The position numbers and the translations under genes were made by a program. Under the pieces are notes generated by a model. It had not been told where the DNA came from. It saw only the letters and a list, made by a program, of their open reading frames with translations, and did not search any database. Positions 1 through 41,568 of a DNA stretch of 41,568 bases are shown here, piece after piece. The stretch is taken from the NCBI GenBank assembly GCA_015490005.1, contig WFYS01000016.1, positions 1 to 41,568 of the forward strand. The letters are read 5' to 3'. Source of the stretch: Desulfurellaceae bacterium. GTDB taxonomy: Bacteria > Campylobacterota_A > Desulfurellia > Desulfurellales > Hippeaceae. The number at the start of each line of letters is the position of its first letter. The stretch's first letter is position 1.

Positions 1-521
1 ACGAGACAGAGCTGGGCAAAAAAGCAAAGGTTTATATGGATAAGGGAGAACTTGTGCCAGATGATGTAATCATTGGTATGATGGAAAACAGAATAAAACA
101 GGATGATTGTAAAAATGGATTTATTTTGGACGGATTTCCAAGAACCGTTGCCCAAGCAGAAGCTTTTGATAAAATGTTAGAGAAAAACAGTCTTGAGTTG
201 GATAAGGTTTTATTGATAGACGTTGAAGAAGAGGAAATCATTAACAGGCTTACAGGGCGTAGAGTGTGTCCTAATTGTGGCGCTGTTTATCATGTTAAAA
301 ATAAACCTCCGAAAGAAGAGGGAATTTGCGATAAGTGCGGTAGCAAACTTATCCAGAGAGATGATGACAAAGAAGAGGTTGTTAGAAATAGGCTAGAAGT
401 TTATAAGAAAAATACTATGCCTCTTATAGATTATTACACAAAGAGTTTAAAGCTTGTAAAAATAGAAGGCACCGGTGAAATAAGTGATATCTTTGAAAGG
501 ATTAAGAAGGTTTTAGGATGA
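1..521 (+). CDS. adk: Adenylate kinase (5'-truncated by window edge)
   Basis: Adenylate kinase interconverts ATP + AMP and 2 ADP in the cytosol. The reading frame is open from base 3, so the N-terminal P-loop lies outside the window. Visible are the AMP-site motif DGFPRT and a LID domain with a four-cysteine zinc knuckle (CPNC and CDKC) followed by a typical arginine-rich stretch (RNRLEVY). The stop overlaps the start of map by four bases (ATGA), so the two are translationally coupled. The adk-map-infA order is the standard end of the spc operon. Only the missing start is uncertain. Confidence 0.95.
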   Translation, partial: ETELGKKAKVYMDKGELVPDDVIIGMMENRIKQDDCKNGFILDGFPRTVAQAEAFDKMLEKNSLELDKVLLIDVEEEEIINRLTGRRVCPNCGAVYHVKNKPPKEEGICDKCGSKLIQRDDDKEEVVRNRLEVYKKNTMPLIDYYTKSLKLVKIEGTGEISDIFERIKKVLG

Positions 522-1276
522 TTATCCTCAAGACCAAGGAAGAAATAGAAAAGATGCGGATTGTAAACAAGATGGTGGGGGAAATTCTCAACATCTTGAA
601 AAACGAGGTAAAACCTGGTATAACCACTGAGCATTTGGATAAGCTTGCTGTTGAGGAAGCAAAAAAAAGACATTCAAGATGTGCTTTTAAGGGTTATGGT
701 GGATTTCCAAAATCTCTGTGCACATCAGTTAATGAAGAGGTGGTGCACGGGGTGCCATCCAAGAAGAAAGTTTTAAAAAAAGGTGATATTGTAAGTTTGG
801 ACTTTGGGCTAATTTATGAAGGATGGTATGGTGATTCGGCAATTACCGTGGCTGTTGGTGAAATAGATTCTGAGAAAAAAAAGCTTATGGATGTAACAAG
901 AAAAGCTCTCTACTTGGGAATAGAACAGGCAAGACCTGGGAATTACTTGTATGACATATCCGATGCTATTCAAACTTATGTAGAGAGGAATGGTTTTAGT
1001 GTTGTTAGGGATTATGTTGGACATGGCATTGGAAGGTATCTTCATGAAGACCCTCCTGTTCCAAATTATGTTCCATCTAAGACAGATAGAGGGCCTTTGT
1101 TGAAAGTTGGTATGACTATTGCCATTGAACCAATGATAAATTCAGGTACGTGGCGTGTGAGGGTTAAAAAGGATAAATGGACGGTCGTTGCAGCTGATGG
1201 TAAACCTTCTGCACATTTTGAGCACACAATTGCTATAACAGAGAGTGACCCCATTATTTTGAGCGAGGTAAACTAA
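518..1276 (+). CDS. map: Methionine aminopeptidase, type I
   Basis: Removes the initiator methionine from nascent proteins and is a cytosolic dimetal enzyme. At 252 residues it has the usual type I length. The five metal ligands are visible in order: D95 (LDFGL), D106 (GDSA), H169 (GHGIG), E204 (IEPM) and E235 (FEHT). It starts at ATG 518, inside the adk stop (ATGA), and ends two bases before the infA start. There is no N-terminal zinc-finger or SH3 extension, so this is the short bacterial form. It is co-transcribed with ribosomal protein genes, as in many bacteria. Confidence 0.96.
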
Positions 1277-1278
1277 GT

Positions 1279-1497
1279 ATGGCTAAAGAGAAAAGTATTA
1301 CGGTGGATGGTGAGATAGTTGAGTCCTTACCAAATGCTATGTTTAGAGTTAAGTTAGCTAATGGACATGTTGTACTTGCTCACGTAGCAGGAAAAATGAG
1401 AATGCATTTTATTAAAATTTTGCCTGGAGATAAGGTAAAAGTTGAATTGTCCCCTTACAGCATAGAGAGGGGAAGAATTGTGTACAGATATAAATAG
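1279..1497 (+). CDS. infA: Translation initiation factor IF-1
   Basis: A 72-residue OB-fold protein that binds the 30S A site during initiation. The whole chain matches the IF-1 pattern: it starts MAKEKSI, has a central motif around residues 38-46 (GKMRMHFIK), continues with [14 protein letters not shown] and ends in IVYRYK. Its ATG follows the map stop by two bases. It sits in the canonical map-infA-rpmJ-rpsM string, and length and composition are normal. Confidence 0.97.
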
Positions 1498-1507
1498 GAG
1501 GTTACAA

Positions 1508-1621
1508 ATGAAAGTTAGACCATCAGTAAAAAAAATGTGCCCTAAATGTAAAATTATAAGAAGAAAAGGTATTGTAAGGGTTGTGTGTGAAAACCCTAAA
1601 CATAAACAAAGGCAGGGTTGA
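1508..1621 (+). CDS. rpmJ: 50S ribosomal protein L36 (37 aa)
   Basis: A 37-residue basic protein of the large subunit. The start MKVRPSVKK and the zinc-ribbon pattern C11-x2-C14-x12-C27-x4-H32 identify the cysteine-containing (C+) form of L36, which binds zinc. A strong AGGAGG-like site (1497-1502) precedes ATG 1508. The stop at 1619-1621 is 12 bases before the rpsM start. Its position between infA and rpsM is universal. Confidence 0.96.
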
Positions 1622-1633
1622 TAGGAGGTTTAA

Positions 1634-1993
1634 GTGGCTCGTATTGCAGGTGTTGAATTACCGAGGAACAAGAAGGTATTTATAGCTTTGACCTATATTT
1701 ATGGTATAGGTAGAGCAAAATCTATGGAAATTTTGCAAAAAGCGCAAGTTGATCCCGATAAAAGAACTCATGAATTGACTCCAGATGAGATTCAGAAAAT
1801 CAGAAATGTGATTGCAGATTATAGGGTTGAAGGTGAGCTAAGAAAAGAAGTAGCTATGAATATAAAAGCCCTTATGGATTTGGGTAACTACAGGGGTTTG
1901 AGACATAGGAGAGGGCTTCCTGTTAGAGGCCAAAGGACAAGGACAAACGCAAGAACTAGAAAAGGTAGAAAGAAAACAGTCGGTAGAAAGTAA
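1634..1993 (+). CDS. rpsM: 30S ribosomal protein S13
   Basis: S13 lies in the 30S head and contacts P-site tRNA and the 50S bridges. At 119 residues it is the usual length. It has the typical start ARIAGVELP, a central YGIGRAKS helix-hairpin-helix motif and the C-terminal arginine/lysine-rich tail ([14 protein letters not shown]). The start codon is GTG at 1634, chosen because AGGAGG (1623-1628) sits five bases upstream and the protein then begins at the conserved N-terminus. First gene of the classic alpha-operon block. Confidence 0.96.
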
Positions 1994-2008
1994 AGGAGAA
2001 AAGTGTAT

Positions 2009-2398
2009 ATGGCTAAGAGGGTGACTAAGAAAAAGAAAAAGATTAAGAGAAATGTTGTTAGTGGTATAGCTCATATACAAGCCACTTTTAATAACACAAT
2101 TGTAACTATAACGGATAAAGACGGCAATGCTCTGTGTTGGTCATCATCTGGAGAAAGTGGCTTTAAAGGTACAAGAAAAGGTACTCCTTTTGCAGCACAA
2201 TTAGCTTCTGAGGGCGTTGCTAAAAAGGCTATATCTATGGGGATGAAGGAAATTGATGTAAGGGTAAAAGGTCCAGGGCCAGGAAGAGAGACTGCAATAA
2301 GGTCTTTGCAGTCTGCTGGGTTGAAAATTAAGTCTATTAAGGATGTTACACCTATTCCTCATAATGGGTGTAGGCCACCAAAAAGAAGAAGGGTATAA
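2009..2398 (+). CDS. rpsK: 30S ribosomal protein S11
   Basis: S11 is part of the 30S platform near the E site. It carries the hallmark [18 protein letters not shown] segment, the [14 protein letters not shown] stretch and the C-terminal [14 protein letters not shown] chose ATG 2009, which gives 129 residues starting MAKR as in most S11 proteins. An in-frame GTG at 2003 would add two residues but lies only four bases after the GGAG at 1995-1998. It sits between rpsM and rpsD as expected. Confidence 0.95.
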
Positions 2399-2412
2399 GG
2401 AGAGGGTAACTT

Positions 2413-3039
2413 ATGGCAGTATATACAGGACCTGCCTGCAGGAGATGCAGAGCTTTGGGAGTTAAACTATTTTTAAAGGGAGAAAAGTGTTTTACCGATA
2501 AGTGTGCTTTTGAGAGAAGACCTTATCCACCAGGAAAAACAAGAAATTATAGAAAGAAACTTTCATCTTATGCTGAACATCTTATGGAGAAACAGAAAGC
2601 AAAGACCGCTTATGGAGTTTTGGAGAGACAGTTTAGAAGGTATTTTAAAGAAGCAAAAGGCCAAAAAGGGGAAACAGGAGCCAACTTGGTTATATTGTTG
2701 GAAAGAAGGCTGGATAACGTAGTTTATAGGTCTGGTTTTGCTTCTTCAAGGAAAGAAGCTAGAAGGCTTGTTTCGCACGGTCATATAAGGGTAAACGGCA
2801 AAAAGGTTAACATATCTTCTTATCTTGTAAAAAAGGGCGATGTCATTTCTGTTTCGGAGAAAATGAAAGGCAAAGAAGAATTCAAGAATATGTTTGAGGA
2901 AAATGCTAAAAGAATGGCGTCATCTTGGATAAACGTTGATTTGGACAATGTAAGTGCAACGTTTGTTGATATCCCAACAAGGGATGATATACAACCGCCA
3001 TTCAATGAAAACGCCATTGTTGAGTTGTACTCTAAATAA
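2413..3039 (+). CDS. rpsD: 30S ribosomal protein S4
   Basis: S4 is a primary 16S rRNA-binding protein and, in many bacteria, the translational repressor of this alpha operon. At 208 residues it is full length. The N-terminus has C9-x2-C12-x13-C26-x4-C31, the zinc-binding form of S4. An S4 RNA-binding domain spans about residues 97-160 (LERRLDNVVYR, then ARRLVSHGHIRVNG). The SD AAGGAGAGGG is upstream of ATG 2413. It is followed by rpoA after 21 bases. Confidence 0.96.
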   Translation: MAVYTGPACRRCRALGVKLFLKGEKCFTDKCAFERRPYPPGKTRNYRKKLSSYAEHLMEKQKAKTAYGVLERQFRRYFKEAKGQKGETGANLVILLERRLDNVVYRSGFASSRKEARRLVSHGHIRVNGKKVNISSYLVKKGDVISVSEKMKGKEEFKNMFEENAKRMASSWINVDLDNVSATFVDIPTRDDIQPPFNENAIVELYSK

Positions 3040-3060
3040 AAAATAACGAAGGGATGCAAA

Positions 3061-4083
3061 ATGAAGGGCGTTTTTGATTATTTGAAGTTACCAGAAGAGG
3101 TCAAAATAGAAGAACATAACGATAGATATGGTAGATTTGCTTTAGAACCATTGAATGAAGGATATGCTATAACGATAGGTAATGCTTTGAGAAGGATACT
3201 TTTATCTTCTATTCCTGGCATAGCTGTTGTTGGGGTTGAAATAGAAGGTGTAGAGCATGAGTTCAAAACTATAGATGGCGTTAAGGAAGACGTTTTAAAT
3301 ATTATATTAAATTTAAAACAGGTTAGATTCAGGGCGTTAGACGATAGTTTTAAATCTGGAGAGGTTTATATCAAGAAAGATACACAAGGTGTTGTAACTT
3401 CGAACGATATTGAAACTCCCGGAAATTTGGAGATTGTTAGTAGAGATGTTTATATAACTGAGTTGATGGAAGATGCCGAGTTTAGTATGAAAATTTTTCT
3501 GGAGAAAGGTATTGGCTATAGACAGGCTGATTACGAACTTATGAATAGGGATATAGGGTATATACCGGTTGATGCTTTGTTTTCCCCCGTTTCTAAAGTA
3601 GCTTATCATGTTGAGAATAGTACTGTGAGAGATTATTACGATTTGGAAAAATTAGTCTTAGAGATATACACAGACGGCACAGTTACACCTCAGTATGCTT
3701 TAAAGACGGCAAGTTATATTTTGGGCAGCTATGTTTCTGTATTTTCAAGCGATTTTAAGAGAATTGTTCCCGAGGATACTGTAAACCAAGAACAAGAGGA
3801 AGAGATTAACGATAACCTTTTAAAGCCTGTTGAAGAGCTAGAGTTAAATGTTAGAGCTTCTAATTGTCTTGTTGCTCATGATATTAAATATATTTACGAA
3901 CTTGTTCAAAAAACAGACGCAGAGCTGTTGAGTACTAAGAATTTCGGCAAGCAATCTTTGAAAGAGATAAAAGAGTCTTTAAAGCAGTTAGACCTTGAAC
4001 TTGGCATGAACTTCACAGATGAGCAGCTTAAGAAAATAAAGCAACTAATAGCTGAAAAAGAAGGAGAGGAAAATGAGACATAG
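3061..4083 (+). CDS. rpoA: RNA polymerase alpha subunit
   Basis: The alpha subunit dimerises to assemble RNA polymerase, and its C-terminal domain binds UP elements and activators. At 340 residues it has both domains: an N-terminal assembly domain (to about residue 230, with NALRRILLSSIPG) and a C-terminal helix-hairpin-helix domain (about 265-325, with VRASNCL providing the DNA-contact Arg/Asn, and KNFGKQSLKEI). A short acidic linker separates them. The 3' end overlaps the rplQ start by 11 bases, indicating coupling. Confidence 0.97.
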   Translation: MKGVFDYLKLPEEVKIEEHNDRYGRFALEPLNEGYAITIGNALRRILLSSIPGIAVVGVEIEGVEHEFKTIDGVKEDVLNIILNLKQVRFRALDDSFKSGEVYIKKDTQGVVTSNDIETPGNLEIVSRDVYITELMEDAEFSMKIFLEKGIGYRQADYELMNRDIGYIPVDALFSPVSKVAYHVENSTVRDYYDLEKLVLEIYTDGTVTPQYALKTASYILGSYVSVFSSDFKRIVPEDTVNQEQEEEINDNLLKPVEELELNVRASNCLVAHDIKYIYELVQKTDAELLSTKNFGKQSLKEIKESLKQLDLELGMNFTDEQLKKIKQLIAEKEGEENET

Positions 4084-4441
4084 GAAAGGATACAGGACGT
4101 TAAGTATAAACGGTGAGCACAGAAAGCATTTGTTAAGAAATTTGGCTATTTCGTTGATAGAAGAAGAAAGGATTAAAACAACAGATGCAAAGGCGAGAGA
4201 GCTTGTTAGATTTATAAGTAAGCTTGTAACATTGGCTAAAAATGACACATTGTCCACAAGGAGAAGAGCACTTTCTAAGCTTAACAACAACAAACAGGCT
4301 GTGAGAAAGCTTTTTGACAACATAGCCCCTAGATATGCAACGAGGAATGGTGGCTATGTGAGAAGGATTAAACTTGGATATAGAAAAGGTGATGCGGCTC
4401 CTATTTCAATAGTGGAGTTTGTTGAAGAAAAAAGTGAATAA
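4073..4441 (+). CDS. rplQ: 50S ribosomal protein L17
   Basis: L17 is a 50S protein near the exit-tunnel side. The typical start MRHRKGYRTL is followed by the HRKHLLRNLA segment and a GGYVRRIKLGYRKGD C-terminal region. Its ATG is preceded by AGGAGAGG inside the rpoA tail. It is the last ribosomal gene of the operon. Its stop (4439-4441) lies inside the start region of lspA, and an intrinsic terminator begins 22 bases further on. Confidence 0.96.
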   Translation: MRHRKGYRTLSINGEHRKHLLRNLAISLIEEERIKTTDAKARELVRFISKLVTLAKNDTLSTRRRALSKLNNNKQAVRKLFDNIAPRYATRNGGYVRRIKLGYRKGDAAPISIVEFVEEKSE

Positions 4442-4928
4442 ATCGTTAGCTTCTTCTGTTGTAGGAGTATCTTTGATACTCCTTTTTTTTATGCTCGATT
4501 ATTATACAAAGTTATATATTTCCAAACATATAGAACTAAACAGTGGTTTTTATGTAATAAAAGGTTTTTTTAATATTGTGGATGTTCGCAATAAAGGAGT
4601 GGCTTTTGGGGCTTTTGCCAATCTTCCACATTTGTTGAGACTTGTGCTTTTTAGCGGTATTAGTTTGATTGTTTTTGTTGCGGTGTTGTATCTGATTTTG
4701 TTTGGTAAAAACAAAAATCTAATTTATATTTTAGGTCTTTCACTCTTAGCTGGTGGAACTCTAGGTAACCTTTATGGTAGATTATTTAAAGGTTATGTTG
4801 TAGATTTTTTGGATTTTCATGTTGGTCAATACCACTACCCCGCCTTCAATTTGGCTGACAGTTTTATCACGATTGGCTTGTTTATCTTGATTATCTATAA
4901 AATGGTTAGTTCAAAAGCTAAAACTTGA
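4419..4928 (+). CDS. lspA: Lipoprotein signal peptidase (SPase II), one conserved Asp replaced
   Basis: LspA is an inner-membrane aspartyl protease that cleaves prolipoprotein signal peptides. Four hydrophobic segments are visible, as are the family blocks: D27 (LDYYTK), N-K-G-V-A-F-G (58-64), GNLYGRL (116-122), D129 (VVDF) and D147 (NLADS). D129 and D147 correspond to the catalytic pair. In the block normally reading GN-x-x-D-R, residue 120 is Gly instead of Asp. The start is uncertain: TTG 4419 (given), or GTG 4434, both overlapping rplQ. ATG 4491 would remove the first membrane helix. A perfect terminator hairpin (4463-4490) lies within the codons of that helix. Function is likely, but both oddities deserve checking. 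Confidence 0.88.
   Translation: MLKKKVNKSLASSVVGVSLILLFFMLDYYTKLYISKHIELNSGFYVIKGFFNIVDVRNKGVAFGAFANLPHLLRLVLFSGISLIVFVAVLYLILFGKNKNLIYILGLSLLAGGTLGNLYGRLFKGYVVDFLDFHVGQYHYPAFNLADSFITIGLFILIIYKMVSSKAKT
4463..4490 (+). terminator. Intrinsic terminator of the ribosomal operon, inside lspA coding
   Basis: GGAGTATC (4464-4471), a three-base TTT loop and the perfect complement GATACTCC (4475-4482) are followed by eight T (4483-4490); A4463-T4483 can add a ninth pair. It starts 22 bases after the rplQ stop, where an operon terminator would be expected. It is also in frame within lspA, where the U-tract encodes Leu-Phe-Phe of the first membrane helix. Confidence 0.85.
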
Positions 4929-5141
4929 AGTGATCAGACACAGCTTTCTTGTATTTATATGTTTTCGTTTTATAGATTAATTGAGCGTTAGAGGAAGAGT
5001 GTGTATAAACATCCTAGTTTACAAAAACAAACACTCATAATAAAAGTTTTTGTAGATGTATAGATTTTCGCGTTGCAAGAATAAATCGGCTGTAAATGAT
5101 AGCCTGCGATAATATTGAACAGTAACAGGCGGTCTTTAGTT
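4929..5141. other. Intergenic region, no recognised gene
   Basis: About 210 bases between lspA and the terminator of the UPF0173 gene. I see no open frame with a start and SD. A weak inverted pair (GAGTGT near 4998 and ACACTC near 5030) could form a stem. No known RNA family is recognisable by eye. Confidence 0.4.
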
Positions 5142-5164
5142 AAAAAAAGGGGAAACCCCCCCTT
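5142..5164 (-). terminator. Intrinsic terminator of the UPF0173 gene
   Basis: Read on the minus strand, AAGGGG, a short G/T loop and CCCCTT are followed by a T run (plus-strand A run 5142-5148). It begins directly at the stop codon of the metallo-hydrolase gene. Confidence 0.8.
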
Positions 5165-5858
5165 AAATTTCTACAGATTCTCCTGGTTTGAGAATCTTAA
5201 CCTTTGCTTTGTTACCTACTAATTTTGCAAACTCGTTGGGGTCTTGTTTTATGATATCCCAAGCGCTGTAGTGCATAGGTATTACAATTTTTGGTTTTAA
5301 GAATTCAACGGCTTTTGCAGCGTCTTGAGTGCCCATTGTGAAGTTGTCGCCAATTGGTAACATAGCAACATCTAAACCGAGTTCTCCTATTAGCTGCATA
5401 TCCATAAATAAGCCCGTGTCTCCAGAGTGGTAGATTTTTTTGCCATCAAGTTCTACCACAACTCCGCAAGGGTTACCTGTGTATATTATAGTCCCATTAT
5501 CTTCGATAAATGCGCTTCCATGGTGGGCAATAGTCAACTTTACCCATAAATCGTTACTAAATCTTTTTGCTCCACCAATGTGCATTGGGTTTAACTTTTG
5601 TATACCTTTGCTTTGGCAGAACATGGCGAGCTCAAATGGTGCTATTAGTGTTGCATCGTTGTTTTTAGCTATATCAATGGCGTCTCCAATGTGGTCTCCG
5701 TGACCGTGTGTTACTATTACGTAGTCAACTTTAATGTCAGATGGTTTTAAACCGTATGTTATATCTGGGTTCCCTGTTATGAATGGATCTATGATGCACT
5801 TTGTTTTTTCACCTTCCAATAAGACTGCAGAGTGACCTAGTAAAGTTATTTTCAACAT
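5163..5858 (-). CDS. UPF0173 metal-dependent hydrolase (metallo-beta-lactamase fold)
   Basis: A 231-residue cytosolic metallo-beta-lactamase-fold protein of the UPF0173/YtkL family; the physiological substrate is not known. It starts with the family's short strand MLKITLLGHSAVLLE and has the metal motif H51-x-H53-x-D55-H56 (THGHGDH), a further histidine in AHHGSA, the HSGDTGLF motif and the late IPMHYSAWD histidine. All metal ligands are present. The SD AGGAGGTG lies seven bases before the ATG. It is transcribed alone and followed by its own terminator, divergent from the two-component genes. Confidence 0.9.
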   Translation of the reverse strand: MLKITLLGHSAVLLEGEKTKCIIDPFITGNPDITYGLKPSDIKVDYVIVTHGHGDHIGDAIDIAKNNDATLIAPFELAMFCQSKGIQKLNPMHIGGAKRFSNDLWVKLTIAHHGSAFIEDNGTIIYTGNPCGVVVELDGKKIYHSGDTGLFMDMQLIGELGLDVAMLPIGDNFTMGTQDAAKAVEFLKPKIVIPMHYSAWDIIKQDPNEFAKLVGNKAKVKILKPGESVEI

Positions 5859-5862
5859 TCTT

Positions 5863-6018
5863 TCACCTCCTACAAATATTTGTTAAAACAAGTTCAACGT
5901 TATCATATGCGCCGATGTAGTCATTTTCTAAAATTCCTATTACTCTATAATAAACTTTTTGTCTTGAAGTTCAAGTTTTTAGCTGTAGTTGATTATACCT
6001 GATGATTAAATTTTTCAT
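5863..6018 (-). pseudogene. Possible interrupted small ORF (in-frame TGA)
   Basis: On the minus strand an ATG at 6016-6018 opens a frame of 15 codons, then TGA at 5971-5973, then 35 more codons ending at the SD of the UPF0173 gene. The second part has protein-like composition (includes RVIGILENDYIGAYDNVEL). I do not recognise it. It may be a decayed short gene upstream of, and once coupled to, the hydrolase gene, or chance. No SECIS-like hairpin follows the TGA. Confidence 0.25.
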
Positions 6019-6046
6019 CGTTTTGTAATGTTTTTTGTTGTAATAT
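6010..6046 (+). promoter_or_regulatory. Promoter with tandem repeats ahead of the response regulator
   Basis: A TAATAT -10 (6041-6046) lies six bases before ATG 6053. No -35 is visible; instead TTTTGTAATG (6021-6030) and a weaker copy ATTTTTCATC (6010-6019) stand exactly 11 bases apart, ending 10 bases before the -10. This is the geometry of a PhoB/OmpR-type activated promoter and suggests autoregulation. No SD precedes the ATG. Confidence 0.55.
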
Positions 6047-6052
6047 GAAAAT

Positions 6053-6721
6053 ATGAGAGTTTTGGTTGTTGAAGATGAGTCATCTTTGGCTGAGTTAATA
6101 AAAGAAGGGCTAGAGGATGAAGGATATAGTATAGACTTGGCTTATGATGGTGAGGAGGGATTTGATTTGGCAGCTAATGAGCCTTATGACGTCATAGTTT
6201 TAGATATAATGCTACCCAAAAAGGATGGTTTTGAAATTGTCAGGGATTTGAGAAGTAAGGGTGTAAAAACACCTGTGTTGATGTTGACAGCAAAAAGTAC
6301 AACAGAGGATAAAGTTTTGGGATTAAACAGTGGGGCTGATGATTACCTTACTAAACCATTTTCTTTTGATGAGCTTCTTGCCCGCATAAGGGCTCTTTTG
6401 AGAAGATCTTTTGGTGAAGTAGAAAGTATTGTTAGGATTTCAGACTTGGAGTTAAATATCAATACACATGAAGTAAAAAGGTCTGGAAAACCTATAGAAT
6501 TAACATCCAAAGAGTATGCATTACTTGAGTATTTGGTGTTAAATAAAAATAAGCTTCTTTCTCGTATGGATATTGTGGAGCACATTTATGATTATAGCTA
6601 CGATTACGATAGCAATGTTGTGGATGTTTTGGTAGCTCGTCTAAGGAGGAAGATTGATAGGGGCTTCGATGAAAAGTTAATACATACAGTTAGGGGCGTT
6701 GGGTATATGGTGAAAGAGTAA
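6053..6721 (+). CDS. OmpR/PhoB-family response regulator
   Basis: A two-component regulator of 222 residues. The receiver domain (1-118) has the acidic pocket (E7, D8), phospho-acceptor D51 (LDIMLP), T79 and K101. A winged-helix DNA-binding domain occupies about 125-222 (LTSKEYALLEYL, then NVVDVLVARLRRKID and TVRGVGYM). The kinase gene follows with a one-base overlap (TAATG), so they form one unit. No SD precedes its ATG, and the -10 is only six bases upstream, so a leaderless transcript is likely. The linked exported protein and DegP suggest an envelope-stress role like that of CpxR; the stimulus is not visible. Confidence 0.93.
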   Translation: MRVLVVEDESSLAELIKEGLEDEGYSIDLAYDGEEGFDLAANEPYDVIVLDIMLPKKDGFEIVRDLRSKGVKTPVLMLTAKSTTEDKVLGLNSGADDYLTKPFSFDELLARIRALLRRSFGEVESIVRISDLELNINTHEVKRSGKPIELTSKEYALLEYLVLNKNKLLSRMDIVEHIYDYSYDYDSNVVDVLVARLRRKIDRGFDEKLIHTVRGVGYMVKE

Positions 6722-8124
6722 TGAATGTTAGGTTTAACTCTATAAAATCTAGGATAATACTTTTGTATGTTGCCATAATTGGTGTGGTGCTTGGAGTTTT
6801 GGCCGTGTTTTTTATCTTCTATTTGAAGAGTATTGTTTATAGGCCAATAGATATGAGTTTGAAGAAGAAGGCTATGCAATTGGATAAACTTATTCGCTCA
6901 ACAACAATTAAGTTCTCGTTCTCTAATGCTTACGGTAAACGATTTGAGGTTGACCTATCAAAAGCCCAACTGTGGATTTATTCATCAGTCTATTCGAAAT
7001 ACTATTTTCAATTGCGTACAGTGGATGGGAAGCTAATAGAGAAATCAACATCTTTAGGTAACTTGATTCTTCCATATACGAAAAACATGAATGAATTCGA
7101 GACTGTTAAAGTTGGAAACAAATTTGTCAGACTTTTTAATTTCAAAAATAAGAGCGACAAGATGATTATACAGGTAGCTTACAATGTTAAGAATGAGAGA
7201 GATATGTTGTTGAGGTTTGAGATTTTAATCTTTTTAACCTTGCTTTTTATACTAATAATTTCTGCAGCTTCAGGTTTTTACGTGTCCCATAGAGCACTGA
7301 GTCCTTTAGAGGATTTAAGCAAACAGATAAGAGGTATAACGGAACACAATCTTGATAGGAAGGTTTATATAAGAAATGTCCCAGAGGAACTGAAGGACGT
7401 TATTGACGCGTTTAATTCTCTTATGGAAAGGCTAAGTGATGCTTTTAAAAGGGAGAAGCAATTTATATCTGATGTTTCTCATGAATTAAAAACTCCAATT
7501 TCTGTGATACAGATGCAGTGTGATTTGGCTTTAAGAAGAGAAAGAGGTAGTGAAGATTACAAAAAAGCTTTGAGGTTAATTAAAGAAACGATTTCAAAGA
7601 TGGTTGTGATGGTTGATAAAATGCTTATGTTATCTAGATTAGAAGCGTTGAATCATAAATTTTTAGAAAGCGTTAGTTTGAAAGATGCTGTTTTGAGTGC
7701 GATAGGACTTTTAAAGCATAATGCAGAAGATAGAAAAGTGGATATTAACTTGGAAGTTGAAGATGATTGCATAATTAAGGGAGATAAAAGCCTTTTAGAG
7801 GAGTTGTTTTTGAACCTAATTGACAACGCAATCAAATATAATGTCGAAAAAGGTAAAGTTTTGATAGAGGTAACAAGCTTGAATGGGGAGTGTGAGATAG
7901 CTATTAAAGATACAGGTGTGGGAATAGAAAAAGTTGAGTTGGATAAAATTTTCGAAGGCTTTTATAGGGTAGATAAATCGCGCTCCAAGACCACAGAGGG
8001 TTTTGGTTTGGGTCTATCTATTGTTAAAAAGATAGTTGATTTGCACAAAGGTAAAATTTTTATAGAGAGCATTCCTTCTAAAGGCACTACTGTTTTTGTT
8101 AGATTTAAAAAATCTGTTTTGTAA
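6721..8124 (+). CDS. Membrane sensor histidine kinase
   Basis: Partner of the preceding regulator. In its 467 residues I see a first membrane helix (about 11-34), a roughly 130-residue extracytoplasmic sensor, a second helix (about 167-187), a HAMP linker, a HisKA domain with H254 (DVSHELKTP) and an HATPase domain with the N box (N365...N369), G1 (DTGVGI, 397-402) and G2 (GFGLGL, 428-433). All catalytic motifs are intact. I do not recognise the sensor domain. Its stop codon lies within the first direct repeat controlling the next gene. Confidence 0.93.
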   Translation: MNVRFNSIKSRIILLYVAIIGVVLGVLAVFFIFYLKSIVYRPIDMSLKKKAMQLDKLIRSTTIKFSFSNAYGKRFEVDLSKAQLWIYSSVYSKYYFQLRTVDGKLIEKSTSLGNLILPYTKNMNEFETVKVGNKFVRLFNFKNKSDKMIIQVAYNVKNERDMLLRFEILIFLTLLFILIISAASGFYVSHRALSPLEDLSKQIRGITEHNLDRKVYIRNVPEELKDVIDAFNSLMERLSDAFKREKQFISDVSHELKTPISVIQMQCDLALRRERGSEDYKKALRLIKETISKMVVMVDKMLMLSRLEALNHKFLESVSLKDAVLSAIGLLKHNAEDRKVDINLEVEDDCIIKGDKSLLEELFLNLIDNAIKYNVEKGKVLIEVTSLNGECEIAIKDTGVGIEKVELDKIFEGFYRVDKSRSKTTEGFGLGLSIVKKIVDLHKGKIFIESIPSKGTTVFVRFKKSVL

Positions 8125-8152
8125 TCTTTTTGTAATCTTCCATTTTTATAAT
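8117..8152 (+). promoter_or_regulatory. Perfect tandem operator and -10 ahead of the exported protein/degP unit
   Basis: TTTTGTAATC occurs at 8117-8126 and again at 8128-8137, an exact 10-base direct repeat with 11-base period. A consensus TATAAT (8147-8152) follows nine bases later, with no ordinary -35 element. The layout matches a Pho-box-type site for an OmpR-family regulator, presumably the one encoded at 6053. Confidence 0.65.
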
Positions 8153-8180
8153 TTTATCAGAAAAATTGAGGAGGTGAGAG

Positions 8181-8381
8181 ATGAGGAGAAGATTGGTTTT
8201 GAGCAGTATTTTTACAATGGCTTTTGTGATAAATTCTCAGGTTTTTCCAACTGGTTTTTCCTCTGTCCAATTTAGGATAGCGGATGCCAGCAAAACTGTT
8301 GAGATGACAAAATCTGGTAGACTGGCTTTGGAGGTTAAAGGTGATAAAAAAATGATTAAATTAAAAAATTTGGTGATTTAG
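8181..8381 (+). CDS. Small exported protein of unknown function (66 aa)
   Basis: A 66-residue protein with a basic start (MRRR), a hydrophobic stretch to about residue 24 and a polar, lysine-rich remainder, which reads like a secreted or periplasmic peptide. I do not recognise a family; it lacks the LTxxQ motifs of CpxP/Spy. A strong SD (GAGGAGGTG) precedes ATG 8181. It is the first gene after the tandem operator and its stop overlaps the degP SD, so it should be co-expressed with the protease under the two-component system. It could be a feedback inhibitor or chaperone of that system; this is a guess from position. Confidence 0.7.
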   Translation: MRRRLVLSSIFTMAFVINSQVFPTGFSSVQFRIADASKTVEMTKSGRLALEVKGDKKMIKLKNLVI

Positions 8382-8390
8382 GAGGTGCTT

Positions 8391-9773
8391 ATGAGAAAAT
8401 TTAAGGTTTATGCTCTGCTTTTACTCTTTTTAATGACGAGTTCTTTATCTTTTGCTTCAAGTCTGCCCGATGTTAGAGATGTGGCAAAAAAGGTTTTGCC
8501 GGCGGTAGTGAATATTTCTACTACACAGGTTGTAAAATACCAAAATCCATTCGGAGGTTTTGATTTCAATCAGAGTACTCCATTTGATTTCTTTTTTAAA
8601 AATTTCTTTAATAACTTTGGCCATCAAGTAATTAAGAGGAAAGTTCATGCTTTGGGTTCTGGTTTCATAATTTCAAAGAAGGGTTATATTTTGACCAACT
8701 ATCACGTGATAAAACTTGCAACAGATATACGTGTTACAATACTGAATTCAGGCGATGTTTATAGAGCAAAAGTTGTTGGAACAGACCCTAAGGCAGATAT
8801 TGCTCTGATTAAGATTGACCCCAAAGAGCCTCTTCCGACTCTGAAACTTGGTGATTCTAATAATATTCAAGTTGGGGATTGGGTAGTAGCGGTTGGAAAT
8901 CCATTTGGGCTAAATGGAACTGTAACGGTTGGCATTATATCGGCAAAAGGTAGGGTGATTGGAGAAGGACCGTTTGATCACTTTTTGCAAACAGATGCAG
9001 CTATTAACCCAGGCAACTCTGGTGGTCCTCTTGTAAATATGAAGGGTGAAGTTATCGGTATGAATACGGCAATTATAGCAAATGGACAAGGCATAGGGTT
9101 TTCTATTCCGATTAATATGATTAAAAACGAACTGCCATACTTAATGAAAGGAGAAAAAGTAAAACGTGGGTATTTGGGTGTTATGATTCAGCCATTGACT
9201 CCTTTAGCGGCAAAAGGTTTGGGTCTTAGAAATACACACGGTGTCATCATTTCCCAAGTGTTCAAAAACACGGCGGCATATAGGGCAGGACTAAAACCGG
9301 GGGATGTAATCGTTAGCGTTAACGGTGAGCCTTTAAAGTCTTCCTACGATTTACCGTATATTATATCGAGTTTTAGGCCAGGAACAAAAATTAGGCTTGG
9401 AATAATAAGGAATCATCGTAGAATGAGTGTCGAAGTTAAGCTAGGGAAAAGACCCAAAAATATTTCTGTTAGTGCAAGTGGTGGTAATGAAGTTTATAAG
9501 ACGGGTTATGGGTTTTCTGTCTCAAATATTACACCTCAGCTTTCAGAGAAGTTTGGAATAAAAGCCAAAAAAGGCGTTGTCATAGTTAGTGTTGAAGAGG
9601 GTTCTTTTGCATACATGGTTGGGCTCAAGCCAGGAGATGTTATAGTAAAGCTAAATTATAAGGGTGTAGAAAATCTGGCTGAATTTAAGAAAATGATTAA
9701 AAATGCGAAGAATGTGATTTTCTTGGATGTTATACGCGGCAATGCACATATATTTATTACTATTCAGAAATGA
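8391..9773 (+). CDS. degP: DegP/HtrA-type periplasmic serine protease, Do family
   Basis: A periplasmic quality-control protease. In its 460 residues I see a signal peptide (about 1-23), a trypsin-like domain with the triad H105 (NYHVI), D136 (ADIAL) and S210 (GNSGGP), then two PDZ domains (about 255-350 and 370-460). A hydrophobic loop rich in Phe (about 53-76) matches the LA loop of DegP. I chose ATG 8391 because AGGAGG (8380-8385) is five bases upstream; an in-frame GTG at 8385 lies inside that SD. It forms one unit with the 66-residue exported protein and ends at a strong terminator. Confidence 0.94.
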   Translation: MRKFKVYALLLLFLMTSSLSFASSLPDVRDVAKKVLPAVVNISTTQVVKYQNPFGGFDFNQSTPFDFFFKNFFNNFGHQVIKRKVHALGSGFIISKKGYILTNYHVIKLATDIRVTILNSGDVYRAKVVGTDPKADIALIKIDPKEPLPTLKLGDSNNIQVGDWVVAVGNPFGLNGTVTVGIISAKGRVIGEGPFDHFLQTDAAINPGNSGGPLVNMKGEVIGMNTAIIANGQGIGFSIPINMIKNELPYLMKGEKVKRGYLGVMIQPLTPLAAKGLGLRNTHGVIISQVFKNTAAYRAGLKPGDVIVSVNGEPLKSSYDLPYIISSFRPGTKIRLGIIRNHRRMSVEVKLGKRPKNISVSASGGNEVYKTGYGFSVSNITPQLSEKFGIKAKKGVVIVSVEEGSFAYMVGLKPGDVIVKLNYKGVENLAEFKKMIKNAKNVIFLDVIRGNAHIFITIQK

Positions 9774-9775
9774 AA

Positions 9776-9804
9776 AGCCCGGCTTTGAGCCGGGTTCTAT
9801 TTTT
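9776..9804 (+). terminator. Terminator between convergent degP and pyrE
   Basis: AGCCCGGCT (9776-9784) pairs with AGCCGGGTT (9788-9796) and is followed on the plus strand by CTA and a run of seven T. It starts three bases after the degP stop. In the other direction the same hairpin follows the pyrE stop but has only four T, so it may work both ways. Confidence 0.85.
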
Positions 9805-10384
9805 TTAAAAACCTACTTCCGGGTTTCTCAAGGGGTATACCCTTCTTACATAGAGGGCAATTATCTGGCTTGTAGTTCTCTATTTTTAATTTAATCAAAG
9901 GAAAGTAGTCAATTCCTTGATAATTGAAATTACCACCCCTATCGACCAAAGCGCCTATTCCAACGATGTTGTTTGTATATTGTTTTACAACCTCAACTGT
10001 TTCATTTACACTTTTTCCTGTTGTAACAACATCTTCCACAATTAAAACCCTATCACTTTTGTTAATTGTAAAACCTCTTCTTAATGTGAGTTTGCCATCA
10101 ACCCTTTCTGCAAAAATACTTCTTACGTTGTCACCCAATGCTTTTGCCACATCATAAGAAACGAGTATTCCGCCCATGGCTGGTGCAATTACAACATCAA
10201 TCTTTTCATTTTTGAAATGCTCTGCTATAGATGAACATAACTTCCATGCATCGTGAGGATATTGCAACACTAAAGCGCTTTGCAGATAGAATTCACTGTG
10301 TAGTCCGCTTGATAGTAAAAAATGTCCCTGCAAGTAAGCATTGTGTTTCTTGTAAATCTTGAGTGCTTCTTCAGCTGTTAGCAT
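9797..10384 (-). CDS. pyrE: Orotate phosphoribosyltransferase
   Basis: Makes OMP from orotate and PRPP in pyrimidine synthesis. At 195 residues it is of normal length. The PRPP-binding loop is clear (VLIVEDVVTTGKS, about 113-125), as is the N-terminal block HFLLSSGLHSEFYLQ typical of the thermophile-type PyrE. A CPLC pair near the C-terminus is also a feature of this subtype. Its start overlaps the end of pyrF by 14 bases, so the two consecutive UMP-forming enzymes are translationally coupled. Last gene of the rib-nusB-pyr operon. Confidence 0.94.
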   Translation of the reverse strand: MLTAEEALKIYKKHNAYLQGHFLLSSGLHSEFYLQSALVLQYPHDAWKLCSSIAEHFKNEKIDVVIAPAMGGILVSYDVAKALGDNVRSIFAERVDGKLTLRRGFTINKSDRVLIVEDVVTTGKSVNETVEVVKQYTNNIVGIGALVDRGGNFNYQGIDYFPLIKLKIENYKPDNCPLCKKGIPLEKPGSRFLKK

Positions 10385-11087
10385 GGTTCAACTCCTTTCT
10401 GATTTTATCAAATGCTTCTTGTGGATTATCTGCGTTGTATATTGGTCTTCCTATAACAATATAATTGCTACCGAATTCTATTGCGTCTTTTGGTGTGACA
10501 ACCCTCTTTTGGTCATTTTTTGACGCCCATGCAGGCCTTATACCAGGTGTAACTATTGTAAAGTAGTCGCCAAAATTTTCCCTTATCAGTTTTGTTTCTT
10601 TTGCGCTTGCTACAAGCCCACTGATGCCTGCCTTTAAAGCGTTATTGGCAAGTTTAAGAACAGCTTCTTCTACATTCATATTAATAAACATGTCTCTTTT
10701 TAGATTTTCATCGTTCATGCTTGTTAGAACAGTAACTGCGAGTATTTGAGCTCCTTTTTCATTGTGTTTTATCTCAAAATCTTTTACTGCTTCTTGAGCA
10801 GCTATCATCATCTCTATTCCACCGATTGAGTGTATCGTGAGCATATCTATCCTTAGTTCATTTGCCGCATAGACCGATTCTTTGACTGTGTTAGGTATGT
10901 CGTGATATTTAAGGTCTAAAAAAACCTTTTTGTTTCTTTTTTTCAACTCTTTGATGAGTTTTGTTCCATAAGCGGTAAAGTTAACTGCCCCAACCTTGAA
11001 CCAAATAGCTTCTTCGAGTTTGTCTACCAAAGTTAGAATTTCATCATAGCCTCTTAGGTCTAATGCAACGATAACTTTTTCATTCAT
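10371..11087 (-). CDS. pyrF: Orotidine 5'-phosphate decarboxylase
   Basis: Converts OMP to UMP. In its 238 residues the TIM-barrel signature is complete: D10 (VALD), K31 (WFKVG) and the catalytic D58-x-K60-x-x-D63 (DLKYHDIPNT), with the phosphate-gripper region GIRP late in the chain. It overlaps nusB upstream by eight bases and pyrE downstream by 14. Short group I type. No separate promoter is visible. Confidence 0.95.
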   Translation of the reverse strand: MNEKVIVALDLRGYDEILTLVDKLEEAIWFKVGAVNFTAYGTKLIKELKKRNKKVFLDLKYHDIPNTVKESVYAANELRIDMLTIHSIGGIEMMIAAQEAVKDFEIKHNEKGAQILAVTVLTSMNDENLKRDMFINMNVEEAVLKLANNALKAGISGLVASAKETKLIRENFGDYFTIVTPGIRPAWASKNDQKRVVTPKDAIEFGSNYIVIGRPIYNADNPQEAFDKIRKELNHANS

Positions 11088-11481
11088 TGTATTCTCCCTT
11101 GTAAACTTTATCCAAAATAGCGTTAATCAAAGACCTCGAAGTTTCTTTTGAAAATTCTTTTGCTATATTTACATACTCGTTTATTGCAACAATAGGATGA
11201 GTTTCTTTTAAAAACAGAAGTTCGTATATACCCACCCTTAAAATTGCTTTGTCCACAAGGGACATTATATCGTCTCCCGATTCAGCGTAATTTTTTATTA
11301 AAGCATCTATGTATGGAAGATTATCTATCGTTCCTTCTATTAGCTTCTTTGAAAATGCTTTATCGTTATCTTTTTTTGGTTTGCCAACAAACTCTATAAA
11401 GGAGTAAGGTTCTTCTTTGCCACCAAACTCTATGGCGTATATATACTGAACCGCTGCTGTCCTAGCTCTTCTCCTCGACAT
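11080..11481 (-). CDS. nusB: Transcription antitermination protein NusB
   Basis: NusB binds boxA RNA with S10 (NusE) for rRNA antitermination. At 133 residues it has the all-helical pattern with the N-terminal SRRRARTAAVQYIYA, the central LRVGIYELLFL and INEYVNIAKEFS blocks and the final SRSLINAILDKVYK. It sits directly after ribH, the very common ribH-nusB pairing, separated by only two bases, and overlaps pyrF. Confidence 0.94.
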   Translation of the reverse strand: MSRRRARTAAVQYIYAIEFGGKEEPYSFIEFVGKPKKDNDKAFSKKLIEGTIDNLPYIDALIKNYAESGDDIMSLVDKAILRVGIYELLFLKETHPIVAINEYVNIAKEFSKETSRSLINAILDKVYKGEYNE

Positions 11482-11483
11482 GT

Positions 11484-11942
11484 TTAGATATTTCTGTAGA
11501 GATTAATCATTTCTAAAAGAGCTACCATCGCGTCAAACCCTTTATTACCCATTTTTGTTCCGGCACGTTCTATTGCTTGCTCTATAGTGTCTGTGGTTAA
11601 TATGCCAAAAGATACAGGCATTTTACCTGTTAGGGAAATTTGTGCTATGCCCTTTGCCGTTTCATTGGCCACAAAGTCAAAATGTGGTGTTGAACCTCTT
11701 ATTACTGCTCCAAGGCACAATATACCATCGTACTCCTTATCAACGAGCTTAGAAAGTAGCATAGGGATTTCAAATGCCCCAGGAACCATATAAACAGTCA
11801 TATTATCCTTGCTTCCATTGTGTCTTACAAAGGCATCCACTGCGCCATCCAATAGTTTTGTAGTTATAAAACTATTAAACCTGCTGACTATAACGCCAAC
11901 TTTGACATTACTTCCGTCTAATTTACCTTCAATAATCTTCAT
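11484..11942 (-). CDS. ribH: 6,7-dimethyl-8-ribityllumazine synthase
   Basis: Condenses ArP with DHBP to form lumazine, the substrate of riboflavin synthase. At 152 residues it shows VPGAFEIP (53-60) and the RGSTPHFDF block with catalytic H87. The C-terminal part (AIERAGTKMGNKGFDA) is typical. The start ATG follows a GGAG-like site. It lies 10 bases after ribBA and two before nusB. Confidence 0.95.
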   Translation of the reverse strand: MKIIEGKLDGSNVKVGVIVSRFNSFITTKLLDGAVDAFVRHNGSKDNMTVYMVPGAFEIPMLLSKLVDKEYDGILCLGAVIRGSTPHFDFVANETAKGIAQISLTGKMPVSFGILTTDTIEQAIERAGTKMGNKGFDAMVALLEMINLYRNI

Positions 11943-11952
11943 AATAAACTCC

Positions 11953-13158
11953 TCAAACCTTTGTTAAAAGATGCCCCATTTTTTCCTTTTTTGTTTCTAA
12001 ATAACATTTATTTACGCTATTCGGGTCAATTTCTATGGGTACACGTTCCACGATTTCAAGTCCATAGCCCTCAAGTCCCACAATCTTTTTTGGATTATTG
12101 GTCATGAGTTTAATTTTTCCTATACCTAAATCCACAAGTATCTGTGCTCCGATACCGTAATTTCTCAAGTCGGGTTTGAATCCTAACTTAACATTGGCTT
12201 CTACCGTATCGTATCCCTGGTCTTGCAGTGCATATGCCTTGATTTTATTGGTTAAGCCAATACCTCTTCCCTCCTGTTGCATGTATAAAACCACACCTTT
12301 TTCCTCTTTTTCTACCATTTCCATTGCAGCATGTAGTTGGTCTCCGCAATCGCAGCGCAGGGATCCTAATATGTCACCAGTTAAGCATGATGAGTGAACC
12401 CTTACGAGCGTTGGTTCGTTTTTATTAATCTTTCCTTTAACTAAAGCCACGTGTTCGAAATCGTCAACCTTATTTTTATATACGATTATTTTAAAGTGGC
12501 CGTATTTTGTGGGCAGGTCTGCCTCAGCCGTTCTTTCGATTAACCGTTCGTTCTTCATTCTGTATTCGATAATGCTTGCTATTGTGACCATTTTAAGGTT
12601 GAAATTCTCTGCAATTTCTTCAAGTTGTGGTCTTCTTGCCATTGTTCCGTCATCATTCATGATTTCACAAATCACCGCGGCGGGGATAAGTCCAGCCATT
12701 CTTGCTAAATCTACACTACCTTCTGTGTGGCCAGCTCTAACCAACACACCACCCTTTTTTGCCCTTAAAGGAAATACATGTCCAGGTCTAGATAAATCCT
12801 CTGGCTTGGCGTCCGGTCTTATAGCTGTTTGAATTGTTGTAGCTCTATCAAAAGCAGATATGCCTGTTGTTACACCAAATTTAGGATGAGCATCGATTGA
12901 TACTGTGAATGCTGTTTTAAATTTGTCATTTTCGTCAACTGTCATGAGTTTTAGGTTGAGTTTCTCTATTAATGTTTCGTCCATAGGCAGACATATAAGC
13001 CCCCGCCCATGTTTTGCCATGAAGTTTATCGATTCTGGCGTGACAAACTGGGCAGCCATTACAAAATCCCCCTCATTTTCCCTATCCTCATCATCGACCA
13101 TTATTATCATCTTGCCAGATCTAATCTCACTAATAGCCTCTTCAATACTTGCAAACAT
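11953..13158 (-). CDS. ribBA: Bifunctional DHBP synthase / GTP cyclohydrolase II
   Basis: Supplies both riboflavin precursors. Residues 1-200 are the RibB domain ([11 protein letters not shown], 22-32; [16 protein letters not shown], 141-156). Residues 205-401 are the RibA domain, with zinc ligands C258, C269 and C271 and the catalytic block [11 protein letters not shown] (292-302). Both halves keep their key residues, so both activities are expected. It is separated from ribE by 68 bases with no clear terminator. Confidence 0.95.
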
Positions 13159-13226
13159 AGCTCCACCTTCCTTACTTAAAAAGTCACAGTCATTTTATAA
13201 TAGGTTGCGGATTGTTTCAAATTAAT

Positions 13227-13856
13227 TCAAGCAAATCCGTGTAGTTTCAGAAACTCTTCTGTAAGACCGTTTGATTTTTTCGTAAATTTTTCAACGTATT
13301 TGCCTATTATGTCAACCTCTATGTTTAGTTTGTCCCCAGGTTTTCTATATTTTAAATTGGTATTTTCGTATGTGAACGGTATTACGGCGACACTTAATGA
13401 GTTATTGCTAAGCTCCGTTATGGTTAGGCTAATCCCATCAATGGCAATTGACCCTTTTTCTACGCTGTGTTCAAATGTGTATGTATCTATTGCAATTGAA
13501 AGTACGTAAAAATTTCCCACTCTATTTATACTCATAACCTTTGCTGTTGTGTCCACATGCCCTAAAACTATATGACCGTCAAGTCTGTTGGATATTTTAA
13601 GAGCCCTTTCCAAATTTACCATATTTCCTTCGGATAAGGAACCTATATTTGTTCTGTTAAGTGTTTCAAAGGAAACGTCAACGCTGAAAGTATTTTTGTT
13701 CTTTTCTGTAACCGTTAAGCAAGCGCCGTTTATGGCTACACTGTCACCTAATTTAAGCTCATTTGTTAGTGTCGAACTTACAACCAACCTAACTCCACTT
13801 TTTATATTGTGAATGCTATAAACCTTACCTAAATCTTCAACTATGCCAGTAAACAT
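13227..13856 (-). CDS. ribE: Riboflavin synthase, alpha subunit
   Basis: Dismutates two lumazines to riboflavin. Its 209 residues consist of two similar barrels: the start MFTGIVEDLG, the first-repeat NGACLTV and the second-repeat DGISLTI with LDGHIVLGHVD between. The start overlaps the ribD stop by one base (TAATG), giving tight coupling. Length and motifs are standard for RibE (RibC in some naming). Confidence 0.95.
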   Translation of the reverse strand: MFTGIVEDLGKVYSIHNIKSGVRLVVSSTLTNELKLGDSVAINGACLTVTEKNKNTFSVDVSFETLNRTNIGSLSEGNMVNLERALKISNRLDGHIVLGHVDTTAKVMSINRVGNFYVLSIAIDTYTFEHSVEKGSIAIDGISLTITELSNNSLSVAVIPFTYENTNLKYRKPGDKLNIEVDIIGKYVEKFTKKSNGLTEEFLKLHGFA

Positions 13857-14944
13857 TAAAAATATCCTTCTATTAATATGTCATTGTCAACGCGTTTACA
13901 TTTTGAATCCTTCAGTTCCATTGCCTCCTTTGGCTCTTTTGCTGCTTCAAACCCGGCAACGTTGAATGCACCGTAAGAGCCTGTAATTTTTGGTGCATAG
14001 AATAAGTACGCCTTGTTGTAAAGCTTCTGTTTTAGAAAATATCCATGTGTTCTGCTGCCACCCTCTACAAGGCAAGAGCATATATCGTTTTCTAATAATT
14101 TTATAGATAGGTCTGATGGGTCAAAATCAGCGCCCTTTAAGTTGCACTCTATAATTTTTACATCCATTGCTTCCAAGACCCTCTTTTTTGCATGATCTGA
14201 TTGTTTGGATGTTACGATGTAAACATTATCTGGATATTGACTAAAAATATTTGCCGTTGGCGGAATCTTTAGATTTTTATCCAATATTACGCGTTTGGGC
14301 TGTCTATAACCTTTAATCCTACACGTAAGCAGGGGGTCATCCATTAAAATTGTGTTTATGCCAACCAAAATGGAGCTGTGCGTGCCTCTTAGTCTGTGAA
14401 CCAGCCTTCTCGACTTGTCAGAGGTTATCCATTTGGAAGTGCCCCCTTTTGCCGAGATGCACCCGTTTAGAAACATTGCAGCTTTCATTACGAAAAACGG
14501 TTTTTTGTTGACTATGTTTTCAATAAAAACCTCATTTAGTCTAACCGCTTCGTTTTCTAAAACGCCGACTTTAACATCAATGCCTGCCGACCTTAGACGT
14601 TCTATACCTCCGCTTGCTTTTCCGTTTATATCTTTCATTCCTATAACGACACGCTTTATGCCGCTTTTTATGATTGCAAGGGAGCAAGGTGGAGTTCTAC
14701 CGTAATGGTTGCAGGGTTCAAGGTTAACATAAATTGTTGAGCCGTTAAGAAGCGTTTTGTTTTCTACAGAATTTATTGCCTCTATCTCTGCATGGGGTAA
14801 ACCAGCTTTTTTGTGATACCCTTCACCTATTACTTTGCCGTCCTTAACTATGATTGCTCCAACTAAAGGGTTAGGGCATGTCCCACCTTTTGCTTTTTTT
14901 GCTAACTGTATAGCTCTTTTCATGTAAATTTCATCTTGGTTCAC
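13856..14944 (-). CDS. ribD: Bifunctional riboflavin deaminase / reductase RibD
   Basis: Performs the second and third steps after GTP cyclohydrolase II. The deaminase domain (1-145) has the zinc site H51-A-E53 and C78...C87 (EPCNHYGRTPPC). The reductase domain (about 146-362) starts FFVMKAAMFLNG and includes VEGGSRTHG. The start is GTG 14942-14944: it gives the family N-terminus (xQDExYM), whereas the next ATG would remove seven conserved residues. No SD is present and a good -10 lies seven bases upstream, pointing to a leaderless mRNA. First gene of the operon. I see no FMN riboswitch. Confidence 0.94.
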   Translation of the reverse strand: MNQDEIYMKRAIQLAKKAKGGTCPNPLVGAIIVKDGKVIGEGYHKKAGLPHAEIEAINSVENKTLLNGSTIYVNLEPCNHYGRTPPCSLAIIKSGIKRVVIGMKDINGKASGGIERLRSAGIDVKVGVLENEAVRLNEVFIENIVNKKPFFVMKAAMFLNGCISAKGGTSKWITSDKSRRLVHRLRGTHSSILVGINTILMDDPLLTCRIKGYRQPKRVILDKNLKIPPTANIFSQYPDNVYIVTSKQSDHAKKRVLEAMDVKIIECNLKGADFDPSDLSIKLLENDICSCLVEGGSRTHGYFLKQKLYNKAYLFYAPKITGSYGAFNVAGFEAAKEPKEAMELKDSKCKRVDNDILIEGYF

Positions 14945-14951
14945 AGTTTAG

Positions 14952-14980
14952 AAAATACTAAAGTAGTCACTCTTTGTCAA
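14952..14980 (-). promoter_or_regulatory. Sigma-70 promoter of the rib operon
   Basis: On the minus strand, TTGACA (14975-14980), a 17-base spacer and TATTTT (14952-14957). The expected transcription start (about 14944-14946) coincides with the ribD GTG, implying a leaderless transcript. Confidence 0.65.
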
Positions 14981-15011
14981 TTGAATTGGACATGCCCACA
15001 ATCAAAATTAA

Positions 15012-18000
15012 CTATTTTAATTTTATGATTAAATCCCCTGCTTCTATGGTTTCGCCTTCTTTAAGATAGATTTTCTCAACTATTCCATCGATGGAGGATT
15101 TTATCTTTGTTTCAATTTTCATGGCCTCTGTGACAACTAACAGGTCATCTTTCTTGACTTTATCCCCTATCTTTGCCAGTATTTTTACTATTTTCCCTGG
15201 CATCATTGCGCATACATGGTGTGGATTTTTCATATCGCCTTTTGTGTTTGATTTTACTTTGGTTGCAATATTTTTGTCTCTTATTGTTACACTTCTTGTT
15301 TGGCCGTTTAGCTCAAATGTCACCTTTCTATAACCTTTTTTGTCTGGTTCAGAGGTGTTTAGATATTTTATAAATAACGTTTTTCCTTCTTCTATTTCAA
15401 CCTCTATCTCCTCATCCTTGTTCAATGGATAGAAGAATGACCCTGTATCTAAAACTGAAGCGTCTCCATATTCATTTACAAAATGCACGTAATCTATAAA
15501 TACTTTTGGATATAAGGCATAAGATAGAACTTCCTTTTTGTTAAAATTTCGTTTAAACAGTTCTTGTAGCTCTTTGTCTGCTTTGTCAAAATCAAACGGC
15601 GCTAGAAGCTTTCCAGGTCTGTCTTTTATCGGTTTTTCGCCCTTTAGTACAATTTTTGCAAGCTTTTCATTGAACCCTCCATACGGTTGACCTATCATAC
15701 CTTTAAAAAAGCTAACGACAGAGTCGGGAAAGGATAGTGTCTCCCCTTTTGTATATAAATCTTCTGGTTCGAGATCGTTTTGAACTAAAAACAAGGCCAA
15801 ATCGCCAACCACCTTAGATGATGGTGTAACCTTTATTATATCGCCAAAAAGGTCATTCACTTTTTTATACATCTTTTTAATCTTTTCCCACTTGTCGATT
15901 AGCCCTAGGCTCTCTACTTGAACTACTAAATTTGAATATTGACCTCCCGGTATTTCGTGCTCGTAAACTTCAGCAGTTGGGGCGTTTAAACCTGTTTCGC
16001 AACAAGCATAATATTTTCTCGTTTTTTCAAAATAGTTAGCTGCTTCCTGTGCTTTTTCTAAATCTATACTTGATGCTTTATCTGTGTATTTAAGTGCTGC
16101 CGTTATAGAATTGAGGCTGGGCTGGCTCGTTAGGCCGGACATAGAGCTCATAGCTAAATCCACAATATCTACTCCAGCCTCGATTGCCATTAAAACTGCT
16201 GCTTCTCCATTCCCGCTTGTGTCGTGTGTGTGAAAATGTATTGGAAGGTTTGTTTCCTCTTTTATTGCTTTAACCAAAACCTTCGCTGCGTACGGTTTTA
16301 CAAGCCCAGCCATATCTTTGATAGCTATAATGTCTGCTCCTGCACCTTTTAGCTCTTTGGCAAGTTTTATATAGTAATCTAGAGTATACTTCTTTTTATT
16401 TTTATCCAGTATATCTCCCGTGTAGCTGATGGCTGCTTCGCATATCTTGCCCTGATTTTTAACCTCTTCCATCGCAGGTTTTAATTGCTCAATCCAGTTA
16501 AAACAATCGAAAACTCTAAACACGTCTATACCGTTTTTTGCGGATTCTTTTATAAAATGTTTAACTACGTTATCTGGGTAATTTGTGTATCCAACGGCGT
16601 TTGATGCCCTAAAGAGCATCTGAAATAGGATGTTTGGTATTTTCTCTCTCAGTTTGCTTAGTCTATCCCATGGTGACTCTTTTAAAAATCTGTAGGCTAC
16701 ATCGAATGTTGCACCTCCCCACATTTCAAGTGAAAATAGGTTGCTTAGATGGTAAGCGTATAAATCTGCTATATTAATCATGTCTATGGTTCTTAATCTT
16801 GTAGCAAGTAGTGATTGATGTGAGTCTCTGAACGTTGTGTCTGTTATTAATATCTCTTTTGATTCATTAATTCTCTTTAATACGCCGCTAACACCTTCTT
16901 TATTTAATGTATCCTTCCAACCCTTCGGAATTTTTGAACCAAATTTTTCCTTGTATATGGGGATTTTGGGCAAGTTTTCTTTGCTTATGCTTGAGTTTGA
17001 TGGATTATTTATTATGTTGTTTGCCAGAAACTTTAGAACCTTAGTTCCCCTATCCCTTCTTTTTGGGATTCTATATAGTTCTTTGGTTGTGTCTACGAAG
17101 TTTGCGTCGAAATCTCCACTTATAAATTTTGGGTGTTCAACTACATTTTCTAAAAATTGTATATTGGTTTTGACGCCTCTTATCCTAAATTCCCTTAGAA
17201 CCCTTTGCATCTTTTTAACGGCTTTATCAAAGGTCAACGCCCATGTTGAGACTTTAACTAATAGTGAATCATAGTAGGGAGAGATTCTTGCGCCGGCGTA
17301 TGCACTCCCCGCATCCAATCTAACACCGAATCCAGCAGGGCTTCTGTATGCTTGTATTTCACCTGTATCTGGCAGAAAGTTATTTTCTGGATCTTCTGTC
17401 GTTATTCTGCATTGTACTGCGTATCCCTCTTTTCTTATGCTATTTTGTGAATATATTCCTATCTGTTCATCTGTGAATTTTTTTCCTTCTGCTATTAGAA
17501 TTTGCGATTGCACTAGGTCAATTCCTGTAATCAACTCCGTTATTGTGTGTTCCACCTGTATCCTGGGGTTTACTTCCAAAAAATAAAAGTTATTGCCATC
17601 CACTAAAAATTCAACAGTAGCTGCGGATGTAATGCCTGATTCGTGGCCTATTCTTAAAGCTGCATCATACAGTTTTTCTAATATATTTAATTGTAGATTT
17701 GGGGATGGCGCTATCTCTATCATTTTTTGATGTCTTCTTTGAATTGAACAATTTCTATCATACATGTGAACTATATTTCCATGCTTGTCAGCCAATATTT
17801 GAACTTCTATATGTTTAGGCGATGTTAAATATTTTTCTACCAAAACTTCGTCTTTGCCAAAAGCTTTCTTTGCTTCACGTCTCAAACTGTCAAAGTTTTC
17901 GTCTACATCTTTGTCGTTGTGAGCAATTCTTATACCTCTACCGCCTCCACCAGCAGTTGCTTTCATCATTATTGGATAACCTATTTCTTTTGCTATACGT

Positions 18001-18440
18001 TTTATTTCTTGAGGCGAGTTAACATTGCCGTTTGAGCCTTCGATGACGGGCACGCCACATCTTTTGGCTAATTGTTTAGATAGTAGCTTGTCTCCAAACA
18101 ATCTAATAACTTCTGGTTTTGGTCCTATGAATATTAACCCAGCATCGTTGCATTTTTGGGCAAACTCGGCTGATTCTGATAGAAAACCGTAGCCTGGATG
18201 TATGGCATCAACGTTGTATCTTAAAGCAACGTCTATAATTTCGTCTATGTTGAGGTAAGCCTCAACAGGACCTAAACCTTTACCCACAAGATATGCCTCA
18301 TCTGCTTTGTATCTATGTAGTGAGTATTTGTCCTCTTTTGAGTAGATAGCTACCGTTCCAATGCCTAGTTCTGTTGCAGCCCTAAAAACTCTGATAGCTA
18401 TCTCGCCCCTATTGGCGCATAATATTTTTTTAATTTTCAT
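15012..18440 (-). CDS. pyc: Pyruvate carboxylase, single-chain
   Basis: Carboxylates pyruvate to oxaloacetate with biotin and ATP. The 1142 residues carry, in order, a biotin carboxylase domain (about 1-450, with the GGGGRGIR glycine loop and the EVNPRIQVEHT block), a carboxyltransferase TIM barrel (about 540-800, TTFRDSHQSLLATRLR and the metal-site lysine in IKDMAGL), an allosteric/tetramerisation region and a C-terminal biotinyl domain with the biotin lysine K1108 (EAMKIE). This is the full alpha4-type enzyme, not the split PycA/PycB form. A GGGAGGG SD precedes the ATG. Transcribed alone, divergent from livK. Confidence 0.95.
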   Translation of the reverse strand: MKIKKILCANRGEIAIRVFRAATELGIGTVAIYSKEDKYSLHRYKADEAYLVGKGLGPVEAYLNIDEIIDVALRYNVDAIHPGYGFLSESAEFAQKCNDAGLIFIGPKPEVIRLFGDKLLSKQLAKRCGVPVIEGSNGNVNSPQEIKRIAKEIGYPIMMKATAGGGGRGIRIAHNDKDVDENFDSLRREAKKAFGKDEVLVEKYLTSPKHIEVQILADKHGNIVHMYDRNCSIQRRHQKMIEIAPSPNLQLNILEKLYDAALRIGHESGITSAATVEFLVDGNNFYFLEVNPRIQVEHTITELITGIDLVQSQILIAEGKKFTDEQIGIYSQNSIRKEGYAVQCRITTEDPENNFLPDTGEIQAYRSPAGFGVRLDAGSAYAGARISPYYDSLLVKVSTWALTFDKAVKKMQRVLREFRIRGVKTNIQFLENVVEHPKFISGDFDANFVDTTKELYRIPKRRDRGTKVLKFLANNIINNPSNSSISKENLPKIPIYKEKFGSKIPKGWKDTLNKEGVSGVLKRINESKEILITDTTFRDSHQSLLATRLRTIDMINIADLYAYHLSNLFSLEMWGGATFDVAYRFLKESPWDRLSKLREKIPNILFQMLFRASNAVGYTNYPDNVVKHFIKESAKNGIDVFRVFDCFNWIEQLKPAMEEVKNQGKICEAAISYTGDILDKNKKKYTLDYYIKLAKELKGAGADIIAIKDMAGLVKPYAAKVLVKAIKEETNLPIHFHTHDTSGNGEAAVLMAIEAGVDIVDLAMSSMSGLTSQPSLNSITAALKYTDKASSIDLEKAQEAANYFEKTRKYYACCETGLNAPTAEVYEHEIPGGQYSNLVVQVESLGLIDKWEKIKKMYKKVNDLFGDIIKVTPSSKVVGDLALFLVQNDLEPEDLYTKGETLSFPDSVVSFFKGMIGQPYGGFNEKLAKIVLKGEKPIKDRPGKLLAPFDFDKADKELQELFKRNFNKKEVLSYALYPKVFIDYVHFVNEYGDASVLDTGSFFYPLNKDEEIEVEIEEGKTLFIKYLNTSEPDKKGYRKVTFELNGQTRSVTIRDKNIATKVKSNTKGDMKNPHHVCAMMPGKIVKILAKIGDKVKKDDLLVVTEAMKIETKIKSSIDGIVEKIYLKEGETIEAGDLIIKLK

Positions 18441-18473
18441 TCAACCCTCCCAATTTTATTTGAAATTTCTCAC

Positions 18474-18502
18474 CTTATATCAAATAACCATTGCATCGTC
18501 AA
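18474..18502 (-). promoter_or_regulatory. Sigma-70 promoter of pyc
   Basis: On the minus strand, TTGACG (18497-18502), a 17-base spacer and TATAAG (18474-18479). The leader to the pyc ATG would be about 27 bases and includes the SD GGGAGGG. Confidence 0.65.
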
Positions 18503-18714
18503 TATTGCCATTGTTTCAAGGATTGTATTTAATGTTTAATAATTATTAATAAGATAAAGAATTTTTTACTAAATTTTTTATTATTCATTTAAATAAGTTA
18601 AAAATGTTATAAGTTACTGTTGTAGACAGTATTTAAAGGAAATATTCTTTGTTCTAAATAATGAACTTTTTTGATGTTTTCACGATATAAAACTAAAAAA
18701 CAAAAATTATTGTC

Positions 18715-18743
18715 TTGACAAGATTTTTCTAATGCTCTATAAA
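18715..18743 (+). promoter_or_regulatory. Sigma-70 promoter of the liv operon
   Basis: TTGACA (18715-18720), exactly 17 bases, then TATAAA (18738-18743). The leader is only about 24 bases and contains AAGGAGGTGA, so no riboswitch or leader peptide fits. Expect strong constitutive expression of the binding protein. Confidence 0.8.
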
Positions 18744-18773
18744 CTTATTAACAAATTATTAAGGAGGTGAGCT

Positions 18774-19907
18774 ATGAAGCGATTGTTAAGTTCGCTAGTA
18801 GCGGTAGCGGTAGCCTTGAGCTTCTTGGCAAGCGCAAGTTTTGCTAAGGAGATTAAGGTTGGTGTTGTATGGCCTATAACAGGTCTTGTTGCAGCATTTG
18901 GTCAAAGTGCTTGGAAAGGTGCTCAGTTGGCCCATTCTATGAAACCAGCAACGAAGGATGGTTGTAAAATTAAACTCATTTTGTTGGACAACAAGGGTAT
19001 GAAACTTGAAACTGCAAATGCAGTAAGTAAACTTATTACGGACAACCATGTAAAAGCCATTATTGGAGCTATTACAAGTTCTAACACAATGGCAGGTGCT
19101 CCAATTGCAGAAAAAAACCACATCCCTATGATTACATCTTCTGCAACGAATCCACTTGTAACAAAAGGCAAGAAATACATCTCAAGAGCATGTTTTATCG
19201 ACCCATTCCAGGGTAAGGTTGCTGCAAAATATATTTGGAATAACCTACATGCAAAGAAAGCAGCTGTTATGATTGAGAGAGACCAAGATTATTCAGTTGG
19301 TTTAGCTCATGCATTCATGAATGCATATAAGAAATTGGGTGGAAAGATTGTTGCTGTAGAGTTCTTCCAGTCTACAGACCAAGATTACTCTGCTCAAATT
19401 TCTGACTTAAAATCCAAGAATCCAGATGTTATTTATATGCCATCTTATTATCAAGAATTAGCTCTGTTCTCACGCCAAGCTAGACAGTACGGCCTAAATC
19501 AGCCAATTATGGCAGGTGACGGTGCTGAAGCTGAAGCGTTGATTAAAATCGGTGGAAAGGCTGTTAATGGTTTAACGTTTACTACACACTTCGACCCTCA
19601 CGCAGCAGCTACACCTTTAACAGTTACGTTTGTTAAAGCTTTTGAGAAAAAATACAAGACTTCTCCCGATGCAATGGCAGCATTAGGCGCTGACGCATAC
19701 TTTATTTTAGTAAACGCTATAAACGAAGCTGGTGGCTGCAAAGCAACACCAAAGAAGATAAATTACTATGTAAGGCATACAAAAGATTTCAAAGGTGTAA
19801 CAGGCGTTATTACAATTAATCCAAAAACTGGAAACGCTATTAAGAGTGCCGTTATTAGGAAAGTTAAAGACGGTAAGTTCGTATACGTAACAACGGTTAA
19901 TCCTTAA
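18774..19907 (+). CDS. livK: Branched-chain amino acid ABC transporter, substrate-binding protein
   Basis: Periplasmic binding protein of the high-affinity Liv/HAAT system. Its 377 residues begin with a signal peptide that probably ends at A24 (SASFA before KEIKVG). The mature part has the Leu/Ile/Val-binding fold (VGVVWPITG at the start, IGAITSSNTMAGAP, then the second lobe YMPSYYQELALFSRQ). It has a strong promoter and a near-perfect SD. A hairpin separates it from livH, a common way to give more binding protein than permease. The actual ligand (leucine, other amino acid, amide) cannot be told from sequence. Confidence 0.93.
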   Translation: MKRLLSSLVAVAVALSFLASASFAKEIKVGVVWPITGLVAAFGQSAWKGAQLAHSMKPATKDGCKIKLILLDNKGMKLETANAVSKLITDNHVKAIIGAITSSNTMAGAPIAEKNHIPMITSSATNPLVTKGKKYISRACFIDPFQGKVAAKYIWNNLHAKKAAVMIERDQDYSVGLAHAFMNAYKKLGGKIVAVEFFQSTDQDYSAQISDLKSKNPDVIYMPSYYQELALFSRQARQYGLNQPIMAGDGAEAEALIKIGGKAVNGLTFTTHFDPHAAATPLTVTFVKAFEKKYKTSPDAMAALGADAYFILVNAINEAGGCKATPKKINYYVRHTKDFKGVTGVITINPKTGNAIKSAVIRKVKDGKFVYVTTVNP

Positions 19908-19917
19908 AAAAACAACA

Positions 19918-19938
19918 AAGGGGGCTTAAAGCCCCCTT
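19918..19938 (+). terminator. Hairpin between livK and livH
   Basis: AAGGGGGC (19918-19925), loop TTAAA, GCCCCCTT (19931-19938). An A-rich stretch rather than a T run follows, so it may be a partial terminator or an mRNA 3'-stabilising stem that keeps livK transcripts abundant. Confidence 0.65.
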
Positions 19939-19964
19939 AAAAAAATTTATTCTGGTGGGGTAAA

Positions 19965-20861
19965 ATGGATCTAACGATTATTTTACAACAGTTGGTTAAT
20001 GGTGTATCTCTTGGCAGTTTGTACGGTCTTGTAGCTATTGGATACACAATGGTTTATGGTGTCATTAGGCTCATTAACTTTGCTCATGGTGACATTATGA
20101 TGGTAGGAATGTATTTCGCTTTTACTGGTATTGCGATGATGTTTTTACCCTGGTGGGCTGCATTCCTGCTATCTATGCTTGCAAGTGCTTTAGTAGGCGT
20201 AATTGTTGATAGAGTTGCTTACAAACCTTTGAGAAATGCCAGTAGAATATCTGCGCTTATTACGGCAATAGGCGTATCTTTCTTCTTAGAGAACTCATTT
20301 TTGGTTATTTATGGCGGAGTGCCTAAAGCTTTTCCTATTCCATCCGTGTTTAACGGCGCAATAAACATACACAGTGTTATCTTTCCAAACATAGCTATTA
20401 TTACGCCGATAGTTGCTATAGTGTTTCTCTTGATACTTCTGTTTATTCTGCATAAGACCAAATATGGAATGGCAATGAGGGCTTTGTCTTTTGATATTGA
20501 TACCGTTAGAATCATGGGTATTAACGTTGATTTGGTAATATCTTTAGTTTTTGCCTTAGGTTCTTTTTTAGCTGCCCTTGGTGGAATTTTCTGGGCTATG
20601 AGATATCCAGCTATCAACCCTCTAATCGGTATTATGCCGGGACTTAAAGCATTCGCCGCAGCCGTTTTGGGCGGTATAGGTTCTGTTACTGGTGCAGCTT
20701 TGGGAGGATTTATAATAGGTGTTACAGAAATCTTGGTTGTAGCTTTATTTCCTGCTCTTGCAGGATACAAAGATGCTTTTGCCTTCCTGTTTTTAATCTT
20801 TGTTCTCTTGTTTAAACCAACTGGCATTTTAGGCGAAGACTTAGAGAGGGGGCGTTTCTAA
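19965..20861 (+). CDS. livH: Branched-chain amino acid ABC transporter, permease LivH
   Basis: Inner-membrane permease of 298 residues with about eight hydrophobic segments. The typical start (QQLVNGVSLGSLYGLVAIGY), the NFAHGDIMM block and the late GGIGSVTGAALGG loop (ABC-contact region) identify LivH. An SD (GGTGGGG) precedes ATG 19965. livM follows after three bases. Confidence 0.94.
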   Translation: MDLTIILQQLVNGVSLGSLYGLVAIGYTMVYGVIRLINFAHGDIMMVGMYFAFTGIAMMFLPWWAAFLLSMLASALVGVIVDRVAYKPLRNASRISALITAIGVSFFLENSFLVIYGGVPKAFPIPSVFNGAINIHSVIFPNIAIITPIVAIVFLLILLFILHKTKYGMAMRALSFDIDTVRIMGINVDLVISLVFALGSFLAALGGIFWAMRYPAINPLIGIMPGLKAFAAAVLGGIGSVTGAALGGFIIGVTEILVVALFPALAGYKDAFAFLFLIFVLLFKPTGILGEDLERGRF

Positions 20862-20864
20862 GCC

Positions 20865-21902
20865 ATGAAGATAGATAGAAACAATATTTTAACGATACTG
20901 GCTATATTGGTTTTTTTCCTGTTTGTGTGGTGGGGGAGTAACCATTTAACGGCTTATGCAGTAAGGGTGTGGGAAGATACATTAATATTTTTAATGCTCT
21001 CTGCAGGATACAACCTGATAAACGGTGTTACTGGACAATTTTCTTTGGAGCCAAATGGATTTGTGGCTATAGGGGCTTATGTTACGGCAATACTAATCTT
21101 AACACCCGCACAGAAAGAATCCATGTTTATTATTGAGCCAATGGTTCCTTGGCTTGCTAACCTTCACATGTCATTTTTGCCAGCATTAATAATTGGTGGT
21201 ATTGTAACTGCTTTTGTAGGATTTTTGCTTGGCTTTCCTGTATTTAGGGTTAGAGGAGATTATCTTGCCATCGTTACATTGGGTTTTGGTCTCACAATTA
21301 GGGTTGTTTCAAATAATACGATAACAATAACAAATGGTTCATTAGGCCTAAAGGGCTTGCCAACCTATACTAATATCTGGTGGTGTGCTGTCTGGGCTGT
21401 GATTGCTATGATTGTCATAATGAGAATTGTAGATTCTGCGTTTGGGCGTGCAATGAAAGCAGTTAGAGATGATGAGGATGCAGCCATTGCTATGGGTATC
21501 AATACTCTATGGATAAAACAGATAGCGTTCGTAACCGCGGCCTTTTTTGAAGGTGTTGGCGGTGGATTGTTGGCAAGCTTAATTACAATAATTTCACCAA
21601 CAGTTTTCACATTTTTCCTTACTTTTGAACTCTTAATTATTATCGTTGTTGGTGGATTAGGTAGTATGACAGGGACAGCGTTAGCTACGGTAGTCGTTGT
21701 CTGGGGCAGTGAACTTTTGAGGGTTGTTGAGCAGCCAATGAACATATTTGGATTACATATACCTGGAATTCCTGGTATGAGAATGGTTGTGTTTTCTATT
21801 CTGTTAATTATTATGATGATATTTGCAAGAGAAGGAATAATGGGTCAAAAGGAATTTTCCTGGGATTGGATATTTAATAAAATCAAAGGAAAGAGAGCTT
21901 AA
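20865..21902 (+). CDS. livM: Branched-chain amino acid ABC transporter, permease LivM
   Basis: Second inner-membrane permease subunit, 345 residues and strongly hydrophobic. Recognisable blocks are LINGVTGQFSLEPNGFVAIGAY, shortened here to its core (TGQFSL), then FRVRGDYLAIVTLGFG, RAMKAVRDDEDAAIAMGI and GGLGSMTGTALA. It pairs with LivH in the transport complex. The N-terminal segment before TGQFSL has two membrane helices as usual. Confidence 0.94.
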   Translation: MKIDRNNILTILAILVFFLFVWWGSNHLTAYAVRVWEDTLIFLMLSAGYNLINGVTGQFSLEPNGFVAIGAYVTAILILTPAQKESMFIIEPMVPWLANLHMSFLPALIIGGIVTAFVGFLLGFPVFRVRGDYLAIVTLGFGLTIRVVSNNTITITNGSLGLKGLPTYTNIWWCAVWAVIAMIVIMRIVDSAFGRAMKAVRDDEDAAIAMGINTLWIKQIAFVTAAFFEGVGGGLLASLITIISPTVFTFFLTFELLIIIVVGGLGSMTGTALATVVVVWGSELLRVVEQPMNIFGLHIPGIPGMRMVVFSILLIIMMIFAREGIMGQKEFSWDWIFNKIKGKRA

Positions 21903-21908
21903 GTTGCC

Positions 21909-22682
21909 ATGAGTGAAGTAATTCTAAAATGTGATAAGTTGACCATGAGATTTGGTGGTTTAACCGCCGTTAGGGATTTTTCTATAGAAATTAAGGAGCA
22001 CATGATTTTTGGCCTTATCGGGCCAAATGGGGCAGGTAAGACAACGGCTTTTAATATGATTACGGGAAACTTGACCCCTACAGAGGGAAAAATCCATTTC
22101 TACGGCCAAGATATTACTGGTTTAAAGCCTTATAAGATAGTATCTTTGGGTATGGCCAGAACTTTCCAAAATATTAGGCTCTTTTCAAATTTATCCGTTT
22201 TGGGTAATGTTTTAACCGGTTTTCACCATAAATTGAAGTACAATCTTATAGATGCAATTTTAAGAACACCTAGATTTTATAAGTATGAGAATGAGATGAA
22301 AGAAGCTGGTATGGCTTTACTCGAGAGTGTTAGGCTTGCTGATAAGGCTGACTTTAAGGCGAGTGAGCTTCCGTATGGTGAGAGAAGAAAAGTAGAAATT
22401 GCACGTGCTTTGGCAACAGGGCCAAAATTATTACTTTTAGATGAGCCGGCAGCTGGAATGAACCCGCAAGAAACTCTAGATTTGATGTATTTTATACGTG
22501 AAATTAAAGATAAGTTTAATTTGACTGTATTTTTGATTGAGCACGATATGAAATTTGTTATGAATTTGTGTGAAACGATTGCTGTTTTAGACCATGGTGT
22601 CAAAATAGCCGAGGGTAAGCCAGAAGAGATAAGAACAAATCCTGATGTAATAAAGGCATATCTGGGAGATATAAATGCTTAA
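21909..22682 (+). CDS. livG: Branched-chain amino acid ABC transporter, ATPase LivG
   Basis: ATP-binding subunit on the cytosolic face, 257 residues. It has Walker A GPNGAGKTT, the LivG-type signature region LPYGERRKVEIARAL, Walker B LLLLDEPAAGMNP and the switch histidine in IEHD. The long insertion between Walker A and signature is normal for LivG. It overlaps livF by eight bases. Confidence 0.95.
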   Translation: MSEVILKCDKLTMRFGGLTAVRDFSIEIKEHMIFGLIGPNGAGKTTAFNMITGNLTPTEGKIHFYGQDITGLKPYKIVSLGMARTFQNIRLFSNLSVLGNVLTGFHHKLKYNLIDAILRTPRFYKYENEMKEAGMALLESVRLADKADFKASELPYGERRKVEIARALATGPKLLLLDEPAAGMNPQETLDLMYFIREIKDKFNLTVFLIEHDMKFVMNLCETIAVLDHGVKIAEGKPEEIRTNPDVIKAYLGDINA

Positions 22683-23376
22683 GGTAAAAGATTTAAATGT
22701 ATATTATGGAGTTATACACGCCGTTAAAGGAATTAGCTTTGATGTTCCGAATGGCAAGATTGTCACTTTGATAGGAGCGAATGGGGCGGGTAAATCATCT
22801 ACACTGAAAGCTATTGCTGGCTTAGTTAAACCTAAAGGAAGTATACTGTTTAGTGATAAAGAGATAATCAGACACCCGGCTCATGAAATTTCCAAACTAG
22901 GTGTAGCACTTGTGCCGGAGGGTAGAAGGGTATTTATTAACCTTACCATTCTCGAAAATTTAAGAATGGGCGGATTTAACAAAAAGATTAGCGAATTAGA
23001 GCCTTTGTATGAAAAAATGTTTGAACTTTTCCCTATTTTGAAAGAGAGAGCTCACCAAAAAGCAGGGACTTTATCTGGTGGTGAACAACAGATGTTGGCA
23101 ATTGCAAGGGCGTTAATGAGCGAACCAGACCTACTGATGCTTGATGAGCCGAGCTTGGGCTTGGCACCTTTGATTGTGTCTGAGGTTTTTGATATTCTAA
23201 GAGAACTAAACAAGCAAGGGAGAACTATATTATTGGTTGAGCAAAACGCTGCTCAAGCATTAAAGTTGGCTGATTACGGATATGTTCTAGAAAACGGTGC
23301 AATAACACTTGAGGGTGAGGCGAAAGGGTTACTTGAAAACGACGAAGTGAGAAAGAGATATCTGGGGGAGGATTGA
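22675..23376 (+). CDS. livF: Branched-chain amino acid ABC transporter, ATPase LivF
   Basis: Second ATPase subunit, 233 residues. It has Walker A GANGAGKSS, signature LSGGEQQMLAIARAL, Walker B LLMLDEPSLGLAP and a terminal switch region VEQN. The start overlaps livG, giving coupled synthesis. No terminator is visible before the next gene, whose own promoter starts seven bases after the livF stop. Confidence 0.95.
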   Translation: MLKVKDLNVYYGVIHAVKGISFDVPNGKIVTLIGANGAGKSSTLKAIAGLVKPKGSILFSDKEIIRHPAHEISKLGVALVPEGRRVFINLTILENLRMGGFNKKISELEPLYEKMFELFPILKERAHQKAGTLSGGEQQMLAIARALMSEPDLLMLDEPSLGLAPLIVSEVFDILRELNKQGRTILLVEQNAAQALKLADYGYVLENGAITLEGEAKGLLENDEVRKRYLGED

Positions 23377-23382
23377 TTTTTA

Positions 23383-23411
23383 TTGACTTTTAATCTTCCT
23401 TGTTCTATATT
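23383..23411 (+). promoter_or_regulatory. Promoter of the XRE-cupin regulator gene
   Basis: TTGACT (23383-23388), 17 bases, TATATT (23406-23411). Only eight bases separate the -10 from ATG 23420 and no SD is present, so the predicted transcript starts at or just before the start codon. Confidence 0.65.
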
Positions 23412-23419
23412 CTGAAACT

Positions 23420-23968
23420 ATGAAAGTTGGAAGTAAAATTAGAGAAGTGAGACTGCGCAAGAATATGACATTGAGGGATTTAAGCAAAAAATCTGGGTGC
23501 TCCCTTGGATTTTTATCTCAAGTTGAGCGCGATCTTGTATCCCCTACAATTTCCAGTTTGAGGCGCATCGCAGATGCTCTGGATATAAATATTATATCTT
23601 TGTTTGAAGAAAGGGAGCCCCCTGTAGATTCTATTGTTGTTAGAAGGGCTAATCGGGGAAAGTTTGAGAACAAGAGGTCAAAAGTAAAATATGAACTGCT
23701 AAGACCTCAATTCTCAGATACATCAATTGAGGCTTTGTATATGTATCTTGAGCCTGGAGCATCTAGTGGCTCGACTCCTCATTCACACACAGGGGAAGAG
23801 CTTGTTATTGTTCTTAAAGGCAAATTAGAGATAGAGGTTGGGGGGAAAACCTACTTTCTAGATGAAGGGGACTCTGCTGTTTATAATTCAAATTTACCTC
23901 ACAAATGGCGAAACCCACATAACGGTCAAACTGAGGTTATCTGGGTCAACCATCCGCCGACGTTTTAG
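23420..23968 (+). CDS. XRE-family regulator with C-terminal cupin domain
   Basis: A 182-residue transcription factor. The N-terminal Cro/CI helix-turn-helix occupies about 1-62 (MTLRDLSKKSGCSLGFLSQ), and a cupin_2 barrel about 105-180 keeps likely metal ligands H121, H123, E127 and H161. This architecture (SutR/PuuR type) usually senses a small molecule and controls nearby amino-acid, polyamine or sulfur genes. It sits between the liv transporter and arginine genes, so either could be its target. Probably leaderless. The ligand is unknown. Confidence 0.88.
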   Translation: MKVGSKIREVRLRKNMTLRDLSKKSGCSLGFLSQVERDLVSPTISSLRRIADALDINIISLFEEREPPVDSIVVRRANRGKFENKRSKVKYELLRPQFSDTSIEALYMYLEPGASSGSTPHSHTGEELVIVLKGKLEIEVGGKTYFLDEGDSAVYNSNLPHKWRNPHNGQTEVIWVNHPPTF

Positions 23969-24031
23969 TTTTTCTTGACTTTGTATAGAACTTATAGAAA
24001 ATGTAGTCAACTGATATTTAAGGTGGAGCAA

Positions 24032-24346
24032 GTGGTTGAGTTAAAATCTAAGGAGGGTTTTTTTAGTTTTGTTTCGTCGGATAGACCGGTTTTGGTTGTG
24101 TTTTCTACCCATGATTGTGCAACTTGTAAACCTGTGAAAGAGAAGATAATGAATAAATTTGATGGTTTTGTAAACACAGCAAACATTTACCTTGATGATG
24201 TGAAAGACCTTGCTGGCGAACTTTCTGTGTTTAATGTTCCTGTTGTTGCCATATTTTTTGAGGGCAAAGAAGTTTACAGATTTGTTAGGATATTTTCCTT
24301 AGACGAAATAGAAGAAAAGCTGAATAGAATTTTGGAATTTCTTTGA
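24032..24346 (+). CDS. Thioredoxin-like protein (CxxC)
   Basis: A 104-residue thioredoxin-fold protein with no signal peptide. The active-site pair is C29-A-T-C32 (HDCATC) and the cis-proline is P70 (NVPVVAIFFEGKE). I chose GTG 24032 because AAGGTGG (24020-24026) is five bases upstream; the frame stays open back to TTG 23975, but that would add an unlike N-terminus lying in a promoter-like region. The next gene overlaps its stop by one base (TGATG). Likely a redox partner for the following DUF364 protein or for general thiol reduction; its specific role is not known. Confidence 0.78.
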   Translation: MVELKSKEGFFSFVSSDRPVLVVFSTHDCATCKPVKEKIMNKFDGFVNTANIYLDDVKDLAGELSVFNVPVVAIFFEGKEVYRFVRIFSLDEIEEKLNRILEFL

Positions 24347-25077
24347 TGTATATAAACGAATCTATTTATGAACTTTCCATAGAAAGAGCCAAGTGTTTGT
24401 CGATAAAGGATATTAGAATAGGTTTTGGTTACACTCTTGTTGAGCTTGAAAGTGGCCTTTGTGGTTTGGCTTATAGTTTTACAAAGGAGCTTAACATTCA
24501 AACATGCACGGTTTTAGATGAGGCTGGTTCTTTGGTTGGCAAAAAGGCTTCGTTTCTCATAGAAAAGATTTTTTCTTACAATTTGCTTGATTCTGCTTTA
24601 GCCTTGGCATGCGCAAACGCAATTTTGAACAGTAGTGTTGATGATAAAAATATAGACGTTGTGAGTTTGATAAAGCCTAAAGATAGTGTTGTTATGATTG
24701 GCTATTTTTCTCCATTGATTGAGCCAATAAAGAAAAAAACAGAAAACTTTAAGATATGCGAGCGTAACTTTAGAGGTGAAACGTTACCTGACTATGCTGC
24801 CTACTTTGAGCTTAAAAAAGCCGATGTTGCTTTAATTACAGCAACGTCTGTTATTAACAAAACAATTGATAGCTTGCTTGAATTTGCTAGGAATGCGAGG
24901 GTTGTAGCCATACTTGGACCTTCAACGCCGATGGATCTAAGGGTATTTGAAGGCAAAGCCACTCATTTATGCGGTAGCGTTGTAACAGATATTGAACTTG
25001 CAAAAAAAATAATAAGCGAAGCCGGGGGTACTAAAAAACTAAAGCCTGCTATAAAAAAGATGTGCGTTGTGGTTTAA
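24346..25077 (+). CDS. DUF4213/DUF364 putative heavy-metal-chelation protein
   Basis: A 243-residue cytosolic protein. The C-terminal two thirds match the DUF364 pattern as I know it: VVMIGYFSPLI (about 116-125), the LPDYAAYFELKKADVALIT stretch (about 147-165), SVINKTIDSLL and ILGPSTPM (189-196). The N-terminal part resembles DUF4213. Members are linked to metal or cofactor handling without a proven reaction. I chose ATG 24346, overlapping the thioredoxin-like stop; an upstream TTG adds one residue. A C-terminal cysteine (C240) is present. Followed by argF after 12 bases. Confidence 0.75.
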   Translation: MYINESIYELSIERAKCLSIKDIRIGFGYTLVELESGLCGLAYSFTKELNIQTCTVLDEAGSLVGKKASFLIEKIFSYNLLDSALALACANAILNSSVDDKNIDVVSLIKPKDSVVMIGYFSPLIEPIKKKTENFKICERNFRGETLPDYAAYFELKKADVALITATSVINKTIDSLLEFARNARVVAILGPSTPMDLRVFEGKATHLCGSVVTDIELAKKIISEAGGTKKLKPAIKKMCVVV

Positions 25078-25089
25078 AAAGGGGGATTT

Positions 25090-26019
25090 ATGACTAGTCA
25101 TTGTTTGTCATTGGAGGATTTGTCAAAGGACGATATGTTATACTTGATTAATTTATCTCAAGAGATAAAGCAAAAGCTTGAAAAAGGGGAGGAATATAAA
25201 CCTTTAAAAGGTGCTATTTTGGGCATGATATTTGAAAAGTCATCTACAAGGACAAGGCTTTCGTTTGAAGTAGGCATGAAGCGTTTGGGCGGTGATGCTG
25301 TATTTTTATCCACTCGTGATATACAACTTGGAAGGGGCGAAACTATTGAAGATACGGCGCGAGTTATATCACGCTATGTGGATGTTGTAATGATAAGAAC
25401 TTTTGAGCATTCAAGAATAGAATTGTTTGCTAAATATTCGTCTGTTCCTGTAATAAACGCATTGACAGACCTTTTACATCCATGTCAGGTTTTGGCCGAT
25501 TTGTTTACGATAAGAGAAAAATTGGGCAGTGTTGAGGATGTAAAGGTGGCATATGTTGGAGACGGAAACAACATGGCAAATTCTTGGCTTATAGCAGCGG
25601 GTGTTATGGGATTTGATTTAAGCATTGCAACGTCAAAGGATTGTGCTATTAATGGATTTATTTTAAATAGAGCTAAGGATTTGGCAAAAAATAGTGGTGC
25701 AAATATTATTGTTATAGAAGATCCTGTTGAGGCCGTCAAAGGTGCAGATGTTATATACACGGACGTTTGGGCGTCTATGGGTCAAGAGGAGCAGAGAGAG
25801 AAAAAGCATGTTCTGTTAAAGCCGTATCAAGTAAATAAAGAGTTGATAAAACATGCGAAAGACAATTTTATCTTTATGCACTGTTTACCGGCTCACAGAG
25901 GGGAAGAGGTGACCGCTGACGTGATTGACTCAGAGCACTCAGTTGTATGGGATGAGGCTGAAAACAGGATGTACGCACAGCTTGCTGTAATTATGAAATT
26001 AATAGGGAGGGATAGATAA
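25090..26019 (+). CDS. argF: Ornithine carbamoyltransferase
   Basis: Makes citrulline from ornithine and carbamoyl phosphate. At 309 residues it shows the carbamoyl-phosphate loop S52-T-R-T-R56, the FEHSRIELFA and HPCQVLADL blocks and the ornithine-side loop H264-C-L-P. The SD AAGGGGG precedes ATG 25090. The stop overlaps the argG start (TAATG). Anabolic OTCase by context. Confidence 0.96.
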   Translation: MTSHCLSLEDLSKDDMLYLINLSQEIKQKLEKGEEYKPLKGAILGMIFEKSSTRTRLSFEVGMKRLGGDAVFLSTRDIQLGRGETIEDTARVISRYVDVVMIRTFEHSRIELFAKYSSVPVINALTDLLHPCQVLADLFTIREKLGSVEDVKVAYVGDGNNMANSWLIAAGVMGFDLSIATSKDCAINGFILNRAKDLAKNSGANIIVIEDPVEAVKGADVIYTDVWASMGQEEQREKKHVLLKPYQVNKELIKHAKDNFIFMHCLPAHRGEEVTADVIDSEHSVVWDEAENRMYAQLAVIMKLIGRDR

Positions 26020-27221
26020 TGAGTGTAAAAAAGGTTGTTTTGGCTTATTCTGGCGGTTTAGACACGTCGGTTATTGTTAAATGGTTGCAAGATAAGTACG
26101 GATGCGAGGTTATTACATACACAGCTGACCTCGGACAAAATGAAGAACTTGAACCTATAAAGGAAAAAGCGCTCAAGGTTGGTGCTACCAAAGCTTATGT
26201 GGAGGATATAAGGGAGGAATTTTTAGAAGATTATGTTATGAAGGCTTTTAAGTTCGGTGCTCTCTATGAGGGCAAATATCCGCTCGCAACGGCTTTGGGA
26301 AGGCCTTTGATTACTAAAAAAATGATAGAAATAGCGAAAAAGGAAGGTGCAGATGCTATAGCGCACGGTTCAACTGGCAAGGGGAACGACCAGGTTAGGT
26401 TTGATGTGTCTGCTGTGGCTTTAAAGCCGGATATAAAAGTTATAGCTCCTGTTAGGGAGTGGGAGTTGAAGTCAAGGGATGAAGAGATAGAGTATGCGAA
26501 GAAATACGATATCCCTATCCCTGTGACAAAAGAAAAACCGTATTCTATAGATAGGAATATCTGGGGTCTGTCTGTAGAGGCTGGACCTTTAGAGGATACT
26601 TATTTTGAGCCACCTGAGGATATTTACTCAATGACAACCGATCCTACAAAGGCTCCTAATGAGCCAGAGTATGTTGAGATTGAGTTTAAGCAGGGTATAC
26701 CTGTTGCTTTAAATGGCCAAAGAATGGGCCTTGTTGAGCTTGTGGATAAGGCAAATGAATTGGCTGGAAAGCATGGTATTGGACGGGTTGATATAGTTGA
26801 AAATAGGCTTGTTGGCATAAAGTCACGAGAAATTTATGAAGCACCTGCCGCTTATATGCTTTTGGAAGCTAAAAGGAGCCTTGATGAGTTAGTTTTGGAT
26901 AGAGAGGCACTGCATCTTAAAGATCAATTGGCATTAAAATATGCCGAATTAGTCTATTATGGCTATTGGTTCTGTGATTTAAGAGAAGCCTTGGATGCCT
27001 TTGCTGATAAGTTGAACGAAAAAGCTACCGGAGTTGTTAGACTGAAATTATACAAGGGTAAGGCTACGGTCGTAGCAAGGAAATCTCCTTATGCTCTATA
27101 CTCAAAAGAACTGGCGACCTATGACCCTGAAGATAAATTTGTTCATAAATACGGTGAGGCGTTCTGCTACATATGGGGATTGCCACTTAAGGTTTCGGCT
27201 CAGGTTAAAAATAAAAAATAA
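26019..27221 (+). CDS. argG: Argininosuccinate synthase
   Basis: Joins citrulline and aspartate with ATP to argininosuccinate. At 400 residues it has the PP-loop AYSGGLDTSV (9-18), the LGRPLITKKM block, the HGSTGKGNDQVRF aspartate/citrulline site and NIWGLSVEAGPLED. argH is not in the window. Coupled to argF by a one-base overlap and followed by a GC-rich hairpin. Confidence 0.97.
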   Translation: MSVKKVVLAYSGGLDTSVIVKWLQDKYGCEVITYTADLGQNEELEPIKEKALKVGATKAYVEDIREEFLEDYVMKAFKFGALYEGKYPLATALGRPLITKKMIEIAKKEGADAIAHGSTGKGNDQVRFDVSAVALKPDIKVIAPVREWELKSRDEEIEYAKKYDIPIPVTKEKPYSIDRNIWGLSVEAGPLEDTYFEPPEDIYSMTTDPTKAPNEPEYVEIEFKQGIPVALNGQRMGLVELVDKANELAGKHGIGRVDIVENRLVGIKSREIYEAPAAYMLLEAKRSLDELVLDREALHLKDQLALKYAELVYYGYWFCDLREALDAFADKLNEKATGVVRLKLYKGKATVVARKSPYALYSKELATYDPEDKFVHKYGEAFCYIWGLPLKVSAQVKNKK

Positions 27222-27230
27222 AGGTTAACT

Positions 27231-27256
27231 GCGGGGTTTTGCCCCGCCTTGATTTC
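27231..27256 (+). terminator. Terminator after argG
   Basis: GCGGGG (27231-27236), loop TTTTG, CCCCGC (27242-27247), then a broken T run (CTTGATTTCTT). It lies between the argG stop and the trmB ATG at 27259, leaving only 11 bases after the stem. Confidence 0.7.
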
Positions 27257-27258
27257 TT

Positions 27259-28413
27259 ATGCCACATGCTGTTATAGAAACCCATACACCCATAATTGCC
27301 TTAGATAATAAAAGTGTGTTTTTTTCTAAAAAATTTCGACTTTTTGTAGTACCTATTTCTGTAAAGTGCGAGGATTTTATAATAAAGGTTTATCAGAATC
27401 ATGGCAAGATTGTTGTAAAGTTGGATAAAACCACCTATCCGTTTATAACAGACGATGTGAAAAGCGCTATATTGGGTTTTGCTGAATACTTAGCTAATAA
27501 ACTAAACGGTAGAATTGTTAGTCATAATCTTAATAGAACTTATAGGGATTGTGTTTTTGCTAAGAATTATTTATTGGATGTGAGAAGTATAAACGAAATG
27601 GGCGTCAATAATCTATTAAAATCAAATAGAATTAGATTAGAAGTTGGTATGGGCAGGGGAGAATTTTTGCTTGAAACAGCTAAATCAAACCCAGAAGTAG
27701 AATTTATTGGTGTTGAAATTGCAAATGAACCGATTTTAAAAGCTGCTTTTAGGTTTACAAGGGAAGGTTTGTCTAATGTCAAAATCATAAAGCACGATGC
27801 TCGTTATATTTTTGACTTGTTTGATGCAAATAGTGTTGAGTGTGTGTATGTAAATTTTCCCGAACCGTGGTTTAAATTCAAAAAGGTAAAGCATACTTTG
27901 CTAAATGTGGATACGCTGAAAAAAATTGAAAGGGTGTTGAAAAAAGGCGGAAATATAGAGCTTCTAACAGATAACCTAGCCTATGCGGTTAGTGTTGTAA
28001 CTGCGCTTGAGACACACACAACTTTAAAAAATACACAAAATAGGTGCATAGATATTTTTAAAGGGAGTGTTGATACGTATTTTGAGAGACGCTGGAAAAA
28101 GAGAGAGCGCACTATATATCGTGTGGTTTATGAGAAAAATATTGAATCTGAAGCCGTTGGAATTGATAAAATAACTTTTCCTTTAAATGTAAAGCGGGAT
28201 TATGTTTTGGAAAACGGCTTGATCTTCAAAATTCTGGATGTTTTTGAAAATAGCTCTGATCAAAGGATCGTTGAGGTTACCTTTGGCAGGAGCACAAACC
28301 CTCAGCATTCGTACTTTGGTCTAACTAACTCAGATGAGCTCTTCTTAATACCGCAGAGCATATTCGTTGCCGATGAAGACGCACTGAAATCTTTGGAATT
28401 GGCAACAATTTAG
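27259..28413 (+). CDS. trmB: tRNA (guanine-N7-)-methyltransferase, long form
   Basis: Methylates G46 of tRNA using SAM. Its 384 residues are far longer than the roughly 220 of most TrmB proteins. The SAM site (LEVGMGRGEFLLE, about 127-139, with E153) and FPEPW (200-204) are clear. A roughly 100-residue N-terminal region and a roughly 90-residue C-terminal region flank the core; I know this layout from Campylobacter and Helicobacter TrmB, including the late RRWKKRERTIY block. No SD precedes ATG 27259, which comes straight after the argG hairpin, so the start could be elsewhere. Confidence 0.9.
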   Translation: MPHAVIETHTPIIALDNKSVFFSKKFRLFVVPISVKCEDFIIKVYQNHGKIVVKLDKTTYPFITDDVKSAILGFAEYLANKLNGRIVSHNLNRTYRDCVFAKNYLLDVRSINEMGVNNLLKSNRIRLEVGMGRGEFLLETAKSNPEVEFIGVEIANEPILKAAFRFTREGLSNVKIIKHDARYIFDLFDANSVECVYVNFPEPWFKFKKVKHTLLNVDTLKKIERVLKKGGNIELLTDNLAYAVSVVTALETHTTLKNTQNRCIDIFKGSVDTYFERRWKKRERTIYRVVYEKNIESEAVGIDKITFPLNVKRDYVLENGLIFKILDVFENSSDQRIVEVTFGRSTNPQHSYFGLTNSDELFLIPQSIFVADEDALKSLELATI

Positions 28414-28617
28414 GTGAGTTTCCTTTGCATCTGTAAAAAACTAAATTCTATGATAGACGATAACTTTTTGGCGTGTTCAACTGTTATACTAATAAGGTTG
28501 CCGTCTTTCTCTAATATTTTCCTTATCTTATGAACCCCTCCCATCGGATAACTGTATTAATGCTGTATCTGTATTGGAAAAATACAATGCCTTTATTTCT
28601 TTTTCCTCTTTTTGAAG
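28410..28617 (-). pseudogene. Possible frameshifted small gene downstream of hcp
   Basis: On the minus strand one frame (about 28617 to 28528) reads protein-like text (LYFSNTDTALIQLSDGR) and stops just after a GGGG run (28536-28539). The next frame continues without interruption (VHKIRKILEKDGNLISITVEH and onward) to a TAA at 28410-28412. Removing one G would join them into a roughly 65-residue chain. As written, only a 44-residue ORF with ATG 28542-28544 exists, without a good SD. I do not recognise the product. It could be a remnant, a sequencing error or chance. Confidence 0.35.
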
Positions 28618-28642
28618 AAAAAACCGGGCTTGAGCCCGGCTT
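28615..28642 (-). terminator. Intrinsic terminator of hcp
   Basis: Minus strand: AAGCCGGGCT, loop CA, AGCCCGGTTTTTTC, beginning about seven bases after the hcp stop. Strong GC stem and six T. Confidence 0.85.
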
Positions 28643-28648
28643 CGAAGG

Positions 28649-30271
28649 TTAACCGATTAGTTCCTTCATATCGTCGTCAACGTTGCTGATCGTGGAGATG
28701 TTGAAGTTTTCAATTAGCACTTTCGCTACATTTGGAGATACAAATGCAGGTAGTGTTGGTCCAAGTTTAATGTTTTTAACTCCCAAATAAAGAAGTGCCA
28801 ACAGAACCGCAACTGCTTTCTGCTCATACCAGGCGATATTATAGGCGATTGGTAGTTCATTTATATCGTTCAATCCAAAAACCTCTCTGAGTTTCATTGC
28901 GATTACGGCTAGGGAGTAACTGTCGTTGCACTGTCCAGCGTCCAAAACTCTAGGAATACCACCTATATCGCCTAAATTGAGTTTTATATAGCGGTATTTT
29001 GCACATCCAGCAGTCAATATTACCGTGTCTTTTGGTAATTTCTTTGCAAACTCAGTGTAGTATTCCCTGGATTTGTGTCTTCCATCGCAGCCTGCCATTA
29101 CAACGAATTTTTTAATTGCGCCAGATTTAACTGCATCTACAACCTTATCAGCAAGTTTGAAAACCTGCTCATGAGCAAAACCGCCCACTATTTTGCCAGA
29201 TTCGATTTGTGTGGGTGGTTTGCATTTTTTTGCAAGTTCTATGATTTCTGAGAAGTCTTTTGGTTTACCATCTACCCTGTCCGGAATATGCTTAACGTCC
29301 GGGAATCCAACTTCTCCCGTTGTGAAAACTCTGTCTTTATAACTGTCCTTTGGCGGAACTAAGCAGTTTGTTGTCATGAGAATTGGGCCATTAAAAGCTT
29401 CAAATTCTTTGTCCTGCATCCACCATGCATTACCGTAATTGCCTACAAAATGATCATATTTTTTGAATGCTGGATAGTAGTTTGCAGGCAGCATTTCACC
29501 GTGTGTATAGACGTCGACACCCGTGCCCTTTGTCTGCTCAAGCAACTCTTCCATGTCCTTCAAATCATGTCCAGATATCAAGATGCCAGGATTGTTCCTT
29601 ACGCCAATATTGACTTCGCTGATTTCCGGATGGCCATATGTTTCTGTGTTGGCCTTATCTAAAAGAGCCATTGCTCTGACAGCTGCCTCACCCGTTTTCA
29701 TTGCATAACCTACAAGCTCATCAATACTTAAATCCTCCGTGGTTATTGCCATACCTTCTGATAAAAAGTTCCAAACATCCTGATCTTCATAGCCCAAAAC
29801 AGCTGCATGTTCAGCATAAGCGGCTAAACCCTTCAAACCATAGATGATAAGCTCTTTTAGAGACCTAATATCTTCGTTCTGCTCAGTTGGAATTTTTATT
29901 TCATTCCATTTTGCCAAAAATTCCTCTTTTGTAGCTCCATTCCATGTGGCGCTGTCATGCAAGCCTTCGTCGCTTACGTTGTGTTTCTTTTTAAGTTCAT
30001 CCCTTAGTTTTAAACCTTCGTTAATTGTCTCTGTGATTCTGTCTTCGTCGAAGTTTACGTTTGTTATTGTTGTAAACAATGCTTTTGCTATAAATCTACC
30101 CACTTTTGGCTCAACAGTTCCAACCTTTTTTGATACTACGCCCAAACCTTTTGTTACATAAACAAGCACGTCTTCAAGGTTTGCTACCCTTTCATCTTTT
30201 CCACAAACACCTCTTGCCGTGCACCCTTGATTTCTTAATGTCTCCTGACATTGGAAACAAAACATTGACAT
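28649..30271 (-). CDS. hcp: Hybrid-cluster protein (hydroxylamine reductase / NO-stress protein)
   Basis: A cytosolic Fe-S protein that reduces hydroxylamine in vitro and is implicated in NO reduction in vivo. In its 540 residues the N-terminal C5-x2-C8-x8-C17-x5-C23 binds a [4Fe-4S] cluster (the spacing of the anaerobe-type Hcp). The hybrid-cluster ligands are all visible: His in SGHDL, Glu in THGEMLP, Cys in TTNCLVP, MAGCDG, TAGCAKY and AGQCNDS, and the late Glu and Lys in WYEQKAV. The SD AGGAGGTG precedes ATG 30269-30271. It is divergent from a Crp/Fnr-family gene with a matching palindrome between them. Confidence 0.96.
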
Positions 30272-30282
30272 AAAACACCTCC

Positions 30283-30311
30283 TTGCTTTTTGTTCATACT
30301 AACTATATACT
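30283..30311 (+). promoter_or_regulatory. Possible promoter of the Crp/Fnr gene
   Basis: TTGCTT (30283-30288), 17 bases, TATACT (30306-30311). The predicted start is near 30318, which would put the FNR-like palindrome just downstream of it, a position that usually represses. Confidence 0.5.
30302..30307 (-). promoter_or_regulatory. Possible -10 element of hcp
   Basis: Minus-strand TATAGT with a predicted start near 30295. The FNR-like palindrome is then centred about 41.5 bases upstream, the classic class II activator position, and no good -35 is needed. Confidence 0.5.
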
Positions 30312-30329
30312 AAAAATGATATTAAATAA

Positions 30330-30343
30330 TTGATGTAGGTCAA
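30330..30343. promoter_or_regulatory. FNR/HcpR-like palindrome in the hcp-regulator intergenic region
   Basis: TTGAT-GTAG-GTCAA differs in one base from the FNR consensus TTGAT-N4-ATCAA. It is the only such site I see between hcp and the Crp/Fnr gene, and ends four bases before the regulator's ATG. Confidence 0.65.
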
Positions 30344-30347
30344 GAAA

Positions 30348-30983
30348 ATGAATAAACAAGATGCATTGTACAGCATGTTAGAGGTTCTAAATATAAAAGA
30401 CGAGCATTTTTTAAAGGATATTAATGCGATTTCTATGCTTATAAGCAAAAGGAAAGGCGAGGTGTTATTTTTAGAAGGTGATCTAGGTGAAGACCTGTTT
30501 TTCGTGTTAAAAGGTGCGATAAAGATTTTTAAAACTAACATAGAGGGCAGGGAAATCACAATTAACATAGCGCAAGAGGGTGAGTTTTTTGCGGAAATTG
30601 TTCTGTTTTTAAAAAATGTTTATCCAGTTAGCGCAATGGCAATTGAAAATAGTTTGTTACTTGCCATAAATTCAAAGAGAATGTTTGATAAAATCAAAGA
30701 GAGTCCGGAATTTGCGATGAAAATTTTGGGTATGTTTGCAAAAAGACTGAATTATTTGACAGAGAAGGTTAAACAATTATCTATCGATAATGCCGAAAAG
30801 AGGTTGTTGGAATATTTGAACAGAGGGAATAAGGGCAATGGGATTATAGAGCTTAGATTGCCTAAAAAGGAAATTTCGTCAAGCATAGGAATTTCTCCTG
30901 AAACTTTCTCTAGGGTGTTGAAAAAATTATCGAACGAAGGCGTCCTTTCTATAGAAGGGAAAACCATAAAGTTGCTCAAATGA
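30348..30983 (+). CDS. Crp/Fnr-family regulator, likely HcpR-like
   Basis: A 211-residue regulator: cyclic-nucleotide-binding-type beta barrel (about 20-115), dimer helix (about 118-145) and winged helix (150-211). The recognition helix reads E185-T-F-S188-R189, the E-xx-SR pattern that FNR uses to read TTGAT. There is no cysteine at all, so it is not an oxygen-sensing Fe-S FNR; a haem or NO-type signal as in HcpR/DNR is possible. It is divergent from hcp and overlaps the next gene (ATGA), so it also heads an envelope operon. Confidence 0.88.
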   Translation: MNKQDALYSMLEVLNIKDEHFLKDINAISMLISKRKGEVLFLEGDLGEDLFFVLKGAIKIFKTNIEGREITINIAQEGEFFAEIVLFLKNVYPVSAMAIENSLLLAINSKRMFDKIKESPEFAMKILGMFAKRLNYLTEKVKQLSIDNAEKRLLEYLNRGNKGNGIIELRLPKKEISSSIGISPETFSRVLKKLSNEGVLSIEGKTIKLLK

Positions 30984-33169
30984 GGAGATATTTTAGAATA
31001 CCTATAATTGGCTTTCTTCTGGTTATTATTGTGATTTTTGCTGTTTATACGCTTATTAGTGTTAAAAGTTCGCTTTTAAGTTTTGCTTTAAACTTTTATC
31101 TAAAAAAATATCAGTTGACTCAGAAATTTGATAAGTTAACCGTTAACTCACCTTCATCTTTAACGATTAGCCAATTTGTGTTGAAGAAGAAAAATCTGCT
31201 TTTTAAAGCCGATAAACTTTTTTTGGAAATTAATAAAAATGGTGAAATTACAGCTATTTTAAAAAACCCATTGATTGTTGTATATGTTTTAAAAGGAGAA
31301 AAAAAAGCTTCTCATTTTAGTATTCCACCATTAAAGTTGAAATTGATTAAACTAGAAAATTTAAAATTGAGAGTAGAAGAAGGCAAAAAAGACCTTCTGG
31401 AAATGGATAATGCAACTGTGGGTGTTACAAAAAACCTGCTGAACTTTAAAGGCAGAATATATTTTAACAAGAATAAAACAGTTGTGACAGCGGATTTTAA
31501 AAGATTAAGTTGTTCGTACGGTTTGTTTAGAAATGGTGTAACTATAAGTAATATTAAAATAGTTCCCTCTAAACTCCATGTGAAGTCTAACGATTTGCAA
31601 TTTTTTTCGAATAAGCCTATGGAGGTTAAGAATATAACCATAAGATTTTTACCATTTTCTGTATCTTTGAATGGTTTAGATATTAGTCTTTTGACCAAAA
31701 CCAAAAATATATCTGTTTCGTATAAAGCAAATATAGACTACAAAAATAGAAAGGCACTAGTCTTATTGAGGAATATTAGAACTTCAGATGGGAGTGTGAG
31801 AGTGTCATTAATAAGAGCTGAAATTTTGCTTAAAAAAAAACTGAAAATTCTATCTCAGTTTGATAACTTAACGATAAATAAAAAAGAACTTATATCTCAG
31901 GATGTTGGAGGGAGAATAGTTTACAGAGGTTTAGTTAAAATTGGGGTTAATAAAGGCCAAGCTATAGCGTTCGATAATTTATTTTTTGACTTTTCCAACA
32001 ACCCTTTAAAGGTGATAGTGCATCTTAAAAAAAAGCTCATTGAGTCTTCCTTGGAAAAAATCATTAGAATTAACGTTAAAAAGATGGGGGAAGAGTACAA
32101 ATTACGTGCTTTTTCAGATAATGTAACTAACTTAGTGCATTTTCTCAATGATTCTTACGATGAACCCATTTTAAGAGAAATATATTTGTCTGGGAAACAA
32201 GATGCCGAGATAAATATAATTTTAAACAGAAAAAGGAAAACCGCTTCTGGTATGGTTTTATTGAATGTTGACAACCTGAGTTATCAAGGGGCTACGATAA
32301 ATGGTATAAAAGCAAATATTCCCATTTCATTAAATTCAAATGCAGTTGAAGAAGGAAAAATTAAAATAGCGTGTATTAAACTGAAAAAGTTTGCCTTTCC
32401 TTTAATCGCCCATCTTGTTTCTAGAAATAATATAGCGTATGTGAAGCTTAGTCCTATAAAAACAAGCAATCTCGATGTTTCTCCGTTTTATGTAAAACTT
32501 GATGTAGCGAAAAAAGCTTTGAGTTTTTCTGCTGTTAAAGTAAAGGCTGTTAATAAAATATTTAAGGTTTTTGTTGATATGAGAGGAAGATACAGAGACG
32601 GCGTTCTTAATACTAAAGGATATGCTAAAATAAAAGTTTTTGACGGTTTTGTAGATATAAAACACATAAGATGCTCTTTTAAGGAATTGCCAATTCTACA
32701 TATGGATGTTTTTTTTAATCATTTGAATCTGAAAAAGATGACGGAGAATACAAATTTTGGCTTAATTACAGGGTTTGTGAAGGGTTATATAGAAAAACTC
32801 TCACTTGTCAATTTTAAATATCCACTGTCTTTTAAAGCAATGATCAAAACGGAAAATGTAAGAGGTGTGTCAAAGAGAATATCTCTGAAAGCAGTGAATA
32901 GTATATCTAGAGTTGGGGGCGGCATAGCTTCAATAGCCATACCATTCTTTAAAAGCTTTCCTTACTCTGGTATAGGTTTTGTAGCCACTTTGAAAAACGA
33001 TAGGTTTAAAATACACGGCCTTTACAAAAGTGGCAATGTGGAGTATATTATTAAAAAAGGCTTTATCGTGGGTGTGAATGTGATAAATGTTAATAAGAAT
33101 AATTCTATAGCGTGGGGAGATTTTTTAAACAGGCTTAAAAGGGTTTTAAAAAGGGGAGGTAAAGAATGA
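30980..33169 (+). CDS. AsmA/YdbH-like intermembrane protein
   Basis: A 729-residue protein with one N-terminal membrane helix (about 8-28) and then a long, almost wholly beta-strand periplasmic chain rich in Lys, Ile, Val and Phe, as in the AsmA/YdbH/TamB group that forms lipid-conducting grooves between membranes. The C-terminal part (a glycine-rich GGG segment, then FFKSFPYSGIGF, then YIIKKG and GVNVINVN) resembles proteins I know next to DUF1318 genes. It overlaps the regulator upstream by four bases and the DUF1318 lipoprotein downstream by four, giving a tight three-gene operon. Family placement rests on architecture and neighbours rather than a strong motif. Confidence 0.65.
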   Translation: MRRYFRIPIIGFLLVIIVIFAVYTLISVKSSLLSFALNFYLKKYQLTQKFDKLTVNSPSSLTISQFVLKKKNLLFKADKLFLEINKNGEITAILKNPLIVVYVLKGEKKASHFSIPPLKLKLIKLENLKLRVEEGKKDLLEMDNATVGVTKNLLNFKGRIYFNKNKTVVTADFKRLSCSYGLFRNGVTISNIKIVPSKLHVKSNDLQFFSNKPMEVKNITIRFLPFSVSLNGLDISLLTKTKNISVSYKANIDYKNRKALVLLRNIRTSDGSVRVSLIRAEILLKKKLKILSQFDNLTINKKELISQDVGGRIVYRGLVKIGVNKGQAIAFDNLFFDFSNNPLKVIVHLKKKLIESSLEKIIRINVKKMGEEYKLRAFSDNVTNLVHFLNDSYDEPILREIYLSGKQDAEINIILNRKRKTASGMVLLNVDNLSYQGATINGIKANIPISLNSNAVEEGKIKIACIKLKKFAFPLIAHLVSRNNIAYVKLSPIKTSNLDVSPFYVKLDVAKKALSFSAVKVKAVNKIFKVFVDMRGRYRDGVLNTKGYAKIKVFDGFVDIKHIRCSFKELPILHMDVFFNHLNLKKMTENTNFGLITGFVKGYIEKLSLVNFKYPLSFKAMIKTENVRGVSKRISLKAVNSISRVGGGIASIAIPFFKSFPYSGIGFVATLKNDRFKIHGLYKSGNVEYIIKKGFIVGVNVINVNKNNSIAWGDFLNRLKRVLKRGGKE

Positions 33170-33723
33170 AAAAGACATCTTTTTTATGGGTTTTGGTCGC
33201 ATTTTTTGTTTATTCCTGTGTTACGGTGAATATATATTTTCCTGCACAAGAGGCTCAAAAAACTGCTAAAGAAATAGTAAACTCCATTAGAGGCAGTGTA
33301 AATGTTCAAAAAAAGCAGAATCAAAATCCAGTTCCTTCATCTTTCTTAATAATAGTACCAAAGGTCTATGCGGCAGATGTTTTAAACACTACAAATGCGA
33401 AGATCGCAGCTATTAAGCAAAGGATGAAAAGAAGATTTGAGTCTATGAAGGCCTATTATCAAAAGGGTTATTTGGGCGAAGGGCTAAATGGGTATTTGGT
33501 GCTATACAAGCAACCTAACTCATTAAAAGATAAGCTAAGATTAAAGAAATTGGTGTCTGATGAAAATAGAGACAGAAATGCGCTGTACTCAGAGGTTGCA
33601 AGGGTTTTAAAGATACAGCCTTCTCAGATGGACAGATTAAAGAGGATATTTGCCAAGCAGTGGCAAGATACGGCGCCTAAGGGAACTTACATACAAACTG
33701 TTACCGGTTGGGTAAGGAAGTAA
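33166..33723 (+). CDS. DUF1318 (YdbL-like) lipoprotein with YnbE-like N-terminus
   Basis: A 185-residue secreted protein. The signal sequence ends in a lipobox-like VYS-C18; the -2 Tyr is unusual. The first mature part (CVTVNIYFP, then a helix) resembles the short lipoprotein YnbE. Residues about 75-185 match DUF1318/YdbL, including GEGLNGYLV and the closing KGTYIQTVTGWVRK. In E. coli YdbH, YnbE and YdbL form an envelope lipid-homeostasis system; here the two small partners appear fused. Coupled to the AsmA-like gene. Confidence 0.78.
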   Translation: MKKTSFLWVLVAFFVYSCVTVNIYFPAQEAQKTAKEIVNSIRGSVNVQKKQNQNPVPSSFLIIVPKVYAADVLNTTNAKIAAIKQRMKRRFESMKAYYQKGYLGEGLNGYLVLYKQPNSLKDKLRLKKLVSDENRDRNALYSEVARVLKIQPSQMDRLKRIFAKQWQDTAPKGTYIQTVTGWVRK

Positions 33724-33794
33724 AATAACCCAATACCATCTTTGAAAAAAGAATTTTAATGCATAGGTTTAATGTTTATAATTTTAATAAATTG

Positions 33795-34193
33795 CTAATC
33801 TAGTCCGTATTCTGACAAATTCAGGCCACGAGAAATAGCAAAGTCTTTCAACTCATCCCTGAAGAGTTTTAAAGCTAAGCCTATAACCACTGCGTCGTCT
33901 AAATATCCTATGCCGGGTAAGAAATCAGGAATAACATCAAATGGGTTTATTAGGTATAGAAGAACGCTAAATATTGCAGCAACCGTTTTCCAGGGTAGGG
34001 AACATTCCTTTTTTAAATAGCAATCAAACATCTCGTATGCCAATTTTAGCTGTAGAATTGCTGATAATGTAAAATGAGTAGGATTTTCTTTTAATTCATC
34101 TATTTTTCTCTTTGCATCATCCAAAAAACCCTCTAAATCTATGTTTCTAATACTATCGAATACCGAAAAAACCTTTTCAATAGAAGCCTTCAT
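33795..34193 (-). CDS. DUF1232 (YkvA-like) membrane protein
   Basis: A 132-residue protein with a helical, charged N-terminal half and the DUF1232 core at about 72-112 (LLYLINPFDVIPDFLPGIGYLDD), a short membrane-associated helical motif of unknown function. I chose ATG 34191-34193 with GGAG seven bases upstream; the longer open frame runs into the tRNA gene and is an artefact. It follows tRNA-Ala by 14 bases, so it may be transcribed with it from the hldD promoter. No terminator is visible before the convergent DUF1318 gene. Confidence 0.85.
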   Translation of the reverse strand: MKASIEKVFSVFDSIRNIDLEGFLDDAKRKIDELKENPTHFTLSAILQLKLAYEMFDCYLKKECSLPWKTVAAIFSVLLYLINPFDVIPDFLPGIGYLDDAVVIGLALKLFRDELKDFAISRGLNLSEYGLD

Positions 34194-34207
34194 AACAAAC
34201 TCCTTAA

Positions 34208-34283
34208 TGGTGGAGCTGAGGGGGCTCGAACCCCCGACCTCCACGCTGCCAGCGTGGCGCTCTCCCAGCTGAGCTACAGCCCC
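34208..34283 (-). tRNA. tRNA-Ala (anticodon GGC)
   Basis: A 76-base cloverleaf read on the minus strand. The acceptor GGGGCTG pairs with CAGCTCC and contains the G3:U70 wobble, the alanine identity element. The anticodon stem CCACG/CGTGG encloses loop CTGGCAG (anticodon GGC). The T loop is TTCGAGC and the 3' CCA is encoded. It lies 36 bases after the hldD stop. Confidence 0.95.
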
Positions 34284-34319
34284 ATATTATTTAAAGTTCA
34301 AGGGTTGTATATTAAAAAA

Positions 34320-35267
34320 CTACCCGTTTGTCAAATAATACCCGTTACTTGATTTCAGTGTTTCCACGTATTTTCTTACACCAATTTCTAATGCTATAAA
34401 TTCTTTTTTGTAGCCAGCTTTTCTTAGATTTTCTAAGTTAGCTTGCGTGAACGCTTGATATTTGTTTTTAAGCTCTTCTGGGAATTTTATAAACTCTATG
34501 CGTACGTTTTGGTATAGCGATTGCATAATTTGGGCGAGTTTTAGAAAACTTTCTGCTTTACCTGTTCCTACATTAAAAATTCCTTTAACGGATCTGTTTT
34601 CCATAAAAAATAGATTTACATCCACAACATCGTCAACATATACAAAATCTCTTTTAAACTTATCGCTGCCCTCGAACAATTTCATTGTTCCGTCATCTTG
34701 GATTTGGTTGTGAAAATGGTAAATAACAGACGCCATTTTGCCTTTGTGGTGCTCGTTCGGTCCATAAACGTTGAAATACCGCAAACCAACTATCTGGGTG
34801 TTTTTATCAAGTGCATTTCTTCTCACATATTGGTCAAACAGGAATTTAGAGTATGCGTATATGTTTAATGGAAACTCGTTTTTTCTGTTTTCCTCGAACC
34901 CATTTTGTCCTAATCCGTAAACAGACGCACTTGAAGCGTAGATAAAGCGGATATTGTTGCTCAGTGAATAGTGTAACAACGTTTTTGAGTACTCGTAGTT
35001 ATTTTTCAACATGTATTTACCGTCGGTTTCTAATGTGTTTGAACATGCCCCTTCATGAAAAATTAGCTCTATATTGCCAATTTTGCCAATGTTTTCTAAA
35101 AAATCGTTTTTATCTATAAAATCGCTAAATTCAAGCGCATTCAAGTTAAGGTGTTTTTTTGAGTTTTTTAGGTTGTCCACGACCAATATATCTGTAATTC
35201 CTATTTTATTCAAGCCTCTAACTATATTGCTGCCTATAAAGCCAGCACCGCCTGTAACTACTATCAT
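34320..35267 (-). CDS. hldD: ADP-L-glycero-D-manno-heptose 6-epimerase
   Basis: Last step of ADP-heptose synthesis for the LPS inner core. At 315 residues it is a short-chain dehydrogenase-fold epimerase: NADP-binding TGGAGFIGS (5-13), Y137-x3-K141 (YAYSK) and the HldD-typical YGPNEHHKGKMASV block. I chose ATG 35265-35267 with GGAGGCG just upstream; the longer frame with a hydrophobic, low-quality extension begins inside the divergent gene. It shows that the organism makes heptose-containing LPS. No other hld genes are in the window. Confidence 0.93.
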   Translation of the reverse strand: MIVVTGGAGFIGSNIVRGLNKIGITDILVVDNLKNSKKHLNLNALEFSDFIDKNDFLENIGKIGNIELIFHEGACSNTLETDGKYMLKNNYEYSKTLLHYSLSNNIRFIYASSASVYGLGQNGFEENRKNEFPLNIYAYSKFLFDQYVRRNALDKNTQIVGLRYFNVYGPNEHHKGKMASVIYHFHNQIQDDGTMKLFEGSDKFKRDFVYVDDVVDVNLFFMENRSVKGIFNVGTGKAESFLKLAQIMQSLYQNVRIEFIKFPEELKNKYQAFTQANLENLRKAGYKKEFIALEIGVRKYVETLKSSNGYYLTNG

Positions 35268-35283
35268 AAACGCCTCCAAAATT

Positions 35284-35312
35284 TTGCCATAAAACCACAA
35301 AAAGTATATAAA
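35284..35312 (+). promoter_or_regulatory. Promoter of the recO-like gene
   Basis: TTGCCA (35284-35289), 17 bases, TATAAA (35307-35312), then six bases to ATG 35319. No SD is present, so a leaderless transcript is predicted. Confidence 0.65.
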
Positions 35313-35332
35313 ATAAGTATGTTCAAGTTCAA
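35303..35332 (-). promoter_or_regulatory. Possible promoter of hldD
   Basis: Minus strand: TTGAAC (35327-35332), 18 bases, TATACT (35303-35308). The TTGAAC is tandemly repeated (again at 35321-35326). Its -10 overlaps the -10 of the divergent recO-like promoter. Confidence 0.5.
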
Positions 35333-35894
35333 GTGTATTAGCACCTATTGTGTGGATATGGAAAATAGGATGTTTGTTAAAGCGATAAAGGAGGATGGCA
35401 ACGTAGATTTGGTTGTTTATGGTAAGCACACAGATTTAGACACTTTAACGCTGATGGAGGTTAAGGGAAGAATTAAGAATGAACATAAAGGTTATCTAAT
35501 TGTAGATGCAGTTGACATACTCGATAGATTTGACCAAATTAGAGGTTCCTTTTCCAAGCTATCGGTTGCTATGCTATTTCTTGAAATTGCGTACCGCTCA
35601 AACAGTGGTTTAGGTGTATTGCTAGACGGTTTAGCTAAGCTTAAAAATTGGGATACACACTCTTCTATTGTTTATTTTTTGTATAAATTTTTGGATGAGA
35701 ATGGAGTTTTGGATATAGGAAAGTTTAACGCAAAAGAGCTGGATGTTGTTCAAATGCTTCTGAGAGAGAAAGATAAGCCTGTTTATAAGTATGATAAAAA
35801 TGTGCTTTTGATTTTGAAGAATAAATTGTTGAAAGATACTGTTGCTTATGTTAATCATCCTTTGAATGCATTAAAATTGTTGAGGCTTAGCTGA
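35319..35894 (+). CDS. Putative RecO-like DNA repair protein
   Basis: A 191-residue protein. The N-terminal ~75 residues look like the small OB fold of RecO (a strand-rich start, then VDLVVYGKH and LIVDAVDILDRF). A helical region follows (SKLSVAMLFLEIAYRS; LLDGLAKLKN). It is shorter than typical RecO (about 230-250) and has no zinc-finger cysteines, similar to short RecO forms I associate with Campylobacterota. RecO would load RecA in recombinational repair. Recognition is moderate; a lineage-specific protein is possible. No SD (see promoter). Its stop overlaps the dtd start (TGATG). Confidence 0.55.
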   Translation: MFKFKCISTYCVDMENRMFVKAIKEDGNVDLVVYGKHTDLDTLTLMEVKGRIKNEHKGYLIVDAVDILDRFDQIRGSFSKLSVAMLFLEIAYRSNSGLGVLLDGLAKLKNWDTHSSIVYFLYKFLDENGVLDIGKFNAKELDVVQMLLREKDKPVYKYDKNVLLILKNKLLKDTVAYVNHPLNALKLLRLS

Positions 35895-36349
35895 TGAGGG
35901 CAGTCGTTCAAAGAGTTAAGGATGCTAAAGTTTTTGTAAATGGCAAGATAGTCGGGGAAATAAAAAGAGGTTTGCTTGTTTATTTGTGTGTTTGTAGAGA
36001 TGATAAAGATAAAGATTTAGAATATTTATCTAAAAAAATCGTTAATATGAGAATATTCTCTGACGATAGTGGTAAGTTTAATTTATCTTTAGTGGACATA
36101 GAAGGTTCATGCCTCGTTGTGAGTCAGTTTACTCTTGCTGCTGATACCAAGAAGGGTAACAGACCATCATATTTCTATGCTGCAGACCCTGAAAAGGCCA
36201 AAGAATTTTATGAAAAGTTTGTAGAAATTGTTGGTAGCCAATACAAGATTCATGTAGAAAGGGGTGTCTTCGGAGCCCACATGGATGTTTGTTATATGAA
36301 TGATGGCCCCGTGACTATCTATCTAGATTCAAAAGAAAACTTAAAATAG
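35894..36349 (+). CDS. dtd: D-aminoacyl-tRNA deacylase
   Basis: Hydrolyses D-aminoacyl-tRNA (and glycyl-tRNA-Ala) to keep D-residues out of proteins. At 151 residues it has the start MRAVVQRVKDAKV, the active-site SQFTL motif and the cross-subunit NDGPVT motif near the C-terminus. One-base overlap with the recO-like gene. It is convergent with the cyclase gene, leaving one base between stop codons and no terminator. Confidence 0.95.
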   Translation: MRAVVQRVKDAKVFVNGKIVGEIKRGLLVYLCVCRDDKDKDLEYLSKKIVNMRIFSDDSGKFNLSLVDIEGSCLVVSQFTLAADTKKGNRPSYFYAADPEKAKEFYEKFVEIVGSQYKIHVERGVFGAHMDVCYMNDGPVTIYLDSKENLK

Positions 36350-36350
36350 C

Positions 36351-38237
36351 TTAATAGTTTTCCTCTGTCCACATAGATGGTTCAAACCTTACAACTTTAT
36401 TTCTACCTGACTCTTTTGCGCTATACATGGCTACATCGCTGAATTTGATACATTGCCAGAGGTTTTTGGAATCTTTTGGGAATATAGAAACGCCTATACT
36501 CACGGTTTTTCTGATTATATTGCCTTGTATATTAATATCTGTTTTTTCCACATCTGACCTAATGCGTTCTGCAATTTCTAATGCCAACTTCTCATTTACA
36601 TCTTGCAGTAACACAATAAATTCTTCCCCTCCAAATCTTACTACAATATCAGCTTCCCTAACGCTTCTTGAGATAGACCTAACAACAGTTTTTAGCACTT
36701 CATCCCCTACGTTGTGGCCATATATATCGTTCACCTGTTTAAAAAAGTCTATGTCAATCATCAATATACCTGCTTCTGTGTTTCTGCGTTTTACCGTAGC
36801 GATGAATGTTGGTGAGAATTCATCCAAAAAGCGCCTATTGTATATACCTGTTAATGGATCTCTCAATGTTGATTCTCGCAGCCTTTCCAGTAACCTTTTT
36901 GCTTCTATTACAGGTGCTGCTTCCTTTAAAAATATTTTTAACCTTTTTATCTTTCCTTTGATTTCCTTTGTTTTTTCTTTTTCGTCGAAGATTAATTGAA
37001 CAACGGTTCCCACGCTACCGCTCACAAGCATAGGTATGCATACGTGGTTTTTTATGCCTGTTGCATTAAAGCTCAAGCAAACCTCTTTTTCTAAGAAGGA
37101 GTCTACGTCCTTAGCTGTTCTAACGGCTCTGCACATTGAGCAATTTATTAATATCTCCTGCTTACACATTAGTTTTTCATCGCCGTATACTGTTATATGT
37201 TTTAGGTAGTGTTTGCTATTGTCTACCTCAAATATATTAAATAACTTTATGTTGAATTCATCTTTTATTAGGTCAAAAAGCCTTTTGTATACTGTATTTA
37301 TGTCTGCATCTTCTTCTATTGTTTTTTTGAAAATTACAACTTTATAGCTTTCATCCACAAATTTGTTAAAATGGGATACTAATGCTCCAATCTCATCATG
37401 GCTTATAACGGGTATCTTTAATTTTGGGGAGATCTCTTCTCGAACTAATCTTTCCGAAATTTTACCAACTCTTTTTAAAAATTTTGTTACAAAAGAAATT
37501 AGGTTATAGAAAACCAAAGCTGCTATTAAAGATATTAATCCTCCAAGGATTACGCTGGACAATGTTGTCATAGCTATTCTAAACCTAGTTTTTGATGCGA
37601 AAGAATCTATTGTTTTATCTATGTCACTTAGGTAAAACCCACTTCCAACAACCCAATCCCATGGATAAAAATACTCTATATAAGATATTTTTGGATAACA
37701 TTTGTTTTTATCTCCATTAAATTTGACCCAGCAGTAGCTTATAAATCCACTACCCTCACTTTTTATGGTACGTACCATCTCCTTAAAGAGATACACTCCG
37801 TTTTTGTCTTTCATGTTCAATACGTTTTTGTTTTCGAGGTCTGGTCTAGCTGGATCTAAAATCATGACCCCTTTTGATGTTGCCAACCATATATAATCAA
37901 GTGAGTTTATGTTGCCAAAGGTGTTGTATCGTATTGATTTGATAAATTTTATGGCTTCTGCTTTTGCCTCTTTTTCTGTTAATTTACCATCTTTGTATTC
38001 TTCGTAGTAGTTTTTTATTCCTGCCATTGCTATATTGACAACACTTTTAACGGAGGTTTTTTGAGTTTCTATAAGTTTTTGCTTATAAAAGTTTATTTCC
38101 TTGTTAGTTGATTTTATGTTCGTGTACACGTAATAACCGTAGCCAACGATGCCTATTATTAGTAAGGATAGAATATAGGCGCTTATTATTTTAAACTTAA
38201 TACTTTTAGAAAGGTACCATTTCTTTATGTCTTTCAT
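36351..38237 (-). CDS. Membrane diguanylate cyclase: Cache, HAMP, cysteine-bearing GAF, GGDEF
   Basis: Makes c-di-GMP in response to an extracellular signal. In its 628 residues I see a membrane helix (about 14-36), a single Cache-type sensor (about 60-210, including SLDYIWLAT and a WDWVVGSG motif), a second helix (about 222-247), a HAMP linker, a GAF-like domain (about 310-450) and a GGDEF domain (about 455-628). The catalytic loop is GGEEF (536-540), preceded by the inhibitory I-site RxxD (R527-D530), so the enzyme should be active and product-inhibited. The GAF region has five cysteines (358, 366, 369, 387, 400), suggesting metal or redox sensing. No EAL domain. Confidence 0.9.
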   Translation of the reverse strand: MKDIKKWYLSKSIKFKIISAYILSLLIIGIVGYGYYVYTNIKSTNKEINFYKQKLIETQKTSVKSVVNIAMAGIKNYYEEYKDGKLTEKEAKAEAIKFIKSIRYNTFGNINSLDYIWLATSKGVMILDPARPDLENKNVLNMKDKNGVYLFKEMVRTIKSEGSGFISYCWVKFNGDKNKCYPKISYIEYFYPWDWVVGSGFYLSDIDKTIDSFASKTRFRIAMTTLSSVILGGLISLIAALVFYNLISFVTKFLKRVGKISERLVREEISPKLKIPVISHDEIGALVSHFNKFVDESYKVVIFKKTIEEDADINTVYKRLFDLIKDEFNIKLFNIFEVDNSKHYLKHITVYGDEKLMCKQEILINCSMCRAVRTAKDVDSFLEKEVCLSFNATGIKNHVCIPMLVSGSVGTVVQLIFDEKEKTKEIKGKIKRLKIFLKEAAPVIEAKRLLERLRESTLRDPLTGIYNRRFLDEFSPTFIATVKRRNTEAGILMIDIDFFKQVNDIYGHNVGDEVLKTVVRSISRSVREADIVVRFGGEEFIVLLQDVNEKLALEIAERIRSDVEKTDINIQGNIIRKTVSIGVSIFPKDSKNLWQCIKFSDVAMYSAKESGRNKVVRFEPSMWTEENY

Positions 38238-38312
38238 TTCTTAATCCCCCTGATTATTTTCCAGTTTGTACAAAATTACAATAGATTAGTCAAGAACTTT
38301 ATTCAAACTAAG

Positions 38313-38337
38313 CTTATAGTTTAATTTGACCTATAAG
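38313..38337. repeat. Inverted repeat upstream of the aminotransferase gene
   Basis: CTTATAG (38313-38319) and CTATAAG (38331-38337) with 11 bases between. It lies about 30 bases upstream of the promoter -35. It could be an operator for an unknown regulator; short enough to be chance. Confidence 0.35.
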
Positions 38338-38364
38338 TATAGGCTCCTTGAGCAAACATAATTC

Positions 38365-38392
38365 TTGACAGCTATTTCTATTTGTATAAAAT
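38365..38392 (+). promoter_or_regulatory. Sigma-70 promoter of the aminotransferase gene
   Basis: TTGACA (38365-38370), 16 bases, TAAAAT (38387-38392). The leader is about 28 bases and includes the SD AAGGGGGGAG. Confidence 0.65.
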
Positions 38393-38427
38393 CACTCTAC
38401 TTAAATTTATAAGGGGGGGAGCTTGGA

Positions 38428-39774
38428 ATGTTCGGCAATCCAGACAGAAAGTTCTCAAACTTTTTTAACAACTTAAAACCATCCGGACTTAGATTGGCGC
38501 AAACCATATTTGATAAGAGAGCTAGAGATGATTTGAAAAATAATAGAGAGCCTATTGAGGCGATAAATGTTGCTATAGGCAGTGTTTCTTTAAAAACCCA
38601 CCCAAGACTATTGGAGAGATATCTAAACCCTTTAAATAAAGAGTTAAAGAGCGGCATTTGGAGGTATGCAGAAACTCCAGGTACAGACAAAGCCAATGCT
38701 GTCTTTATAAAAATTATTAAAGCGTTTTTACCTGAAGATGTTAACCCTAAGCTTTACTCAATAATACAAGATGGTGGTTCGGGGGCTATGAAGACTGCTG
38801 TTTTAGGGTTATGTGGAGATGCAGGTAAAGATGAAAAACCATTGCTTGTTATGAATCCTACGTACACGAATTACAAGGCTGTCACTGATGAACTTGCAAG
38901 AAAAATAGTGTCAGTTGAAAGGGCTTTGGATAGAGAGGGCAACTTTAACGACGTGGCCATTGAGGAAATAGAGAAAGCTGTTAAAAAATTTAGGCCTGGG
39001 GCATTGTTAATTATCCCTTACGATAACCCATCAGGTAAATTAATGAGGCAAAAAACGATAAACGAATACGCGCGTATTTGCCTTGAAAATGATATGTTTA
39101 TTATTAGTGATGAGGCGTATAGGGGACTATACTATATAGACGGAGAGCCACCGAGCATTTGGCGAGTTACCAATAAAGACGTTCCTGGAATAGAGGAGGC
39201 GAAGATTAGGATAAGTATAGAGAGCTTATCTAAGACCTTTAACGCTTGCGGCTTAAGGATGGGGGCACTTGTTACGGATAATGGGGATTTTATAAAGAAA
39301 GCTTCTGCTGCCAATATGACCTTACTTTGTCCTTCCATAATAGATATGCATATTGCAGAAGCGCTTTACGATGAGAGCTATGAAGAAATAAGAAAATGGA
39401 TCGGAGATTTGAGGATCTATTATAAAAAACTGCTTGAGTATATGTATGAAAATTTAAAAAAGAGGCTCCCTGACGCCATTGTTTCTAAGCCAGAAGCGTC
39501 AATTTATTTTGTTGTTGATTTGAGGAATATGGTGGATAAAGATTTTAATGCCGAGGATTTTGTAATGTACTGTGCGAAAGAAGGGGAAGTTAATATAAAC
39601 GGAAAACGTTATACCCTACTTGTTAGCCCTATGTGGGGATTCTACAACGTGCTAGAAGGCAAAAATCCTGGCAATACACAGGTTAGGATAGCTTGTGTTG
39701 AACCAGAGGAGAAGATGAAGCTGGTGCCTGAGTTGTTTGAGAAATTACTTAATGACTATCTTGGTAATAGATAA
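38428..39774 (+). CDS. PLP-dependent class I/II aminotransferase
   Basis: A 448-residue fold-type I aminotransferase. It has the PLP lysine K269 in SLSKTFNACGLRMG, D228 (SDEAY) that pairs with the pyridine nitrogen, N200-P201 (YDNPSG) and the carboxylate-binding Arg in QVRIACVEPE. The N-terminus has an extra segment of about 45 residues before the core, making it longer than most aspartate- or aromatic-type enzymes (about 390-400). The substrate cannot be told. It has its own promoter. The acyl-CoA synthetase gene follows, so the pair could serve amino-acid catabolism or fermentation. Confidence 0.85.
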   Translation: MFGNPDRKFSNFFNNLKPSGLRLAQTIFDKRARDDLKNNREPIEAINVAIGSVSLKTHPRLLERYLNPLNKELKSGIWRYAETPGTDKANAVFIKIIKAFLPEDVNPKLYSIIQDGGSGAMKTAVLGLCGDAGKDEKPLLVMNPTYTNYKAVTDELARKIVSVERALDREGNFNDVAIEEIEKAVKKFRPGALLIIPYDNPSGKLMRQKTINEYARICLENDMFIISDEAYRGLYYIDGEPPSIWRVTNKDVPGIEEAKIRISIESLSKTFNACGLRMGALVTDNGDFIKKASAANMTLLCPSIIDMHIAEALYDESYEEIRKWIGDLRIYYKKLLEYMYENLKKRLPDAIVSKPEASIYFVVDLRNMVDKDFNAEDFVMYCAKEGEVNINGKRYTLLVSPMWGFYNVLEGKNPGNTQVRIACVEPEEKMKLVPELFEKLLNDYLGNR

Positions 39775-39832
39775 CTAAGTAATTTTAATTATACATACAG
39801 CTCAAAATATAAATTCTAAATATTATAGCCTA

Positions 39833-39861
39833 TTGACATTTTTGTAATGTTTCTGTAGAAG
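39833..39861 (+). promoter_or_regulatory. Promoter region of the acyl-CoA synthetase gene
   Basis: TTGACA (39833-39838), 17 bases, TAGAAG (39856-39861). The spacer holds TTTTGTAATG (39840-39849), identical to the repeat ahead of the response regulator, with a poor second copy at 39851-39860, so regulation by that system is possible but weakly supported. Confidence 0.5.
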
Positions 39862-39892
39862 GAGTAGGATAGTTTTTAGCGGAGGTGTGTAA

Positions 39893-41568
39893 ATGAAACA
39901 TAATATGGTTAACTATGAAGAAGAGGTTAAAAATTTTAAATTGGAAGTGCCAGAGTATTATAATTTTGCCTTTGATGTTGTGGATGAATGGGCAAAAGAT
40001 AGGACCAAATTGGCTTTGGTTTGGTCTGATAGAACAGGCAGGGTGATAAAAAAGTTTACATTTTGGGATATATCTATCATGTCAAATAAGTTTGCCAATG
40101 TTTTAAGGAATCTTGGTATAAAAAAAGGCGACAATGTTTTTGTAATGGTTCCAAGAATTGTTGAATGGTACGCAGTTATGCTTGGTTTAAATAAGATTGG
40201 TGCAGTTGCCTTGCCAGCGCCAAATATTCTGACCCCCGATGATATATACTACAGAATCAACAAGGGTGAGGCTGTTATGGCAGTAACGAATGCCTCTAAT
40301 GCTCCAAAGGTAGAGGAGGCCTGTGGCGATGGTGAATGCAAGACGTTAAAATACAAAATGGTTATAGATGGTGACCTTGAGGGTTGGTTGTCTTATGAAG
40401 AGGAAATGGATAAAGCATCTTCTAAACTTTTAAGGGACGAGGTTGAACCAACGAAGTCTAATGATCCACTTTTGATTTATTTTACGAGTGGGACAACCAA
40501 GTATCCTAAAATGGTTATGCATGAACAGTCATATGCTTTGGCTCATATTATAACAACTAAATATTGGCATGATTTGCAACCTACAGATTTACATTGGGCG
40601 ATTTCAGATACCGGTTGGGCTAAGGCAGTGTGGGGAAAATTATATGGTCAATGGCAAATTGGCGCAGCTGTTTTTATGCATAATGCAGGCTCTCATTTTG
40701 ATCCTAAAATTACGCTCAAACTTCTTACGACACAGGGAATAACGTCATTTTGCGCACCACCAACGGTTTACAGAATGCTTGTCCAGGAAGATTTGAGTCA
40801 GTATGACTTTTCTTCTCTAAGGCATTGCACGTCTGCCGGGGAGCCTATTAATCCGGAGGTTATTAAAGCTTGGAAAAGTGCAACAGGTACATTGATTTAT
40901 GATGGATATGGACAAACTGAAAGTGTTTTGCTTGTAGCAAATTACCCATGTATGCCTATAAAATACGGTTCCATGGGTAGACCTGTACCGGGCTTTGACG
41001 TTAGAATTGTTAATGATGAAGGAGACGACGTGCCTGTTGGTGAACCTGGACATATCGCTGTGAGGATTAAGCCTAACCATCCTGTGGGTCTCGTAAAAAA
41101 TTATCATAAAGACCAGCAAGCAACAGAGGAGGCATTTAGGGGTAACTTCTACTATACGGGTGATAGGGCTTATATGGATAACGACGGATATTTTTGGTTT
41201 TATGGAAGGGCTGATGATGTCATCAAATCGTCGGGATATAGGATTGGTCCGTTTGAGGTAGAAAGTGCGCTACAGGAGCATCCAGCTGTTGTTGAAAGTG
41301 CTGTTGTTGGAAGCCCAGATCCAATAAGGGGAACAATAGTTAAAGCCTTTATTATATTGGCTAGTGGATACGAGCCTTCTAAGGAACTGATAAAGGATAT
41401 ACAAGATTTTGTTAAGAAGAAAACAGCACCTTATAAATATCCGAGAGAGATAGAGTTTGTTAAAGAATTGCCAAAAACCATAAGTGGAAAGATAAAAAGG
41501 GTTGTTTTGAGACGGATGGAAATGGAAAGAAAATTGGGTAAAAAATCAGCAAACGGTGGTTATGTTTA
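39893..41568 (+). CDS. Acyl-CoA synthetase, AMP-forming (3'-truncated by window edge)
   Basis: Adenylate-forming enzyme that activates a carboxylic acid to its CoA thioester. 558 residues are visible with no stop before the window ends. Motifs: the ATP loop YFTSGTTKYPK (196-206), the YDGYGQTE core, the YTGDRAYMDNDGYFWFYGRADDVI stretch (D of TGD binds ribose; the motif is cut here to its ends) and the catalytic C-terminal lysine K533 (TISGK). The overall pattern resembles medium-chain (ACSM-type) or benzoate-like synthetases more than acetyl-CoA synthetase. ATG 39893 has SD GGAGGTG. By length, the stop is probably just outside the window. Confidence 0.9.
   Translation, partial: MKHNMVNYEEEVKNFKLEVPEYYNFAFDVVDEWAKDRTKLALVWSDRTGRVIKKFTFWDISIMSNKFANVLRNLGIKKGDNVFVMVPRIVEWYAVMLGLNKIGAVALPAPNILTPDDIYYRINKGEAVMAVTNASNAPKVEEACGDGECKTLKYKMVIDGDLEGWLSYEEEMDKASSKLLRDEVEPTKSNDPLLIYFTSGTTKYPKMVMHEQSYALAHIITTKYWHDLQPTDLHWAISDTGWAKAVWGKLYGQWQIGAAVFMHNAGSHFDPKITLKLLTTQGITSFCAPPTVYRMLVQEDLSQYDFSSLRHCTSAGEPINPEVIKAWKSATGTLIYDGYGQTESVLLVANYPCMPIKYGSMGRPVPGFDVRIVNDEGDDVPVGEPGHIAVRIKPNHPVGLVKNYHKDQQATEEAFRGNFYYTGDRAYMDNDGYFWFYGRADDVIKSSGYRIGPFEVESALQEHPAVVESAVVGSPDPIRGTIVKAFIILASGYEPSKELIKDIQDFVKKKTAPYKYPREIEFVKELPKTISGKIKRVVLRRMEMERKLGKKSANGGYV

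Follow-up and report, generated by a model that had tools for sequence, protein, structure and literature searches.

A terminator-like hairpin lies within the first codons of lspA, directly after the ribosomal-protein gene rplQ, and raises the question of whether it ends the ribosomal-protein operon and, if so, how a full-length lspA mRNA is still made. The window, that is, the whole stretch of 41,568 nucleotides that was analysed, corresponds to contig 16 in a draft genome of 1.62 Mb. It was compared within a sample of 19 genomes of its order of heat-loving sulfur bacteria (two families and six genera, one of the genomes being that of Hippea maritima) together with 6 further genomes of the phylum. 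The features of the locus are as follows.

4073 to 4441, plus strand: rplQ, ribosomal protein L17 (PF01196, E 3.7e-34), the last ribosomal-protein gene before the putative terminator
4434 to 4928, plus strand: lspA, lipoprotein signal peptidase II (PF01252, E 1.1e-35), with GTG 4434 as its likely start and an 8-nt overlap with the rplQ stop; N-terminal peptide VNKSLASSVVGVSLILLFF
4463 to 4483, plus strand: predicted terminator hairpin AGGAGTATC-TTT-GATACTCCT, read in the lspA frame; present in 19/19 genomes of the order, with 100% of pair cells paired and one compensatory pair
4483 to 4490, plus strand: T8 tract, codons CTT TTT TTT, invariant in 19/19 genomes though Leu and Phe allow other codons

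The hairpin and the start of lspA

The two arms of the hairpin form a perfect 9-bp stem with four G-C pairs around a TTT triloop, and the first base of the following run of eight T (T4483) is able to pair in the stem. The structure thus agrees with a sequence-only reading of this locus, which had described a perfect stem of 8-9 bp, a three-base loop and eight T. That reading had also set the hairpin 22 bases after the rplQ stop; the location is right, but counted from the TAA at 4439-4441 the stem starts after 21 nt. An intrinsic terminator is recognised in sequence by a stem of about 5-15 bp that contains G+C and closes a short loop, and by an uninterrupted U-tract directly 3′ of this stem, and both features are present here; RNA release would be expected in the region of about 4484-4491. 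The 61 nt around the hairpin fold with an energy of -15.7 kcal/mol, compared to -6.84 ± 2.36 kcal/mol for shuffled sequences (z = -3.75). The stem has -11.5 kcal/mol in the window, and across the genomes of the order its energy ranges from -11.4 to -14.2 kcal/mol at 37 °C and from -6.8 to -9.1 kcal/mol at 55 °C. As had been proposed from the letters alone, stem and T-run are also in frame in lspA, where GGA GTA TCT TTG ATA CTC CTT TTT TTT encodes GVSLILLFF, a segment that falls within the first membrane helix of the protein.

The earlier reading had considered that lspA might instead begin after the hairpin and lack helix 1, and this possibility did not survive the comparison. No stop codon interrupts the lspA frame across the hairpin and T-run in 19/19 genomes, each of which has a start codon 7-11 codons before the stem, and the position of the GTG start (4434 in the window) is shared with the nearest relatives. 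Furthermore, the solved LspA structure 6ryo aligns from residue 10 of the GTG-started protein and covers the hairpin-encoded residues. A start at ATG 4491 was rejected, since its position is not conserved (ATA, ATT, GTG, GCT and others are found there) and most of helix 1 would be lost, and TTG 4419, the start of the open reading frame, is a mechanical call to which GTG 4434 is to be preferred as likelier. Taken together, the open frame, the conserved upstream starts and the structural match indicate that lspA starts upstream of the hairpin. A full-length lspA transcript must consequently pass the hairpin, whatever its promoter; transcription from a promoter beyond the hairpin would avoid this, yet the LspA made in that way would lose helix 1.

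The start of lspA is also closely tied to the end of rplQ. Measured from the end of the rplQ stop, its position is -8 to +10 nt in 18/19 genomes; several of these have GTGA or TAATG stop-start overlaps, and a clear Shine-Dalgarno sequence is often absent. The distance from the rplQ stop to the stem is 19-36 nt in all but one of the genomes with rplQ in view, the remaining genome being G013 (L013), in which lspA and rplQ overlap by about 31 nt and the hairpin begins right at the rplQ stop codon.

We also considered whether the hairpin hides the Shine-Dalgarno sequence AGGAG of an internal TTG start at 4473, thereby controlling the translation of a short LspA. The AGGAG does lie 5 nt before this TTG and inside the stem-loop; however, the codon is CTG in four genomes, conservation of the T-run would be unneeded, the upstream starts are conserved and the solved LspA includes residues that would be lost, and we consider this explanation very improbable.

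Conservation of the hairpin and selection on the RNA

Each of the 19 genomes sampled from the order has an lspA gene, as do the 6 from the rest of the phylum, and rplQ lies immediately upstream of it in all four families of the phylum wherever the contig reaches. A pattern search for the hairpin followed by T7, with two mismatches allowed, gave a hit in 19/19 genomes of the order; there is a single site in each genome, and this site is in lspA and covers the same LspA codons throughout (in the G015 draft the hairpin is on two contigs, one being a contig-end fragment). In the 6 other genomes the pattern was found in none, with the rplQ-lspA order kept there and with helix 1 of LspA kept with other residues (AFYLIVFFF and similar) in the families without the hairpin. 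A genome-wide repeat was ruled out by the single occurrence per genome, a reversed-pattern control giving 0 hits. A wider contig search returned only distant LspA relatives, with no rplQ match at any of those loci.

The question raised by the sequence-only reading, whether hairpin and reading frame are both conserved in related genomes, is therefore answered for the 19 genomes of the order: both are. That reading had named as the opposing outcome relatives that keep the protein sequence and lose the hairpin through synonymous change, and the reverse was observed. We measured codon identity as the proportion of same-residue pairs that share a codon in a codon alignment of the 19 lspA genes. It is 0.885 for the nine codons of the hairpin and 0.489 in the rest of lspA, which places the hairpin first among 146 windows, and between genera the values are 0.870 and 0.455. 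In the f1-versus-f2 comparison alone the hairpin window (0.755 against 0.465 pooled) is not ranked first, because compensatory changes lower codon identity and there are few same-residue columns. The codons CTC CTT TTT TTT are invariant in 19/19 genomes, even though CTC makes up 7.7% of Leu codons in sampled H. maritima genes, and T7-T8 follows the stem directly and without interruption in every genome.

All nine stem pairs are kept in the 17 distinct sequences. In all three Desulfurella-type genomes, which represent the second family, an A-U pair has become G-C through GTA to GTG on one side and ATA to ACA or ACG on the other; the remaining variants are G-U wobbles or loop changes. The first of these two changes keeps Val and the second replaces Ile with Thr, which indicates that here the protein changed to keep the RNA stem. 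Nonetheless, since this sole two-sided pair change is one inherited event, the case for selection on the RNA leans chiefly on the conservation of synonymous sites.

T-runs come easily in the T-rich codons of a membrane helix, which would be consistent with a hairpin arising by chance or through protein-level constraint on helix 1. However, the chance that a gene for GVSLILLFF forms the stem and T7 under the codon usage of the genome is about 0.001 per independent lineage, and both families carry the hairpin although codon identity elsewhere is only about 0.47. Synonymous sites elsewhere vary freely, the compensatory change is a replacement, and families without the hairpin use other residues in this helix. 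We thus regard chance or protein constraint as an almost negligible explanation, and the pattern of conservation argues that the hairpin is kept by selection on the RNA.

Such selection need not act on termination, since a conserved stem would also suit an element for stability or processing, through which the ribosomal-protein mRNA obtains its 3′ end or has it protected. The T7-T8 run that is invariant after the stem in 19/19 genomes would, however, be unneeded for processing or protection, and we consider this explanation improbable.

Probable leaky termination or possible translational gating at the end of the operon

All 19 genomes of the order lack a recognisable terminator in the 350 nt downstream of lspA, and hence no intrinsic terminator other than the hairpin within the gene can be recognised where the operon ends. 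In the six other genomes of the phylum none was recognisable between rplQ and lspA, nor after lspA. In nine genomes of the order (L005, L007, L010, L011, L013, L015, L018, L020 and L021), only 0-5 nt separate the lspA stop from the end of a convergent neighbour, and a terminator could not fit after lspA.

We consider it fairly probable that the hairpin and T8 are a working intrinsic terminator that forms the 3′ end of the ribosomal-protein operon, and that a fixed leak through it sets a low dose of LspA. The terminator would end the ...rpsM-rpsK-rpsD-rpoA-rplQ operon while overlapping its last gene, lspA, and its retention near the 5′ end of the lspA coding sequence would date back to the order's ancestor. 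The majority of polymerases would release at about 4484-4491 to give the ribosomal-protein mRNA, and a minority would read through to give the full-length lspA mRNA, so that a very strong operon would yield little LspA relative to the ribosomal proteins and would be prevented from transcribing into the convergent neighbour. Rescue by tmRNA would presumably be needed for terminated transcripts, with their open lspA start; a search of five genomes found both Rho and tmRNA in each. The moderate energy of the stem fits partial termination at the growth temperature of 52-54 °C (PMC3156395), and the efficient action of E. coli terminators that lie no more than 100 bp into a coding region (PMC4824070) fits a fixed terminator at lspA.

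A fixed leak does not account for the signal staying in the coding region instead of between the genes; we can only infer that the overlap of stop and start leaves too little space there. Moreover, lspA is single copy and probably essential, and a terminator on its only route would therefore be costly unless it were gated. Gating by a riboswitch or an antiterminator-type attenuator found no support, since the longest upstream complement to the 5′ arm is 5-7 nt, as in shuffled sequence, and alternative pairing is thus no better than chance.

Gating by ribosomes is the mechanism that the sequence-only reading had put forward. Ribosomes leaving rplQ would restart at lspA, follow the polymerase and block the hairpin, so that lspA would be transcribed only while it is translated, in the manner of pyrL-pyrBI but with the structural gene as its own leader. 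The position of the lspA start at the rplQ stop, often without a clear Shine-Dalgarno sequence, is consistent with such a restart, and the placing of the start 7-11 codons before the stem puts the hairpin within reach of a ribosome of that frame. The pyr leader terminator is indeed suppressed by the advancing ribosome (PMC5021804), and terminators of E. coli fall below 10% efficiency at 5 nt from a stop codon and are fully active only beyond 27 nt (PMC4824070); the stop-to-stem distances of 19-36 nt, found in all but one genome, are near this limit. In G013, on the other hand, the stem begins at the rplQ stop, and a coupled ribosome would always disable it.

Short stop-to-stem distances and purine bias have been used as proxies for polymerases that outrun their ribosomes (PMC7858274, PMC13323073), which would speak against gating. 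By the same method, the distance is at most 12 nt in 17/33 terminators of the order compared to 9/35 in E. coli (Fisher p = 0.045, Mann-Whitney p = 0.077), in small samples with crude gene calls from three genomes of the order (L057-L116); one of these genomes, G004, does not show short distances. Gene purine content is 0.557-0.571 in the order against 0.518 in E. coli, a difference that thermophily may contribute to. Given the small samples, G004, the crude calls and this possible effect of thermophily, these proxies lean toward uncoupled transcription and no further. Weighing both sides, we regard translation-gated attenuation as possible rather than probable. In a more specific form, the first 20 or so lspA codons would act as a leader peptide, lspA mRNA would be completed only if an rplQ-derived ribosome follows the polymerase, and terminated transcripts would be non-stop messages cleared by tmRNA; this, too, we hold to be possible rather than probable. 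Were such leader-less gating to operate, the capacity for lipoprotein processing would be tied to the translation of ribosomal proteins.

Under either leaky or gated termination, every transcript of a single-copy, probably essential membrane peptidase must pass a predicted terminator in its own codons. The locus thereby offers a natural test, in a non-model order, of whether the ribosome stays near enough to the polymerase to override a terminator.

Known systems and further sites

The closest parallel to a fixed leak is rplL-rpoB of E. coli, in which an intergenic partial terminator after a ribosomal-protein gene lowers the dose of the downstream gene. Partial termination after a ribosomal-protein gene, with the next gene needed in a smaller amount, would be common to both; the lspA terminator, however, overlaps the downstream coding sequence, whereas the rplL-rpoB attenuator is intergenic. 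With pyrL-pyrBI of E. coli the locus shares an intrinsic terminator combined with a translated frame, a setting in which the advancing ribosome can suppress termination (PMC5021804). Unlike that system, lspA itself is the frame, with no separate leader peptide and no known pause signals or nucleotide sensing, and suppression by ribosomes is only hypothetical at lspA and may not apply in this order.

Terminators within coding sequences that give rise to mRNAs without a stop codon occur in arfA of E. coli and brfA of B. subtilis, in the latter case as shown by synonymous mutation combined with lacZ (PMC6881298). The brfA terminator is near the 3′ end of the gene and the truncated protein is functional, whereas that of lspA is located about 10 codons after the start. 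In contrast to arfA and brfA, truncation would leave about 20 residues of LspA, a product of no use, and the full-length protein is signal peptidase II and no rescue factor; the main purpose of the lspA terminator seems to be the ending of the upstream operon. The lspA case would accordingly be a variant of transcription attenuation placed near the 5′ end of a structural gene that is probably essential, with neither a useful truncation product nor a leader. A literature search for lspA-rplQ terminators returned nothing relevant, which is no proof that the arrangement is undescribed. Operon ends can sit hidden in coding sequence, and gene and terminator finders tend to exclude such sites.

Several observations from the window and the sampled genomes bear on terminators more generally. 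On the minus strand of the window, a G-rich stem with T7 at 5146-5165 directly abuts the stop codon of the convergent open reading frame 5163-5858(-), and at this further terminator-like site stop and stem are thus hardly separated. In the three sampled genomes (L057-L116), genes were seldom followed by a recognisable intrinsic terminator, with 8-15 such sites per 400 kb, and the same pipeline gave coding strands that are 56-57% purine in these genomes and 51.8% in E. coli. Lastly, Hippea maritima has a hairpin and T-run at L067:9497-9540, 15 nt into an open reading frame whose start overlaps the end of the preceding gene; this is possibly a second in-gene terminator, or else a chance occurrence in a glycine-rich motif.
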